A stretch of DNA of 54,908 bases from positions 1 through 54,908 of IMG/VR virus record IMGVR_UViG_3300015245_000530. The stretch is one strand, 5' to 3'. Shown piece by piece: positions 1 through 54,908 of the stretch. The notes under the pieces were generated by a model. It had not been told where the DNA came from and ran no database searches. It saw only the letters and a list, made by a program, of their open reading frames with translations. Each line of letters opens with the position of its first letter. The stretch's first letter is position 1. The position numbers were made by a program, and so were the translations under genes. This stretch comes from a virus.

Positions 1-2
1 CC

Positions 3-392
3 TCGCGGGAAGCCTACAAGATGGCTCGCGTCGAGCCCCTCGACCTCAGCTTCGTCGAGAGCCACGACTGCTTCTCGATCTCCGAGATCATCGAGTACGA
101 GGACCTCGGCTTCTGCAAGAAAGGCGAGGGCGGGAAATTCATCGAGGAGGGCAACCCGTACATCGGCGGTAAAATTCCGTTCAACACGCGCGGAGGGCTC
201 CTCGGTATGGGCCACCCGCTCGGCGCCACGGGCGTCTCCCAGACGTGCGAAGTCCTGTGGCAGTTCCAGAACAAGGTCGAGCGTCAGCGTCAAGGCGCGG
301 GCGCCGAACTCGCGATGACGCACAACCTTTCGGGCGCTGCCAACGTGCACAGCGTGCTCGTGTGGGGCCGCTCGCCGACGGTGGGGGGATGA
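3..392 (+). CDS. Thiolase family protein, C-terminal part (left-edge partial)
   Basis: This is the 3' third of a thiolase (acetyl-CoA acetyltransferase or SCP2-type), a cytoplasmic enzyme of acyl-CoA condensation or cleavage. The frame is open to the left edge, so the true start lies outside; about 129 residues remain of a family usually near 390. The C-terminal signature is clear: GGKIPFNTRGG followed by GMGHPLGATG, with the active-site histidine of the HPxGATG box. The final 30 residues, from about VERQRQGAGAEL on, match the usual C-terminal strand that ends with a VLVWG-like motif. It is the only obvious housekeeping gene here and sits outside the phage gene order, so I infer host chromosome flanking a prophage. 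Confidence 0.85.
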   Translation, partial: SREAYKMARVEPLDLSFVESHDCFSISEIIEYEDLGFCKKGEGGKFIEEGNPYIGGKIPFNTRGGLLGMGHPLGATGVSQTCEVLWQFQNKVERQRQGAGAELAMTHNLSGAANVHSVLVWGRSPTVGG

Positions 393-679
393 ACGTGAGC
401 GCGAGGACTTCCGCCCACGACGCCGCGATGGCGGGCAAGAGCCAAGACAAAATTCCGCCTACGAGCCAAACGCCCGAGCCGCTGCCGTATCTCCTCGACG
501 AAGCTGTCCTGGAATCGCATCTATCATCCGGCCGGGTGCTGCGCTGTTTTCGAGGCACGATTAACGGCCGGACGGCGCCTCGGCGTCAACATCACTCGGC
601 GGCCTGCCTGAACTTCCCGACCTCGTTGCCCCACGACGTCCACCCGGTCGCCTCGCTCCGCGCGAAAAGCTCCAAGTAA
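389..679 (+). CDS. Possible truncated host gene at the prophage junction
   Basis: An ATG overlaps the thiolase stop (ATGA) and follows a G-rich stretch that could act as a ribosome binding site, so translational coupling to the thiolase is plausible. The first 65 or so residues (MNVSARTSAHDAAMAG onward) match nothing I recognise. From 592 the frame runs antisense through the 3' end of the convergent MT-A70 gene, so the tail of the product is probably not native. I infer the 5' part of a host gene cut by phage integration, or no gene at all. I see no tRNA gene or other obvious attachment core in 393-591. Confidence 0.25.
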   Translation: MNVSARTSAHDAAMAGKSQDKIPPTSQTPEPLPYLLDEAVLESHLSSGRVLRCFRGTINGRTAPRRQHHSAACLNFPTSLPHDVHPVASLRAKSSK

Positions 680-1179
680 GGTCCGTCGACGAGCCGCATG
701 ATGCGGTCGCGAACGCAGTCAGGTTTGCGGGAATGCTCGCGCCTGGGCTCGATGATGCCCATGCGCACGCCGCGGTTCCTGCGCTTCGGGTTCCCGCGCG
801 TGGCCAGAAGACAAGGTTCGCTGTTGGTCCTCGTCCAATACCCCAAGCTTATCGTCGGCTCGGGGTAATCGCACGACATGTCGGCGCCGCGGACTTTCAT
901 CCAATCGAAGCCGCACGTCTTGTAGTCGAACCCCCAGGTCCGCATTAACTCAAACGCGTCGGGAAGATGGGGCCATGAGACCCACACAAACAGGCAACAA
1001 TCGTCCGCGGCCAAGTCGCCAACCGGCATCGCGGCCACCTGCGCCGTCGTCATCGTGTCGTAGTAACGCTCGGCGCTGCGCTTTTTTCCCTTGCCGCTGT
1101 AGGCTGCGAAGGTCCAAGGAGGATCAACTAATATCGCCCCGAAGTGTCTCCTCGGAAGGCCACCGAAGATGTCGCTCAT
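592..1179 (-). CDS. MT-A70 family DNA adenine N6-methyltransferase
   Basis: 195 residues. It would transfer a methyl group from S-adenosylmethionine to adenine N6. The catalytic DPPW motif is at residues 19-22 (LVDPPWTF), followed by RYYDTMT and a CCLFVWVSWPHLPDAF segment typical of phage MT-A70 proteins; the SAM-binding region is spread as usual for this circularly permuted class. Length is normal for phage members. Its ATG overlaps the stop of the PD-(D/E)XK-like gene, and it is the last gene of the leftward early operon, next to the presumed host junction. Likely roles are protection from restriction or modification of host control sites. It has no target-recognition domain, and specificity cannot be read from the sequence. 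Confidence 0.93.
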   Translation of the reverse strand: MSDIFGGLPRRHFGAILVDPPWTFAAYSGKGKKRSAERYYDTMTTAQVAAMPVGDLAADDCCLFVWVSWPHLPDAFELMRTWGFDYKTCGFDWMKVRGADMSCDYPEPTISLGYWTRTNSEPCLLATRGNPKRRNRGVRMGIIEPRREHSRKPDCVRDRIMRLVDGPYLELFARSEATGWTSWGNEVGKFRQAAE

Positions 1180-1661
1180 GGATGTCCCAGGTCAATCAGT
1201 TTTTTGATTTCCGCCTGCGCCTCGGCCACGCTGAGGACTCGTATTTCCTTTGAGGGGAATCCTGACCCGACCTGCCGTTTGAGCCATGACCGCGCTCCCG
1301 GCCTCATACCGTTGCCGTCGAGAATAATCCAAACATGTCGCTCCGGCATGGCGTCCTTAGCGTTGTGGAACAGGTAGGGGAACTTCTCGTCCACGGTGCC
1401 GGTGCTGTGCTGCGCCACGCATTCGATGCGCAACAAAGCGACGCTATCGGCTGCGAACACGAAGTCGCTCTTCGTCTTGCACCCGTAGATCGACGTGTAG
1501 GGATCGTCCCTCACCAGCACCTTCTTCGAGAACATGTCCCTGGTGTCGCCGTTGCCAGATCCATAATCGATCACAGGAACGTTGCGGCACCTGAACGTGG
1601 TTGCCACCATCTCGTGAAGGACGTTCCCAGACCTGACCGCCTCTTGACCCGAATCGCTCAT
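1176..1661 (-). CDS. PD-(D/E)XK nuclease-like protein
   Basis: 161 residues from the ATG at 1661, chosen for a GAGGG sequence five bases upstream; an in-frame ATG at 1679 is also possible. The core resembles a phage PD-(D/E)XK family: KSDFVFA, then LRIECVAQ, then GTVDEKFPYL and RHVWIILDGNG. In the relatives I recall, the ECxxQ strand carries a lysine directly after the cysteine (IECKxQ); here it is valine, so catalysis may be weak or lost. The gene overlaps the MT-A70 gene by four bases, a pairing that looks like a compact restriction-modification or protection unit, though no cognate specificity is visible. The function is inferred from fold motifs only. Confidence 0.65.
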   Translation of the reverse strand: MSDSGQEAVRSGNVLHEMVATTFRCRNVPVIDYGSGNGDTRDMFSKKVLVRDDPYTSIYGCKTKSDFVFAADSVALLRIECVAQHSTGTVDEKFPYLFHNAKDAMPERHVWIILDGNGMRPGARSWLKRQVGSGFPSKEIRVLSVAEAQAEIKKLIDLGHP

Positions 1662-1730
1662 GTTGCCCTCGCGTCTCATTTTTTCACCGAGGTTAAAAAG
1701 CCGTTCGCGTCTCGTCACGTCAACAGCGCC

Positions 1731-2237
1731 TCAAAACAGCAAGCCAGTAATGACCCAGCACTCGAACTGCCAGCATGGGTTGGCGCCGTAGAATTTTCTC
1801 ACGACGCTCTCGACGAAAAGGTTGTCGTCATGGAACACGATGCCTTTGAGCGCGTCCCTTATCTTCAGCAAATTGTCGTCGTCCGGCTTGACGATCGGCC
1901 GCAGGATGCCGCCGAGGGCCTGCTCGCGAAACCTGCCCGACTTGCTAGGTGGCACCGCGAACACCGCAGTGAGCCGACAACGCAGCATGCACTCGGCGAA
2001 CACGGATCGGCCGGCCATCGCCTTCTCGCCGGCGAACTTCACCTCGGCCTCATAACTGCGAGTGCTTGTATCCTGGAACGCCATGGCGCGATCTTGGAAT
2101 CGTCCTTTGGCAGGGTTAGCCTTGAGGATGCCGGCGCGCGGCGCCCCCTTCCCCTTCGGTGGGCCCGGAAGGTACACGACGACGTCGGGTTCGCGCTTCG
2201 TCGCCGGCAGGTGGGAGCGGACGGTCGCGTCGAGCAT
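1731..2237 (-). CDS. rusA: RusA-family Holliday junction resolvase
   Basis: 168 residues. RusA proteins are dimeric endonucleases that cut four-way DNA junctions formed during phage recombination. The diagnostic acidic cluster is intact: KPDDDNLLKIRDAL followed by GIVFHDDNLFVE, giving the conserved aspartates that bind metal and the family K-P-D-x-D-N signature. An early strand YLPGPPKGKGAPR fits the N-terminal beta strand. Length is somewhat above the usual 120-140 residues because of a longer N-terminus. It directly follows a conserved hypothetical gene (1-base contact at 2237). A roughly 70-base gap separates it from the next gene. It fits a recombination role with the RecE-like nuclease and SMC-like ATPase of the opposite operon. 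Confidence 0.9.
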   Translation of the reverse strand: MLDATVRSHLPATKREPDVVVYLPGPPKGKGAPRAGILKANPAKGRFQDRAMAFQDTSTRSYEAEVKFAGEKAMAGRSVFAECMLRCRLTAVFAVPPSKSGRFREQALGGILRPIVKPDDDNLLKIRDALKGIVFHDDNLFVESVVRKFYGANPCWQFECWVITGLLF

Positions 2238-2689
2238 TACGCTGCTGCCCGTCGGTTAAGATTCCACGCCTCCAACGTATCAGCATGTTTGGCAAGAGCC
2301 GCGCTCTGTCGTCTCATTCGCCCGACGTTGAAATCGACATCTTCGTCAGTCATGGAGTCGCGCAATACATAGGTTGGTTCTTCACCTCCCAATCCCATTC
2401 TTGCTGCCGGATATCGCTGTTGAAGTCCTTCGAAAAATTCACCTTGTTTGGAATCAGGAGCTTCCGTTGACGCAGGATCGAACATTTCGGCCAACAAACG
2501 TCTTGCAATTTGACGTGCTGATTGATGCGCGAGGTCATAAACGATTGGATTATTTTTTCGCAACCGCAAAGCTTTGAGGTCGCGCATAGCTTCGGTAGCG
2601 ACCCACGCTGGACTGATTTTAAGTTGGTCGTTTCTTTTGTTGATGATACGCGAGATCACCGCCGCCGCTTGTTCACCCTCTTTAGTCAT
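2237..2689 (-). CDS. Conserved phage hypothetical protein
   Basis: 150 residues; I do not recognise a family. The product is mostly helical and charged, opening with EGEQAAAVISRIINKRNDQL and a WVATEAMRDLKALRLRKNNP segment that could contact nucleic acid or a partner. There is no signal peptide or membrane segment. It lies between a DEVKDIRDKA-type phage protein and RusA, touching both genes, so it belongs to the leftward early operon. Base composition is lower in GC than the genes before and after it, which may indicate separate acquisition. Confidence 0.7.
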   Translation of the reverse strand: MTKEGEQAAAVISRIINKRNDQLKISPAWVATEAMRDLKALRLRKNNPIVYDLAHQSARQIARRLLAEMFDPASTEAPDSKQGEFFEGLQQRYPAARMGLGGEEPTYVLRDSMTDEDVDFNVGRMRRQSAALAKHADTLEAWNLNRRAAA

Positions 2690-3287
2690 GGTCGTATTCC
2701 TCTACGCGTCTGAGCCATGCAGCTATCAATGGCGCCAACCTGATGACGTCGGAACGCATAGCCCCTGTCATCGTCTCAAACAAATCGCACGGCGAACGAT
2801 CTAGCGGTGCATCACGCTCGAAATCTCGCAGTCTTCCCCACAACCATAGCGCTTTCTCGTCGACTAGATTTTGTTTCGGTGGCGTTGCGCTAGCGATGAT
2901 TCCATTCGTGGTCGGCTTAGTCGCAGAATTCAATGCCGCTTCGAATTGTTGATCGGGAACGGCGGCGAGTTTTTCCCAAGCCTTAGCCTGCCTTGGTGAA
3001 ATCCCTGCATCGTGGAGTTTTTTTGATTTAGGGACCACAGCGGACCCTAAATCCTTTTTGCGTTTTCCAGGATTTGAACGATTGAGTTTCGCCGACAATT
3101 GCCCTGCCTTGCGTTCGGCTCGTAATCTGATCTCGCAAGCTCGACGTTCGTTTTCGGTATTGTGGGCAAGACGTGAATACATCTCCAAAGCTAATGCTTT
3201 GTCGCGAATATCCTTCACCTCGTCTACTTTATAGGTGATCGCGATGGCGCGGACCATCGCATCATATTTGACGAGGCCATTGCTCAT
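2682..3287 (-). CDS. Conserved phage protein, DEVKDIRDKA type
   Basis: 201 residues. The N-terminal part has the conserved pattern seen in many temperate phages: KVDEVKDIRDKALALEMYS, then EIRLRAERKAGQL, usually followed by a basic linker as here (NPGKRKKDLG) and a GISPRQAKAWEKLAAVPD segment that looks like a helix-turn-helix. The family's activity is unknown; members often sit near adenine methyltransferase or ParB-like genes, and an MT-A70 gene is in this operon. The protein is soluble and basic in the middle. It overlaps the next gene by eight bases. I infer a DNA-associated regulatory or processing role. Confidence 0.75.
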   Translation of the reverse strand: MSNGLVKYDAMVRAIAITYKVDEVKDIRDKALALEMYSRLAHNTENERRACEIRLRAERKAGQLSAKLNRSNPGKRKKDLGSAVVPKSKKLHDAGISPRQAKAWEKLAAVPDQQFEAALNSATKPTTNGIIASATPPKQNLVDEKALWLWGRLRDFERDAPLDRSPCDLFETMTGAMRSDVIRLAPLIAAWLRRVEEYDHD

Positions 3288-4009
3288 CAGAGTTCATCCT
3301 CCGCCTGCGCCGCCGGCGGCAGCCGCGACGCCCCGAACCCGGCCGCGGGCCCGTCGTCTTCGACCCCGTCCACGTGGCCGTGCTCCGCCTCCGAGGCCGA
3401 CGCGTCGTCGTTGCCACAGGCCGTTCGCGCGCCAGCGTCGCCCTCGTCGGCCTCGGTCTTCTGGATGCCCTCGCGCACGCGCCGCGCGGTCTCGTCGTGG
3501 TAGCCGGCGAGGTAGGCCTGCCCGTTCTCGCTGTCCGGGGGGTACGACGCGCCGGCTATCTTGCCCTCCTGGCAGTCGCGTACGCCGTGCGCGTATGCCT
3601 CGTCTACGCTCGTCGCCCTCGGCGGCTGGGCGAACAGGTCGAACTGGTTCGACATCGGGTGGCCCATCCACTTCGCCACGCGGAGCCGCAGCTCGACCTC
3701 GGCGCGGACCTTCAGCGCCTTCTTCGCCGGGCCGGCGAGCGCGTCGGCGACCTCGAACTCCTTCACGAAGAACCCGTCCGCCTTGAGCGCCGCCTTCAGG
3801 TCATTCTCGATCTTGTCGAGGACCTTGCGCTTGGCCTGCCACTCGTTCCACGTGCCGCGATGCTGGTGGAAGTTCGCCTGCACCGCGTCGGCGTCCGGCC
3901 TGCCGTTGTGGCCGTTCGTCACCATGCCGTCGGCCGATGGAACCGGCGCGGCCTTCGGCGCCTTCTTCCTCGCCGGTTTCGAGGTTCCCGCAGCCGCCTT
4001 CTTCGCCAT
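3287..4009 (-). CDS. Hypothetical protein with ribosome-modulation-factor-like motif
   Basis: 240 residues. The first 30 are a basic Ala/Lys/Pro tail (AAGTSKPARKKAPKAAP). Residues about 45-110 form a helical domain, and residues about 130-180 carry AYAHGVRDCQEG followed later by AYLAGYHDE. The spacing of Gly, Pro and aromatic residues resembles the RMF-like motif found in many phage and plasmid proteins; whether it binds ribosomes is not known. The C-terminal 60 residues are acidic and low in complexity. It touches the next gene at 3287. Start ATG 4009 follows the HTH-like gene with a short gap. Likely an early accessory protein; function unassigned. Confidence 0.7.
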   Translation of the reverse strand: MAKKAAAGTSKPARKKAPKAAPVPSADGMVTNGHNGRPDADAVQANFHQHRGTWNEWQAKRKVLDKIENDLKAALKADGFFVKEFEVADALAGPAKKALKVRAEVELRLRVAKWMGHPMSNQFDLFAQPPRATSVDEAYAHGVRDCQEGKIAGASYPPDSENGQAYLAGYHDETARRVREGIQKTEADEGDAGARTACGNDDASASEAEHGHVDGVEDDGPAAGFGASRLPPAAQAEDEL

Positions 4010-4060
4010 GTCAAAACTCCATTGCTGGGTTCAAAAAAACTTGCGTGTGGTGTTCATTGC

Positions 4061-4426
4061 TCAGGCGGCGCTGGCGCCCCCGCGCTGCTGCGCCGGCTTC
4101 TTCGGCGCTGCCATGATCCTCCTCGGCGGCGGCCTGTTCGCGCTGCGCCTCGGCCACGCCCTGCGCACGTCGCGCTCCCACCGGTCGGAGAAGAAGCCCA
4201 TCGCCCGGTCGAACATCTCGGTGCGCAGCACGTTGGGGTTCTGCTCCAGCTCGTCGAAGAAGCTCGTCCTGCCGACGGCGTACCTGCCCACGGTCGACGG
4301 GCTGTACCCGGTCGCTTCGCCGTAGGCCCTCGCAACCAGCAGCAGCTCGGCCGCGAGCGTCCTCGTGACCGGCCCCGGCGCGCCGGCGCATTGCGGGGGC
4401 GGCGCCCCCTGTTTTCCCTTCGGCAA
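4061..4426 (-). CDS. HTH-like small regulator, first gene of leftward early operon
   Basis: 121 residues. The central segment ELLLVARAYGEATGYSPSTV followed by GRYAVGRTSFFDELEQ has the helix-turn-helix-like pattern of a small alphaproteobacterial phage family, in which VxRxA...SFF is conserved, and then FDRAMGFFSDRWERD. The C-terminal 35 residues are Arg/Pro-rich and low in complexity and may reflect an extension unlike relatives. Being the first gene downstream of the CAGRGACA octamer array suggests that it either binds those sites or is controlled by them; that is inference. Reading frames on the same strand that overlap it are less protein-like. Confidence 0.6.
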   Translation of the reverse strand: MPKGKQGAPPPQCAGAPGPVTRTLAAELLLVARAYGEATGYSPSTVGRYAVGRTSFFDELEQNPNVLRTEMFDRAMGFFSDRWERDVRRAWPRRSANRPPPRRIMAAPKKPAQQRGGASAA

Positions 4427-4540
4427 GATCGCGGTCTCCCCTTATAAAAAGCTGGCTTACCAACTTGGATTTGGACGCTACGTGCCTTTCGGACTCGGCG
4501 TCAACAGCCGGGCCGCCGAAGGCGAGTCCCGGCGACAAGT

Positions 4541-4770
4541 CCAGGGACAACGCAGCCACGAGTCACAGAGACAGGGGGACCTTGCGGTCCCTGTCTTGCT
4601 TTCTTTGCAGAGCAAGAGGCCGCGCGCGTTCTTTATATGGCGGAGACGCCAGGGACATCCCTCAGAGACATGTCCCTGGCGATGTCTCTGGGATTCCCAG
4701 GGACATTGTCTCTGTTGAAATCAAACGTTAATTTTTATTTTCCGGCGACATGTCCCTGGCGATGTCTCTG
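4541..4770. promoter_or_regulatory. Divergent control region with ten CAGRGACA octamers
   Basis: Between the divergent early operons (460 bases with no gene) the octamer CAGGGACA or CAGAGACA, or its complement, occurs ten times. Forward copies begin at 4542, 4566, 4650, 4663 and 4698; reverse copies begin at 4671, 4683, 4707, 4751 and 4763. Copies at 4663/4671 abut as a 16-base near-palindrome, and copies at 4698/4707 form a palindrome with one spacer base. The 26 bases 4667-4692 are repeated exactly at 4747-4772. An AT-rich core (4715-4741) lies between them and could hold promoter elements. I infer repressor operators for a lysis-lysogeny or early switch; the binding protein is not identified. 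Confidence 0.7.
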
Positions 4771-4886
4771 GGGCCCGTCGGGCGGTTGTCGCTGGCGGAA
4801 TGGAAGCTTTCTTCGAGCGCGCTTGCCCGCTGTTGACGCCCCGCGACGGGTGACAATAACGTCGGCGCGAACCAAAGGAGCGGCGC

Positions 4887-6146
4887 ATGAAGATCATCGA
4901 GTTGCAGGTCGAGGGCATCAAGCGGATCCGGGCGGTGACGATCCGGCCGGACGGGTCGCTCGTGGAGGTCACGGGCGCGAACGGCGAGGGCAAGACCTCG
5001 ACGCTCGACGCGATGTGGATGGCGTTCAAGGGCAGGTGCGGCGTCATCGAGCCGGTCCGCAGGGGCGAGGAGCGGGGCCACATCAAGGTCACGTGCGGCA
5101 ACGACGCGGGCGAGACGAAGTTGGTGGTCACCCGCACGTTCCGCAGGGACAAGCAGGGCGACGTCACGATGGACCTCAAGGTCGTCCAGGCCGACGGCGC
5201 CGAGGTGAGGAGATCCCCGCAGGCCATGCTCGACGCCCTCGTCGGGTCGATGTCGTTCGACCCGCTTGAGTTCTCCAGGATGGGCCCCAAGGACCAGTTC
5301 GGCGTCCTCTCGGCCTTCGTGACGGGGTTCGACTTCGACGCCAACGCCTCAGAGCGCAAGAGGCTCTACGACGAGCGCACGGCGGTCAACCGGCGCACGC
5401 ACGCGGCCGAAGCTTCGATCCAGACGGCGGGCTTTCCGCCGGGCCCGAAGCCGAAGCCGGTCGACGTATCCGCCGCCGTGGACGAACTGCAGAAGGGCGC
5501 CGAGGCCAACGCGAGGGTAACCTCCGCGGCGCGCCAGCGCCTGGAAAGCAGGAACCAGGTTGAGCGCTGGAGGGACGAGGCTGAGCAGCTGCGCGCCCGG
5601 GCGGCGACCATCGACAAGCGGGCGAACTCCGAGGAGACGATCCTGGCCGCGCTGGCCCCGCTCCCCGACATGAAGGACCTCATCGCGCTGCGCGCCGAGA
5701 TCGCCAGGGCCGAGGACGTCAAGAACATCATCGCGGTTCACGAGCGCCGCGAACACAAACAGGCCGAGGCCAGCGCCGCCAGGTCGGAGTCCGAGACCAT
5801 AACCCGCGAGATCGAGGCGCTGGACGCAGCCAAGCGCAACGCCATCGCGGCGGCCTCGATGCCGGTGCCGGAGCTCACGCTCGGCGACGGGGTCGTGCTC
5901 TACAAGGGCATCCCGTTCGCCGACGCTTCGCACGCCGAGAAGCTCGTGGTGTCGGCGTCGGTCGCGATGGCCGAGAACCCGGAGCTGCGCGTCATCCGCT
6001 GCTACGAGGGGTCGAACCTCGACAGGAAGTCGCTCGGCATCCTCGCGGCGATGGCGGAGAGTCGACAGTATCAGGTCTGGATTGAGAAAGTAGACGAAAC
6101 CGGGGAAGTCGGTTTTGTTATTGAGGATGGTGAGCTAAAATCATGA
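4887..6146 (+). CDS. SMC/RecF-like AAA ATPase
   Basis: 419 residues. Walker A is at residues 30-37 (GANGEGKT), after a short IRPDGSLVEV strand, as in phage AAA_23/RecF-like ATPases. A coiled-coil middle (about 150-310) separates the two halves of the nucleotide-binding domain. The C-terminal half has the degenerate family signature DASHAEKLVVSASVAMAENP, then LRVIRCYEGSNLD in place of a canonical Walker B/D-loop, and YQVWIEKV near the end. It probably assists DNA recombination or repair together with the RecE-like nuclease downstream. GGAGC ten bases before the ATG supports the start. It is the first gene of the rightward early operon, next to the octamer array, and its stop overlaps the HNH gene. 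Confidence 0.88.
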   Translation: MKIIELQVEGIKRIRAVTIRPDGSLVEVTGANGEGKTSTLDAMWMAFKGRCGVIEPVRRGEERGHIKVTCGNDAGETKLVVTRTFRRDKQGDVTMDLKVVQADGAEVRRSPQAMLDALVGSMSFDPLEFSRMGPKDQFGVLSAFVTGFDFDANASERKRLYDERTAVNRRTHAAEASIQTAGFPPGPKPKPVDVSAAVDELQKGAEANARVTSAARQRLESRNQVERWRDEAEQLRARAATIDKRANSEETILAALAPLPDMKDLIALRAEIARAEDVKNIIAVHERREHKQAEASAARSESETITREIEALDAAKRNAIAAASMPVPELTLGDGVVLYKGIPFADASHAEKLVVSASVAMAENPELRVIRCYEGSNLDRKSLGILAAMAESRQYQVWIEKVDETGEVGFVIEDGELKS

Positions 6147-6655
6147 CCGCCGAAAAGCACGGTCACGCTCACCGTGGCGCCAAGACGCGAGAATATCGTA
6201 TTTGGATAGGGATCATCACGCGTTGCGGCAATCCCAAGTCGGCCAATTATCCTTGGTATGGCGGTCGAGGAATCTAGATCTGCGACCGGTGGCGCCGATC
6301 GTTCGAGGCGTTCCTCGCTGATATGGGACAGTGTCCATCGCCGCAGCACACCATCGACCGATACCCGGACAAGGACGGGAACTACGAGCTAGCCAATTGC
6401 CGATGGGCGACAATATTGGAGCAAGGGTCGAACACCAGAAACTGCGTGGACATCGTATATCGTGGCAGAGAGATGAACATCTCATCTGCCGTTAGAGCGG
6501 CAGGAAATATTGTTGATGCCACGACGGCGTCCACGCGTATCCGAAGACTCGGATGGTCCGTCGCCGCTGCGGTTGAAACACCTGCTGGTCAACGTGGAGG
6601 GAACATCAACGAATGTAGGCAACGGCGGATCGCTGCCCATGAGGCAACGTCATGA
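6143..6655 (+). pseudogene. HNH endonuclease interrupted by an in-frame amber codon
   Basis: From the ATG at 6143, coupled to the previous stop, the frame encodes a phage HNH protein: KTREYRIWIGIITRCGNP, YPWYGGRGI, then a TAG at 6275-6277, and in the same frame ICDRWRRSFEAFLADMG, HTIDRYPDKDGNYELANCRW and a C-terminal AP2/NUMOD-like half. Relatives have a lysine or similar codon at the TAG, one base away. The HNH His, Asp and Asn residues (HTIDR, DGNYELANC) lie after the stop, so an active protein would need readthrough or internal initiation (an ATG lies at 6323). TAG also terminates other genes in the window, so recoding is unlikely. The region is AT-richer than its neighbours, as expected of an invading mobile endonuclease that has decayed. 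Confidence 0.8.
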
Positions 6656-6846
6656 AGCGCCAACCCGCCGCTGGTTCCTTCCGTAGGGACGATAAGGAAC
6701 ATTTGCATCCGCAGATCGTGGTGCGCCTCGACCGCGAGACGTTCGACCAGGTCAGGGAACTGGCGGCGCGCGAGAACGTCAGTTTCTCCCAGAAGGCGCG
6801 CGACCTCATCGAGTGGGGTCTTGAAGTGGAAAGGCAGAATTCATGA
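6652..6846 (+). CDS. Ribbon-helix-helix (CopG/Arc-like) small protein
   Basis: 64 residues. The pattern fits a ribbon-helix-helix DNA-binding dimer: a beta strand PQIVVRLDRETFDQV, a first helix RELAARENVSF, and a second helix SQKARDLIEWGLE. The N-terminus is basic (KRQPAAGSFRRDD). Length is typical of Arc/MetJ-like regulators. The ATG overlaps the broken HNH gene's stop and its own stop overlaps the next gene, so all are co-transcribed. A regulator of the early operon is the likely role; its operator is not known, although the CAGRGACA array upstream is one candidate. Confidence 0.7.
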   Translation: MKRQPAAGSFRRDDKEHLHPQIVVRLDRETFDQVRELAARENVSFSQKARDLIEWGLEVERQNS

Positions 6847-7211
6847 GCGGGAAACCTGAGAGCAACGCCAACGTCGTCACGATCGAGGTGGCGAGCCACG
6901 ACCGCGTCGCCGACAGGTGGCGCAAGCAATACTTCAACAAGGCGACGGGCCGGTGGAATCAGGCTCAACACGGCGACACTGAGATCGTCCACCGCAGGCT
7001 CGTGGCGCTCGGCTCCAACCCCAGCGCCGAGGCCGTCGACGAGGTCATAGGCAACGTGTCGTGGACCAAATTGCTTTGCACCTCCTGTTGGAAGTATCAC
7101 CGCAAACTGGTCCGCATCGGCCGCAATGAGAACGACCCCAAGGTGTGCGCCGAATGCATCAAGGCGGCGCACGACGCGGCAGTCGCGATCCTCGCCGAGG
7201 TGTCGCCGTGA
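6843..7211 (+). CDS. Hypothetical protein with zinc-ribbon cysteines
   Basis: 122 residues, family not recognised. Two CxxC pairs (LLCTSCWKYH and PKVCAECIKAAH), about 22 residues apart, suggest a zinc ribbon near the C-terminus. The N-terminal 70 residues are mixed alpha-beta and basic (RVADRWRKQYFNKATGRW). No export signal is visible. The gene is overlapped by four bases at both ends by its neighbours, consistent with an early phage operon. A nucleic-acid or protein-binding adaptor is possible; nothing more can be assigned. Confidence 0.65.
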   Translation: MSGKPESNANVVTIEVASHDRVADRWRKQYFNKATGRWNQAQHGDTEIVHRRLVALGSNPSAEAVDEVIGNVSWTKLLCTSCWKYHRKLVRIGRNENDPKVCAECIKAAHDAAVAILAEVSP

Positions 7212-7507
7212 GCACCGCCGAGGCCGCCGAGGTAGCCGAGCTCGCGGGCTTGCTGCGCGAGGTGATGAGATGGTACCGCGACGCCACCAAGCAGGACGAG
7301 GTCATCCTCTCCCGCAACCTGAGCCACGACGCTTTCTGCGACGCCTACCTCAACGGCGAGGTCACAGCGGCCGGCGCCGAGCGCACCGACGGCGGCGACG
7401 CGTGGCATGACCTCGCCGGCATCATCGCGCGCGCCGAGGTCGCGCTGAGCACCACGAGGAAGGCGGTCCGGGCCAGGGCCGCCAAAGACCGCAGGAGGAA
7501 AGCATGA
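7208..7507 (+). CDS. Small helical hypothetical protein
   Basis: 99 residues from a GTG at 7208 that overlaps the preceding stop (GTGA). I prefer it to an upstream in-frame ATG at 7145 because that stretch is antisense-like and embedded in the preceding gene. The product is helical: AAEVAELAGLLREVMRWYRD, a middle with DAFCDAYLNGEV, and a basic C-terminus (RARAAKDRRRKA). No known domain. The overlap with the next ATG (AGCATGAGC near 7504) shows tight packing. Confidence 0.6.
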   Translation: MSTAEAAEVAELAGLLREVMRWYRDATKQDEVILSRNLSHDAFCDAYLNGEVTAAGAERTDGGDAWHDLAGIIARAEVALSTTRKAVRARAAKDRRRKA

Positions 7508-7758
7508 GCGTTGAGGGAATGCAGGTCCTAAAGACCGACATCGCGGCGATGCTGAGGGACGCCGTCGCGACCGGGTCAATCAGGGGCGAGGAGGCCGGCG
7601 CCGTGCTGGTGTTTCTGCTGGCGAAGATGGTGGCGCAAACGGTCGACGAGGAGACGCGCGTCGACCTGGTCGTGACGATCGTCGAGAACTTCAGCGCCGC
7701 CGTCCAGTTCGAGATGGACAACCTCAAGACCAACCCGACAATGGAAACTATGCAGTGA
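7504..7758 (+). CDS. Small acidic hypothetical protein
   Basis: 84 residues, no recognised family. It is helical and amphipathic, with a hydrophobic helix AGAVLVFLLAKMVAQTV followed by VDLVVTIVENFSAAVQFEMD; this looks like a dimerising or four-helix fold rather than a membrane anchor, because charged residues interrupt it. Overlaps the previous gene by four bases. After it there is a 68-base gap before the next gene, the first real gap since 4887. Confidence 0.6.
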   Translation: MSVEGMQVLKTDIAAMLRDAVATGSIRGEEAGAVLVFLLAKMVAQTVDEETRVDLVVTIVENFSAAVQFEMDNLKTNPTMETMQ

Positions 7759-7826
7759 TGCGAGGCTGTTGACGCGGCGCCAATTCGGGACAAAGTGTCG
7801 ACGCGTAAACAAGAGGAGAAGACCTG

Positions 7827-8036
7827 ATGTCGGTTAGTCGGAAACTATTCGTCGTTTGGTTTGTGGTGATGAGCTTGTTCGCAACTCACGAAGCTTGCGC
7901 CCAGTGGCGCTGCGCCGGCTGCTACCGCAATTGGGGGCCGACCGCGTCGTATCCGCGCTCGAACAACTGGCGCATGGGCTACAGCGTGTGGCGCGGTTGG
8001 GGGAACCGCGGAGGATACGGGTTCTACGGTCGCTAA
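7827..8036 (+). CDS. Small exported Gly/Tyr/Trp-rich protein
   Basis: 69 residues with a good Shine-Dalgarno (GAGGAG eight bases before the ATG). The first 25 residues form a signal peptide: a KLFVVWFVVMSLFA core and an EACA cleavage site. The mature part is about 44 residues, with two cysteines (WRCAGCYRN) and many Gly, Arg, Tyr and Trp (YSVWRGWGNRGGYGFYGR). Such tiny exported proteins are common in Hyphomicrobiales but unusual in a phage early operon. It is probably a moron affecting the envelope; function unknown. A 107-base gap follows. Confidence 0.6.
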   Translation: MSVSRKLFVVWFVVMSLFATHEACAQWRCAGCYRNWGPTASYPRSNNWRMGYSVWRGWGNRGGYGFYGR

Positions 8037-8143
8037 TGACGCACCGGGCACGGTACGGGTGGCGCGCGAAGCTCAAGTGGCGCCATCCGCGCAAGTCAAG
8101 CATCCAGTCCAGATTCACAGAATCGTTAACGGAGGAACGTGCC

Positions 8144-9121
8144 ATGGACGCAACGACCGCAACGACGCCGCCCCCGGAGCGGACCACGCCGAGGGCGCAC
8201 GCGCCAGGCATCTACATCGGCCTCCCGGCCGACGAATACCACGGGGACGAGGCGTTGGGCTCGACTGATATCAGGGCGCTCCGGCGCGGCATCAAGTTCG
8301 TCCACCAGGACACGCCCGCCACCGTGCTCGGCACCGCCATGCACATGCTGGTCCTCGACGGGCGCGACGCCTTCAACGCCGCCTACCACCGCCGGCCGGG
8401 CGAGTACGCGGACATGTCCACGGGGGACAAGAGCAAGATGACGAAGGCGCTCAAGGCCGAATACCCGTTCATGGAGATACTCCCGGCCGAGGACTACGAC
8501 CTGTGCGTCGACTCGCTCAAGATCATCGACGGGAACCCCGACCTCGCCGGCTGCATGCTGGGCGGCCTGTCCGAGGTATCGGTGTTCTGGGAGCGCGACG
8601 GGTTCCGGCTGAAGTGCAGGTTCGACAAGCTCAAGCTCAACGGGGTCGGCGACCTCAAGACCATCGCCAACGAGCGCCACAAGAACCTCGAAGAGGCCTG
8701 CCTCTACGACATCAAATACCGTCAATACGGCATGCAGGCGGCGCATTACCTCGATGGCCGATCGCGTCTGCCGGCGCTGCTCAAGAACGGGTGCGTCTAC
8801 GACGGCGCCACGGGCGAGGCGCTGTCCAGGAAGGACGGCCCCAAAGCGGTCCTCGACTACCTCGACAAGGTCGCCGCCAAGGGGGGGAATTCTGCCTTCC
8901 AGTTCGTGTTCCTGCAGAAGGAGCCGCCGGCCACCACCTGGTCCACCTTCTTCGACTCGACCGATCCCCTGATAGAGTTGTGGCGCGACCACGTCGACTC
9001 GGCGTTGGCCCGGTACCCAGCGCACCTCGACAAGTTCCACGCGCCCGGGGGATGGTCGACAATCGAGCCGGTCCGCAAGGTGGTGATGTCCGATTTCCCG
9101 GGCGGGGAGTTCGGGTGGTGA
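8144..9121 (+). CDS. RecE/exonuclease VIII-like PD-(D/E)XK nuclease
   Basis: 325 residues from the ATG at 8144, chosen because GGAGG lies eight bases upstream; longer in-frame starts lack this. It resembles the DUF3799/RecE C-terminal nuclease family that degrades duplex DNA 5'-to-3' to create single strands for annealing. Visible parts: substrate-entry region GIYIGLPADEYHGDEALGST, LGTAMHMLVLDG (motif I region), RLKCRFDKLK, the catalytic GVGDLKTIAN (D-x-K), and YGMQAAHYLDG (the Q-x-x-x-Y motif of RecB-like nucleases). Length fits stand-alone phage members. The large conserved protein at 10599, three kilobases downstream, is a candidate partner. Confidence 0.85.
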   Translation: MDATTATTPPPERTTPRAHAPGIYIGLPADEYHGDEALGSTDIRALRRGIKFVHQDTPATVLGTAMHMLVLDGRDAFNAAYHRRPGEYADMSTGDKSKMTKALKAEYPFMEILPAEDYDLCVDSLKIIDGNPDLAGCMLGGLSEVSVFWERDGFRLKCRFDKLKLNGVGDLKTIANERHKNLEEACLYDIKYRQYGMQAAHYLDGRSRLPALLKNGCVYDGATGEALSRKDGPKAVLDYLDKVAAKGGNSAFQFVFLQKEPPATTWSTFFDSTDPLIELWRDHVDSALARYPAHLDKFHAPGGWSTIEPVRKVVMSDFPGGEFGW

Positions 9122-9495
9122 CGGCGACCAGATCGTTCCTGGCGCCGATGGGCGCGCTCGACAACAAGCCGGTTTATGGCGCCCCTTGCAACGGTTGCGG
9201 CCTGTGCTGCATAGCGTCGCTCTGCGCCCTGGGCCAGCACGTGTTCGGGCGCATCGAGGGCCCCTGCCCCGCGCTCGGCATAGATGACGACCTGAAGTCC
9301 TCGTGCGGCCTCGTCACCGCCTCTACACCGGAGATGTCCGCGGCCGCGAAGTTGATCATCGGCGCCGGCGACGGGTGCGACGCGAGGTTCGACGGCGAGC
9401 CGCAGAATCAGGAGACGGTCGATAAGTTCACGACGATCGTGTTGCGGACCGCGCGCGCGTTCAAGCAGGCCAAGTTCATGTGGGGAATGAGATGA
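9118..9495 (+). CDS. YkgJ-like cysteine-cluster protein
   Basis: 125 residues from a GTG at 9118 overlapping the nuclease stop. The N-terminal APCNGCGLCCIASLC is the CxxCxxCC-type cluster of the YkgJ/UPF0153 zinc- or iron-chelating family, followed by GPCPAL and a further cysteine pair. A C-terminal helix (IVLRTARAFKQAKF) completes it. Relatives bind metal, but their role is unknown. Here it is translationally coupled to the RecE-like nuclease, so a role in recombination or a redox-sensitive accessory role is conceivable but unproven. Confidence 0.65.
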   Translation: MTATRSFLAPMGALDNKPVYGAPCNGCGLCCIASLCALGQHVFGRIEGPCPALGIDDDLKSSCGLVTASTPEMSAAAKLIIGAGDGCDARFDGEPQNQETVDKFTTIVLRTARAFKQAKFMWGMR

Positions 9496-9496
9496 G

Positions 9497-9685
9497 TTGG
9501 GAGTTGCAGGTCAGAAATTAGATTTGAGCAGGGGAACCGCCAAGGACTTGCGCACAGGCATCACGCGCCCGCTAGCATCCACGTTGGATGGAGACATCGA
9601 TTGCTTTCTGGGGGCGACCATTCTGTCACCCATGCAATGGCCGCACCCCATCGATCAGAATCCGATGCCAGAGAATACTCGATGA
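9497..9685 (+). CDS. Doubtful small ORF
   Basis: 62 residues; the stop overlaps the next ATG, the only positional support. Composition is not strongly protein-like and no motif is visible. A nine-codon frame (ATG at 9492, MSWELQVRN then TAG) begins at the previous gene's stop, so this stretch may be a small gene broken by a frameshift. The DNA is AT-richer than its surroundings. Confidence 0.25.
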   Translation: MGVAGQKLDLSRGTAKDLRTGITRPLASTLDGDIDCFLGATILSPMQWPHPIDQNPMPENTR

Positions 9686-9879
9686 GCTCCTCCCAGATCA
9701 GAGGTGGATTCGAATTCTCGTGTGATGCCTGCGGAGAGGTGTGGGTACCACCAAAACTTGGTCGCGGATCGGAGAGGCGAGACTTTCAAGAATGCTGGGG
9801 CGACGCCAAAGAGGCTGGATGGAGAGCGCACCGCAATAAACTCGGAGATTTTGAACATCGATGTCCCGACTGTCGATAG
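9682..9879 (+). CDS. Small zinc-finger-like protein
   Basis: 65 residues from the ATG at 9682. Two CxxC pairs bracket the product: FSCDACGEVW near the start and HRCPDCR at the very end, so a zinc ribbon formed by both ends is likely. The intervening helix DFQECWGDAKEAGWRAH is the standard pattern of small phage proteins of this kind. It ends in TAG and overlaps the next gene by 19 bases. Function unknown. Confidence 0.65.
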   Translation: MSSSQIRGGFEFSCDACGEVWVPPKLGRGSERRDFQECWGDAKEAGWRAHRNKLGDFEHRCPDCR

Positions 9880-10061
9880 GTGTATCCGTCGAGAGGACCG
9901 CGATCGCCTTCGCCGACGGCGCGGTCGACGTGCTGTCCCCCGACGTCAAGCTCAGCATGGCGTTCATGAAGTCCAGGATCGCCAACATCGGCGAGAGTAA
10001 CGAGGACCGGCAATCCCGGGTGGTGCGCGTGCGCGTCGAGGTTCTGCGGGAGGAGACATGA
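9861..10061 (+). CDS. Small hypothetical protein
   Basis: 66 residues, no recognised domain. Begins with a strand-rich segment SIGVSVERTAIAFADGAVDV, then KLSMAFMKSRIANIG, and ends in basic strands (RVVRVRVEVLREE). The ATG lies inside the 3' end of the preceding zinc-finger-like gene, and the stop overlaps the next ATG (ATGA). Codon use matches the rest of the operon. Confidence 0.55.
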   Translation: MSRLSIGVSVERTAIAFADGAVDVLSPDVKLSMAFMKSRIANIGESNEDRQSRVVRVRVEVLREET

Positions 10062-10474
10062 GCTCCCGTCGCCGGCATGGCAATCCGCCGAAGCTCATGA
10101 GCGTCTTCGAGGCGTGCGAAATCGCCTCGGCGATGATCCGGGCGGCGGGATTTGAGCTGCGTTACCAATCCGCCATCAGCGAGACGCGGTACTTCGGGTG
10201 GCCGGGCCGCGAGGGGACGCTCAGGGTGTCGGCGCACAAGAGGAAACGCGGCGCCAACGGGTTGCCGCCCATCATCGCGCGAGTGACTTTCCACGACGCG
10301 AGCGAGCCCGGCACGGTCTCGATGGACGAGGTCCGCATGGACAACACCGTCGCCAACGCCATCGGCCGGTACATGCTCAGGTCGGCGGAGCCGCCGTTTC
10401 AAACATACCGATGCATGAGCGGCGCATGGGGCGGCGGCGCCACTGTTGACTGCGCGGCCAGCGCCGGCGCTTAA
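10058..10474 (+). CDS. Hypothetical protein
   Basis: 138 residues, family not recognised. N-terminus basic (SSRRRHGNPPK), then a helix FEACEIASAMIRAAGFEL, a strand-rich middle (ETRYFGWPGREGTLRVSAHK; ARVTFHDA) and a helix NAIGRYMLRS. The pattern suggests a small alpha-beta fold. It is the last gene before a 46- to 124-base interval that contains an AT-rich patch (TTAAATAATCT near 10472) and a short hairpin (CTCCCAAAGGGAG, about 10499-10511), a possible internal promoter or processing site. Confidence 0.55.
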   Translation: MSSRRRHGNPPKLMSVFEACEIASAMIRAAGFELRYQSAISETRYFGWPGREGTLRVSAHKRKRGANGLPPIIARVTFHDASEPGTVSMDEVRMDNTVANAIGRYMLRSAEPPFQTYRCMSGAWGGGATVDCAASAGA

Positions 10475-10598
10475 ATAATCTCGAGCGGAGGGGCGAGCTC
10501 CCAAAGGGAGAACGCGCGCGGTGAAGTCAGACCGAATGGCCCCAATGACAAGGGCCGCCCTCCGGCCAGTTTCTCAAACCCTCGACGAGGAGACCACA

Positions 10599-12074
10599 GT
10601 GGCAACGACACCGAGACCGCTCGACGACGATAGCTTCGCGGACGCCATGGACCGCGACAGCCGCCAGGCGATGACCACGTTCGTGGAGTCGGGGCGGCGC
10701 GGGCAGGACGAGGAGCGATTGCCGGAGATCTCGTTCCAATCCCCCGCCTCCCGCGTGTTCGGCGCGCAGAAGGTCGCCGTCTACCGGGACGAGGAGCGCG
10801 TGAAGCTCAGGCTCGTGACCGCGGCGGCGATGGCAGGGAAGAACTGGTACTACAGCTGGCCGGTCAAGGGCGATGGGGGCAAGACGGAATGGGTCGAGGG
10901 GCCGTCCATCAAGCTCGTCGACGACCTCGTGACGATCTACGGCAACTGCTACCTCGGGACACCGCATATGGAGGAGACGTCCACGCACTGGCGGTTCTAC
11001 TCGTCCTTCACGGACTACGAGACCGGAACCACCCGCGAACTCCAATACAACCAGCGCAAGAGCCAACGCCAGAGCAAGAAGATGGACATCGGCAGGCAGG
11101 AAGACATCGCCTTCCAGATCGGTCAGTCCAAGTCGCAGCGCAACGTGGTGAGACACGCGCTGCAAACATGGTGCGACTTCGCCATGCACGAGGCCAAGCG
11201 CTCGCTGACGGACAAGATCGGCAAGGACCTTCTGAGGTGGAGGGACGACGTCGTGTCGGGCCTCAACCGCGCGAACATAGAATTGGGGCGCGTCGAAAGA
11301 ATCCTCGGAAGGACCTGCGACCGGTGGCTCGTATCGGACGTCGCCGCCGTCATCTCCACCATGAAGACGATAGCCGACGGTTTCCAAACCTGGGACGAGG
11401 CGTTCCCGCCGACGTCCGGCACCACCAGCCCGATGGCCGGCGAGGAGGCCGGCGACGGGGAGGACGGCGAAGCCGAAACCGCCGCGAGCAAAGACAGGGT
11501 ACCTGCCGGTCGTTCCACTCCGCCCCCCCCGGCAGGCAACGGCGCGGCGACCGGGCCTCAGCCCCCGGCCGCCGCGAGTCGCCGGGAAGACGAGCCCGAC
11601 CCCGGCGAGCAGGTGGACGGCCAAGACAGGCAACCGCGGACCCCAAGCGAGCCGGCGAAATCCGACCTGCCCCCAGAAGGGGTCGCCGCGGCCGGGAAAC
11701 AGGCCGCCGGAGAGCCGGACAACCGGGCGGCGAAGGACACGCCCTCGGATAGCCAGGACGCCCTGAAGCCGGCCGGCGAAGGCGGCAAGGCCAGGAAACC
11801 GAAGAAGGCCGACCCTCCCGCGGCCGCCGAGATCGCCCCGGGCCCGGGCGCAGAGGTGTTCGACAACCCCGGCCGCAAGACGGGGGACGAGTACGTCGCC
11901 TACTTCGGCCGGTGGGTCGCTGCGGCCACGAGCCTCACAGACATCGCCGACCGCTGGGCCAGGGAGCGCAACCTGCGCAACGCCCTGAGCACGGGACCCC
12001 TGAACGAGGAGCAGCTCAGGGCGGCGTTCAACCTCCGGGCCGAGGCCGAGGCCAGGATCAAGGGGGCAGCGTGA
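10599..12074 (+). CDS. Conserved phage protein, candidate recombination (annealing) partner
   Basis: 491 residues from the GTG at 10599, preferred because GAGGAG lies six bases upstream; a longer version could start at 10521. Residues about 25-250 form a conserved domain known from many alphaproteobacterial and betaproteobacterial phages: WVEGPSIKLVDDLVTIYGNC, then RKSQRQSKKMDIGRQEDIAF, QIGQSKSQRNVVRHALQTW and EAKRSLTDKIGK. Its activity is not established to my knowledge. Placement after a RecE-like nuclease makes a single-strand annealing role reasonable inference. Residues about 270-420 are a long Pro/Ala/Glu-rich disordered linker, and the last 60 residues form a small helical domain (YFGRWVAAATSLTDIADRWA). 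It overlaps the next gene (TGATG). Confidence 0.7.
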   Translation: MATTPRPLDDDSFADAMDRDSRQAMTTFVESGRRGQDEERLPEISFQSPASRVFGAQKVAVYRDEERVKLRLVTAAAMAGKNWYYSWPVKGDGGKTEWVEGPSIKLVDDLVTIYGNCYLGTPHMEETSTHWRFYSSFTDYETGTTRELQYNQRKSQRQSKKMDIGRQEDIAFQIGQSKSQRNVVRHALQTWCDFAMHEAKRSLTDKIGKDLLRWRDDVVSGLNRANIELGRVERILGRTCDRWLVSDVAAVISTMKTIADGFQTWDEAFPPTSGTTSPMAGEEAGDGEDGEAETAASKDRVPAGRSTPPPPAGNGAATGPQPPAAASRREDEPDPGEQVDGQDRQPRTPSEPAKSDLPPEGVAAAGKQAAGEPDNRAAKDTPSDSQDALKPAGEGGKARKPKKADPPAAAEIAPGPGAEVFDNPGRKTGDEYVAYFGRWVAAATSLTDIADRWARERNLRNALSTGPLNEEQLRAAFNLRAEAEARIKGAA

Positions 12075-12292
12075 TGGGAACCAGGAGCGGCGCACGCCAC
12101 AGAAGGGGCCAGACGTCGAAGTTGAAATTGGACGCCGACAAGATCGCCGTGATCCTCAAGGGGTACGTGGAGCACAGGCGCACGCGCGACGTCGCCGCGC
12201 AGCTCCGCGTGAGCGAGGTCACCGTGAAGCGGTACTACTCGGAGTGGATGGACGAGTGGGTTCACCGGAACCCGATAGTCGTCGGCAGGTGA
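12074..12292 (+). CDS. Small helix-turn-helix protein
   Basis: 72 residues from the ATG at 12074 inside TGATG; a GTG at 12071 is an alternative. A clear HTH of the resolvase/transposase-like type occupies the second half: KIAVILKGYVEHRRTRDVAAQ, then LRVSEVTVKRYYSEWM. The N-terminus is basic (GTRSGARHRRGQTSK). Probably a DNA-binding regulator or recruitment factor. It is coupled to the large gene upstream, and a GTG start follows five bases after its stop. Confidence 0.65.
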   Translation: MGTRSGARHRRGQTSKLKLDADKIAVILKGYVEHRRTRDVAAQLRVSEVTVKRYYSEWMDEWVHRNPIVVGR

Positions 12293-12296
12293 CGGC

Positions 12297-12671
12297 GTGC
12301 ACCGCTGGGGAGAGCCCGACCGGCAGCGCGACCACACCGACCGCGCCTGCCTAAAAGGTTGCGGGTGGACGAGGCGGACGCGCAAGGAGCCGCCGCAATA
12401 CTGGACGGAGTGGTGGCGCGATGGGGAGCGTGTAGACTTGGACAAGACCCCGCCCTGCGGAGCCGCGAATGGTCATGGGCAACAAGCGCAAGCGCCACCG
12501 GCCGCCCGGGACGAAGCGGGTGATCGTCGACGCTATGCGGGGGATGGACGCGGCGCACGCGTTGGACGACCAGAACTTGGCGCTGCCGGACCGGGAAGTC
12601 GCCGCCCGGGAGCGCCAGAGGACGAGGCGCAGGACGGCGGCGGCGAAGAGCATAGCATGGGGCCTTTCCAA
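12297..12671 (+). other. Cys/Trp-rich open frame running in frame into the exonuclease
   Basis: From a GTG at 12297 with AGGTGA just upstream, the first 55 residues look like a real small protein: CLKGCGWTRRT, then QYWTEWWRDGERVDLDKTPP and a third cysteine. This matches the short zinc-ribbon-like phage proteins that end soon after a TPxC motif. No stop follows; the frame continues through an Ala/Gly/Arg-rich stretch that looks like the shadow of the overlapping gene at 12469 and enters the DnaQ-like gene in frame. Either a stop was lost, making a fused 372-residue protein, or the DnaQ-like gene simply starts at 12672. Confidence 0.4.
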
Positions 12672-12675
12672 ATGA
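12469..12675 (+). CDS. Small basic hypothetical protein
   Basis: 68 residues; ATG 12469 with GGAG six bases upstream (second ATG at 12475). Very basic ends (GNKRKRHRPPGTKRVIVDAM; ARERQRTRRRTAAAKS) flank an acidic middle (MDAAHALDDQNLALPDRE). Its stop overlaps the DnaQ-like ATG, the usual coupling in this operon. Amino-acid composition is much more protein-like here than in the other two frames. Possibly nucleic-acid binding. Confidence 0.55.
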   Translation: MVMGNKRKRHRPPGTKRVIVDAMRGMDAAHALDDQNLALPDREVAARERQRTRRRTAAAKSIAWGLSK

Positions 12676-13415
12676 CGACGCTCATCAGGGTGTTCGACTG
12701 CGAGACCACCGGGCTCAACCCCGCCACGCACCGCATCTGCGAGGTCGCGACGGTCGACCTGGAGGTGAATGAACCGACCGAGGAATCAAAGGCCCGCGGC
12801 TACAATCAGACGGTCGTTCAACGCGGCGAGATGTGGTCCTCGCTCGTCGACCCCGGCGTACCGATCCCGCCCGAGGCGGCCGGCGTGCATGGAATTGTCG
12901 ACGACATGGTCAAGGGGAAGCCGGCGATCGGCGACCTGGCAGAGTACATCAAGCGCGGCCCTCCGGATTTCTACTGCGCGCACGTCGCCAAGTTTGATTC
13001 CTCGTTCTTTCGGCCGGCGGCCATCCCTTGGCTCTGTACCTATAAAATAGCCCTGTGGCTCTGGCCAGACTGCCCGGTGCACAAGAACGCGGTGCTGCGG
13101 TACTGGCTCAAGCTCAAGTTCGCGGAAGATCCCGGGGTCCCGCACCGGGCGCTGCCCGACGCCATCATCACCGCCGCCGTCCTGCGCCGCGCCATCATGG
13201 AGGGCGCGGCTGTCGAGGAGATGGCTCGGGTGAGCGAGGCGCCGGCGTTCCTTCCTCGCCTCACGTTCGGCGAGCATGCCATGAAGCCCATCGCCGACGT
13301 TCCCGACAGCTACCTGTCGTGGATACTCCAACCCAAGCAGGCGGGCATGAACGAGGACGTGCGCCACACGGCCTACCACGAGCTGCAGCGGCGGCGGATC
13401 GCCAAGTCTGGATGA
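12672..13415 (+). CDS. DnaQ-like DEDDh 3'-5' exonuclease
   Basis: 247 residues. It would remove nucleotides from DNA or RNA 3' ends with two metal ions. Exo I is VFDCETTGL (residues 7-15, catalytic Asp and Glu), Exo II is YCAHVAKFDSSFF (catalytic Asp), and Exo III is HRALPDAIITA with the H-x4-D spacing of the DEDDh class. A HGIVDDMVKGKPAI segment is also typical. About 60 extra C-terminal residues carry a helical region (WILQPKQAGMNEDVRHTAY) found in phage and MazG-less exonucleases. It could proofread for host polymerase or trim recombination intermediates. The ATG overlaps the stop of the small basic gene. Confidence 0.88.
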   Translation: MTTLIRVFDCETTGLNPATHRICEVATVDLEVNEPTEESKARGYNQTVVQRGEMWSSLVDPGVPIPPEAAGVHGIVDDMVKGKPAIGDLAEYIKRGPPDFYCAHVAKFDSSFFRPAAIPWLCTYKIALWLWPDCPVHKNAVLRYWLKLKFAEDPGVPHRALPDAIITAAVLRRAIMEGAAVEEMARVSEAPAFLPRLTFGEHAMKPIADVPDSYLSWILQPKQAGMNEDVRHTAYHELQRRRIAKSG

Positions 13416-13699
13416 CGCCCATGACGATCTTCCGCTCGCCCCTCCGCGTCCTGAGAACGCAGGCCGAGAAAATAGCGAAGATGCTCAAGGCCGCCGAGCG
13501 CGGAGAGGTAGTGGCTGCCGACCCGGGCGGGAATATCGCGGCGGCCCGCGTGGGGGAAAGCGTGACCTTCGCCATCGCGATGGACGACAAGATACTCAAG
13601 ATCGAAATGTCGTGGGCCGCAATCCGCGACACCAGCGAATCCGGGATCGCCGAGTACATTCTCAGGCAGATGAGGGATGACCGCGACGTCGCCAATTGA
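13412..13699 (+). CDS. Small hypothetical protein
   Basis: 95 residues from the ATG at 13412 overlapping the exonuclease stop; a second ATG nine bases on is possible. Seen: a basic helix RVLRTQAEKIAKMLKAAERG, strands VGESVTFAIAMDDKILKIEM and a C-terminal helix IAEYILRQMRDDRD. No recognised family. The small alpha-beta layout and the coupling suggest an early accessory factor. Confidence 0.55.
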   Translation: MTPMTIFRSPLRVLRTQAEKIAKMLKAAERGEVVAADPGGNIAAARVGESVTFAIAMDDKILKIEMSWAAIRDTSESGIAEYILRQMRDDRDVAN

Positions 13700-13814
13700 G
13701 GGAATAACCACGCGCGATGATGATCCAGACGAGACGGCTGGACGCGCCCTCTACCGAGCAAGCGCGGAGACGACAACGAGAACCTCAAACGCCATAGCTG
13801 GACGGAGAGTGACC

Positions 13815-13991
13815 ATGAACGCGTATTGCCATGACCGCAGACAACACCTGTTACAGAACAACGAGCAACTCATGATTGCTCTCGCCAAGGCCGAGAACGT
13901 GCGCCTGCGCCGGCAGGTCGCCGACATGGCGGCGGAGAAGGCGATGCTCCAGGCCGCTGTTGACGCCGCGGGCAAGACCGACAAAACCTAA
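13815..13991 (+). CDS. Short coiled-coil protein
   Basis: 58 residues from the ATG at 13815, chosen for GGAG seven bases upstream; an in-frame ATG at 13677 would overlap the previous gene and adds an unstructured tail. Heptad-like leucine and alanine spacing runs through QLMIALAKAENVRLRRQVAD and MAAEKAMLQAAVDAA, so a dimeric coiled coil is likely. Ends 22 bases before the ParB-like gene. Confidence 0.5.
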   Translation: MNAYCHDRRQHLLQNNEQLMIALAKAENVRLRRQVADMAAEKAMLQAAVDAAGKTDKT

Positions 13992-14012
13992 CGGGACACG
14001 AAGGAGAACGAC

Positions 14013-15707
14013 ATGAACGTCCAGGCGACGCTCGATTTCGCGCGACTCTATCCCCTCGACGAGTTCAAATACGACCACGAGGCGCCGCCAAACAGCGGCA
14101 TCCGACCCACCAGGGTCGCCGGGCGCGAGGACGTGGCCTCGCTGCGCGAAAGCATTCGAGCGCTGGGCCAGATCGTCCCCATCGTGTTCCAGACGCACCA
14201 CGCCGTTAAATACGTCGTCTCCGGCAACCGCCGGCTGAGGGCCATTCGCGAGCTCGGCCACTCGCACGTGATGGCCATCGACGCGGAGCGCCTCTGCGGG
14301 ACGCCCATAGAGGTCGCGCTCGCCGACAACATCATCCGCTCGCCGCTCCACCCGGTCGACAAACACGACGCGTTCGCCGCGCTCATACAGGCGGGCGAGA
14401 CCGTCGCGGAGATCGCGGCCGCCTACTCCATCAAGCCGCGCGAGGTCGAGCAGGCGCTCGCCGTCTCCAAGCTCGCCCCGGAGGTCCGCGAGGTTTGGCG
14501 CGCCGGCGGCATTGACGCCGAGACGGCGCAGACGTTCACAATGGACACCGACCAGAAACGGCAGGCGGCGGTCCTCAAGCGGCTCGGAAAGAACAACTCT
14601 GAGGGTAGAATCCAGGAGTACCAGGTCAGGAGGGAGCTGGTCGGCGAGCGCGGCGACGGCCAGCGCCTCATCAGGTTCGTCGGCACCGGAGCCTACGAGG
14701 CCGCCGGCGGTAAGGTGATGGTCGACCTGTTCAAGGATCGCCACGGGTTCTCGGACCTGGCGCTCCTCAAGAGGTGCGCGGACGAGAAGTTGGCTGCGCA
14801 ATGCAGGCGACTCGTCGATGAGGATGGATGGTTGTTCGCCGTGTGGGGTGAGGAAGCGGACCGGTCCTACATGTGGGGCCGCAACCGGCGCGAGGTGAAA
14901 TTAACTGGGGACGAGAAAGCGCGCGTCGCCGCCATCACCAAGCAGGTGGACGCCATCGACGAGCAGGAACTCCAGACCGAAGACGACATGGATAAGCGCG
15001 ACGAGTTCGCGGCCGAGGCGGAGGCGATCGAGGCGGCGGCGGCGATGCGCCGGTGGCCCCGGAAGGACCGCGCGGGGTTCGGGTGCGTCGTGAGCATAGA
15101 CCACGACGGCAACATGGAGGTCGCGCCGGGATACACGAAGCCCGCGCCGAAGGTTGCGGCCAAGGACGCGACGCCAGCGCAGAAGAAGAAGGCGCAGGCC
15201 GACCGCGCCAAGGCGGCGGAGGGCGGCGAGGTCTCGAAGGCGCTCGACCAGCGGCTTCGCGTGCAAATGCTCAAGGCGACGCAGCGGGCGCTTCGCATGG
15301 CATCGGAGAAGTGGGACAGGCAGAACCACACGTTGCCGGCCATCCTATGCCGCGTGGCCGCCGACCGCATCAAACCGGACAACAGTTGGGACGCCGGCCT
15401 GGAGGGCAAGCAACTGGACGCGATCCGTGAGGCCATGGATTCGGACGTCATGAACATTTGCTGCGCGAAGGAATTCGACGCGAAGGATTATTTCGCCAGC
15501 GTGTCGAGGGCCAACATCGTGGCCGTCGTGCGTGAGGCCGTCAGCGATGTTGAGGCCGTGCACGTCGAGAAGAAGAAGGTCGCCGACGCCGTAAAGTATG
15601 CGCTGGCGAACATCCCGAAGACCGGTTGGTTGCCCGTCCAGCTCCGCACCCCACATTATGCCGGCCCGGGTTCCGGCAAGCAGTTGAGAAAAGGTAGACG
15701 AAAATGA
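14013..15707 (+). CDS. ParB/Srx-domain protein (ParB-like nuclease family)
   Basis: 564 residues. The N-terminal ParB/sulfiredoxin-like domain is clear: VASLRESIRALGQIVPIV, then VVSGNRRLRAIREL (the GxRR nucleotide-binding box) and VALADNIIRSPLHPVDKHDA. An HTH follows (ETVAEIAAAYSIKPREVEQA) with KLAPEVREVWRAG. The remaining 350 residues hold a phage-specific region with an acidic helix, a Lys/Ala-rich linker (TPAQKKKAQADRAKAAEGGE) and a C-terminal helical domain. Such proteins are common in alphaproteobacterial prophages; CTP binding or DNase activity and a role in plasmid-like partition or transcription control are possible. GAAGGAG before the ATG supports the start. Confidence 0.85.
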   Translation: MNVQATLDFARLYPLDEFKYDHEAPPNSGIRPTRVAGREDVASLRESIRALGQIVPIVFQTHHAVKYVVSGNRRLRAIRELGHSHVMAIDAERLCGTPIEVALADNIIRSPLHPVDKHDAFAALIQAGETVAEIAAAYSIKPREVEQALAVSKLAPEVREVWRAGGIDAETAQTFTMDTDQKRQAAVLKRLGKNNSEGRIQEYQVRRELVGERGDGQRLIRFVGTGAYEAAGGKVMVDLFKDRHGFSDLALLKRCADEKLAAQCRRLVDEDGWLFAVWGEEADRSYMWGRNRREVKLTGDEKARVAAITKQVDAIDEQELQTEDDMDKRDEFAAEAEAIEAAAAMRRWPRKDRAGFGCVVSIDHDGNMEVAPGYTKPAPKVAAKDATPAQKKKAQADRAKAAEGGEVSKALDQRLRVQMLKATQRALRMASEKWDRQNHTLPAILCRVAADRIKPDNSWDAGLEGKQLDAIREAMDSDVMNICCAKEFDAKDYFASVSRANIVAVVREAVSDVEAVHVEKKKVADAVKYALANIPKTGWLPVQLRTPHYAGPGSGKQLRKGRRK

Positions 15708-16159
15708 AACCTGCAAAGATCGCCAAGGTGCACCACGACGAGCGCAAGCCGGAGGTGGTGATCAGGGACCTGAAGTCGGACCTCGCGCAGTCGCGCGAGC
15801 GCAACGAATATCTCACCAAACGCCACGACGAGAGAAGCAATGAACTCAGCGAGGCAAAGAAGATCAACAAAGGGTTGGCCGATGCGAACGCCGAGCTGAA
15901 AGAACGTCTCGTCAAGGCAGAGCTGGCCGTGCACTGGCACCGCGGCTATATCGCCCGCACCCATGAGGACGACGTCGCCAACGAGGAACTCGTGACGGTC
16001 GGCGATGTCGATGGGGAACGGTCTCTGGTGCCGAAGCGCAAGTTTCAATCACAGCCGGCAGATTTCCACGATCGCGAACCGAGCATTGGCCAAGAAGGCA
16101 TTTATACCAACCGGGACACTGGCAGACCGCCCCCGCGCAAGCATTGGGTAAACTACTGA
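15704..16159 (+). CDS. Coiled-coil hypothetical protein
   Basis: 151 residues. Residues about 20-75 form a coiled coil (LKSDLAQSRERNEYLTKRHD; KINKGLADANAELKERLVKA). The rest is polar, with HWHRGYIARTHEDDV, and ends in a Pro/Arg-rich tail (GRPPPRKHWVNY). The ATG overlaps the ParB-like stop, so it may be a partner of that protein. No known domain. Confidence 0.6.
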   Translation: MKPAKIAKVHHDERKPEVVIRDLKSDLAQSRERNEYLTKRHDERSNELSEAKKINKGLADANAELKERLVKAELAVHWHRGYIARTHEDDVANEELVTVGDVDGERSLVPKRKFQSQPADFHDREPSIGQEGIYTNRDTGRPPPRKHWVNY

Positions 16160-16160
16160 G

Positions 16161-16373
16161 ATGATCGACACCGAAGTCGCTGAGAGGATCGACCGCGATA
16201 CCGTCCGCATGCAGTGGCGCGGGAGCGACGACGGGATCGTGTGGTCGCCGTGGTCGGTCCTCGCGCAACTGCACCAGAAGATCCCGTTCCACAAGTTCGT
16301 GCAGGGGAGGATATGGGTCGATGGCGAATGGTTCACCTCGCCGGTCGACACCTATCCGGAGGATTGGGCGTGA
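16161..16373 (+). CDS. Small Trp-rich hypothetical protein
   Basis: 70 residues, no family recognised. Five tryptophans in strand-like contexts (VRMQWRGSDDGIVWSPWSVL; IWVDGEWFTSP) suggest a compact beta fold. One base separates it from the preceding stop, and a GTG of the next gene overlaps its own stop, so it is translated within the same polycistron. Confidence 0.55.
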   Translation: MIDTEVAERIDRDTVRMQWRGSDDGIVWSPWSVLAQLHQKIPFHKFVQGRIWVDGEWFTSPVDTYPEDWA

Positions 16374-16717
16374 AGCGCGACAAGTCCCCGAACGTCCTGC
16401 TGCTGCGCCCGGGCGATCGGTTGCCGGACCTGGACGACGGCGACAGATGGGTGGCGCCGAAGAAGGGGAACGACCGTATGTGGCAGGTCGTCCTATTCAA
16501 CCGTCACCGCGGTGTTGACCGCAGACGCGAGGGCACGTTTACGATAGCCCGGTTGCTCGCGCTGGTGAGGGCCATCAAGTCCAGGCACCCGCGGGCGGTC
16601 AAGTCGCCGAAGTCGAAGGCTGGACCGATCATATACCGCACGCGCCATTATGGACCGGCCATCGCGATCGTCACCGCGCTCGACGGGCCGGTCGCGAGCG
16701 TCGCGACCAAGCAGTAA
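16370..16717 (+). CDS. Small basic hypothetical protein
   Basis: 115 residues from a GTG overlapping the previous stop. It opens with NVLLLRPGDRLPDLDDGDRW and continues with GTFTIARLLALVRAIKSRHP, then a lysine-rich turn and strands (PAIAIVTALDGPVASVA). The layout is alpha-beta, with no motif I can name. Codon use matches neighbouring genes. Confidence 0.5.
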   Translation: MKRDKSPNVLLLRPGDRLPDLDDGDRWVAPKKGNDRMWQVVLFNRHRGVDRRREGTFTIARLLALVRAIKSRHPRAVKSPKSKAGPIIYRTRHYGPAIAIVTALDGPVASVATKQ

Positions 16718-16721
16718 GGGG

Positions 16722-16910
16722 ATGAATATGCAGGTCTGGATCATCGCCAACGCCGCAGAAAATTTGTTCCGCACATGGAGCGCCGAAGGACCAAGATGGA
16801 CGGATTCGCGCGACGAGGCCACCTGGTATGTCCGCAAAACTGATGCCGAGAAGGTGTCCGAGAACGACGAGGACGCCTGGAAGATATTGCCGCACCAAAC
16901 GGAGAAGTGA
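16722..16910 (+). CDS. Small hypothetical protein
   Basis: 62 residues; ATG 16722 preceded by AAGGGG, with a second ATG two codons on. Residues such as NLFRTWSAEGPRWT and EATWYVRKTDAEKV resemble the small phage proteins that report a masked or edited value in strand-helix-strand form, but no function is known. Two bases separate it from the next ATG. Confidence 0.5.
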   Translation: MNMQVWIIANAAENLFRTWSAEGPRWTDSRDEATWYVRKTDAEKVSENDEDAWKILPHQTEK

Positions 16911-16911
16911 G

Positions 16912-17130
16912 ATGGCAGCGTCGCTCAAGGACTACGAGATTCGCGAGGGCACTCACGGCCAGATGGGCATCTACCCGCGCGCCTACAACATAAAGCTCGC
17001 CACGTTCGTACCCAACTCCAAAAATCTGCAGACCGCGCTCAGGCGCGTGTTCGACAAGGCCGACAGGGCGGAGCGGCGCAAGCAGGAGCGCCGGGCGCAG
17101 GGCAAGAACGAGCCGGGAGTAAGACCATGA
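16912..17130 (+). CDS. Small basic hypothetical protein
   Basis: 72 residues. N-terminal strands (LKDYEIREGTHGQMGIYPRA) lead to a basic C-terminal helix (FDKADRAERRKQERRAQGK). Its stop overlaps a 14-codon frame (17127-17171) that in turn overlaps the next ATG, which may serve only to couple translation. No recognised family. Confidence 0.5.
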   Translation: MAASLKDYEIREGTHGQMGIYPRAYNIKLATFVPNSKNLQTALRRVFDKADRAERRKQERRAQGKNEPGVRP

Positions 17131-17170
17131 CGAGGTTGATGCGCAACCAACGCGACAAGGAGCCAGACTG

Positions 17171-17413
17171 ATGGGAATACGGCGCATAGGTTGGCTGGGA
17201 CAGAAATGGTGCTGCTACTTCTGGCACACGTCGTGGGCCGACCTGTCAATCGGCGTCCACCTCAGCCTGTCAGCCCCCAACGTGGAGCTGCACCTGCCTT
17301 TCGGGTTCGTCAGGGTGGACCGCGTCGAGCACCTCAACGTCTACAAACTGAGAGCGTGCAACATCCGGCACCACCGGGACAGACTCGCCTTCTGGGAGAA
17401 CTACCGTGGGTAA
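17171..17413 (+). CDS. Small hypothetical protein
   Basis: 80 residues; ATG within TGATG. It is aromatic-rich at the start (WLGQKWCCYFWHTSWADL), then strand-forming (IGVHLSLSAPNVELHLPFGF) and ends basic. The first half is hydrophobic, but the Lys and Asp residues make a membrane anchor unlikely. Overlaps the DUF5131 gene by eight bases. Confidence 0.5.
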   Translation: MGIRRIGWLGQKWCCYFWHTSWADLSIGVHLSLSAPNVELHLPFGFVRVDRVEHLNVYKLRACNIRHHRDRLAFWENYRG

Positions 17414-18128
17414 GAACAGTGCAATTTCCTGGTGTGACAGCACGCAAAACTTTTGGCTGGGATGTTCTCCCATTTCCGATGCGTGCCAAAATTGTTACGC
17501 CGAATCGTGGGCTAAACGCGCCGGCAATCCGGAACTTTGGACTGGATCCCGCCGTCGCACCAAAACATGGGGCGATCCGCTCAAGTGGAATCGGCAGGCC
17601 GAACTCACCGGTTATCGGCCGCGGGTATTCTGCTCGTCACTCGCTGACTTTTTCGACAACGAAGTGCCAACGGAATGGCGCGTCGATGCATGGGACGTAA
17701 TCCGCAAGACCACGAATCTGCGGTGGATGATCCTGACGAAGCGCATCGGGAATGCAACCAAGATGCTTCCGCCAGACTGGCCTATGCCGCATGTCGGTCT
17801 GATGACCACGCTCGAAAATCAGGAAGTATTCGACCGCGATTGGCCTAAACTCGCTCGCACGCCAGCAGCATGGCGCGGCATATCCGCGGAACCTCTGCTC
17901 GGTTCCATCGACATTGGAGACGCGCGTCCAAGCTGGTTGATTTGCGGCGGAGAGAGCGGACCGCAACATCGCATGCTGGATGTTGACGCCGTTCGTCGCT
18001 TGCGTGACCAATGCGCGCGCAATGATATCGCTTTCCATTTCAAACAGCACGGTGGTCAGCGGCCAACATCAAACGGCTGTCTACTTGACGGCCGTGAGCA
18101 CAAGGATTTCCCGGAGGCGCTGCGGTGA
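17406..18128 (+). CDS. DUF5131 (phage Gp37/Gp68) family protein
   Basis: 240 residues from a GTG at 17406. The family hallmark is at the N-terminus: SAISWCDSTQNFWLGC, then the cysteine cluster CSPISDACQNCYAE, followed by PRVFCSSLADFFDNEVP, LRWMILTKR, MPHVGLMTTLENQE and WLICGGESGPQHRML, and a C-terminal FHFKQHGG. All are well-conserved blocks, and length is normal. The biochemical activity is unknown; the cysteines suggest a metal centre. In other genomes these genes often sit beside a three-Cys-motif partner (TcmP), which I do not see here. Composition is somewhat AT-richer than the operon, hinting at separate acquisition. Confidence 0.88.
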   Translation: MGKNSAISWCDSTQNFWLGCSPISDACQNCYAESWAKRAGNPELWTGSRRRTKTWGDPLKWNRQAELTGYRPRVFCSSLADFFDNEVPTEWRVDAWDVIRKTTNLRWMILTKRIGNATKMLPPDWPMPHVGLMTTLENQEVFDRDWPKLARTPAAWRGISAEPLLGSIDIGDARPSWLICGGESGPQHRMLDVDAVRRLRDQCARNDIAFHFKQHGGQRPTSNGCLLDGREHKDFPEALR

Positions 18129-18307
18129 GCCGGTGGAGTGTTGACGCCTACGAGGCGAGCTTGCCAGATATGCCGCTGGACGAGCTCTGCGCGCGTCTGC
18201 GCGGACAATATCCGAACGGCGCCAAGTACGGCGCATCTCCGTTGCAAGCGGAGGCGGCGCGCCGTCTCGAGGAATTGGACGCCACGATCGACGACATGAG
18301 GACATGA
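18125..18307 (+). CDS. Small hypothetical protein
   Basis: 60 residues from a GTG overlapping the DUF5131 stop. Two helices (LPDMPLDELCARLRGQY; PLQAEAARRLEELDATIDDM) with a short loop suggest a helical hairpin. It resembles small phage proteins that list row or position features, without known function. Confidence 0.5.
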   Translation: MSRWSVDAYEASLPDMPLDELCARLRGQYPNGAKYGASPLQAEAARRLEELDATIDDMRT

Positions 18308-18308
18308 C

Positions 18309-18617
18309 ATGCCCCTGGTGAACACAGTGGAAGATCGCGCGGTTCTCGACGTGCTGGTGCTGGCACTCGCGCGCGCCGACAAGGAGACGGATAATCTCGA
18401 CATGCGGACACTGGCAATAAACTTGCTGTTCACGTTGCTGGAAATGAGTCTGGCCGAGCGCCTGAAGCTCGCCGAACGTCTTCTGTCGAAATCATCTGGT
18501 GAGGCGCCGGAAGGTTACTCGTCGGTAGTGGTGCACTTCAACAGCGACAACCAGCGCGAGGCTTTCCTCGCCGCCATCCGCGGCATCGGGTCGGTGACCG
18601 TGCACGAGGCGTCGTGA
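18309..18617 (+). CDS. Hypothetical protein
   Basis: 102 residues, helical N-terminal two thirds (DRAVLDVLVLALARADKETD; LLEMSLAERLKLAERLLSK) and a C-terminal strand-helix-strand (SSVVVHFNSDNQREAFLAAI; GSVTVHEAS). No recognised domain. Tight coupling at both ends: one base after the previous stop, and an overlap with the following GTG/ATG. Confidence 0.5.
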   Translation: MPLVNTVEDRAVLDVLVLALARADKETDNLDMRTLAINLLFTLLEMSLAERLKLAERLLSKSSGEAPEGYSSVVVHFNSDNQREAFLAAIRGIGSVTVHEAS

Positions 18618-19084
18618 TGGCGAAGTTCGCCGAAAATACATCCGTCGCCGTCGAGAAGTCACGCGGCGAGATTGAGCGCATGGTTATACGCTACGGCGCC
18701 ACGAGTACGGCTTTCATGAATGCTCCGGGCCGGGCCGTCATCGCGTTTGATGCCAAGAACAGGCATGTCGTGTTCGAACTTCCGCTGCCAAATATCAATG
18801 ATAAGAGATTCGATCGAGATGGCCGCGGTTCAATGCGCAACGTCACCAAGAGATATGAAGTTTGGGAGCAGGAATGCCGCCAGCGCTGGCGAGCACTTGC
18901 TCTCGTCATCAAGGCAAAGCTCGAAGCTGTTGAGAGCGGTATAACCAACTTTGAATCCGAATTCCTTGCTCATATCCGCATGCCAGACGGCAAGACTGTC
19001 GGTGAACATGTCACGCCGATGATCGCACATGCCTATGAGACGGGAAAAATGGTTCCGTTATTACCACCACCGAGGTCATCATGA
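18614..19084 (+). CDS. Conserved phage hypothetical protein
   Basis: 156 residues; GTG 18614 or ATG 18617 (GTGATG). The order IERMVIRYGATSTAF, DAKNRHVVFELPLP, QRWRALALVIKAKLEAVESG, FESEFLAHIRMPDGKTVGEH and AYETGKMVPLLP is a recurring block in many temperate phages. Its role has not been established to my knowledge. It is soluble with no metal motif. Composition is a little AT-richer than surrounding genes. Confidence 0.75.
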   Translation: MMAKFAENTSVAVEKSRGEIERMVIRYGATSTAFMNAPGRAVIAFDAKNRHVVFELPLPNINDKRFDRDGRGSMRNVTKRYEVWEQECRQRWRALALVIKAKLEAVESGITNFESEFLAHIRMPDGKTVGEHVTPMIAHAYETGKMVPLLPPPRSS

Positions 19085-19428
19085 CTGAACAAGCGCCGCC
19101 GCTGAACATGAAGATCGAGGATGACCACAGCGAGGGTTGGGACCCGGTCCACCTGGAGATATTCGGCCAGCGCCAACACTTCGGGTTCGCGCGCGAGGAG
19201 GAGCGGTACGGGTCGAAGATGATCCGCATCGACGTGCCGGTTAACGGCGACCGAGAGCGCACGGTATGGGAAACGCACTGGTACGGTCCAGCCGCGATCT
19301 TCGGCGTGCGCCTCACCGATGCTGTCACGGTGTTCGAGGCGAACAAGAGCCGCGTTGCACCGGGCAGAATGCTGTTGGGCCGTCCTGTCGACCACGATCA
19401 CCATGACGACGATGAGGAGGAATACTGA
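19081..19428 (+). CDS. Hypothetical protein with acidic His-rich C-terminus
   Basis: 115 residues. Strand-rich (MIRIDVPVNGDRERTVWETH; YGPAAIFGVRLTDAVTVFEA), ending in a metal-binding-looking tail of His, Asp and Glu (DHDHHDDDEEEY). The ATG overlaps the previous stop. Family not recognised; the C-terminal tail may bind divalent metal or simply be acidic. Confidence 0.5.
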   Translation: MTEQAPPLNMKIEDDHSEGWDPVHLEIFGQRQHFGFAREEERYGSKMIRIDVPVNGDRERTVWETHWYGPAAIFGVRLTDAVTVFEANKSRVAPGRMLLGRPVDHDHHDDDEEEY

Positions 19429-19817
19429 TGAACATCACGCCGGCACGAGTACCAAAGGAGCGCGACGAGGAGTTCAAAGTCTTCGACGCAAGGCCGCAAC
19501 ACATTCGCACTAGCGAGGTCAAGGCAAGTCCGCGCGTGACTCTAGCCGAAATCAGACCGACCATTTCTTCTGATTTTGAAACGTCGGTCTCCCGCGAGGC
19601 GGAGGCCGGACTGCGGGAGATCGAAGCGCGGCAAGAGGTACCGCTCCTGCGCCAGTTCGCCATCCTGGCTAGGATGCTCACCTTCGGCGACATGTCGGAA
19701 CTATGCGCGGGGGTGACGGGTGCCGATGCCGGCAAAGCAAATGGTCTGGCCGCCGAACTCGACAGGTGGGCGAAGGAATACATTGGGCAGCCGCCGATGC
19801 CAGAGGAGCCGAAATGA
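19428..19817 (+). CDS. Hypothetical protein
   Basis: 129 residues. N-terminal half is polar and probably extended; the C-terminal half is helical (REAEAGLREIEARQEVPLLR; QFAILARMLTFGDMSELCAG), ending KANGLAAELDRWAKEYIG. No recognised domain. The second half resembles the small phage domains that carry one helical bundle. Overlaps neighbours at both ends. Confidence 0.5.
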   Translation: MNITPARVPKERDEEFKVFDARPQHIRTSEVKASPRVTLAEIRPTISSDFETSVSREAEAGLREIEARQEVPLLRQFAILARMLTFGDMSELCAGVTGADAGKANGLAAELDRWAKEYIGQPPMPEEPK

Positions 19818-20002
19818 TCGACGTTGACCAAGTGAAGACCATCGACCTTGTGCACGTGATGCACGAGATCGACCGCGTTATGGGGAAAACGTGCGGTGCC
19901 TGCAAGTTCTCCAACATCCAGCACGGCTTGTCGTGCAGGCGCGGGAAACGGCCGCTCGACGAGAGCGACGGGTGCGGCGATTGGGAGAAGCGCCATGTCT
20001 GA
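19814..20002 (+). CDS. Small zinc-binding-like protein
   Basis: 62 residues; ATG 19814 overlaps the previous stop. Helix KTIDLVHVMHEIDRVMG, then cysteines in KTCGACKFSNIQHGLSCRRG and DGCGDWE, a four- or five-Cys set consistent with one zinc site. Ends eight bases inside the next gene. One of several such small Cys-rich proteins in this operon. Confidence 0.55.
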   Translation: MIDVDQVKTIDLVHVMHEIDRVMGKTCGACKFSNIQHGLSCRRGKRPLDESDGCGDWEKRHV

Positions 20003-20219
20003 AACGCGCCCCAATAGTTTCCCGTTCCTTCACCTCGCGCGGCTCCTTTGCCTGCCATACGCCGACGTGCTGTTGATGGCCGACTGGTTCGCCGGCAGGC
20101 GCGACGAGCCGACGCGCGAGGCTTTCGAGCGGGTCGCGGAGAGTGACGCCAGGAATCAGCAGGCGATCTTCCAAATCTATTGCTGCGAGCGGGACCGGCG
20201 CGCCGCGGTGTCGACGTGA
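19995..20219 (+). CDS. Small hypothetical protein
   Basis: 74 residues. Opens with FPFLHLARLLCLPYADVLLM, a mildly hydrophobic helix, and continues as a charged helix (EPTREAFERVAESDARNQQA). Not a convincing membrane protein. The stop overlaps a GTG that starts the next small gene. Confidence 0.5.
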   Translation: MSETRPNSFPFLHLARLLCLPYADVLLMADWFAGRRDEPTREAFERVAESDARNQQAIFQIYCCERDRRAAVST

Positions 20220-20359
20220 GGTTGATTGCGCTGGCCATCATGTCCGGGTTCGACCAGGTCGCGCTCGCCATCAGGCCCCACGACTTGGACGAGTTCGGAA
20301 TAGCCGTTCGGGTGATTCTAGGGTTCGCCTTGCTGGCGTTCCTGGTGACGGGAAAATGA
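20216..20359 (+). CDS. Very small protein with one membrane helix
   Basis: 47 residues from a GTG overlapping the previous stop. I translate: a hydrophobic start (RLIALAIMSGFDQVALAI), a polar turn (RPHDLDEFG) and a C-terminal hydrophobic helix (IAVRVILGFALLAFLVTG) that could cross the membrane. It lies between two coupled genes and fills the gap exactly, which supports it as real. No known family. Confidence 0.45.
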   Translation: MRLIALAIMSGFDQVALAIRPHDLDEFGIAVRVILGFALLAFLVTGK

Positions 20360-20360
20360 C

Positions 20361-20528
20361 ATGACCAGGGACGAGGCGACCCAGGAACGGGCCCTCCGGA
20401 TAAGCCAACGGACCTACGATCACATGAGCGTCGGAAACTACACGAGGACCGTGACGGGCATCGCGATAGAGTTCCTGCTCGAGCGCATGGCCGCAACGGG
20501 TTTGTTGGAGGACCGCGATGACAAGTGA
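20361..20528 (+). CDS. Small hypothetical protein
   Basis: 55 residues; one base after the previous stop and overlapping the ASCH-like gene by 11 bases. Helical (RDEATQERALRISQRTYDHM; VTGIAIEFLLERMAATGLLE), possibly a helical hairpin that dimerises. No recognised domain. Confidence 0.5.
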   Translation: MTRDEATQERALRISQRTYDHMSVGNYTRTVTGIAIEFLLERMAATGLLEDRDDK

Positions 20529-21231
20529 ACTGCCGGCGATCTTCTCGACGCCGATGGTCAAGGGGCTCATTCAGGGCCGCAAGACCATGACCAGGCGCCT
20601 CGCCTGGAAGGGCGCGGCGCGCTCGTCGCCGTGGCGCCAACTCAAGCCGGGCGACGCCCTCTGGGTGCGCGAGAGCTGGCGCGTCGGCAAGCAGTACGAC
20701 GACGTGGTCTCGCGCGACCTCGTGCCCCGGAGCATGACGATCGTCTATGAGGCTGGCGGGTCGATGGGGAACGACGCCGGCGAGTGGGTGGGGTCGGAAT
20801 GGCCGGGCGATATCCCGAAAGTGATCCCGTGGATTGGAAGGGGGCGCCCGCCCATACACATGCCGAGGTGGTGCTCGCGCATCCTGCTCGCCGTCACCGA
20901 GATTCACATCGAGCGGCTGCAGGACATCACCGCGGCCGACGCGGTGGCCGAGGGCGTCGTCTACGAGACGGCCGACCCCGGTTTCTACTACGTGCCCTAC
21001 ATCGAACCGCACAGCATCACGGCGGTCGGCATCGAGGAGCGCGAGGGTCCCCCGTCGCACGCCGTGCGGTGCTTCGCAAAGCTGTGGGATCACATCCACG
21101 GACCGCGCTCATGGGACGCCAACCCCGAGGTCGCCGTGGTATCGTTCGAGATGCACGTGAAGGCGAACGTCGCGCCCATGGCCTTCATCGACGCTTCGAT
21201 AGGCGGTCCACCATCTCGCCCAGGCGCTTGA
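20518..21231 (+). CDS. ASCH/PUA-like conserved phage protein
   Basis: 237 residues. The conserved frame is visible: IFSTPMVKGLIQGRKTMTRR at the N-terminus, KPGDALWVRESWRV, GRPPIHMPRWCSRILLAVTE, IERLQDITAADAVAEGV and KLWDHIHGPRSWDANPEVAV, then VSFEMH. These match phage ASCH-type (RNA/nucleotide-binding PUA-like) proteins, often named morphogenetic or hypothetical; the substrate is unknown. The last 25 residues extend beyond the usual end, and the final 47 bases overlap the convergent gene at 21185. It closes the rightward early operon. Confidence 0.8.
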   Translation: MTSELPAIFSTPMVKGLIQGRKTMTRRLAWKGAARSSPWRQLKPGDALWVRESWRVGKQYDDVVSRDLVPRSMTIVYEAGGSMGNDAGEWVGSEWPGDIPKVIPWIGRGRPPIHMPRWCSRILLAVTEIHIERLQDITAADAVAEGVVYETADPGFYYVPYIEPHSITAVGIEEREGPPSHAVRCFAKLWDHIHGPRSWDANPEVAVVSFEMHVKANVAPMAFIDASIGGPPSRPGA

Positions 21232-21496
21232 TCTCGTCCTCCTGGCGCCGCTGGTCGGCCCGCAGGTTGATGAGCTCCTGGCCGCGCGCAGATTGGAGGT
21301 TACGCGTCTGCGTCCATTCGCTGCGCATGTCGGCGACGATCTCGGATATCGATTTCAACTTCCAGTCGATAACGTAGTTGCCGATCGTAACAATGCCGCC
21401 AAGCGTTCCCACACTGCCGAATGCTGCCAGAACGATGGCGATGACGCTGGCTTTGCCGTTATGAGCGGGCGGCAGATTGAGGGTGTTGGCCGCCAT
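21185..21496 (-). CDS. Membrane-anchored coiled-coil protein, last gene of leftward late unit
   Basis: 103 residues. One membrane helix near the N-terminus (SVIAIVLAAFGSVGTLGGIV) is followed by a coiled coil (NLRADQRRQEDEIKRLGEMV) that would lie in the periplasm. This layout fits an inner-membrane spanin or another lysis accessory protein; there is no proline-rich or lipobox feature that would settle it. It overlaps the preceding membrane-protein gene by 38 bases and the convergent early operon by 47 bases at its 3' end. I see no terminator here. Confidence 0.6.
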   Translation of the reverse strand: MAANTLNLPPAHNGKASVIAIVLAAFGSVGTLGGIVTIGNYVIDWKLKSISEIVADMRSEWTQTRNLQSARGQELINLRADQRRQEDEIKRLGEMVDRLSKRR

Positions 21497-21821
21497 CCTG
21501 ATGACCCCTATCTCGCTCCCGGCTCATGTGGCCGCGCACGCACATGATCACCACCGTCGCGGCGAACGATATGTTGAGGAGCATTCCGGTGGGCCGGTGA
21601 CCATCGACCAACATCCAGTCATCGAAGTGGAACAGGCCGTTCATTATCGCGAAGATTCCGGTGAACCCGAACGCGAAGCATTGGGCGAGCGTTCCCGGAG
21701 CATCCTCAAGCCTGGTGATCTTGATCATGTAGACGCAGCTGAGCGCCAATGTGACGCACGCGATGGTGCTCCACGTGGCGAACTGCGGGCCGATCAGGAT
21801 CGCGAAGTCATGGGGCTGCAT
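21459..21821 (-). CDS. Multi-pass membrane protein
   Basis: 120 residues with about three membrane helices: WSTIACVTLALSCVYMIKI, CFAFGFTGIFAIMNGLF and GMLLNISFAATVVIMCV. The C-terminal tail is charged and basic. Three-helix phage membrane proteins next to endolysins are often holins, but this one is last but one in the unit and two other holin candidates lie upstream. No family recognised with confidence. Overlaps both neighbours. Confidence 0.6.
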   Translation of the reverse strand: MQPHDFAILIGPQFATWSTIACVTLALSCVYMIKITRLEDAPGTLAQCFAFGFTGIFAIMNGLFHFDDWMLVDGHRPTGMLLNISFAATVVIMCVRGHMSRERDRGHQDGGQHPQSAARS

Positions 21822-22116
21822 TAGTGCCTCCGATGCCGCCGAGACGCGGCAATATGACTTTCCTGTAGAAGAGACTCAAGCCTTCATTGCCGGAATAACC
21901 GATCACAAATGCCAATAAAATCGGCGGCATGTGGGTCATCACGGCGATCGGCTCACCGACGTATACTCCGATGAACGTCCCGGATATGACAATCGCCACC
22001 TGCTCGATAGCCTTCAACGCGAGGTCGCGAAGAGCTGCTACAATACCTCCAGCGAAGCCAGCGGTCAGGATGGCAGGGTCGATGCGGAGAGCGTCGAGCA
22101 CCTCTTTCACGTCCAC
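21808..22116 (-). CDS. Putative holin-like membrane protein
   Basis: 102 residues. Two to three hydrophobic segments: ILTAGFAGGIVAALRDLALK, VAIVISGTFIGVYVGEPIAV and PPILLAFVIGYSGNEGLSLF. The length, helix number and place in the lysis cassette fit a phage holin that would make lesions in the inner membrane, but motif evidence is lacking. It begins 22 bases after the end of the terminator that follows the porin gene, so it may need its own promoter or readthrough. Confidence 0.55.
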   Translation of the reverse strand: MDVKEVLDALRIDPAILTAGFAGGIVAALRDLALKAIEQVAIVISGTFIGVYVGEPIAVMTHMPPILLAFVIGYSGNEGLSLFYRKVILPRLGGIGGTNAAP

Positions 22117-22137
22117 ATGGTGCCTTTCTTTGCCGAG

Positions 22138-22172
22138 ACAAAAGCAAACGGCGCGGGTCGTTGCCCGCGCCG
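22138..22172 (-). terminator. Rho-independent terminator after the porin gene
   Basis: Read on the minus strand, a perfect 9-bp GC stem (CGGCGCGGG / CCCGCGCCG, arms at 22164-22172 and 22149-22157) with a six-base loop is followed by TTTGCTTTTGT. It lies 37 bases after the porin stop and points the same way. A dedicated terminator marks the porin gene as a separate transcription unit. Confidence 0.75.
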
Positions 22173-22208
22173 CCGAACATGCACCACAACCGCAGGTGCG
22201 GCAAGTCG

Positions 22209-22919
22209 TCAGAATTTGTAGTTCAACTCCGCACGCACGACGTCAACTCTATCTTTCTGCGTGAATACGAGGCCCGGCATCGCTGGGGCGGCAGCATTGA
22301 AGCTTCCGAAGTCGTATTGCAGATATTTAACGCCGAGAATCCAATTTTGGGCAAGCGGAAATTTGACGCCGCCGCCCCATACGAAACCATCCATCGTCGG
22401 AGACGCGCTGGCGTTGAGGGCGGCTCTGCCAGTCAAGTCTTGCACCGTGAAGGAGCCGCCTCCCCATCCCCAACCGACCGTTCCGTAAAGCAGAGCGTGA
22501 CCGACCGGAATGATGCCGAACTCGCCGCGAATCGAGGCGAGCCATGAGTTCTTGCTGTTCGTCGTGATGAGACCAGGCATCGTTGCGCTGCCGGTAATAT
22601 TCGCGCCATCAACATCGCCTTCCAGACCGGCGTAGATGACATTCGCGAAACGGTACCCATAGCCCGCCTGAAAGCCACCGACGAACCCCTGCGGCGCAGC
22701 GGAGAGATTCGCGATCGGTACAGCTTGGAACGCGGCGGACGCATTCCCGAGGTCCCAACCATAGCCGACGTTGACGCCGACATAGGGGCCAGAGAACGGA
22801 TCATAATTCACGTATTGGATTGGTTGCGGCAAAGCCTTCGTGTGCAAGTCGGCCGCATGAGCGGTGCCTGCCACGGATACGGCGGCCAGGGCCGCCAGCA
22901 TAGAAACGCGAATAGACAT
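22209..22919 (-). CDS. Omp25/Omp31-type outer-membrane beta-barrel protein
   Basis: 236 residues. A signal peptide is clear (MSIRVSMLAALAAVSVAGTA then HA/AD cleavage at about 22). The mature protein matches the small Omp25/Omp31 barrel family of Hyphomicrobiales: SGPYVGVNVGYGWDLG, GGFQAGYGYRFANVIYAGLE, GEFGIIPVGHALLYGTVGWG, VWGGGVKFPLAQNWILGVKY, and a final aromatic LNYKF recognised by the BAM complex. Such chromosomal proteins sit in the outer membrane. In a phage it is a moron, possibly altering receptors or excluding other phages. AAGGA nine bases before the ATG supports the start. It lies downstream of a holin-like gene and has its own terminator. Confidence 0.9.
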   Translation of the reverse strand: MSIRVSMLAALAAVSVAGTAHAADLHTKALPQPIQYVNYDPFSGPYVGVNVGYGWDLGNASAAFQAVPIANLSAAPQGFVGGFQAGYGYRFANVIYAGLEGDVDGANITGSATMPGLITTNSKNSWLASIRGEFGIIPVGHALLYGTVGWGWGGGSFTVQDLTGRAALNASASPTMDGFVWGGGVKFPLAQNWILGVKYLQYDFGSFNAAAPAMPGLVFTQKDRVDVVRAELNYKF

Positions 22920-22965
22920 TGTTGGTGGTCCTTCTGTGGTGCCCGGTGCCGCCGAGCGCGGTATG

Positions 22966-23262
22966 TCAGATCCGATCCGGCGTGATTTTCGGCTGCATCG
23001 AGTCCGCTGCGACCTGCCGTATCTCTTGGCTTACAGGGTTCGGTACAGTGATGATTTTCTTCACGTCAGGCAGCGCTGCAGCGGCCGCCAGTTTGGACGA
23101 GTCGGTATGGGCGCTGTAAGACCATGCGGCCGTCGCTATGGCCACCACGGCGGCTCCTACGTCGCTGGCGGACCCAGCGGGTATCCACCCCTTTCCGACG
23201 ACATAGGCGAGGCCGGCGGGAAGCAGGGCGCGGAGGATTCCCAGCAATTGGTCTTGGTTCAT
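22966..23262 (-). CDS. Pam3-gp28-like putative holin
   Basis: 98 residues. The N-terminal 60 match the small phage membrane family typified by Pam3 gp28: MNQDQLLGILRALLPAGLAY, VVGKGWIPAGSASDVGAAVV and AIATAAWSYSAHTDSSKLAA; two hydrophobic helices joined by a GWIP turn. The C-terminal part is polar and probably lies in the cytoplasm. Position right after the endolysin gene (106 bases) supports a holin role. Its stop is 47 bases before the porin gene. Confidence 0.7.
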   Translation of the reverse strand: MNQDQLLGILRALLPAGLAYVVGKGWIPAGSASDVGAAVVAIATAAWSYSAHTDSSKLAAAAALPDVKKIITVPNPVSQEIRQVAADSMQPKITPDRI

Positions 23263-23368
23263 GACGGCGGTCTCCTGAGCTTTGCAGCCCCAGTTCCGCC
23301 TTACCCTGAAATTGTATGTCGCGTCTACCTTGCCTGTGACGGTTTAGCCGCGGTGTTGCCCGCACGCA

Positions 23369-24016
23369 TCACAAACCGAATTCCGGCTTCCACAAGCGCA
23401 GTTGCCGACGACGCTCATCAAGGCCATTCAGGCCACCATTCAATTTGCGGGTTTCCCCGACAATGTCATTGGCTTCAGCGAACGGAAGGCACCCGCACGC
23501 GATCCAGTCCGCCACGCCACATTCCAGAGCGTGGTCGGGATCGACGAGGAGTTCCGGGTCGTCCAGCACGCTGAACCCCGCCTTGTGCGCATCCAGCACC
23601 TTCTGCAGAATGGCATGGCCATCGCGGCCAGTGACCTGCGTGAGCCCGGCGCCGCGGAAATCATAACCGTCGGTGCTCGGCGGCGGCGCATTCCCCATGC
23701 GTCCGCCGTATGCGATCTCACCTATCATCTTCTCATTGTGCGCCCAGCGCTGTGCCATCGCCGGCGTAAAGTGAGTGGGGAAGATAACACGCAATCGTTG
23801 TGCCGTGTAATTTAGTGATTCGACCATTTCCAATCCCTGATCGCATTCTTCGGAGGCTTGCGCAAAAAAATGCGCGACGGCCATCGGCTTGCCTGCAATG
23901 CCATAGGTGTCCAGCACGCGCTGCCCTGAGGCAACGATTCCCTCCAACAGGCCGGGCACGTGCGCATCTCCATGTGGCCAACGCCGACGCATCGTCTCAA
24001 TTGTGAGTTCGATCAT
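23369..24016 (-). CDS. GH19-family (chitinase class I-like) endolysin
   Basis: 215 residues from the ATG at 24016, chosen because a run of six G lies six bases upstream; longer in-frame starts give an unlikely N-terminus. It would cleave peptidoglycan glycan chains at lysis. Family blocks: AVAHFFAQASEECDQG with the catalytic glutamate, LNYTAQRLRVIFPTHFTPAM, GEIAYGGRMGN, then YDFRGAGLTQVTGRDGH, the characteristic GxGLxQxTGR box, and a helical C-terminus (LNGGLNGLDERRRQLRLW). Length is normal. There is no signal peptide, so release needs a holin. The ATG overlaps the stop of a small membrane protein. Confidence 0.9.
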   Translation of the reverse strand: MIELTIETMRRRWPHGDAHVPGLLEGIVASGQRVLDTYGIAGKPMAVAHFFAQASEECDQGLEMVESLNYTAQRLRVIFPTHFTPAMAQRWAHNEKMIGEIAYGGRMGNAPPPSTDGYDFRGAGLTQVTGRDGHAILQKVLDAHKAGFSVLDDPELLVDPDHALECGVADWIACGCLPFAEANDIVGETRKLNGGLNGLDERRRQLRLWKPEFGL

Positions 24017-24153
24017 TGGCATCCCCCCAGGAACATAATAGTTCCGACGGCCACACGTTGCGGACAACCATGAAAAGTCTTGTTGAGGACAATTGCGATT
24101 CCGGCCAACGCGATGGTCAGCAATATCACCCCGACAATCTCGCGCGTCGCCAT
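24013..24153 (-). CDS. Small single-helix membrane protein, pinholin-like size
   Basis: 46 residues from the ATG at 24153 (GGAGG ten bases upstream, four bases after the previous stop). I translate a basic start (MATRE), one membrane helix (IVGVILLTIALAGIAIVL), then a short tail with two cysteines (FHGCPQ; FLGGCQ). Its stop overlaps the endolysin start, so both are made together. Size and position suit a holin, antiholin or anchor, but nothing specific identifies it. Confidence 0.55.
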   Translation of the reverse strand: MATREIVGVILLTIALAGIAIVLNKTFHGCPQRVAVGTIMFLGGCQ

Positions 24154-24157
24154 GCCT

Positions 24158-24541
24158 TCAGCGACCTCCATTCACATTGGCGAGATCGGTTGTCGCCCGC
24201 TGCACCTGTGCCTTCTTCACCACAGCGCTGGGTGGCGGATTTTTGCGTGCCTCGGCAGCGAAACGATCAAGCATCGCGTATTTCGCCGGGTCATGGCAAA
24301 ACCAATTCGATTTGGATGACGGGACCATCGTGTTCGCCTCGGACATGAGCTTCGGGACGTACAAGCGGCAGTTGCCCGACACCACGTAGCGCTTGTCGTC
24401 TGGGTCGAGCTCGTACTGCGGCTTGCCGCCGTCGGTGACCGGCTTGCCGTCCCTCATCACCGGGACGAGGATCTCTCGCCCATCGTAGTCGCGGCCCTTG
24501 GACCATGCTGGACAGTTCTCGCAGCTGTGCGAATTGTGCAT
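24158..24541 (-). CDS. Hypothetical protein with N-terminal cysteines
   Basis: 127 residues. Cysteines cluster early (SHSCENCPAW) and recur (GNCRLYVP, NWFCHDPAKY), a pattern of small phage metal-binding proteins with a CxxC. The rest is polar, ending in a basic tail. It lies between a tail-associated hypothetical and the lysis genes; its ATG touches the stop of the former. Function unknown. Confidence 0.6.
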   Translation of the reverse strand: MHNSHSCENCPAWSKGRDYDGREILVPVMRDGKPVTDGGKPQYELDPDDKRYVVSGNCRLYVPKLMSEANTMVPSSKSNWFCHDPAKYAMLDRFAAEARKNPPPSAVVKKAQVQRATTDLANVNGGR

Positions 24542-25107
24542 CAGGACGCCTCCTCTTCTGCTTGCCCGGCCGCCGCCCCGGCTGCCGCGATCGCCTCGTC
24601 GGTGACGATCTTCGTGCGAAGTTCGCTCATCAAATCGTTCACCTGCTTGTGGTGCTGTTTGGCAAGCTCCAGGTGGCCCGCGACCACCGGCTTGCGCGCC
24701 TCGTCAGCGGAGGCAAGCTCGGCCTCGAAGTTCCCAACCTGCTCCACCAACGCCGGCAGGACGAGCTCGTGGTTGGCGACCTCGGCCCTCTGCTGCGCCT
24801 GATGCCGCTTGAGCGCGTCCACGTTGTCGCGCAGCTTCGCGGCGCGCGCCTTGAGCCACGGCGCGAGGTAGGACTCGATCTGCTTACGATCCGTGAACCC
24901 CTCGCCAGCCCCGAACCCCTCGATGGTGCCGTGCTTGTGGTCGCCATGCCAATGGATGGCCATGATCCTGTCGCCGGGCACTTCGCGGACTGACCCACTC
25001 ATGTTCGGAATGATGGCGGGGAACCCATCACCGCAAACGTACCCCTCGCCGTCGAGGTCGACCCAGCGGTTGCCGGGGACGACCGTCATATTGGTGAACT
25101 CGCGCAT
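24541..25107 (-). CDS. Hypothetical protein downstream of tail fibres
   Basis: 188 residues from the ATG at 25107 (AGGGAG upstream); an in-frame start at 25164 would overlap the fibre gene. The N-terminal 75 residues (VPGNRWVDLDGEGYVCGDGF; IMAIHWHGDHKHGTIEG) resemble the phage module found after tail-fibre genes and may aid fibre assembly. Residues 80-170 are a coiled coil (LKARAAKLRDNVDALKRHQA; LELAKQHHKQVNDLMSEL). The tail is Ala/Glu-rich. A chaperone or fibre-linked protein is inference only. Confidence 0.55.
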   Translation of the reverse strand: MREFTNMTVVPGNRWVDLDGEGYVCGDGFPAIIPNMSGSVREVPGDRIMAIHWHGDHKHGTIEGFGAGEGFTDRKQIESYLAPWLKARAAKLRDNVDALKRHQAQQRAEVANHELVLPALVEQVGNFEAELASADEARKPVVAGHLELAKQHHKQVNDLMSELRTKIVTDEAIAAAGAAAGQAEEEAS

Positions 25108-25160
25108 GTTTTCTCCCTGTTTCACCGAGCGAGAGCAGAAGATATGGCAACGCGTCAACC

Positions 25161-26414
25161 TCAAATGCCGCCATCAACTGACAATGATATCTGAAGATCA
25201 TCGCCGACAGCGGCTCCAGCATTGCCGGTGGCCGTTATGAATATATCCTCCGTCGTTGCAGAAATCGAAGTTGAGCTACAATCATTAGTGCCAATTGATC
25301 TCACCTGACCATTGCTGGCTAACGGATTGTAGCCAGTTGCTGTCGGTGTCGCCCTCATCGTGACGGGATTCCTTGTGGACATAAATACCGGGTTTGCTCC
25401 TAGCTTTCCTACAATCGCATGCAATATCGCTGCTGGATTTGTGGCCTGCGCAGGGGCCGTCCCGTATGGGAACGTCTTCCAGAAATGCCGCTTACACCCG
25501 AGAAGCGCCCGCTCGAAGGGGACGCGCTCGAAGGAGCTGACGAAGCCCGAGTCCTCGCATTGGACATCGTCGATCTGGATTGAATCGTCAGCACCAGCCG
25601 TTCCTACAGGCGTCCAAGTAAATTGCACCTCACCCTGCGTAGCATTCGTAGGAAGCGTTGCAGAGGCGATCGCAGATATCGTACCCTGCGTGCTGACCGA
25701 AAGGCTGGCCGAGCCGGAGACGACGTTCGTCTCGCTGGTGAAACCGCCGCCTCGCTTGGCCACGGCGCCCGTACCGACGTAGAGCGTGCAGGTGATTGTC
25801 CCGCTGGCGGGCGACCAGTTCGCGCCCGACTTGACCACCGCGCTCAATGCGACCTTCTTGCTGCGAAGACGGAAGACCTCATCCGTATCGAGCGGAAATC
25901 CGAACGTGTACGCACCAGTACCAGTCTGGCCGTTGTTCCTGCTGACCTTGGCGGCGAGCTGTGACGTGTTCGTCAGGCCGGTGGCCGCCGCGACGACCGA
26001 CGCCTGGTTAGTGCCCGTCGCAATGTACCAACGATCGGCAGTGTACTGCGTCGTGGAGGCTGGGACCGCGAAGCTCGAACTCGACCCGGCACCCCGCTGC
26101 CATACCTCCATCCCGCCGTTGTCTCCGAGCACGTTGCGGTTTGGCCCGGGAATTAAGATCAGGTGCGCGACCGTGTCGAGCATGGCCCACGGGACGAAAC
26201 TGGTTCCGTCGTGGATGCTGAGCACGTTCAGCGCGGCCGCGGTGTTCAGCCACTCCTGACCGGCGACGAGCGCCGACGACGCGCCGGGGCCGAGCGTCGG
26301 CGCCGACGAACCGGAGAATTTGGAGATGACGGCGGCGAGGCCAGAACTGATGTCGCCGCACAGCGACGCCCCACTGAGCGGAGAACCCGGGATGATGACT
26401 GCGCCCTGGGACAT
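25161..26414 (-). CDS. Tail fibre-like protein A
   Basis: 417 residues. The first 85 residues form a module shared with the two fibre genes upstream: MSQGAVIIPGSPLSG, APTLGPGASSALVAG, EWLNTAAAL and a DGTSFVPWAMLDTV block. Then comes a lectin-like beta-sandwich region conserved in its neighbour: DNGGMEVWQRGAGSSSSFAV, YTADRWYIATGTNQAS, SRNNGQTGTGAYTFGFPLDT and ADDSIQIDDVQCEDS. The C-terminal 100 residues diverge. No signal peptide. This is the carbohydrate-binding-module layout of phage receptor-binding proteins. It is the third fibre gene in transcription order. Confidence 0.8.
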   Translation of the reverse strand: MSQGAVIIPGSPLSGASLCGDISSGLAAVISKFSGSSAPTLGPGASSALVAGQEWLNTAAALNVLSIHDGTSFVPWAMLDTVAHLILIPGPNRNVLGDNGGMEVWQRGAGSSSSFAVPASTTQYTADRWYIATGTNQASVVAAATGLTNTSQLAAKVSRNNGQTGTGAYTFGFPLDTDEVFRLRSKKVALSAVVKSGANWSPASGTITCTLYVGTGAVAKRGGGFTSETNVVSGSASLSVSTQGTISAIASATLPTNATQGEVQFTWTPVGTAGADDSIQIDDVQCEDSGFVSSFERVPFERALLGCKRHFWKTFPYGTAPAQATNPAAILHAIVGKLGANPVFMSTRNPVTMRATPTATGYNPLASNGQVRSIGTNDCSSTSISATTEDIFITATGNAGAAVGDDLQISLSVDGGI

Positions 26415-26416
26415 CG

Positions 26417-27676
26417 TTAAATCCCCGCGTCAGCTTGAGCGTGGATATAGATCAAGTGATTCGCGGCCGCGGCTGCAGCTGCGATGATAAGCACGTGTTC
26501 AGGCGATGGATTGTTAGTATCGACTGTGACAGCCAAATCCGCCGCCGCCGTTTGATCTCTCCAATTGGCGTTCGCCTGCGTTGGATTGTATGTCGTGATC
26601 GTGGGCGTCACTCTCATGGGGATGCTGTCACCCCATAGATATCCTGTTTGCGCCGCCGCAGCGGATACAACACCCAAAGAGCCTGCCAGAGCTCCATTTT
26701 GAACTGGTGCCGTTCCGTAGGGGAATGTTTTACGATAATGACGTTTGAGCTTCGGCAGCAGGAAATCGAACGGCAGGCGCTCGAACAGGCTGGCGAACAC
26801 GCCGGTCTCCAGCTGCACGTCATCAATCTGGATGCTATCATCAGCGCCGGCGGTGCCGACCGGCGTCCAAGTGAACTGAAGCTCCCCTTGCGTAGCTGTG
26901 GTCGGTACCGTCGCCGCGCTCGTGGCGGTTATGATACCCTGCGTGCTCACGGCAAGGTTCACCGAACCGGTCAGCACCGTGGTCTCCGAGGTGAAACCGC
27001 CGCCGCGTTTACCGACCGCACCTGTGCCGACATAGAAGTTGACGGTCAGTGTGCCAGACGCGGGCGACCAGTTTGCTCCGGCCTTGGCCACAACCTGGAG
27101 CGAGACCTTTTGGCCGCGCAGGCGCAGCAGTTCGTCAGTGTCGAGCGGGTAGCCGAAGATGTAGGCCGTCGTGCCGGTCTGGCCGTTGTTGCGAAGCATC
27201 TTCGCGGCGATGTTGGAGTTGCTTCCCAGGCCGTTCACCAATCCCGTGACGGCCGAGATGACAGACGCTTCGTTGGCTCCTGTCGTCACGTACCAGCGAT
27301 CCGCCGTGTATGCCGTGCTCGACGCACCGACTGCAAACGATGAGGATGAGCCGGCGCCCCGCTGCCACACCTCGAAGCCGCCATTGTCGATGACGTTGCG
27401 CAGCGCCTGCGGCGTCCACGCGAGGTGGTTGACCGTGTCCATCGACATGAACGGCAGGAACTGCGCGCCGTCATATAACTTGTGCACCTCGATCGTATTC
27501 ACGGTATCGAACCAGCTCTGGAACGCGACCAGCGCACCCGATGCGCCGGGCCCGATCGTCGGAGCGGAGTTGCCCGAGTACTTCGAGGTGATCGCGGCAA
27601 ACGACGAATTGATATCGGCCGCTGCCGCAGCGCCGGTGAGCGGCGAGCCGGGTAGGAGGATGGCGCCCTGCGACAT
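26417..27676 (-). CDS. Tail fibre-like protein B (paralogue of A)
   Basis: 419 residues; AGGAG nine bases before the ATG. It is a close paralogue of the next gene over almost its whole length: same start (MSQGAILLPGSPLTG), VIDNGGFEVWQRGAG, YTADRWYVTTGANEAS, RNNGQTGTTAYIFGYPLDTD, ANWSPASGTLTVNFYVGTG and ADDSIQIDDVQLE. The last 90 residues differ, so binding specificity probably lies there. The two genes are separated by two bases, pointing to tandem duplication with C-terminal diversification. Role: receptor recognition at the tail tip. Confidence 0.8.
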   Translation of the reverse strand: MSQGAILLPGSPLTGAAAAADINSSFAAITSKYSGNSAPTIGPGASGALVAFQSWFDTVNTIEVHKLYDGAQFLPFMSMDTVNHLAWTPQALRNVIDNGGFEVWQRGAGSSSSFAVGASSTAYTADRWYVTTGANEASVISAVTGLVNGLGSNSNIAAKMLRNNGQTGTTAYIFGYPLDTDELLRLRGQKVSLQVVAKAGANWSPASGTLTVNFYVGTGAVGKRGGGFTSETTVLTGSVNLAVSTQGIITATSAATVPTTATQGELQFTWTPVGTAGADDSIQIDDVQLETGVFASLFERLPFDFLLPKLKRHYRKTFPYGTAPVQNGALAGSLGVVSAAAAQTGYLWGDSIPMRVTPTITTYNPTQANANWRDQTAAADLAVTVDTNNPSPEHVLIIAAAAAAANHLIYIHAQADAGI

Positions 27677-27688
27677 GCGATGTTTCTC

Positions 27689-28870
27689 CTAGAGGCAAAT
27701 ATAAATAGTCCCAACGGCGGTGTACTGGATGTTGGTGTGGGCGTTTCCGCTACCACTATTATTGATACTGATTCCAGTGGTTGAACTGCCCGTATTGCCG
27801 GATGCAGCGGCTTGTCCGGGACCACCACCAGCCGTCTGGGTCGCTCCAGCAATAACTGATGTGTGAAGATGTCCTGGATCTATGACGATATGGTTATGGG
27901 TAGCCAATTGCGCCGTAGTTATGCTGACGACTTGCGACCCACCCGTCGCCATCGCCGTGATCCCGTCCGGGGTCAGTGTCAGCGAGGTGAGGCGAGACGC
28001 AGCCGAGTTGCCCATATCATCAAGACCGGCAAGAACTGCGCCGCGCAGATCAGGCGTCCCAATCGTCTTGTTGGCCGCGAAGTCGGCCGCGGCGCTTGCT
28101 CCCCGGCCGCCGGAGACCGGGCATATCGTGTCTGGCAACCCGTTGTAGAGATACGTGAAGAGGTTGATCGCGGTGGCGCTGGCGAGTTCCGTGGCGCCAG
28201 AAGACGCCGACCCTATCGTGCGGCCGCTCGCCCTCACTGCGCCGCTGATGGCATTGTTCTTGGTCGGCATCCAGAAGCACGCGCCGGTCGGCAGCGTGAA
28301 TCCGGGCGTCGCCAGCGCCCTGGTGAAGCCAAATACGTACCAGATGCCGATACCCTGGTATACGAGCGTCCACTGGTCGCCGGGCTGCGTGGTGATGTCC
28401 TGGAGGCCTGGGGTGACGATGGTGCCCGCGCCGTAGGTGAGCTTGAGGTTGCCCGACGCCTGGCACTTCTTCTCCTCGCCGACCTGCGCGGCAGTGCCGA
28501 AGTTCGTCACCGTCGCCGAACCGCTGATGATGATGAACGTCTGCGGCGCGGCGCCGACGTCGACGGTCGCGGCGCTCGCGAGCATGGCGATCCCGCCGCC
28601 CATCTTCGGCAACCAGTTGGAGTTGACCACGTCGAGGTTCGCGGAGCGGTTCCAGTTGACGCCGTCGAACCACTTGAGCGCGGGGAAGTTGACGTTCGTG
28701 GTGTCGAACCACGTCTGGAACTCTTGCGCCGCCGTGCCGGGTCCGTTGGTCGGCGCCGACGCGCCGGAGTTCTGGGAAGCTATGGCGTTCCAGGCCTGGT
28801 TCATCAGGCCGGCGAACGTCACCATGGAAAACGATCCGCCGGTGGGGACGTTGTAGGAACCCTGCGACAT
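27689..28870 (-). CDS. Tail fibre protein with C-terminal tail-collar domain
   Basis: 393 residues. The N-terminal 85 residues share the anchor module of the other fibre genes (MSQGSYNVPTGGSF; NSGASAPTNGPGTAAQEFQT; WFDTTNVNFPALKWFDG). The middle resembles a lectin-like strand region, and the C-terminal half is a phage tail-collar domain: GFTLPTGACFWMPTKNN, TIGTPDLRGAVLAGLDDMGN, LATHNHIVIDPGHLHTSVI with metal-binding-like His residues, ending NIQYTAVGTIYICL, which matches the usual LxxxWIIKL-type end. Forms a trimeric tip fibre. Start ATG overlaps the stop of the 34-residue gene. Confidence 0.85.
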   Translation of the reverse strand: MSQGSYNVPTGGSFSMVTFAGLMNQAWNAIASQNSGASAPTNGPGTAAQEFQTWFDTTNVNFPALKWFDGVNWNRSANLDVVNSNWLPKMGGGIAMLASAATVDVGAAPQTFIIISGSATVTNFGTAAQVGEEKKCQASGNLKLTYGAGTIVTPGLQDITTQPGDQWTLVYQGIGIWYVFGFTRALATPGFTLPTGACFWMPTKNNAISGAVRASGRTIGSASSGATELASATAINLFTYLYNGLPDTICPVSGGRGASAAADFAANKTIGTPDLRGAVLAGLDDMGNSAASRLTSLTLTPDGITAMATGGSQVVSITTAQLATHNHIVIDPGHLHTSVIAGATQTAGGGPGQAAASGNTGSSTTGISINNSGSGNAHTNIQYTAVGTIYICL

Positions 28871-28974
28871 CAGCCGCGCCTTCTAAAATCAGCGTAGAAA
28901 ACCAGGTTGCCGGCGACGCGGTTCGCTCCCCACTCGATCGGGATCGGCGTTCCTTTTGGCAGTTGTTGTGACAT
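28870..28974 (-). CDS. 34-residue stand-alone copy of the tail-tip N-terminal motif
   Basis: A very short frame that exactly fills the space between two genes: its ATG shares one base with the tip protein stop (TGATG), and its TGA overlaps the fibre start. It encodes MSQQLPKG followed by TPIPIEWGANRVAGNLVFYA and DFRRRG. Aligned with the large tip protein, residues 8-33 match its residues 29-54 (TPIPVGWGTGRLAGNLIYYA, DFRSI) at 17 of 26 positions. So the small gene is a detached, diverged copy of that strand-rich N-terminal element. Perfect coupling on both sides argues that it is expressed. Role unknown; possibly a plug or assembly strand for the tip. Confidence 0.7.
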   Translation of the reverse strand: MSQQLPKGTPIPIEWGANRVAGNLVFYADFRRRG

Positions 28975-31900
28975 CAGTACCCCGCGAATTCGATGTTGAT
29001 TGTTCTGATGACCCCGACGGAAGCATTCGTAACCCTAACGAATGCCGATGACAATGTGAGGCTTGTGACCGCGAGGACATCGCCGGCCGCCTCATCGACT
29101 ATGACAGCCTGGTAAACTGGCAGACCGGGTGTAGCGGGCACACCTCCAGAACCACCATTGAATGCCGCCAGCGTCGCCGAGCCGTCTGGCTTGAATGTGA
29201 TGGTGGTCCCGGCCGCTGCGAGCGTCAGGCCAATATAGTGGTCGATGCGGGACGGGATGTGCACCGCGAAGGTGAACGAGGAAGCCGAATCGATGGTGTT
29301 CAGGTCGAACGACTCCAGGAACAGCTGCATGTTGAACGCCATGGCGCTGTAGAACCCGGCGCGGTACCGTTGCCATCCGAGGAAGACCACGCCGTCCGCC
29401 GACAGGTTGATGTTGGGGAACGTTGTGATGAACATGTTCGCCGACGCGGCGAAGATGTCATTGAAAGAGAACACATCGGTCCAGGTGAAGATGTTCTGCC
29501 CGACCGGGACACCCTGCGTCGTCCACGAACAATCGACGAGACACCCGACGATCCGGCCGACGTTGACAATGTGGGAAGCCGGGATTGTGTAGGTACCGCT
29601 CACGGTAAACACCGTCGCGAAATTATATACGTCGACGATGCCGTAAACGTCTGTCATATCATAGACGTCTCCGCTGCCGCCATTGCCAAAGTTGTACCAA
29701 TCCGTAAGCGCGTAAATGTCCGCGACACCATACAAATCGCCGGTTTCAAAAGTTTCGATAGTGCCGCTGTTGTTGTAGACGTCGCCGGCGAACGTGCCGG
29801 TGAGCACCCCGGTCGCCCCGAAGAACTCATCCCAAGATTTCACGATGTTGAGAGGGATCACCGCCGTGTTGCTGATGACGCCGATCTGCGCGGCGTTCAT
29901 CGAGTAGACGTCCAATCCTGGCACCGGCACGGCGTGCGCCTTGATGAGGTACACCGTGCCCCCGAGGCTCGAGCCGATCGCGGGCACGTTCGGGTGCAGG
30001 TAGCGCCCGATCACCTGCGCGGTGTTCCAATCAGATCCGCGCCTGATCTCGTAGTCGATGGGGTTGCGGAAGTCGTCGACCTCGTCCCACGAGAACAGGG
30101 TGATGTTGGACTGGTAGTTGGTCGTGAAGTTCTGCACGTCCGGCAGCGGCGACGTGAGCGCGGTGCCCTGGATCGTGTAGGTGTAGGCCGACACGCTCGC
30201 CAACGTCTGCGGGCCCGCCCCGGCGTGGTTGAAGTTCACCAGCTTGACGTAGAGGGTCTGGCCGATGCGGTCCGCGGTGAAAGGCACCCGGAAGACGCCC
30301 TTGTTTATGCGCACGAACGTGGTTCCGGCCGGGCTCGACTTGGGCGCGGTGCCGTAGCCGCCACGGTTGAGGTTCGTCAGGTTGTAGGCGTTCGCCCCGG
30401 TCGGGGTCGCGTTCTGGTAGGCCAGGAACTCGCCGCCCACGTAGCAGAGCGTCGCGAAACCGAGCAGATCAGCGGTGGTGCCGCTGAGGAGTTGGGCCTG
30501 GCTGAGCGCCAGGTCGACCGCGAGCACGCTGGCGGGGTCGATCGTGGGGGGCAGCGTGGACGCCGGCACGGCCGCTAGCGCGCCGGTGAGCACACCCATG
30601 CTCGTCGGGCCGAGCTGCTGGCCGACGAAGTCGTAGTTGACCCCGTCGTAACTCACGTAGACGTTCGCGCCGCCCCACGCCGCGGGGTTGACGCCGGTGA
30701 TCCCGGCCCAGACCTCCAACCCCTTCGACCCCGGTCCGGTGAGCGGGTCGGACGGTTCGAAGAAGAACGGGGTGTTGGTAACGCCGGGATCTGCGTTGTA
30801 GTCGGGCACGAACCCGGTGTTGACCTGGACGCCGTAGAGCGGCGGCGAGGCGGAGCCGACGAGCATGTCCTCCGCGATCATGGAGAAGGACGCGTCGTCC
30901 GGATTCTCGGTGATCTCCTTTATGCGGACCAGCTTGCGCGAGAGCCTCATGGCTGGGTCCGTGACCGTCACCAGGTCCATGGGCTCGAGCAGCACGTATT
31001 TGTGGACGAGCGTGAACTCGAACGTCGCCTTGACCTGCTCGCGGCCGAGCTGCAGGTGCGAGCACGTGGTGGCCGACGAGTCCAGCGCGAAGACGTCGAC
31101 CTGCTTCGGGTCGCGCGATCGCAGCCCGATGTCCTGGATGGACGCGTCGTCCTTCGCCTCCGCCACCGTCGGGTTGTAGGCATTGGCGCGGCCCGGGTAC
31201 TTGACGGTGACTTTGTTGTACGTGTCGGCGGTCTGCTTGAGCCTCACGACCACGGGCGATTCGTAGCTGTTCCCCGACGGCAGGAAGTCGTCGTCGGCGA
31301 GGTCGAACAGCGGCGACAGGTTCGGGACGTAGGTGTAGCCGTTGCCCGATATCGTCGAGTCGTAGTACGGCACGACCTTGAGCTTGCCGCCCGACCACAC
31401 AGCCTCCGCCACGAGGCCGTACAGGATGTCGGACAGGAACGCGCTGTAGGCCTTCTGCTGCGTCAGCACCGGCGACATCCATATCCCGGCGGCCTGCCCG
31501 TAGGCGTAGAGCGGCGTGAGCACCACCCCGTACCAGTCGGTGAGCGCGTAGATGTCCGGGACGCCGTACAGGTCGCCGTCGCCGAACCTGTCGAGCGGGA
31601 ACCCTATCCCGTACTTGTCGTTGGTCGCCGAGTCGACGATGATGTCCTTGGCGTTGGCGTCCTGCGGTGCGCCGGGCGCGAAGAAGCCGAACTTCACCTC
31701 GATGTTGAGCGCCGGCAGGTCGGGCGACGCCCCGAGGTTGAACGGCGCGGCCGCTATGTACGCAATGCCGCGGTTGGCCCGCGCGTCCCCGGGGTGCGCG
31801 CTGACCACGTATCCCCAGGCGGTCTGCGCGTAGCTGCCGGTGAACAAGGAGAAATTGAGGGCGCCGAGCGAGGTGATGTTCTTGCTGTTCCAAACCGTGC

Positions 31901-32201
31901 CGACGCCGACGATGGGCCCCTCGCACAGCCCCATCATCACCGTGGTGTAGTAGACCGTCTGCTCCTGGCCGCCGCCCTGCTTGCCGGAGCCGCCGCCGCC
32001 GGTGCCCTTGCCGCCGCCCTGCTGCGCCTGCTGGACCTGGATGGAGCGAAAGTCGGCGTAGTAGATCAGGTTGCCGGCGAGCCGACCCGTGCCCCACCCC
32101 ACCGGGATCGGCGTGCCCTGCACCGAGGTCTGGACGCGCAGCGAGGTCGCCGGCGGGTTCGGCGTGCTGGCTCGCGGCGACCCGCCGAACAAACTCGTCA
32201 T
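28974..32201 (-). CDS. Large tail-tip (Phage-tail_3-type) protein, GTA gp15-like
   Basis: 1075 residues, the central tip protein. The N-terminus has the GTPIPVGWGTGRLAGNLIYY segment typical of this family, then a Gly/Lys/Gln-rich loop (residues 60-80) and YYTTVMMGLCEGPIVGVGTV. The Phage-tail_3 region covers about 250-450 (QQKAYSAFLSDILYGLVAEA; SPVVVRLKQTADTYNKVTV; HKYVLLEPMDLVTVTDP). Fibronectin-like strands follow. Residues 207-225 and 821-837 carry near-identical GDLYGVxDIYALTDWY motifs. The order DUF2460, DUF2163, NlpC/P60, then this gene matches genes 12-15 of the Rhodobacter gene transfer agent. Ends with IRTINIEFAGY; its stop overlaps the 34-residue gene. Confidence 0.85.
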   Translation of the reverse strand: MTSLFGGSPRASTPNPPATSLRVQTSVQGTPIPVGWGTGRLAGNLIYYADFRSIQVQQAQQGGGKGTGGGGSGKQGGGQEQTVYYTTVMMGLCEGPIVGVGTVWNSKNITSLGALNFSLFTGSYAQTAWGYVVSAHPGDARANRGIAYIAAAPFNLGASPDLPALNIEVKFGFFAPGAPQDANAKDIIVDSATNDKYGIGFPLDRFGDGDLYGVPDIYALTDWYGVVLTPLYAYGQAAGIWMSPVLTQQKAYSAFLSDILYGLVAEAVWSGGKLKVVPYYDSTISGNGYTYVPNLSPLFDLADDDFLPSGNSYESPVVVRLKQTADTYNKVTVKYPGRANAYNPTVAEAKDDASIQDIGLRSRDPKQVDVFALDSSATTCSHLQLGREQVKATFEFTLVHKYVLLEPMDLVTVTDPAMRLSRKLVRIKEITENPDDASFSMIAEDMLVGSASPPLYGVQVNTGFVPDYNADPGVTNTPFFFEPSDPLTGPGSKGLEVWAGITGVNPAAWGGANVYVSYDGVNYDFVGQQLGPTSMGVLTGALAAVPASTLPPTIDPASVLAVDLALSQAQLLSGTTADLLGFATLCYVGGEFLAYQNATPTGANAYNLTNLNRGGYGTAPKSSPAGTTFVRINKGVFRVPFTADRIGQTLYVKLVNFNHAGAGPQTLASVSAYTYTIQGTALTSPLPDVQNFTTNYQSNITLFSWDEVDDFRNPIDYEIRRGSDWNTAQVIGRYLHPNVPAIGSSLGGTVYLIKAHAVPVPGLDVYSMNAAQIGVISNTAVIPLNIVKSWDEFFGATGVLTGTFAGDVYNNSGTIETFETGDLYGVADIYALTDWYNFGNGGSGDVYDMTDVYGIVDVYNFATVFTVSGTYTIPASHIVNVGRIVGCLVDCSWTTQGVPVGQNIFTWTDVFSFNDIFAASANMFITTFPNINLSADGVVFLGWQRYRAGFYSAMAFNMQLFLESFDLNTIDSASSFTFAVHIPSRIDHYIGLTLAAAGTTITFKPDGSATLAAFNGGSGGVPATPGLPVYQAVIVDEAAGDVLAVTSLTLSSAFVRVTNASVGVIRTINIEFAGY

Positions 32202-32207
32202 GCGGCG

Positions 32208-32726
32208 TCACCCCCAGAGCGTGAAGAACTTCACCGCCCTCGCGGTCGTGGCGAGCAGCGCCTGGTCGCCGCGCTCCTCGAAGACGAGGCCCGCCCCGGC
32301 GTTGGCGTGGATGATCCAGGGCCAACCCTCGGCGCGGTCGAAGTCCGCCTGGTACTCCGGCCAGCCGTGCGCGTTCACCACGCCGCCGTGCGAGAAATCG
32401 CGGGCCACGTGGAACATGGCGATGTCGCCCGGCCGCACGCGCTCCTCCGGGATCTCCGACGCGTACCTGCGGATGTGCTGGAGATACAGTCCGGAGGCTC
32501 GGTTGAGGTGCGCCATCGAGTTGTAGACCTCGATCGGCACCTCTCCGACGAGGCCGGACTCCTCGTAGACCTTCGCGAAGAACGTGCAGTCGGCCGCCAC
32601 GCGCTTGATGCGCGCGCCGTGGCGGTAGGGCGTGCCGATCCACTCCCGGGCGACCTCGACCACGCGCCGGCGCTGGAACCACTCGTCCCCAAGGCAGGCG
32701 CGCGTGGGCGCGACGAGGCCGCTCAC
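32208..32726 (-). CDS. NlpC/P60 tail-tip peptidase
   Basis: 172 residues from the GTG at 32726, which overlaps the stop of a 19-codon frame. NlpC/P60 enzymes cut peptide cross-links in peptidoglycan, helping the tail pass the cell wall. The pattern AREWIGTPYRHGARIKRVAA leads to DCTFFAKVYEES, with the catalytic cysteine in the D-C-x-x-x box, then RPGDIAMFHV and DFSHGGVVNAHG with the catalytic histidine, and a third polar residue near the DRAEGWPW segment. Length is close to the GTA gp14 equivalent. Located between hub and tip genes as expected. Confidence 0.88.
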   Translation of the reverse strand: MSGLVAPTRACLGDEWFQRRRVVEVAREWIGTPYRHGARIKRVAADCTFFAKVYEESGLVGEVPIEVYNSMAHLNRASGLYLQHIRRYASEIPEERVRPGDIAMFHVARDFSHGGVVNAHGWPEYQADFDRAEGWPWIIHANAGAGLVFEERGDQALLATTARAVKFFTLWG

Positions 32727-32782
32727 GCGGATACCGGCAGCGTCGCGAGGACGTCCAACAGGTGAATTGTCGACATGCTCAT
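32723..32782 (-). CDS. 19-codon frame coupled to hub and peptidase genes
   Basis: ATG overlaps the DUF2163 stop (ATGA) and its TGA overlaps the NlpC/P60 GTG. It encodes MSMSTIHLLDVLATLPVSA, a mildly hydrophobic peptide. It may be only a translational bridge, or the original N-terminus of the peptidase displaced by one frame; the short distance makes either possible. Without comparison I cannot say that the peptide itself matters. Confidence 0.3.
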   Translation of the reverse strand: MSMSTIHLLDVLATLPVSA

Positions 32783-33708
32783 ATCGCCGTCTCCGCCGCG
32801 GGGATGAGGTCGAATCCGCCGAAGTTGACCTCGTTGTTGAACTTGGAGATGCAGGTCGAGCGGAGTTTATCGCAGCCGGGGTAGGCCGTGAAGCCATCAC
32901 CGGGCGCCACCGCGAACGGGAACGGCGCGATCAGGAACATGTTGACGGCGTCGAAGCTCTTCACCATGCGCCGGAAGCCGGCGTTGAGCCCCGAGGTCAT
33001 CGTGAGTTGGCCGAGCGAGTAGTAGCCTGCGACGTGGCCGAACCCGGTGGTGACGATCTGGGATTGCGTCGAGCCGGCAAGCGCGGTTCCAACGGAGGAA
33101 AAACTGGCCTGAGAGAGTTGGCATCCAGCATCAAACAACGTCCATCGACACGGCGACTGCCAGGTGTTGCGCGGGATCAGCAGCGAGAACTGGTCGAGCC
33201 ACGAGTTGATCGAGAGCACCGCCTGGTTGCGCATGATGTCGACGGCCGCCATGCGGCCCGCGAAGTAGTCCACCAGCACGAAGGCGCCGCTGGCGTCGGA
33301 GAAGACGAGGAGCGGCGAGGTCCACGGCTGCGGCCAGGATGGCCAGTAGGCGCGGTGGACGCGCCCCGCCGAGCCGGACAGTGATCCGCCGGCGACGGAC
33401 GCCAGCCACGGAGTATTGCCTATGCTGACGGGGTAGGCGGCGCCGGTCACCGGGTCCACCCCCACGGGCATCGCGTGCACCTGCCAGGTATCGACGTCGA
33501 GGCCCGTCTTCCAGTGCCCCACGGCCTTGTTGTCGGCCTGGTCGAAGTAGAGCGCCGATGAGTAGGTGTTGCCGGCGTACACGACGTCGACGTCGGCCGT
33601 GGTGTAGCGCAGCACCTGGCCGGTAGTGAGGGTGAGCTCGTAGAGGTCGCAGAACACGAAAACGCCGGTGGCGAGCAGCGCGATGAGTCCTGCGGGTGCC
33701 GTCTTCAT
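32779..33708 (-). CDS. DUF2163 tail hub protein (GTA gp13-like)
   Basis: 309 residues. Family features: GVFVFCDLYELTLTTGQVLR, YTTADVDVVYAGNTY, then IPRNTWQSPCRWTLFDAGC, the CRxxxFDxxC box typical of DUF2163, and GFHVAGYYSLGQ-type strands (GHVAGYYSLGQLTMTSG). The C-terminus has FTAYPGCDKLRSTC, another conserved cysteine pair, then NNEVNFGGFDLIP. In the Rhodobacter GTA the equivalent forms the hub at the tail end and binds the distal tail ring. Ends overlapping a 19-codon frame before NlpC/P60. A 113-base stretch separates it from the cytochrome gene upstream. Confidence 0.88.
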   Translation of the reverse strand: MKTAPAGLIALLATGVFVFCDLYELTLTTGQVLRYTTADVDVVYAGNTYSSALYFDQADNKAVGHWKTGLDVDTWQVHAMPVGVDPVTGAAYPVSIGNTPWLASVAGGSLSGSAGRVHRAYWPSWPQPWTSPLLVFSDASGAFVLVDYFAGRMAAVDIMRNQAVLSINSWLDQFSLLIPRNTWQSPCRWTLFDAGCQLSQASFSSVGTALAGSTQSQIVTTGFGHVAGYYSLGQLTMTSGLNAGFRRMVKSFDAVNMFLIAPFPFAVAPGDGFTAYPGCDKLRSTCISKFNNEVNFGGFDLIPAAETAI

Positions 33709-33821
33709 GACGAGTTTTCTACCGCACTCCCGCGAGCTAAGAAATGGGCATCACTCGAAGTAGCCGCCGATGGCCACGTCGCCGCGGATGATCTCGCTGA
33801 TGGACGCGGTCTGCACCAGAT

Positions 33822-35108
33822 TCAGAGCGAGCGCAGAAAGTTCACGAGTTCCTGCTTGGCTGCCGGCGGCAGCAGCGAGAAGGCGCGCACCACCACGTTC
33901 GCCTCGCTGCCGGGGCTGGCGTGTGCAGTTATCGCCGCCAGCAGGTCGGACGTCCTGCCGTCGTGCAGGAAGAACAGGCGCTGCCCGACGCCCCACAGCG
34001 GCGCCGTGCGGAACTCGCTGCCTGTGGCGAGGCCCTGCGGGATGCCGTCCGCGAGCCCCTGCCCCATGTCGTGTAGGGCGAAGTCGCTGAAAGGCCGGTA
34101 TTCCACCTTGCTCTTGCCGATCAGGCTCATCTTCCCGGTGACCTGGCGCTCGATGTGGCAGCCGTCGCAGCCCACAGTCTTGAAGACGATGAGGCCAGCC
34201 GCGGCGGGCAGGTGGACGGGGATCGCCGACGCGGCCACGACCTGCGGAGTTTTGGTGGCCGGGGTCGGGGGCGCGAGCATGCGCATGAAGGCTGCGAATT
34301 TCGTCACGTCGCTGGCCGCGTCCGCCGGCGTCGACTTGACCGAGGTCAGGTTGGTGTGGTCCTCGGGCAGCGCGTTGAATTGGCAACCAGGGGTCTCGTC
34401 GCGCTCCTGGGGGAACACCTCGTTGGTGACGCCCTGCTCGACATTATAGGCCTCGCCCGCAAAGATCATCAGCGACTTGTTCTGCGCCTTCCACCCGAAC
34501 CTGGTGATGGTGCCGTCGTTGCCGCTCCGGTTGAACCGACCGGTGATGCCCGGAAACTTGGCCTGCGCCCTCGCGGCTGCTTCGAAGTTGGCGTCCGGCG
34601 TCGCCTCCACCAAGCCGAGCCCGAAGACCGGCGTGGGGATGCGGAATGAGATGTTGCGAGCGGCGATCGCCGCCGCGAAGTCTGGCTGCGCGATGTTGCA
34701 CCCCTGGGCGTCGGCGCGGCCGGTGATGACGAACAAGTCGTGGACGCCGCCGTCCGACACGAACCGCGCTTCCCTCACGGGGCCGTTGGGCGTGATGAAG
34801 GATGGAACCTTGTTCTTGGCGCCGTCCAAGGTTGCCACGGCCACCTGCGGGTTCACCCGCGGGCTCGTCCCTCCCGTCGCCGGCTGCGCGTGGCACCCGG
34901 CGCAGGAGTCGAGGTTGAACCTCGGCCCTAGCCCGTTCACCACTCCGTCGACTTCCTCGAACGCGTCCTTGGACGCGTCGAAGAAACCGGCGTCGACGCC
35001 AGCGAGCGCGCCGCCGGCCCCGGCAGGTCCACCTCGCGGGCCCGGATCGGTTTGGCCGAACACCGGAGTGGCGGCGAGCAGGGCAGCAATCAAGACAGGT
35101 CTGAACAT
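33822..35108 (-). CDS. Exported diheme c-type cytochrome, DUF1111 (di-heme oxidoreductase) family
   Basis: 428 residues from the ATG at 35108. A signal peptide (MFRPVLIAALLAATPVFG) sends it to the periplasm. Two heme c sites are visible: CAGCH at 69-73 and CDGCH at 314-318. Family blocks include FNLDSCAGCHAQPATGG, PTPVFGLGLVEATPD, RFGWKAQNKSLMIFAGEAYN, VEQGVTNEVFP, FRTAPLWGVGQRLFFLHDGR and SDLLAAITAHASPG. DUF1111 proteins are annotated as putative peroxidase or thiol oxidoreductase. Length is a little under the usual 450-500. It stands, same strand, between distal-tail and hub genes in an otherwise GTA-like order, where no such gene is expected. It is therefore cargo that would need the host cytochrome-c maturation system. 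Confidence 0.92.
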   Translation of the reverse strand: MFRPVLIAALLAATPVFGQTDPGPRGGPAGAGGALAGVDAGFFDASKDAFEEVDGVVNGLGPRFNLDSCAGCHAQPATGGTSPRVNPQVAVATLDGAKNKVPSFITPNGPVREARFVSDGGVHDLFVITGRADAQGCNIAQPDFAAAIAARNISFRIPTPVFGLGLVEATPDANFEAAARAQAKFPGITGRFNRSGNDGTITRFGWKAQNKSLMIFAGEAYNVEQGVTNEVFPQERDETPGCQFNALPEDHTNLTSVKSTPADAASDVTKFAAFMRMLAPPTPATKTPQVVAASAIPVHLPAAAGLIVFKTVGCDGCHIERQVTGKMSLIGKSKVEYRPFSDFALHDMGQGLADGIPQGLATGSEFRTAPLWGVGQRLFFLHDGRTSDLLAAITAHASPGSEANVVVRAFSLLPPAAKQELVNFLRSL

Positions 35109-35191
35109 GGTTTTGAATCCCCTTCTTCGTTGACTACGCCGCGACCTCAATCCCCACATCGTGGGTATTTTGCGGCCCAGCCGGGGCGCCG

Positions 35192-35464
35192 TCAGATGAT
35201 CCTGTCCCTGTTGCGGTGCATCAACACGCGGGCCGCCCTGTTGACGCCCCCCATTTTCCTGGCTTCGCCGTTGAGCCACGTCGCCGAGTAGTCGAGCGCG
35301 TTGGCCACCGCGCGAAGGCACGGCGGCAGCCGGTCGAAGCCCCTCATCTCCTTGCGGAAGGACCCCTCGACGGCCGCTATGGGCACCACGGCGCCGTCGA
35401 ACAACATGCTCCCATCCGGCAGCGGCTCAAGCCGTTGCGGGCGACGGCGACGCTGGCGCCTCAT
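35192..35464 (-). CDS. Small protein between distal-tail and cytochrome genes
   Basis: 90 residues from the ATG at 35464, whose ATGA overlaps the DUF2460 stop. Basic N-terminus (MRRQRRRRPQRLEPLPDG), then SMLFDGAVVPIAAVEGSFRK and FDRLPPCLRAVANALDYSAT, ending basic. No recognised family and no counterpart in the core GTA tail order. Its stop is 83 bases before the cytochrome start; that gap holds a short CCCACATCGTGGG inverted repeat (35152-35164) and may include the cytochrome's own promoter, although I see no clear -35/-10 pair. Confidence 0.6.
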   Translation of the reverse strand: MRRQRRRRPQRLEPLPDGSMLFDGAVVPIAAVEGSFRKEMRGFDRLPPCLRAVANALDYSATWLNGEARKMGGVNRAARVLMHRNRDRII

Positions 35465-36093
35465 TTGCTCTGGGTCTTGATGGTGGTGAACTTGATGGCC
35501 TTGGCCTGCCATATCAGGTTCACGAACTTCTCGAAGTCCACCGCGTCGTCGTCGAACCGGCAAAGCCAGTTGAACGTCCCGGTCCAGGTGAGCGCGGCCG
35601 CGGCCGCCGGCGGCGAATTGAACGTCACGAGCCCCTGAGTTCCGAGCGTGTAGAGCACCGTCGGCGTGCCGGCGACCTTGACGCTCGCGATCGCGACCGG
35701 CGCGAACACCGGCTCGGAGAACGTGACGCCGCCGAACCCAGTCATGGTGCGCACCAGCGGGAACGCCGTCGTGGCGCCATCGCCCAGCCCGAAGAGCTGG
35801 TCGGTCACCGCCCCGTCGTCCGGGTCGGCGAACTGGAACACGAGCGCGGCCCCCCGCACCAGGTTGAACAGGACCGCGAGCCCCTGCATCTCCAGGGCGG
35901 CGAGCGACTGCAGGGCGGCCGAGCTGGAGTTGAGCGCCTCATACGGGAGGGAGATGCGCCAGCGCGGAAAGCTCCACAGCGGGATCGGGTTGTCCTGCCC
36001 GGAAGTCGCCTCCTGGTGGAGCGTCTTCCAAGTCGGGGTCTTGACCACCGGGTAGGTCGCGCCGATGAGCGGGGGGAACGTTGGCACCGTCAT
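35461..36093 (-). CDS. DUF2460 distal tail protein (GTA gp12-like)
   Basis: 210 residues. Typical TIGR02217 features: FPPLIGATYPVVKTPTWKTL at the start, NPIPLWSFPRWRISLPYEAL, and FQFADPDDGAVTDQLFGLGD (the repeated family DP-D segment), then strands VTFSEPVFAPVAIASVKVAG and LVTFNSPPAAAAALTWTG, ending LCRFDDDAVDFEKFVNLIWQ. In the Rhodobacter GTA the equivalent forms a ring joining tube and hub. Follows the tape-measure gene immediately (one base gap). Confidence 0.9.
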   Translation of the reverse strand: MTVPTFPPLIGATYPVVKTPTWKTLHQEATSGQDNPIPLWSFPRWRISLPYEALNSSSAALQSLAALEMQGLAVLFNLVRGAALVFQFADPDDGAVTDQLFGLGDGATTAFPLVRTMTGFGGVTFSEPVFAPVAIASVKVAGTPTVLYTLGTQGLVTFNSPPAAAAALTWTGTFNWLCRFDDDAVDFEKFVNLIWQAKAIKFTTIKTQSK

Positions 36094-36094
36094 A

Positions 36095-38230
36095 TCAGTA
36101 CGCCGGCCTTAAGGTGGGGTTTGCGCTCATCGCCTTCGCCACCGCCTTGGCGATGACCGCGCTGCCGCCCTTCTGCAGCCAGTTGTGCACGCTGGCTCCG
36201 TCCATCGCGCTCACGTTGATGGTCACGCTCGCCCCGCCGCCCTGGCCCTGCCCGCTGAACGGGCCGCTCGTCTGCGCCGGCGTGACGCTCTCGCCCCTGT
36301 GGATGAAGGCGAGGCCAGACTTGAGGACCATGTCGGTGCCGACGTCGAGCGCGGGCACGGCCCCGGCAGCGGCCGCGACCGTCGCCTCGCCAGCCAGCGC
36401 GGGTCCGGCGGCCGCGGGCCCCATCACGGGCGACAGGAAACCGAAGATGCCGGCGAACGTCTGCGCCGCGCTCGCCATGATCGATTTGACGATGTTTACG
36501 AAGTTGGCGGCCATGGACGACACCGCCCCGGCCTGCTCGGCACCCGCCCTCGCCGTCACCCCCGCGGTCGTGGCGGTGGTGCGCGCTAGCTCTCCGGCCG
36601 CCCACTCGAACACCCACTTCTCGACGAGCTCGATGAGCTTGATGATGAGGTCGCCGGCGATGTTCTTCATGGCCTGCGCCCAGGTCACGGTCCCCGACAG
36701 CAGCCCGCGGAGCTGCGCGTTGAACGCGCCCTGCACCGCCGAGAACACCTGGTTGTAGGTCTTCATCTCCTCCAGCGCGGCCTGGTCGACGATCTTCTGC
36801 TTGTCGAGCACGTACTTGCGCTCCATCGACAGCTTCTCGTCGAGGATCTTCTGGTACTGCGTCTTGCTGAGCCCGCCGATCGCGAGCTCGGCGTTGATGG
36901 CCGACGTCTCCGCCGCCTTGCGCTGCTCGAGCGCCGCGAGGAGCGCCGCGGTCTTCTGCCCCTCGGTGATGACGTGGAGCTTGTAGTCCGTGTCGACGCG
37001 CTCCTGCGCCAGCTTGAACGCGTCGTCGGCCGCCTTGATCTTGGCCTCCTCGGCGGCGATCGCGGCGGTGACGTTGTCCTTGTTGAGGATGCTGAGCTTG
37101 GCGTTCTTCGTCTGCTCGATGCCGACGTGGTGGTCCGCGCCCGACTGCCAGATGCCGGAGAGCCGCCCGGTCATCCCCTTCCAAACGCCCTCCATCTGCG
37201 CCGCGATCGTCTCGGTGCGGGCCGCGACCTGCGCCCCGAACTTCTGGAACTCGTCGGCCGCGGCCGCGAAGTTGAAGGTGAAGACGTTCTTTATGATCGT
37301 CCCGAGCGACATGAAGTCGTCGATCATTCCTTTGATCACCGTGCTGGACAGCTTCCAGAGCGCCTCCATCGCCGCCACCCCGACCACCAGCGCGGACGCG
37401 AAGGCCTTCGCGGCGCCGGCCAACAGCTCGAGGACGGGGTGGAGTTCGCCGCCCTTCTGGATCGACTTGTTCAGCCACTCCACGAAGTCGACGAGCGGCC
37501 CGCGCACGCCGGCGAATGACGACGCGAACGTGGTCGCGATCGTCTCCCCTAAATTGCCGAGGCTCTTGTTGAGCTCGATGCCCTGGAGGTGCAGCGAGTG
37601 CATCGCGGCGAGGAACTCTGGGGTAGACGCGCCGCCCGCGCGCGCGACCATCTCGTCGAACTCCTGGATGGCGTGCGAGCCCTGGTTGAAGACCGGGATC
37701 ATCTCGGCGCCGGCCCGTCCCAGCAGCGCCATCGCTATGGCGTCCTTGTCGATGCCGTCCTTGAGCACCGAGAACTTGTCGGCCAGGACCTGCATCTTCT
37801 GGTCGAGCGACATCGCCTGGAACGTGGACGCCTGGATACCGAGCACCGCGAGCCCGGCCTGCGCCTGGAGGCTGCCGGCGTCGGCCCGGGCCAGCTGGAG
37901 GCCGAGCCGCTCCATCGCGTGGGTGAGGCTGTCGAGCGTGCTGCCGGCGGCCTGGGCGGTGACGTCGAGCCGGGCGACGCCCTCGGCGGTCGTGCCGAGC
38001 AGGGTCATGGCGCGCTGCGTCTGGATGGCGCCCTGCTCCATCCTCTCGAAGAACTCGGAGACCTTCTCCACCGCGAAGGCGGCGGCGACGAGCTCGGCCA
38101 CCTCCTTGAGGTGCGACGCGACCTCCTCGACCGGCGAGACGAGTCCCTTGATGCCGTCGACCGCCCTGGTGAGGCCGGTCAGCAACCCGTCTATCCTGGC
38201 GCCTACTGAGACGTCGAGCTCGTCGGCCAT
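36095..38230 (-). CDS. Tape measure protein
   Basis: 711 residues, largest helical protein of the tail and fixed length ruler of the tube. N-terminal amphipathic helices (LLTGLTRAVDGIKGLVSPVE; KVSEFFERMEQGAIQTQRAM), a hydrophobic domain around residues 240-330 (LLAGAAKAFASALVVGVAAM), long coiled coil at 350-520 (KAADDAFKLAQERVDTDYKL; NQVFSAVQGAFNAQLRGLLS), and an Ala/Gly-rich C-terminal region with hydrophobic helices (LIIKLIELVEKWVFEWAAGE). The C-terminus ends in VIAKAVAKAMSANPTLRPAY, a common end of GTA-type tape measures (DUF like). The short tail length predicted is modest for a siphovirus. Confidence 0.85.
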   Translation of the reverse strand: MADELDVSVGARIDGLLTGLTRAVDGIKGLVSPVEEVASHLKEVAELVAAAFAVEKVSEFFERMEQGAIQTQRAMTLLGTTAEGVARLDVTAQAAGSTLDSLTHAMERLGLQLARADAGSLQAQAGLAVLGIQASTFQAMSLDQKMQVLADKFSVLKDGIDKDAIAMALLGRAGAEMIPVFNQGSHAIQEFDEMVARAGGASTPEFLAAMHSLHLQGIELNKSLGNLGETIATTFASSFAGVRGPLVDFVEWLNKSIQKGGELHPVLELLAGAAKAFASALVVGVAAMEALWKLSSTVIKGMIDDFMSLGTIIKNVFTFNFAAAADEFQKFGAQVAARTETIAAQMEGVWKGMTGRLSGIWQSGADHHVGIEQTKNAKLSILNKDNVTAAIAAEEAKIKAADDAFKLAQERVDTDYKLHVITEGQKTAALLAALEQRKAAETSAINAELAIGGLSKTQYQKILDEKLSMERKYVLDKQKIVDQAALEEMKTYNQVFSAVQGAFNAQLRGLLSGTVTWAQAMKNIAGDLIIKLIELVEKWVFEWAAGELARTTATTAGVTARAGAEQAGAVSSMAANFVNIVKSIMASAAQTFAGIFGFLSPVMGPAAAGPALAGEATVAAAAGAVPALDVGTDMVLKSGLAFIHRGESVTPAQTSGPFSGQGQGGGASVTINVSAMDGASVHNWLQKGGSAVIAKAVAKAMSANPTLRPAY

Positions 38231-38272
38231 GCGCCGTCCCCGCCGGAATATTTCCGGGAATAATCCGCCGCT

Positions 38273-38575
38273 TTATACAGAGTTGCCGTTGAGCGGGTCG
38301 CGCCACACGGCGCCGTCCCAGAAGATCGTCTTGCTGAGCGTCGTGTCGAAGTACCGCATGCTGGGCTGGAGCGGCTGCGGCGCGCTGTTGACCGTCGGCC
38401 TCGCGGCGGTGGTGCCGCTGAGCCCGACGAACACCCACCCGTTGGCGGTCAGCTCGTAGGCGTCGGCGTCGGCGGCCACGTCGAGGAACGAGCCGGCGGC
38501 CGCGGTGTAGGTGCGGCCGTTGATGGCGAGGGTCTGCCGCGCCACGTCGGGCGGGGGAAGCACGCGGATCGTCAT
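38273..38575 (-). CDS. Small tail-associated protein
   Basis: 100 residues, strand-rich: LAINGRTYTAAAGSFLDVAA, LTANGWVFVGLSGTTAARPT and RYFDTTLSKTIFWDGAVWRD. The last block resembles the GMRYFDTTLSKPIYWDG motif common in tail-fibre and structural accessory proteins. It lies between tail chaperone and tape measure genes. Probably a minor virion component; exact role unknown. Confidence 0.6.
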   Translation of the reverse strand: MTIRVLPPPDVARQTLAINGRTYTAAAGSFLDVAADADAYELTANGWVFVGLSGTTAARPTVNSAPQPLQPSMRYFDTTLSKTIFWDGAVWRDPLNGNSV

Positions 38576-38588
38576 GTGGCCGTTCTCC

Positions 38589-38884
38589 TCAGTTGATGGT
38601 CACGTTGCCGTTCGGGAACATTTGTACCAGCTGTTCGAGCGTGAGCGAATTGGATTCTTGCGGGCTGGCGGCCGCGGCGCCGCGGCCCCCCCTGTTCCCG
38701 GGCTTGAACCCGTTGGCGTAGGCCACGAAGGCGACCATCTCGTAGTCCGCCGGCACCACGTCTAGGCTGCGCTGGATCGCCTCCAGCATGTCCATTGTGA
38801 CGGCGCTCTCGACGTAGTGCCAGGTCCACCCGAAGACCCTGCAGAGCCTGACTATGATAAGGTCCCAGTCGGGACCGGCGCTTC
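38589..38884 (-). CDS. Tail assembly chaperone, frameshift extension (gpT-like)
   Basis: This frame is open across the end of the gpG-like gene, with no suitable ATG until 38795, and it continues the protein: AGPDWDLIIVRLCRVFGWTW then HYVESAVTMDMLEAIQRSLD and YANGFKPGNRGG. The DWDxIxxRLxxxxGWxxxxV pattern is typical of gpT-type extensions. It is shifted -1 relative to the upstream gene; a possible slippery site is the run GCGGGGGAA at 38882-38890, though it is not a textbook heptamer. I infer that a gpG-T fusion is made by programmed frameshifting to help wind the tape measure. Confidence 0.6.
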
Positions 38885-39319
38885 CCCCGCCGGCGCCGCC
38901 GGCTTGCCCTCCCCGGCCGGTTTCTTGGCGAAGGCGAAGCTCTGCGTGATGATGACGGGCAGCGCCATCAGCAGCTCGTCCACCCCGATCGGCAGGTCGT
39001 CGAACTGGGCCCGCGACATCTCGGGATGGGCGCGCGTCACGGCGGCGTAGGTGACCTCGGCCAGGATGTCCATGGTCTCCGCGTCGATCGGGAAGTTGAG
39101 GAACCAGGACTGGTCGATCTCCCCGCCGGCGGTGATCGCAACCTTGGCGGCCCCGGCCATACCCTGGACCGTGGCGATGAGCGGCATGATCTTCTTGAGG
39201 TTGCCGACGACCACGCGGTTCTGCTTGAACGCCAGGCGCGGAATGCGGAAGTCGGCGCCGCCGAGTTTGATGGCCGGCGAGTTGCTGATCTCGCCCTCGG
39301 TGAGGTACTGCGCCGTCAT
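38852..39319 (-). CDS. Tail assembly chaperone (gpG-like)
   Basis: 155 residues. N-terminus AQYLTEGEISNSPAIKLGGA, FRIPRLAFKQNRVVVGNLKK, then ILAEVTYAAVTRAHPEMSRA and QFDDLPIGVDELLMALPVII, followed by a Lys/Ala/Pro-rich tail ending at TAG. The layout fits the first tail chaperone placed between major tail and tape measure genes. The alternative frame continues beyond this stop (see the extension), so two products are likely. ATG overlaps the major tail stop. Confidence 0.75.
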   Translation of the reverse strand: MTAQYLTEGEISNSPAIKLGGADFRIPRLAFKQNRVVVGNLKKIMPLIATVQGMAGAAKVAITAGGEIDQSWFLNFPIDAETMDILAEVTYAAVTRAHPEMSRAQFDDLPIGVDELLMALPVIITQSFAFAKKPAGEGKPAAPAGEAPVPTGTLS

Positions 39320-40071
39320 GACTTCTCCGCGAAGGACCAGGTGGCGACGTTGCCGGCCGCGTCGGCGAAGACCGAGAAGTCGAGCTCCTCCATCACGAAG
39401 TCGTCGAGCTTGGTGGGGAACCCGAGCTTGGCCGCCGTGCAGTTCGGGATCTTCATCGTGAGCGGCAGGTTCTGGAAGGTGGTGAAGAGGTTCGCCTGGA
39501 AGGTCGGCGTGGCGCCCAGCAGTTGGTTGACCGCGACGATCTTCTGTCCCGTCGCCGAGACCGTGTACGTGTAGCTGATGAGCACCGAGATGCCGCTGGC
39601 GTTGTCGGCCGAGGCGAACGTGTATACGCCCACGGCGCTGACGCTGTACTGGCCGGCGGTAGGGCCCGAGGCGACCTTGGTGAACGGGAGCGCGGTCGCG
39701 GCGTTGATGACCCCTAGGTCGTCCACGAACTGCGCGCCGTTGACCACCGTGATCTGGAACGGCGTGGTGGGGATCGCGGTCGGCCCCTCGGCGAACGAGG
39801 TGGCGACCTGCCCCGCCACCGGGGTGATGCCGAAGAAGAGGTCGCCCATCACCAGGCCGGACACCCGCGCCAACTTCGCCTTGACCGCGAACTTTCCCTT
39901 GCCGCGCGCGATCGCGACGGGGAACTGGTACTGGCCGTAGAGCTCCTTGATGTCGAACGACATCTCCACGCCGACCTCCTGGACGAGCCCGAAGTTGACC
40001 GGTGTCTTGAGGACGCCCGGCAGCGTGTCGGTGCGGAATCCCTGCAGCACTCCTGAGCCGAACGAGAACAT
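39316..40071 (-). CDS. Major tail tube protein
   Basis: 251 residues. Starts MFSFGSGVLQGFRTDTLPG, then KTPVNFGLVQEVGVEMSFD and IKELYGQYQFPVAIARGKGK, conserved in alphaproteobacterial phage tube proteins, and ends LPLTMKIPNCTAAKLGFPTK, LDDFVMEELDFSVFADAAGN. Residues about 130-170 hold a beta module (ASGPTAGQYSVSAVGVYTF, ISVLISYTY) also found in the head-tail connector. Located between tail-terminator and chaperone genes, as expected. Forms the tube through which DNA passes. Confidence 0.85.
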   Translation of the reverse strand: MFSFGSGVLQGFRTDTLPGVLKTPVNFGLVQEVGVEMSFDIKELYGQYQFPVAIARGKGKFAVKAKLARVSGLVMGDLFFGITPVAGQVATSFAEGPTAIPTTPFQITVVNGAQFVDDLGVINAATALPFTKVASGPTAGQYSVSAVGVYTFASADNASGISVLISYTYTVSATGQKIVAVNQLLGATPTFQANLFTTFQNLPLTMKIPNCTAAKLGFPTKLDDFVMEELDFSVFADAAGNVATWSFAEKS

Positions 40072-40089
40072 GGTGGGAATCCCCTCTGT

Positions 40090-40545
40090 TTACGGGACGG
40101 TGATGAACACGGGGACTCGGGCCATGCCGTCGCCGTCCAGGTCGCCCGGGTCGCGGAACACTTTGCCCTCGATCCTGCAGTGTTGTACCAGCCCGCCGAG
40201 CGTCTGTCTTCCCACGCCGGCCAAGTCTTTTCCGGTCGGCAGTAGCGCCCGCTCGATGGCGGTGAGTATCTGGTTCATCTGCGTCGCCCCCTGGACCGTG
40301 GGGTCTTTGCAGTTCGTGTAGAAGAACAGGCGCGCCTCCAGGACGCGCTTGGGATTGACGTCGTTAGACCAGGTGTAGGTCTCCTCCGTGCCCTCGAACT
40401 GGAACAACGCTGGCCGCTGGTCGAGCGCAACGTCGCCCCACAGCTTGAGGCGGCGGCTCGGCGTCGACTTCCACGGGTAAACGGTCAGCGGCGACACGAG
40501 CGCGAACAGGGCGGCGAAGATGGTCTCTCGGTCGACGGCGGCCAT
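40090..40545 (-). CDS. Tail completion/terminator protein
   Basis: 151 residues from the ATG at 40545 overlapping the previous stop. Seen: DRETIFAALFALVSPLTVY, LFQFEGTEETYTWSNDVNPK, ARLFFYTNCKD and ILTAIERALLPTGKDLAGVG, then HCRIEGKVFRDPGDLDGDGM and ARVPVFITVP. The order matches gpU-like tail terminators of siphophages that cap the tail tube. Nineteen bases before the tube gene. Confidence 0.75.
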   Translation of the reverse strand: MAAVDRETIFAALFALVSPLTVYPWKSTPSRRLKLWGDVALDQRPALFQFEGTEETYTWSNDVNPKRVLEARLFFYTNCKDPTVQGATQMNQILTAIERALLPTGKDLAGVGRQTLGGLVQHCRIEGKVFRDPGDLDGDGMARVPVFITVP

Positions 40546-41030
40546 CAAGGCTTGATCCCGCGGTTGACGGCCGCCTCGACGTCGGCGAGCAGCACCGGCT
40601 GCATCTCGCGCAGGCTCGACCGCATGAACGACCTCTGGGGCATGACCGAGCCGGGGTGGTTCACCCGCTTGAAGAATACCTGGTTGCCCTTCCACATGAA
40701 GGCGAGCGCGTTGCCCTTGGCCTCGATCACGTGCGCCGAGGTCTTGCCGCCGTACTCGTGGATGCGCCCGTACTTCACGTCGCCGGACTGGCCGACCGTG
40801 CCGCGGACCAGGCCGCCGCCCTGCTCCACGGGCAGGACGGAGTGGATGCTTGCTCGCAGGTTGCCGCTCACGACGTTGAGGACGTCGCCCGACAGCTTCG
40901 CCTTGATCTTGGCCTCCAGCTTGAGGGTGTCGCCGGTGATCGCCTTCACCACCTCGCGCTTCACCTTCTCGCCGCGGGCGCCGAGGCTCGCGATCAGTTC
41001 CTTGTCGCCGACGAGCTCGACCGTGATCAT
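40545..41030 (-). CDS. HK97 gp10-like neck/tail completion protein
   Basis: 161 residues from the ATG at 41030. The N-terminal ITVELVGDKELIASLGARGE and later VSGNLRASIHSVLPVEQG, GRIHEYGGKTSAHVIEAKGN, and PQRSFMRSSLREM are conserved blocks of the HK97 gp10 family, which completes the head-tail joint. Length is normal. The stop overlaps the next ATG. Confidence 0.85.
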   Translation of the reverse strand: MITVELVGDKELIASLGARGEKVKREVVKAITGDTLKLEAKIKAKLSGDVLNVVSGNLRASIHSVLPVEQGGGLVRGTVGQSGDVKYGRIHEYGGKTSAHVIEAKGNALAFMWKGNQVFFKRVNHPGSVMPQRSFMRSSLREMQPVLLADVEAAVNRGIKP

Positions 41031-41359
41031 GTGCCGACCTTCTCCGTGGTGCCCACCCACACGAACTCGCCCAGCGCGCCGACGGGGAAATAGTCGCGGC
41101 AGGCGCAGCAGAACGTCCGGCCGTAGAACTCCGGCTTGGCCGCGTAGGTCTCCGCGATCGCGCGCGGCATCGAGGTGAGCCCGCCGCATTTCTGGTGCAT
41201 GTACGCGGTGCGGACCGGTCGGCAAAAGCCCTTCGCCCGGTCCTCCGCCGACATGACCCAGTGGTCCTTGTGCTGGCCGTCAGGGTGCCGCGACATGTCG
41301 GGCACGCTCGCCTCCTCGGGGAGGAACGCCGGCCGGCCGGTGGTCGTGTCCTTGCTCAA
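41027..41359 (-). CDS. Phage protein with paired cysteines (structural-operon zinc-like)
   Basis: 110 residues. Cysteines in KGFCRPVRTAYMHQKCGG and FCCACRDYFPVGALGEFVW suggest one metal site. Similar short proteins with a CRDYFPVGxxGEFxW end are found between connector and gp10-like genes of many phages; function unknown. Overlaps both neighbours by four bases. Confidence 0.65.
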   Translation of the reverse strand: MSKDTTTGRPAFLPEEASVPDMSRHPDGQHKDHWVMSAEDRAKGFCRPVRTAYMHQKCGGLTSMPRAIAETYAAKPEFYGRTFCCACRDYFPVGALGEFVWVGTTEKVGT

Positions 41360-42219
41360 TGCGTCACCACGCGGCGGTATTGCCCGAGCATGAGCTTCAC
41401 GCCGTCCTGCATGTCTTTGAGGCTGAACGATATGGTCTCCTGGCCGCCCAGCGACTTCGACGCCTGGCCGATGCGGCCGCGGTAGGTGTAGCGCTCCGCG
41501 ACGAACTCGATGACGGCCTGCGCGACGTCCGCCGGGATGTACCCATACGAGACCAGCACCGTCTTGCCGCTGTCCGCGGCGTTGAACGTGTAGGTGGGGG
41601 TGCCCGTCACCGGCTGGGCCGTGACCGCGTACTGGCCGGCGGCCGGCGCTCCGACCACCTTGACGAGGGCGACCCCGTTGCTGGCGAACGTCGCGCCGGC
41701 GTCAGCGCCCCAGGCCCCGTAGGGCTGCGCGAAGACCGGTTGGAACGGTCCGGCGCCCGCAGGCACGAGCACCGCCTCGCCCGTCACCTGGTAGCCGGCC
41801 GTGTAGGACACCTGGATGTTCTGCATGCCGCGCGGGACGCAGAAGCCGAACAGGTCTAGCCACTGGCTCTGCCCCGGCGGGCTGCCGTCGAAGGGGCTGA
41901 GCAGCCACCCCGAGGTCAACGCGGCGTTCGTCGGCGACGGCGGCACGCCGGCCGGCACGACCACCGTTCCCAGCATGAGCGACGAGACCGATATCACCGG
42001 GAAGTGCCTGAGCAGTATCCGGCGCTGGTTGGCGCCGTAGCCGTCCATGCGGTCGGAGAACGCTGCGGGCAGGAAGTTGTCGAGGTTGCAGTAGCCGACC
42101 ACGACCCTGCTCGCCATCGTGATCATGCGGCTGAGCAGCGCGTCGGCGTCGCTGGTGCCCGACGCGATGCCGAGCCACGACTTGACGTCGGCGAGGTACG
42201 TGAGGTCGTTCGCCGCCAT
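41356..42219 (-). CDS. Head-tail connector protein with inserted beta module
   Basis: 287 residues. The gp6-like connector parts are at both ends: TYLADVKSWLGIASGTSDAD, ALLSRMITMASRVVVGYCNL and, near the C-terminus, YIPADVAQAVIEFVAERYTY, RGRIGQASKSLGGQETISF. In a standard connector the SYTAGY strand would run directly into the PADxxQAxIE helix. Here about 80 residues interrupt it, including VVGAPAAGQYAVTAQ and TYTFNAADSGKTVLVSY, a beta module related to one in the major tail protein. Function: joins portal to neck. Ends overlapping the following gene. Confidence 0.8.
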   Translation of the reverse strand: MAANDLTYLADVKSWLGIASGTSDADALLSRMITMASRVVVGYCNLDNFLPAAFSDRMDGYGANQRRILLRHFPVISVSSLMLGTVVVPAGVPPSPTNAALTSGWLLSPFDGSPPGQSQWLDLFGFCVPRGMQNIQVSYTAGYQVTGEAVLVPAGAGPFQPVFAQPYGAWGADAGATFASNGVALVKVVGAPAAGQYAVTAQPVTGTPTYTFNAADSGKTVLVSYGYIPADVAQAVIEFVAERYTYRGRIGQASKSLGGQETISFSLKDMQDGVKLMLGQYRRVVTH

Positions 42220-42222
42220 CGG

Positions 42223-42696
42223 CTACGCGGCGGGGCCGCCCCCGGGAGGCTTGGTGGGTGAGGACTGCGCCGCCTTCTTGGCTGCCACCTCCGCATCGTT
42301 GGCGGCCGCGGTTTTGGCGGCCGCGGCGGCGGCCGCCGGGTCGGCCTTCTTTTTGAGCTCCGCCACCAGCATGTCGCGCACCACCTCGGTGGCGAGCGTC
42401 TGCATGACCACGACGCCCATGCCGCGCAGCTTCGCGAACAACTCGTTGCGGCCGAGGTCGGCCGGGTCGTCGCCGTCGCTGGGCGCCTCCGCCGCTAGTT
42501 GGCCGCCGCCGAGGAAGGCCTCTTTCGACGCCTGCGCCGCCTCGTCGCTCACCACCTGGAACGCCGGGTCGTGGCCCATCATGATGGCGGCCAAGTCGCC
42601 CACCAGGTTGCGGAGGAGGCCGTCTGGGTCGACCTTGAACTGCTGGCCGTTGACGACGACGCTGAGGTGTCCTGGAGGGGCGCGTAGGTTGGTCAT
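42223..42696 (-). CDS. Hypothetical virion-operon protein
   Basis: 157 residues from the ATG at 42696. N-terminal LSVVVNGQQFKVDPDGLLRN is strand-rich; the middle is helical (DEAAQASKEAFLGGGQLAAE; ELFAKLRGMGVVVMQTLATE; VVRDMLVAELKKK) and the end is Ala/Pro/Gly-rich and probably disordered. Located after the capsid region and before the connector, so a head-associated role is possible. No family recognised. Confidence 0.55.
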   Translation of the reverse strand: MTNLRAPPGHLSVVVNGQQFKVDPDGLLRNLVGDLAAIMMGHDPAFQVVSDEAAQASKEAFLGGGQLAAEAPSDGDDPADLGRNELFAKLRGMGVVVMQTLATEVVRDMLVAELKKKADPAAAAAAAKTAAANDAEVAAKKAAQSSPTKPPGGGPAA

Positions 42697-42896
42697 TGCA
42701 GCTTGCCTTTCGCTTCTAGCACCACCTGGTGGCAGGGGCCGCCGTGGTCGCAATACGCGCAGCGCGAGTTTGCGCCGGGCTCGAACGTCTCGCAGGGGCC
42801 GAGGTTCCCCGGATACGTGCCGCAGGAACACCGGCCGATCTCGAACCTCTCGGTCAAGGTCGTCTCGCACCGCCCCTGCTGGTCACCCAACATCAT
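42693..42896 (-). CDS. Small cysteine-rich protein
   Basis: 67 residues from the ATG at 42896. Eight cysteines lie in RCETTLTERFEIGRCSCGTY, GPCETFEP, SRCAYCDHGGPCH, enough for two zinc sites. Its ATG overlaps the TGA that ends the inserted GIY-YIG gene, and that TGA seems to be the original end of the capsid gene (see the endonuclease entry), so the ancestral coupling was capsid to this gene. Function unknown. Confidence 0.6.
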   Translation of the reverse strand: MMLGDQQGRCETTLTERFEIGRCSCGTYPGNLGPCETFEPGANSRCAYCDHGGPCHQVVLEAKGKLQ

Positions 42897-43441
42897 CAAC
42901 CGTTGCCGATGTTGGTGAAACGTTTAGCCACTTTCCCATATTCCGACGCTTGCTGCCGACGCACAGGATCGGCCATCTGAACGGTCGCCGCTCTCCGTAA
43001 CTTCTCGATGTGCACCGATGATTTTATTTGACCCTTGCGGCTCGCAGAAATGCGCGCTCGATGTTCGGCCGATTTCGGCCGGCCAGAATGCAAAGCTCGC
43101 ATTTTAGTGCTCACGGACATCGGTTGCGGAACGCCCCGCCGTGTTCCCGCGACTGGGCACACGTTGTAGCCAAAATCTGAATCGCTGGTCTGAAGCATAT
43201 TCATCCAGATTTGCTCGCGTCGCAAAAGCCTATCTTCATTGCATCTTTCGATGATGCGGAAAGAAAACGCCGCCTCTCCGAACTTATCGAAGGCTCGCTG
43301 CAGATGAGGCGAGTGATGTTCGCCACGCCTGAGCATCCGTCTGTGGATGTAGAGCCTCCTGACCGCGTCTCGCGAGGAACCGACATAGGCTTTCCCGTCG
43401 GAAACATTGAGAATCAGATAGATGCCGGGGCGGCAGGCCAT
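42896..43441 (-). CDS. GIY-YIG homing endonuclease with NUMOD3 repeats
   Basis: 181 residues. The GIY-YIG core is intact: PGIYLILNVSDGKAYVGSS (GIY...YVG), RRLYIHRRMLRRGEHHSPHL with the catalytic arginine region, FGEAAFSFRIIE, and LLRREQIWMNMLQTSDS with the catalytic glutamate. After it come NUMOD3-like DNA-binding repeats (GRPKSAEHRARISASRKGQI). It ends in KRFTNIGNG, the same residues that end the capsid protein upstream. The gene is AT-richer than its neighbours. It sits in the 3' end of the major capsid gene; the details suggest a mobile element that rebuilt the capsid terminus. It would cut empty alleles of the capsid gene. Confidence 0.9.
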   Translation of the reverse strand: MACRPGIYLILNVSDGKAYVGSSRDAVRRLYIHRRMLRRGEHHSPHLQRAFDKFGEAAFSFRIIERCNEDRLLRREQIWMNMLQTSDSDFGYNVCPVAGTRRGVPQPMSVSTKMRALHSGRPKSAEHRARISASRKGQIKSSVHIEKLRRAATVQMADPVRRQQASEYGKVAKRFTNIGNG

Positions 43442-43474
43442 TATTTGAACTTAGCATGCCGTTCCCGAAATCGC

Positions 43475-45094
43475 CTAACCATTCCCAATATTGGTGATGA
43501 CCCCCATGCTCGGGGGGAAATAATGTTGCAGGACCTCGTCGGCGTAGACGCCGCTCTCGTAGCGCCTGGCGCGCAGGGGCCACTCGATCTGGTAGTAGTC
43601 CTGCCGCGTGCGGACCTGCATCACGTTGCCCACGTTGCTGATCGGGTAGGGCAGCGCGTTCGACGTGAACAGCATCGTCCCGGCCGGCAGGTTGGGGTGG
43701 ATGCGGATGTCGAGGACCTTGGCCCCGGACATCGAGTACTTGTTCAGGTAGGTGCGGACCATCACGCCACCGCCGAGCGCGCTCTGCTGGCTCTCGAAGA
43801 CGAACCGCTGGGCCGCGTTCGCGGACCCCGCCAGTATCTTCTTCGACAGGTTGGTGGCCTCCTGGGACGACACCCAGACGGTGTCCGGCGATAGGCGGTA
43901 GATGTCCCACCGGTCCTTGAGCAGCGCGTCGATCTCGACGATGCCGCCCGCGCCGTCGCCCGTGAGCGGGCTGCCGGTGCCGGCGGTGCCGGTCGCCAGC
44001 GAGGCGATGTACGCGTTCGAGCCGGTCTTGAACGCCTGGTAGAGGATGCCGTCGAACACCAGCGCGTTGGTGGAGCTGTCGGACGCCGGCAGCGAGGCGG
44101 CGGTCTGCGTGCCGGTCGCCAGCGCGGTGATGTTGATGGAGTTGATGGTGGTGATCGCGCCCAGCACCTCGTTGCCGGCGCCGACCCCCCAGAACCACGC
44201 GTAGCCCAGCGCCCCCGTCTTGAGGGTGGTGGTCGCGGTGATGCGGTGGGTGCTCACCGCGTCGTTGGCCGTGGTGACGGTGGCGTTGGCAGACTTCTGC
44301 GCCGCGCCGCCGCCGAACACGTCGGTGGACCCGTCGGCGTTCGCGCGCGTGATCTGCGCCTGGATGCCACCGGCGACCGATCCGTTGATGACCGCGTCAA
44401 GCGAGAGCGGCACGACGATCACGCTGAAGCCCGTGTTGAACGCGAGCGTGCCGCCGGTGCCGACGTCGGCCAGGACGGGCGTGCCGCCGGTGCCGATCGG
44501 CTGTGAGGTGTTGCCGCCGAGGATGAGGATCTCCTCGCCGATCATCGTCGCCTCGAGCCCGACCTTCGCGCCGATGGCGCGGATGTCGTCGAAGCCCATG
44601 CCCGCGTACTGGGCCTCGAAATCGACCGAGGTCTCCAGGCCGATGCCCTTGTACGAGGCGATGTAGTCCTGGGTCGATACCTGCTGGACGCCGCCGCGGT
44701 TGCCCGCGCTCACGCCGATGCGCATGCCGGTGGAGTTGATGGCGGTGACGGCGCGCCACGCCGCCTGGATACCGCCCTTGCCGGACACGCGCGGGATCAT
44801 GTTCCGCAGCGGGGTGAGGACGGGGTAGAGGAACTTCGCGCCGAGCTCCAGGTCGTAGTAGGTGAGGCCGGACACCGCGGAGCCTGACTGGCCGAACGTG
44901 CTGGCCTTCGTCAGGAAGCTGGAGTCGGGCAGGAATGGGTTCTCGATCGACTTCTTGATCTCGTCGAGGAACGACCCCATCGCGGAGAGGTTCGCCTGGA
45001 ACTCCTCCATGGTCTTGGCGCCGAGCGACTTGGCGAGCTCGTTCTTGAGGTGCGGGCTGAAAGTGATGGCCTTAGTCATGGCGTTCATGGCCAC
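43475..45094 (-). CDS. Major capsid protein (HK97 fold)
   Basis: 539 residues, large for the family. The N-terminal helical region (HLKNELAKSLGAKTMEEFQA; NLSAMGSFLDEIKKSIENPF) may be a delta domain. Blocks of HK97-type capsids follow: YDLELGAKFLYPVLTPLRNM, STQDYIASYKGIGLETSVDF, IGEEILILGGNTSQP, TYLNKYSMSGAKVLDIRIHP and IEWPLRARRYESGVYADEVL. Residues about 200-330 are a large Gly/Thr-rich strand insert that could be a surface decoration. The last six residues (TNIGNG) are encoded by codons unlike the ancestral copy downstream. Ends with TAG. Confidence 0.85.
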   Translation of the reverse strand: MAMNAMTKAITFSPHLKNELAKSLGAKTMEEFQANLSAMGSFLDEIKKSIENPFLPDSSFLTKASTFGQSGSAVSGLTYYDLELGAKFLYPVLTPLRNMIPRVSGKGGIQAAWRAVTAINSTGMRIGVSAGNRGGVQQVSTQDYIASYKGIGLETSVDFEAQYAGMGFDDIRAIGAKVGLEATMIGEEILILGGNTSQPIGTGGTPVLADVGTGGTLAFNTGFSVIVVPLSLDAVINGSVAGGIQAQITRANADGSTDVFGGGAAQKSANATVTTANDAVSTHRITATTTLKTGALGYAWFWGVGAGNEVLGAITTINSINITALATGTQTAASLPASDSSTNALVFDGILYQAFKTGSNAYIASLATGTAGTGSPLTGDGAGGIVEIDALLKDRWDIYRLSPDTVWVSSQEATNLSKKILAGSANAAQRFVFESQQSALGGGVMVRTYLNKYSMSGAKVLDIRIHPNLPAGTMLFTSNALPYPISNVGNVMQVRTRQDYYQIEWPLRARRYESGVYADEVLQHYFPPSMGVITNIGNG

Positions 45095-45132
45095 GGTCTC
45101 CCGGGTTGGTGGCGTTGGGCGTGCGCCCCGGG

Positions 45133-45230
45133 CTCGTTCGCTGAACGAGAATCACCGCTGCGCTGTGCGCGTCCCGTCCCCGGGCCGCTTATCCCACCGT
45201 CCCCGGCGGCATTCCATCGACCGTCCCCGG
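45133..45230 (-). promoter_or_regulatory. Capsid leader with three CCGGGGACGG repeats and a hairpin
   Basis: Within the 143-base gap before the capsid gene, the 10-base motif (read on the minus strand as CCGGGGACGG) occurs exactly at 45174-45183, 45197-45206 and 45221-45230, spaced 23 and 24 bases. Closer to the gene lies a hairpin CTCGTTCAGCGAACGAG (45133-45149, six-base stem). Regular spacing near two helical turns suggests a protein-binding array or mRNA leader element that sets high capsid expression; this is inference. Confidence 0.45.
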
Positions 45231-45237
45231 CCGGAAG

Positions 45238-47070
45238 TCAGTACCGCGGCGTGCCCGACCCGGGCCGCGTCTCCTGCGCCATGCGGCGCTGGTTCGTCAG
45301 GAGGTAGTGCATGTCCGCGTTCACGCGGGCCTGCGCCCTCCTCTCGGGCTCGGGCACGTTCGACCCGGCGTCCCCGCCGCGGCCGTCCATGCCCTTCTCG
45401 ACCACGTTAACGCGGGTCGTGCCCTCGGGCAATGGGATCGACTCCATTTTCTTGATGCGCTCGGTCCAGTCGGTGATGACCGCCGCCTGATCCCGGATCG
45501 TCTTCTGGAAGGCCTCGAGCTGGGCGTTCATGCTGCCGCGGATCTTCTCGGCTTGGCTGGCCTCGCAGTCCGCCCCCGCGTCGACCAGCAGATCGTGCGC
45601 GTCGTTGAGGCGCCGCTGGTCGGTCTTGGAGTGGCGCGCGCCGATCTTGGCGAGCGGCATGCGCCCGACCACCTTGGCGAGGTCGCCCACGATCATGCCG
45701 CGCTCCATCGCGCCGTTCGCCTCCGCGGCCTCCTCCTCGCGGATCGACTGGAGGCACTCGTCGAGCACCTCGGCGCATATGTCGCCCATCTCGACGAGCA
45801 GCGCGCCGAACCGGTCGCAGAGCTCCTTGGAAACCACGACGCCGTACCCATAGCCAGGCCCCTCAAGCGATTCCTCGGCTGAGTCCAGCGACGCCAGCAG
45901 CTGGATGAGGTTGGCGACGCCGTAGAGCGACGCCGCCTTCTTGACGTCGACCTCGGCGATCTTCGTGACGTCGATCACCTCGGCGGCCTTGACGCGCCAG
46001 TTCTCCGGCAGCTCGGCCGTCGCGCCCAGCGACTTGGCCCGGCGGATGATGTGGCGCTTGGTGGCCGCCTGGTTCCTCGCGCGCGCGAGCCCCTCGACCA
46101 CGTCCTTCAGGGACGCCTTGTCGGGGATCGGGTACTCGCCGCCCTTCATGGCCACGCCGTCGCCGGCGTACTTCTTGCGCTCCGCCGGCGAGTAGGTGCG
46201 TCTCTCAAGCTCCTCGCGCATCAACTTCATGGCGTCGGTCGCCGGCTGCGCGGCCTTGGCGGCCACCGAGGCCGCCCGCGCGGCGAGCAGCGCGGCGCGG
46301 AGGTCCGACTTCTTGCGGAAGCTCTTGCCTGGCAATTCGGAGTGCACCCAGTCCTGCGCCCAGTTCTCCTCGCCGAGCGGCTCGTCATGGACGTGCGCGA
46401 TCGAGTGGTCGCCCGCGGCCTTGAGCGCGCTGGCGCGCTCCAGCTGCTTGGTGATGATGCCGCACGCCTCGGTGATGTGCTCGGCCCACTTTGATTCGTC
46501 TCCCGCGGCCTTGGCCAGGCGCTGCGCCTCGGCGGCCACGGTGTCGTTGGTGAACGGGATCTCCTTGGCCGCGAACTTCTTCAACTCCACGGTGCCGTCG
46601 GCCTTGACGATCTCGAACGTGGCGGTGGGGATGCAGGGCAGGTCGACGAGCGAGCCCTCGTAGGGGTCGGCGACGTACCGGTATAGCTTCTCGTTCTTGT
46701 CGTCGCGGGTCCGGCTGACGTACTTGCCGCCGATCGAGAACCCCGTGTAGACGCCCTCCAGGACCTTCTCCCACTCGTTCTTGTCGACCACCTTGGCGGC
46801 GACGTTGATCCGCAGGTGGTCGTCGTCAAAGCCCATGTCGGTGAACTTGCCGGCGGCGACGGCCCCGTGCATGGCCCGCAGGTTGCCGACGCTCTTGCCG
46901 TCGGTCGCCTTGGCGCAGTCGTTGGACCACTTCTCGAAGTAGGGCTTCGAGCCACCGTAGTCGAATATCTCCCCTGACCTGTCGGGCACCTCCTCGGCAA
47001 GCACGCCGTAGACGATCTGCTTTGCCGCGTCGACCTTGGTGATGGGGACGAAGACTGAGAGGTTGCCCAT
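45238..47070 (-). CDS. Prohead protease-like protein with long C-terminal region
   Basis: 610 residues from the ATG at 47070 (GGAG six bases upstream; an in-frame start at 47157 is weaker). Residues 1-165 look like a capsid maturation protease: VFVPITKVDAAKQIVYGVLA, VGNLRAMHGAVAAGKF with the probable catalytic His, LEGVYTGFSIGGKYVSRTRD with the probable Ser, and EGSLVDLPCIPTATFEIV. After it come about 450 helical, charged residues that could be a scaffold (AKAAGDESKWAEHITEACGI; ARAASVAAKAAQPATDAMKL; EEAAEANGAMERGMIVGDLA). A protease fused to a scaffold is known in other phages. Precedes the capsid gene. Confidence 0.8.
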   Translation of the reverse strand: MGNLSVFVPITKVDAAKQIVYGVLAEEVPDRSGEIFDYGGSKPYFEKWSNDCAKATDGKSVGNLRAMHGAVAAGKFTDMGFDDDHLRINVAAKVVDKNEWEKVLEGVYTGFSIGGKYVSRTRDDKNEKLYRYVADPYEGSLVDLPCIPTATFEIVKADGTVELKKFAAKEIPFTNDTVAAEAQRLAKAAGDESKWAEHITEACGIITKQLERASALKAAGDHSIAHVHDEPLGEENWAQDWVHSELPGKSFRKKSDLRAALLAARAASVAAKAAQPATDAMKLMREELERRTYSPAERKKYAGDGVAMKGGEYPIPDKASLKDVVEGLARARNQAATKRHIIRRAKSLGATAELPENWRVKAAEVIDVTKIAEVDVKKAASLYGVANLIQLLASLDSAEESLEGPGYGYGVVVSKELCDRFGALLVEMGDICAEVLDECLQSIREEEAAEANGAMERGMIVGDLAKVVGRMPLAKIGARHSKTDQRRLNDAHDLLVDAGADCEASQAEKIRGSMNAQLEAFQKTIRDQAAVITDWTERIKKMESIPLPEGTTRVNVVEKGMDGRGGDAGSNVPEPERRAQARVNADMHYLLTNQRRMAQETRPGSGTPRY

Positions 47071-47092
47071 GGGGTTCTCCGGGAGGTCACCA

Positions 47093-47121
47093 CTTTTAGA
47101 CGCGAATTGGGGGAAGCGCAA
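47093..47121 (-). promoter_or_regulatory. Weak promoter candidate before the protease gene
   Basis: The 189 bases 47071-47259 hold no convincing gene. On the minus strand TTGCGC (47116-47121), a 17-base spacer and TAAAAG (47093-47098) could be -35 and -10 boxes upstream of the protease start. The TTGCGC overlaps the loop and right arm of a GGAAGC/GCTTCC hairpin (about 47112-47128). The match is modest and could be chance. Confidence 0.22.
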
Positions 47122-47259
47122 TGCTTCCGGCGCCCCGCAAAACGTCGTCTGGACCACCGTCCTTGGCGGCCCGCCTTCGCCGCTTGCAGCTGCGCCGGCC
47201 CCAGCCAGAGTACCACTGGAGGCCGGAGGTCGCAGAGGTTGGGGCCGAGAACGTGCTAC

Positions 47260-47571
47260 TCATGGATCGCCGCTTGCCCCGCCCTTAACGTCACCACGCC
47301 GCGAGATACTCTTGCAAACGAATGCTGAGCGTCGCAGTTGCGAAGCCGACGCCCATTGGAACACGGTTTTCCTCGAGTGTCCAAGCGCCAAGGCGATGAA
47401 GTCGACGCCGACGCCGAGCAAGTATAATGCCTCCAACGACTCGCTGTCGTCGACCGTCCACCTGCGCCTGTCCCGTGGGGAGGGGAACGCGAGCGGTTCA
47501 TATTCGACGAGGTCGATGCCGAAGATTGCCTGCAACTCCTCCCGCGAGGCGCATAGAACCCCCACGCTCAC
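47260..47571 (-). CDS. HTH-like hypothetical protein
   Basis: 103 residues from the GTG at 47571 overlapping the previous stop. A probable helix-turn-helix spans DSESLEALYLLGVGVDFIAL and ALGHSRKTVFQWA, like the regulators that recognise a site by a homeodomain-type helix. N-terminus LCASREELQAIFGIDL; C-terminus basic. It lies between two small genes and the protease. Possibly the small late regulator; the family is not recognised. Confidence 0.5.
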   Translation of the reverse strand: MSVGVLCASREELQAIFGIDLVEYEPLAFPSPRDRRRWTVDDSESLEALYLLGVGVDFIALALGHSRKTVFQWASASQLRRSAFVCKSISRRGDVKGGASGDP

Positions 47572-47750
47572 AGAGGTTTGTAGTCCATGAACTTGAGCGA
47601 CGGTAACGTTACGGGCTTGAGCTTGCCCGGCCCCTTGAGGCGGCCGCCGACGCCGTACCTGTTGTTCGCCGCGGTGTTCGCCTGGCGCATGAGTTTGACC
47701 TTGGGATCGAAGTTGCTCCCCTTGCCTGGACGCATCCACACCTTCGCCAT
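47568..47750 (-). CDS. Small basic protein after the portal
   Basis: 60 residues from the ATG at 47750 (TGATG with the previous stop). It is basic and rich in Lys and Asn: GKGSNFDPKVKLMRQANTAA, NNRYGVGGRLKGPGKLKPVT, ending LPSLKFMDYKPL. Such short basic proteins occur near portal genes. No known function. Confidence 0.55.
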   Translation of the reverse strand: MAKVWMRPGKGSNFDPKVKLMRQANTAANNRYGVGGRLKGPGKLKPVTLPSLKFMDYKPL

Positions 47751-48028
47751 CACCCGTGGCCCGATCGATCGCTCTCCGGCGCCCGCTCTGGCTCGCTCCA
47801 GTGCGAAGGCCTCGCTCCAGTCGTTTCCTCGATCAGGTCGTCCATGCACGACTGCATCAGTCGCCTGAAGCGGTCCTTGAGTTCCAGGTTGTTTACCACG
47901 AAAGTTATCCGGATGGAGCCGAGGAGAAGGGCGTCGTCCATCGTCCCGGACTTGGCCATGTAGGCGTTCCAGAATTCCCCCTCGTGCCGCAGCGCCAGGC
48001 GGACCGGCATCAGAACTTTCTCGCTCAT
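47750..48028 (-). CDS. Small hypothetical protein downstream of the portal
   Basis: 92 residues from the ATG at 48028, overlapping the portal stop. Seen: EKVLMPVRLALRHEGEFWNA, YMAKSGTMDDALLLGSIRIT, FVVNNLELKDRFRRLMQSCM. It resembles the short conserved phage protein with an HEGxxWNAYxAxxxTMxxAxLLGSI pattern located near head genes. Role not known. Confidence 0.6.
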   Translation of the reverse strand: MSEKVLMPVRLALRHEGEFWNAYMAKSGTMDDALLLGSIRITFVVNNLELKDRFRRLMQSCMDDLIEETTGARPSHWSEPERAPESDRSGHG

Positions 48029-50433
48029 TCCTCGTCTCCCGCCTCGTCTGCCGGCTCGTCCTCGACCACTGGCGCCACGGCGCACTCGCAGTTCGGGTGC
48101 GCGGTCGGCTCAGAGTCGCCGGACGGGAAGTCGTCGTCAACATCGATGGCCCCGGCGTCGGCGTTCTCCTGGCATATCTCGCAGGGGTTGGGCCCGAGTA
48201 TCCACTCCTTCTTCACGTTCACGCCGGCCTCGTCGCGGGCGATCCTGTAACCCTCGACGGCGGCCGCGGAGTTGGCGTCGCGTATCTCGGTGAAGGCGAT
48301 GAGCTCCGCCCGGTCGTCCGAGAACGCGCCTATGTCCGCGATCTCGTCGGCGATGGCCTCGTTCCCGATGTTCTCGTCGAGGCCGTCGGCGATGGCCTCG
48401 CGGATGGCGTCTCGGGTGGTGTCCTCGATCTGGTAGCGCGCGTCCGGGTTGTCCACCAGCTCGCCGTCGACGTACCGCTTGCCCACAAGCTCGGCCGCGT
48501 AATCGCGCGCTATGTCGGCCGCGCGCTCGTTCACGACGTCCATGAGGTCGGATTCGGCGTCCACCCCGAGCGACAGGACGGCCTGCTCGGCGTAATCCTG
48601 CGCCGCGGCGGCCAGCGCGTCGGCCACATCGTCGATCGCGGCCTCTATGTCGGACAGGTCGGCGTCGGCGGCGATCGCCGCGGCGATCTCCTCGTTGGTC
48701 CTGGAGTCGTCGGCCTTGGCTACTTTGGCCAGGCCCCGCTTCACCGCGGCCTTGGTTTTCTTGGCCGCCTTGCCGAACGCGCGCCTGAGGAGCTTGGCCG
48801 CCTTGGCCCGGGCCCGCAGGATCTTCGGCCGGTCAAAAGGGATGGGTTCGAGCCGCCTCCCGGCGGCCGACTTCTTCTTGACCGGTTTGCCCTTCGACTC
48901 GTCCGGATTCGCTGCGCCGCCGTTCGGCTTGGCGTTCCCGGCCGGCGGCTTGCCGCCGAAGGCGGGCTCGGGCGGGCCAAGCAGGTCGAGCGCCTTCTTC
49001 TTCTCCTCAAGGGTGTTGGCGCCGATCGGCAGGTAGCCGGTGGCCGTCTTCACCATCAGCTGGTCGGCCGCGGGGTCTTCGGACGGCTCCTCGCCGAGCT
49101 CCTCGCGCGCCTCGTTCAGCGTGATGAGCCCGTCCTCGACGCGCTTGGCAAGGATGTTGGTCTGCTTCTCCTGGTCGACCTCGATCTCCTCGTCGAAGGC
49201 GAACTCCAGGTCGCGCGAGCCGAACTCTACCTCTATGACGTCGGTGAACCACTCGCGGATGTAGTCCTTGTAGGGCTCTATGCCCTCCTCCTTGGCCGTG
49301 TCCTGCGCCGTGCCGGCGGTGGCCCGGTTCATCATCTGGACGAACGGCTGCGGCGACATGGAGTGGGCGAAGCACACGACGCGCGCGAGCCACTCGTCGG
49401 TCTTGCCGGTGAGCTCCGGCTCCTTGGTGGGGATGAAGGTCTTGGCGACGCCGCCGGGCACGAACTTCGCGCGGCGCCTGACGGCGAGGTTGCCGGACAG
49501 CATCGCGTCCCAGTAGGTTTGGAACGCCTGTATCTGGTCGGGCGTCCAGCTGTCCGGCGCGCCGATCAGCGACTCGGGGACGTTTCCCTCCGTGTAGTAG
49601 CTCAGCATGAACTGCTGGCGCCGCAGCGCGATGTTCACGGTGGTGATGATCTGCTCGACGGGCGAGTAGCCGTACACCTTGTGGGCGCGCTTGTTGTAGG
49701 GCCGGTAGATCAGGTCCTCGACGCTGTAGTTGACCGCCGGGTAGCCCTTCAACGCCTGCTGGTATGCGGGAGGGACCACGCGGCCGCCGTCGGCGGCGAC
49801 GTAGGGCACGGGGGTGCGGCCCCAATCGTCGACGAGGACCTTGACGGTGGCGCCGTCGATCTGCTTGAGCGCGATGAGCTGGCCGCCGCGGTTGCGTTGG
49901 CAATAGATGGCCGGCGCGTCGATCACGCACAGGTCTTCCAGGTACGACCGCAGCCAAGCGCGGTACCTGGTGATCCCGTCGGGCCGGCTAAAGAACGGGG
50001 TGAGCGCGTCGATGCGCGCCTGGTCGGCGTCCTTGATCTTCGACTTCTTGTCGGTGCCCTTTACGCGGATGCTCCAGTTCAGCTTGCAGAGCTGGTCCTT
50101 GCGCGTCTCGATGACGAGGCGGAGCAGGTCGTAGACCTCCGCCAGCGAGCGCAGCATCTGGAAACCGACCTGCTCGTAGGCGCGCGGCTGGTTGACGAGG
50201 TTGTAGCCGTGGGGGTAGTCGAACTGCCGCCCCGCGACCTCGGGCGGCGCGATCGGCTCCATGGGGTTGAGGGGGCCGAACCAATCCTCCGGGCCGTTCC
50301 GAATGATGCCCTGCGATCGATCGTAGTTCGACGAGATCGTCACCTGGTAGGGCGACAACGCCGTCATCGAGCGGCCTTCGCCCCGAGGGGTCTGCACTTT
50401 CTCAATGTCATCAGTCATATGCGGGTGCAACAT
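48025..50433 (-). CDS. Portal protein fused to a MuF/SPP1-gp7-like domain
   Basis: 802 residues. Residues about 70-480 form a portal: LVNQPRAYEQVGFQMLRSLA, SYLEDLCVIDAPAIYCQRNR, GGQLIALKQIDGATVKVLVD, GYSPVEQIITTVNIALRRQQ, MLSYYTEGNVPESLIGAPDS, TPDQIQAFQTYWDAMLSGNL. A Lys/Ala/Pro-rich linker follows (about 480-570), then a helical region and the MuF fold at about 700-795: ELIAFTEIRDANSAAAVEGY, RIARDEAGVNVKKEWILGPN, PCEICQENADAGAID and HPNCECAV with the paired cysteines. Portal and MuF are usually separate proteins. Start ATG at 50433; a second ATG lies at 50418. Neither has a strong Shine-Dalgarno. Confidence 0.88.
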   Translation of the reverse strand: MLHPHMTDDIEKVQTPRGEGRSMTALSPYQVTISSNYDRSQGIIRNGPEDWFGPLNPMEPIAPPEVAGRQFDYPHGYNLVNQPRAYEQVGFQMLRSLAEVYDLLRLVIETRKDQLCKLNWSIRVKGTDKKSKIKDADQARIDALTPFFSRPDGITRYRAWLRSYLEDLCVIDAPAIYCQRNRGGQLIALKQIDGATVKVLVDDWGRTPVPYVAADGGRVVPPAYQQALKGYPAVNYSVEDLIYRPYNKRAHKVYGYSPVEQIITTVNIALRRQQFMLSYYTEGNVPESLIGAPDSWTPDQIQAFQTYWDAMLSGNLAVRRRAKFVPGGVAKTFIPTKEPELTGKTDEWLARVVCFAHSMSPQPFVQMMNRATAGTAQDTAKEEGIEPYKDYIREWFTDVIEVEFGSRDLEFAFDEEIEVDQEKQTNILAKRVEDGLITLNEAREELGEEPSEDPAADQLMVKTATGYLPIGANTLEEKKKALDLLGPPEPAFGGKPPAGNAKPNGGAANPDESKGKPVKKKSAAGRRLEPIPFDRPKILRARAKAAKLLRRAFGKAAKKTKAAVKRGLAKVAKADDSRTNEEIAAAIAADADLSDIEAAIDDVADALAAAAQDYAEQAVLSLGVDAESDLMDVVNERAADIARDYAAELVGKRYVDGELVDNPDARYQIEDTTRDAIREAIADGLDENIGNEAIADEIADIGAFSDDRAELIAFTEIRDANSAAAVEGYRIARDEAGVNVKKEWILGPNPCEICQENADAGAIDVDDDFPSGDSEPTAHPNCECAVAPVVEDEPADEAGDEE

Positions 50434-50537
50434 GGAAGCCGATCATCCACATTAGACTACACTGAAACGACCACCAAGTCACGGTGGCGCCGCGAACTGC
50501 GTCAGATCGGCGGGGCCTGAGAATTTCTGAGTGATGG

Positions 50538-52079
50538 TCATGGCGGAAGCATTTCAGGGTTTGAGAGCAAATTTGCTGGCCCGGAAAATTTCTGCGTCAA
50601 GCTCATTGCCTGATACGCGCCAATCGTACTCGGTGGCCTAGAATTAGAATTACAAATATTGGTGATAGGAATGTTTATGAGATCAGTCACGACATTCACA
50701 TTTGCACCAGCGTCCTGCACATCACTTACCGTAAACGTATTCGCTGAGCTGCAATTATTGACACCACCTACGTCGCCAAGGAAATATTTATAGCCAGGGA
50801 CAAAAAGGCCGACCGAAATCCCGTTTGTATAGTTAATATCTGACTTTGATATTGTAAAGGTGCCAGCTGCAAAAGATAATGACGACAAATCAATATGATG
50901 AAAATTCGTCAAAGCAGTCGGAAACGTCACGCCATCAAGTGATATACTATTGCTTCTCCCACAACATGTTGACCCAGCACGGATGCCATTATTTGGACCG
51001 CCAGGCGAAAAGATAGTGTTGACAATATTTGTATTTAGAACAGTCCCTCCTAAAGCACCACGAAAATTTGAATTCGATATATTTAGTGCAGCAACGGAAG
51101 CGCTTTGAATAGTCAACTGATCTCCAGTGCATCGCGTAATATTTAGTGATTCTATTTCTTTATCGATTTCCGACGCCAGCAATTCGCATCCACTAAAAAA
51201 TATAGACTGCGAAACCGTCGGGTCCGTACCGACACCTGATATAGATACATCTTGGGCTACAATTGTCCTGCCCTGAAACGTTACCTGTCCTGCGCTATAT
51301 ATCGTTCCGCCCCTGATGGTTACATTCGTATTCCATGATGGCTCTAGCAAGTAAATCATCGCTGGTCCGCCTAAATTAATGCTGGATGGGCCGCCAGTAG
51401 ACAATTGAGGATATGTCGATTTATATGAATTGCCTAATATGCTGCTAAGCGTTATTACGCTTCCATTTATCGCCGTTATCAACCTGAATTCAAAAAATTG
51501 AAAATTAGGCGGGAACCCATTCAACTGCAACCCAAGAGCGGTGATCGTAATCCACCGACCGACTGAAAACCTACCAATGTTTCCGTCATTGACGGTTACT
51601 GTTGAATCTCCCGCACTGGCGGTATTTATTAAAGCGTTGTTCGTGTTATTATCGAAAAATCCGAATCCACCAACAAACTGCACATTTTGGATTGTCGCCC
51701 CATACATCCAAATATCTGCGTTTGTAATTCCAGATAAATTATGCGCTGAACAATCACTCGTTATACAGAAATGTGTGCCTGTTGTGTCGAGGATGCAATT
51801 AGAGCCGGGAGGAATATATAATACGGCCTTGGTTGGGTTCGCCGCAATCGACGCGCTGACCCATGATGCCCATGCTGTCGCATCAGAATCGGTTCCATTG
51901 CAAGTCGCTCCATAACCCGTATTACATTTTCCAGCGATCGACGAAGTTATGCACGAGACGTTAGTCGGGCCTCCGTAAAGATTTGGATCGAATGTTGTAT
52001 TATGGCCGCCTCTTCCTCCTGCGAATGAAGATTGAAGCGCACCTAAAACAAACAAGCTAACTAATATAGCGCGCCACAT
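50538..52079 (-). CDS. Exported parallel beta-helix protein
   Basis: 513 residues from the ATG at 52079. A signal peptide begins it (ILVSLFVLGALQSSFAGG). The mature protein has a pectate-lyase-like N-terminal cap (TDSDATAWASWVSASIAANP; KAVLYIPPGSNCILDTTG), and then short repeated strands typical of a right-handed beta helix (NVTIRGGTIYSAGQVTFQGR; ALNISNSNFRGALGGTVLN; FTISKSDINYTNG). The DNA is markedly AT-richer than the virion genes. Beta-helix folds occur in tail spikes and polysaccharide-degrading enzymes, but a signal peptide is unusual for a spike. It could be an exported adhesin or depolymerase carried as cargo. Confidence 0.75.
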   Translation of the reverse strand: MWRAILVSLFVLGALQSSFAGGRGGHNTTFDPNLYGGPTNVSCITSSIAGKCNTGYGATCNGTDSDATAWASWVSASIAANPTKAVLYIPPGSNCILDTTGTHFCITSDCSAHNLSGITNADIWMYGATIQNVQFVGGFGFFDNNTNNALINTASAGDSTVTVNDGNIGRFSVGRWITITALGLQLNGFPPNFQFFEFRLITAINGSVITLSSILGNSYKSTYPQLSTGGPSSINLGGPAMIYLLEPSWNTNVTIRGGTIYSAGQVTFQGRTIVAQDVSISGVGTDPTVSQSIFFSGCELLASEIDKEIESLNITRCTGDQLTIQSASVAALNISNSNFRGALGGTVLNTNIVNTIFSPGGPNNGIRAGSTCCGRSNSISLDGVTFPTALTNFHHIDLSSLSFAAGTFTISKSDINYTNGISVGLFVPGYKYFLGDVGGVNNCSSANTFTVSDVQDAGANVNVVTDLINIPITNICNSNSRPPSTIGAYQAMSLTQKFSGPANLLSNPEMLPP

Positions 52080-52987
52080 CAAAACCCGCCAAATGTATGG
52101 TAGTTTGCACTCACGTTTGACGATTGCGTGCTGGAAAAATTAGTACCCCACACCCCAGCTCCGCTTATCTGTCCAACATAGTTGCTCCCGTTTCCGTCAT
52201 TTCCTATAAAGATAGCATTCTGCGCCAAAGCCAAAGCGCCACAGTTACCCGTGGTGTTGCTTCCGTCTACGTTTATTGCCGCATTCGGCGAGGTATTCCC
52301 TACCGCCGTAGCAGCATGCCAAGCACCACTTGTCGATGCTTTCAACAAATCAGATCCGCAAAAAGCGGAATTTTCAGGTGTATTATAAAAGTATAGACCT
52401 GCGTTAGTCCCACCTGTTTTCGTGGCAACGAGTGCTCCTCCGGACGCTCCTGTTGCAGTATCTTTGTAGGAAACGCTTACCGTCCATGGTTGAGAGACGG
52501 ACACGCCCCCATTCCATGCCACCTTCGTCAAAAAACTGCCGCTGGCAAACACCATGCACGCGTGTCCGTTCTGACAATTAAACAAAATGGTCGGACGCGT
52601 GGCCTCTGTGGGGTTCGTGGCATCGTTAGAATTTCCTGTCTGATCGTAGGCGGTCTTGATTGTGCACGTAACGACGCTGCAATGAGATGCGCCTATCAAT
52701 CCATCGACAACGGTACCTGATGAATTAAAAACAAGGTCTCCGCAAGATGCATCTGCAACGAGACAGACATTGAACGCCAATCCTCCGCCGCTCGCATAAG
52801 CTGCTGTGTATGCCTGTGCACCCCAAAATGTTAGAGCGCTTCCCACAACATCGCCGGGACCCTGAAAAGCCGCAATTCCGCTCCCCGCTCCACCAACTCC
52901 CGTCAATGTCAATTGCGCGCGCGGCTGCACGAGCGCCACGCCAAGCAGAAGGAGCGCAAAGCCGGTGGCGAAGAGGGAGCGGTTCAT
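52079..52987 (-). CDS. Exported arabinofuranosidase/LamG-like protein
   Basis: 302 residues from the ATG at 52987. Signal peptide (RSLFATGFALLLLGVALV). Residues 40-170 resemble the catalytic beta-sandwich of alpha-L-arabinofuranosidase B-like proteins: ALTFWGAQAYTAAYASGGGL, CGDLVFNSSGTVV, CTIKTAYDQTGNSNDATNPT, TILFNCQNGHACMVFASGSF, with paired cysteines. The C-terminal half is a LamG-like jelly roll (NAAINVDGSNTTGNC; NAIFIGNDGNGSNYVGQISG). Catalytic residues cannot be confirmed. Probably binds or trims an envelope or environmental polysaccharide. Same operon as the beta-helix gene. Confidence 0.65.
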   Translation of the reverse strand: MNRSLFATGFALLLLGVALVQPRAQLTLTGVGGAGSGIAAFQGPGDVVGSALTFWGAQAYTAAYASGGGLAFNVCLVADASCGDLVFNSSGTVVDGLIGASHCSVVTCTIKTAYDQTGNSNDATNPTEATRPTILFNCQNGHACMVFASGSFLTKVAWNGGVSVSQPWTVSVSYKDTATGASGGALVATKTGGTNAGLYFYNTPENSAFCGSDLLKASTSGAWHAATAVGNTSPNAAINVDGSNTTGNCGALALAQNAIFIGNDGNGSNYVGQISGAGVWGTNFSSTQSSNVSANYHTFGGF

Positions 52988-52989
52988 TG

Positions 52990-53934
52990 CTACTTCCAAT
53001 CAATATTTACCACAAACGTAGCCGCCGCCGGCGATGTATCGTCGTTTGCTGCAATGCCAGTCACTACGCAATAGCTAATACCGGTCGAGAATTGCGCATC
53101 GATCACGGTTCCTATCGCGCCGGCGCCGTTGGCAGCAGTCGAGGCCGCAGGAATCATAATTTGCTTAACAATTGTATCGCTGGCACAGGTCGGAGATGAT
53201 GCTTTGTCGTAAAACTTCAACCAAGCTGGGGCGGAACCTATACCAAATACCTGTACGGCATGAACTATGCCAGAGGACGGCTTGAGGTTGGTCGCATTGT
53301 CGTTGTTCGCAGCAACGAACCATTTCGGCGTCCAACCTCCTGCCGTAAATGCCACATTACCGCTTGTATTGCACAAGGTCGGATCATAGGGCTTGACAGG
53401 GAGGTGCTGAATGAACGGCGTGACAGAACCCGACCCGGTAATCGCAGTCGTCAGTCTTATACGAATGCTGCGATAACCCTGCGTAAAAATTACGAAGGGC
53501 TCATCGGTGCTTGCAACCAGCGTATAAGGGTTGGTGCGATTTAGACAAGCGGACTGCGCGGCCATGAAGAATTGAACGGGGATGATAATTGGCGCGCCTG
53601 CCAATCCGTCAGTATAGGTACCGTCGTATGTGCCCTCGAAGGTGACGGCTCCAACCGTAATCGTGCTCGTCTGAATCAATTGCACGCTGATAGCCGGCGA
53701 TCCGGAATTATTCCAGATTACCTGTGATGTATTTACGGCTGTACCAGAATTCCATGCCGCGCCGGTAATAAGTGCCGCGGCTGGCGTGACCATAGGTGAC
53801 AGAACGCCACCGCCAATATCTTTGGTTGCGGGTGTAGTACCTGACCCGCCGGTGATCTGTACGGCATTGTCGGCCGCCATGGCGTGACTGAACAACGTCA
53901 GTACGGCGAGTAACCCAAACAATGATTGCTTCAT
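52990..53934 (-). CDS. Exported hypothetical structural-like protein
   Basis: 314 residues from the ATG at 53934 (GGTGA upstream). Signal peptide (MKQSLFGLLAVLTLFSHAMA). The mature protein is strand-rich, with GTYDGTYTDGLAGAPIIIPV, FVIFTQGYRSIRIRLTTAI and YCVVTGIAANDDTSPAAATF, the kind of sequence found in many Hyphomicrobiales prophage right-arm proteins with unknown function. The C-terminus ends in VVNIDWK. Less GC-rich than the virion genes. Possibly attached to the cell surface or the virion after export. Confidence 0.6.
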   Translation of the reverse strand: MKQSLFGLLAVLTLFSHAMAADNAVQITGGSGTTPATKDIGGGVLSPMVTPAAALITGAAWNSGTAVNTSQVIWNNSGSPAISVQLIQTSTITVGAVTFEGTYDGTYTDGLAGAPIIIPVQFFMAAQSACLNRTNPYTLVASTDEPFVIFTQGYRSIRIRLTTAITGSGSVTPFIQHLPVKPYDPTLCNTSGNVAFTAGGWTPKWFVAANNDNATNLKPSSGIVHAVQVFGIGSAPAWLKFYDKASSPTCASDTIVKQIMIPAASTAANGAGAIGTVIDAQFSTGISYCVVTGIAANDDTSPAAATFVVNIDWK

Positions 53935-53939
53935 GTTGT

Positions 53940-54155
53940 TCACCATAGCAATAGGACGAAGTATTGGGAGTTGCAGGCTTGCGAAAAGTCGAGCGCGTTG
54001 GAACAACCGCCCCCGCCACCGCCGCCGCTCGATCCCGTTGCGCTACTGCTCGGCCCGATCGGCACCAGCGATCCAGGTCCAATGCTGGGGCGATTGAACT
54101 GCGCCATGACGTGACCGGCCCATATAAGCGAGAGCAGCACCAGAACCGTTCTCAT
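53940..54155 (-). CDS. Small exported Gly/Ser-rich protein
   Basis: 71 residues from the ATG at 54155, overlapping the previous stop. Signal peptide (RTVLVLLSLIWAGHVMAQ), then a proline-containing linker (RPSIGPGSLVPIGPSSSATG), a run of glycines and CSNALDFSQACNSQYFVLLL with two cysteines. The C-terminal pattern recurs in prophage proteins of related bacteria, as I recall. Function unknown. Confidence 0.6.
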   Translation of the reverse strand: MRTVLVLLSLIWAGHVMAQFNRPSIGPGSLVPIGPSSSATGSSGGGGGGGCSNALDFSQACNSQYFVLLLW

Positions 54156-54616
54156 GACAAATCCTGGATGTTGACGTTCACATCGCAGGTGAGCGCCGTC
54201 GCATTCGCGACCGTGATACGCACGAACAGAGAGGCCGCCGTCAGCCGTGTCGTGGCTACCGTACCGGCCAACGTCATCGGCAGGATGATTGCCGCTGAGG
54301 TCGCTCCCGTGACCGTACCGGCCGCGACGAGGTTCGTGCCCGTCCCGCCAGCGGCGGTCCAAAGTCCTACCTGAGCAAGCACGGGTGTTGCGGAACAATT
54401 CGTGACCCTAATATTGGTCACCACATACGCTGTCACCCACGCGGGAACGGTGATCGTTGCGTTGTCGCCTGTCGCCGCAAAGTTGACTGTGCGGGCTGTG
54501 AGGTTGCCGACCGCCTGCGCAGGCGCATTGACGGCCTGAGTAATTGGACCCGCGGCCCAGCTTTGCGAGCCGAACAGCAGTGCTGCGATGATGGATAGGG
54601 GTCTGATGTTCAACAT
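54152..54616 (-). CDS. Exported strand-rich protein
   Basis: 154 residues. Signal peptide (PLSIIAALLFGSQSWA) and a mature beta-rich part (NFAATGDNATITVPAWVTAY; VVTNIRVTNCSATPVLAQVG; TSAAIILPMTLAGTVATTRL; SLFVRITVANATALTCDVNV), with two cysteines that could bridge. It looks like a single beta-sandwich domain. Overlaps its upstream and downstream neighbours by a few bases in the same polycistron. Confidence 0.6.
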   Translation of the reverse strand: MLNIRPLSIIAALLFGSQSWAAGPITQAVNAPAQAVGNLTARTVNFAATGDNATITVPAWVTAYVVTNIRVTNCSATPVLAQVGLWTAAGGTGTNLVAAGTVTGATSAAIILPMTLAGTVATTRLTAASLFVRITVANATALTCDVNVNIQDLS

Positions 54617-54908
54617 CCTGAGACTCCCGATCCGATGTTATCCACTACGGTGACCGGCGTCGTCGAGGTCCCGGCGTAAATGATGACTTTTGCAGTTCCG
54701 GCATTCGTTCCGCACACCGCCTCGAACTTGGCGAATCCCGCGCCGGGCGCCGATCCTGATGCGGTTATTTTAGGAAGACCAATCTCACCCGCAGCAAGCG
54801 TTGCACTCGCCGACGACCCGAGCAAGACCGTGGCGCCACCGCATGCTCCCGCATTGTCGTAGAGAACTTGTCCATTCGTGGCGCCGCATGCATTGACAAC
54901 GCCCGTTG
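54610..54908 (-). CDS. Fibre-like protein, 3' part (right-edge partial)
   Basis: About 98 residues; the frame is open to the right edge, so the start lies outside. Seen: NACGATNGQVLYDNAGACGG, then ATVLLGSSASATLAAGEIGL, KITASGSAPGAGFAKFEAVC and VIIYAGTSTTPVTVVDNIGS, ending VSGC. The CGATNGQVLYDNxG motif is found in repeated form in tail-fibre or collagen-like phage proteins. Overlaps the next gene by seven bases. Probably the downstream end of a longer fibre or exported protein. Confidence 0.6.
   Translation of the reverse strand, partial: TGVVNACGATNGQVLYDNAGACGGATVLLGSSASATLAAGEIGLPKITASGSAPGAGFAKFEAVCGTNAGTAKVIIYAGTSTTPVTVVDNIGSGVSGC

Follow-up and report, generated by a model that had tools for sequence, protein, structure and literature searches.

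The window analysed here, i.e. the whole 54,908-nt stretch of IMG/VR virus record IMGVR_UViG_3300015245_000530, is a single record of metagenomic type. On its minus strand it carries a head-tail module in which the genes follow one another in the order portal-protease-capsid-connector, with tail genes further on (Table 1). Between the capsid and connector genes lie a GIY-YIG homing endonuclease ORF, a small Cys-rich ORF and one more gene. The capsid assignment was based on this gene order and on annotated head proteins of phages MMB025 and Sonali, to which tblastn gave weak matches; the PHROG of the protein (phrog_13692) has no named function, profile search retrieved no convincing PDB relative, and the predicted structure has a mean pLDDT of 45. 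Residues ~145-237 of the connector match phrog_8234, the family of the protein encoded at 39316-40071 (minus strand), which suggests that the two proteins have a domain in common.

Table 1. Features of the head-tail region of the window; the recoded and displaced capsid ends are named after the interpretation favoured in the text
Feature	Position	Strand	Evidence or remark
Portal gene	48025-50433	-	Head-tail module
Protease-like gene	45238-47157	-	Head-tail module
Capsid ORF	43475-45094	-	phrog_13692, E=5e-132; synteny portal-protease-capsid-connector
Native part of capsid gene, codons 1-522	43529-45094	-	GC3 0.97; codon usage; synteny
Recoded replacement capsid end, codons 523-539 + TAG	43475-43528	-	z -8.25, GC3 0.59; rare-codon sharing closest to L074
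Spacer from capsid stop to endonuclease start, 33 nt	43442-43474	-	Sequence
GIY-YIG homing endonuclease ORF, 181 aa	42896-43441	-	PF01541, 2.4e-7; I-TevI catalytic-domain profile, 1.1e-24; alignment to L074 enzyme
GIY-YIG catalytic domain	43187-43429	-	Conserved residues Y8, Y19, R29, E76, N93
Displaced native capsid end, 23 nt, codon 533 position 2 to stop, TCACCAACATCGGCAACGGTTGA	42896-42918	-	Base-by-base family match
Cys-rich small ORF, 68 aa	42693-42896	-	ATG overlaps endonuclease TGA
Connector gene	41356-42219	-	Head-tail module; tail genes further on

The capsid ORF and the endonuclease ORF close on the same six residues. The capsid C-terminus ITNIGNG is written ACC AAT ATT GGG AAT GGT TAG and the endonuclease C-terminus FTNIGNG is written, in phage-like codons, ACC AAC ATC GGC AAC GGT TGA, with four synonymous differences in six codons and a different stop; the TGA of the endonuclease overlaps the ATG of the next ORF (TGATG). 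All these features, from which the original prediction had started, are present on the minus strand. Three capsid scans and three named records provided 109 distinct capsid genes, 108 of them relatives with complete ends, and in the great majority of these TNI[G/A][N/A]G or a close variant forms the C-terminus. Since this end is conserved across the capsid family, and mostly in GC-rich codons, the endonuclease tail is a capsid end. Most relatives that lack the endonuclease and likewise end in TNIGNG have the GC-rich codons predicted for them (typically ACC AAC or AAT ATC GGC AAC GGC TGA); a strikingly AT-rich TNIGNG, named beforehand as counter-evidence, was found in one of them (L067), whose whole capsid gene is AT-richer. 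The relatedness of the two ends also held in the wider alignment: compared with the capsid ends of 83 relatives, the endonuclease tail tracks the family nucleotide by nucleotide starting at position 2 of codon 533 (100%, then 78%, and so on), and there is essentially no agreement 5' of that position. Chance agreement of six C-terminal residues would be expected about once in 10^7 cases, a figure that would place the match beyond coincidence.

The two copies in the window are identical to each other at 16 of 23 nt, and each is identical at 20 of 23 nt to the capsid end of some other phage, which for the copy carried by the endonuclease is that of L076. In the L076 contig a strong, terminator-like hairpin stands right after the capsid stop (4479-4540, fold z -3.6); none like it follows the capsid gene of the window.

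The recoding of the capsid end proved more extensive than originally described: the four synonymous changes in the last six codons are there, but the atypical stretch covers about 17 codons and begins some 30 nt before the repeated 23-nt stretch. Capsid codons 523-539 have the lowest codon-usage z of the 523 windows in the gene, below the capsid-tail values of all 108 relatives (lowest -5.09, median -0.25), and their GC3 falls far below that of codons 1-522; the endonuclease as a whole has a GC3 of 0.61 and its fused tail one of 0.86. The codons CAA, CAT, TAT, AAT and ATT, all used in this tail, are absent from capsid codons 1-500, and the encoded residues are conserved. Judged by composition, the capsid copy of the end is, over its last 17 codons, the foreign one, i.e. 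an in-frame C-terminal segment that preserves the protein. Donor codon usage accounts for this recoding as well as resistance to the enzyme would. The recoded end also contains, at 43480-43520 (minus strand), a CCCCC-GAGCAT-GGGGG hairpin and a CCAATATTGG palindrome; RNA structure was rejected as the cause of the recoding, folding being no better than that of shuffles (z about 0). Among the 108 relatives the most atypical capsid-end codon usage is that of L231 (z -5.09), downstream of which no endonuclease was found; its end could reflect a past visit or plain drift.

The endonuclease matches PF01541 above cut-off, and alignment showed its residues Y8, Y19, R29, E76 and N93 to be invariant, i.e. 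the conserved Tyr, Arg, Glu and Asn of the GIY-YIG catalytic fold are all in place. In the predicted structure the catalytic domain reaches a pLDDT of about 88-96 and the fused tail is of very low confidence. No promoter was found on the endonuclease strand, and sequence inspection of the 33-nt spacer, which is probably part of the inserted cassette proposed below, revealed no strong ribosome-binding site. A single-sequence scan of viral contigs yielded no close relatives of the enzyme; a two-sequence profile yielded only one, in contig L074, the next match being at 38% identity. Named phages have remote relatives only, all under 60%, and the GTDB genomes gave one remote fragment. An Rfam search of the window returned no match, including to group I introns; a group I intron carrying the endonuclease was rejected on this ground, and because the capsid gene is complete with its stop before the enzyme and its end is duplicated. 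No displaced ends of upstream genes were seen at L083, L085, L087 or L089, four further endonuclease loci.

On the far side of the endonuclease, the Cys-rich ORF has CSC and CAYC motifs and overlaps the next gene by ATGA. The viral collection contained no relative of it, and nothing recognisable as its counterpart was seen in the capsid relatives; in those inspected, a different gene comes next after the capsid gene, so that the ancestral coupling through TGATG, proposed along with the rest, was not confirmed. As far as can be told, the Cys-rich ORF lies outside the mobile element.

An endonuclease at the capsid end was found in the window and in one of the 108 distinct relatives, L074, where the homologous gene (in the region 1577-2258) starts 43 nt after the stop of a capsid gene whose last residues are unlike those of its sister phages. 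The two enzymes are 56% identical over residues 1-171 of that of the window. The L074 enzyme, of 211 aa, has about 40 further residues beyond the position at which the window enzyme joins the capsid remnant; it contains three NUMOD3 stretches, the window enzyme a single weak one. The window enzyme therefore looks shortened at its C-terminus. No displaced native capsid end is visible in L074. In a capsid-body tree made with a quick method, L074 (entered as L082, the same contig) belongs to a 99%-supported clade with L093-L096, which have no endonuclease, and stands apart from the window, whose neighbour in that tree is L142, also without the enzyme. The gene thus has the patchy, one-site distribution of a free-standing homing endonuclease, with empty alleles and two occupied ones in separate capsid lineages.

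The capsid ends of the two occupied alleles resemble each other in unusual ways. The four sisters of L074 end ...QCYFPPAF..., and L074 ends ...QHYFPPSM..., as does the window. Codon CCC527 of the window recurs in L074 alone among 106 relatives and AGC529 in three of 92, two of these being L203 and L229, which have AGC529 alone and no endonuclease; the pair is common to the window and L074 and to no other relative. Of 2.9 million viral contigs, that of L074 was the sole one matched by a degenerate pattern requiring CCC527 and AGY529. For rare codons shared with the window tail, L074 ranks first of 108 (12.7 vs 7.9 for the next), and in raw tail identity it ties as closest, at 42 of 51, with L122, which lacks the endonuclease. 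Upstream, its similarity to the window is unremarkable (it ranks 42nd over codons 443-522 and 53rd over codons 43-442), and measured against its own gene its tail shows no recoding (z -0.61). As evidence that enzyme and capsid end may travel together, the comparison with L074 is moderate, not overwhelming.

Taken together, we consider it quite probable that a mobile cassette, made of the endonuclease and a recoded capsid end, took the place of the native capsid-gene end, whose last seven codons it displaced. This agrees with the original prediction that an element landed in the last capsid codons, brought a replacement end along and left the original GC-rich end fused to the endonuclease frame. 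The free-standing GIY-YIG gene would travel with a replacement capsid 3' end. An ancestor of this phage would have received both in the final codons of its native capsid gene, the simplest route being repair of a double-strand break with an endonuclease-bearing phage as donor. Coconversion would have run leftward over at least codons 523-532 and hardly or not at all to the right; for I-TevI, coconversion that is asymmetric in favour of the first exon has been described (PMC2988022). The synonymous foreign end with its own stop would have restored the full capsid reading frame, and the right side of the endonuclease gene would have been joined to native codon 533, such that the last seven native codons and their stop would now end the endonuclease ORF. 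The recoded end could also protect the capsid gene; the restored capsid frame is what is visible in the sequence. Cleavage of the native end, protection of the recoded one and homing as the route of entry are steps that we infer. We hold it an even call that this is a mitochondrial-style element in phages, i.e. that the conserved 3' end of the major capsid gene is the cleavage site of the homing endonuclease, which brings along a recoded end resistant to cleavage and so leaves the capsid unbroken whenever it inserts, its own ORF ending on displaced native codons and stop.

It is unlikely that the junction arose instead by mosaic recombination, homologous or illegitimate, in which the capsid end and endonuclease of another phage were exchanged in and the endonuclease, possibly dead, was not the driver. 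Donor codon usage would explain the recoding under such an exchange, AT-richer capsid ends do occur in L067 and L068, neither of which has the enzyme, and homing endonuclease genes are known at recombination boundaries (PMC10448857). The shortened C-terminus of the window enzyme, from which the NUMOD3-like repeats kept by L074 are gone, points the same way, but the catalytic residues are intact, and the sole relative with the enzyme at this place belongs to another capsid lineage and has an atypical end with rare codons in common with the window. Far less probable is a target-site duplication, by which ~23 bp of the capsid end would have been duplicated at insertion, the capsid copy then drifting synonymously. 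The copies are short and in equal reading phase, as such an origin would have it; however, GIY-YIG enzymes leave 2-nt overhangs (PMC2988022), codons 523-532 are foreign, and because each copy is nearer to the ends of other phages than to the other copy and recoding begins ~30 nt before the duplicated segment, simple duplication followed by drift does not fit. Least credible of all is coincidence or an assembly artefact, i.e. unrelated matching ends or a chimeric contig, since, even if a single metagenomic record makes a chimeric junction possible on sequence alone, the fused copy tracks the family-conserved end base by base and an independent contig (L074) has a homologous enzyme at the same place.

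Entry of a cassette that couples the endonuclease to a replacement capsid end, the reading that we prefer, would show how a selfish gene with neither intron nor intein can enter an essential structural gene harmlessly, by supplying the very end that its insertion destroys. It would keep the remnant of the native end and the recoded replacement in one molecule, and so give a testable target site, and a recoded gene end followed by an endonuclease and a displaced native end would be a signature that could be searched for across phage genomes. In the open-access literature we recognised no phage precedent for this arrangement.

The closest parallels would be the fungal mitochondrial mobile ORFs, which the present case would connect with phage homing endonucleases. 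In atp6 of Allomyces macrogynus and in atp6, atp9, cox2 and nad3 of Glomus sp., a diverged C-terminus was inserted together with an endonuclease ORF and the native C-terminus was displaced; in Glomus atp9 the enzyme is of the GIY-YIG type and the inserted end is 51 nt long (PMC3630166). As in these elements, the endonuclease ORF of the window lies just 3' of a conserved gene, which has a diverged, largely protein-preserving in-frame C-terminus, and the native C-terminus lies beyond the endonuclease; unlike in these elements, the host is a phage capsid gene and not a respiratory gene, and the displaced end is not separate but fused in frame to the endonuclease, to which it gives the stop codon. 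We take this likeness to be architectural and do not claim common descent. The free-standing GIY-YIG enzymes of T4 (Seg) likewise lie between conserved phage genes, are patchily distributed and cause donor sequence to replace that of the recipient. The free-standing enzymes of T4 are described as cutting at a distance of hundreds to thousands of bp from the gene that encodes them (PMC2988022), so that a target at the insertion point, as proposed here, would instead resemble that of intron-encoded enzymes. Among the latter, I-TevI is approached by the window enzyme in its catalytic-domain profile match and in the weak NUMOD3-like motif after the catalytic domain, but it differs in its setting: no intron was detected here by Rfam, and the capsid stop precedes the enzyme.
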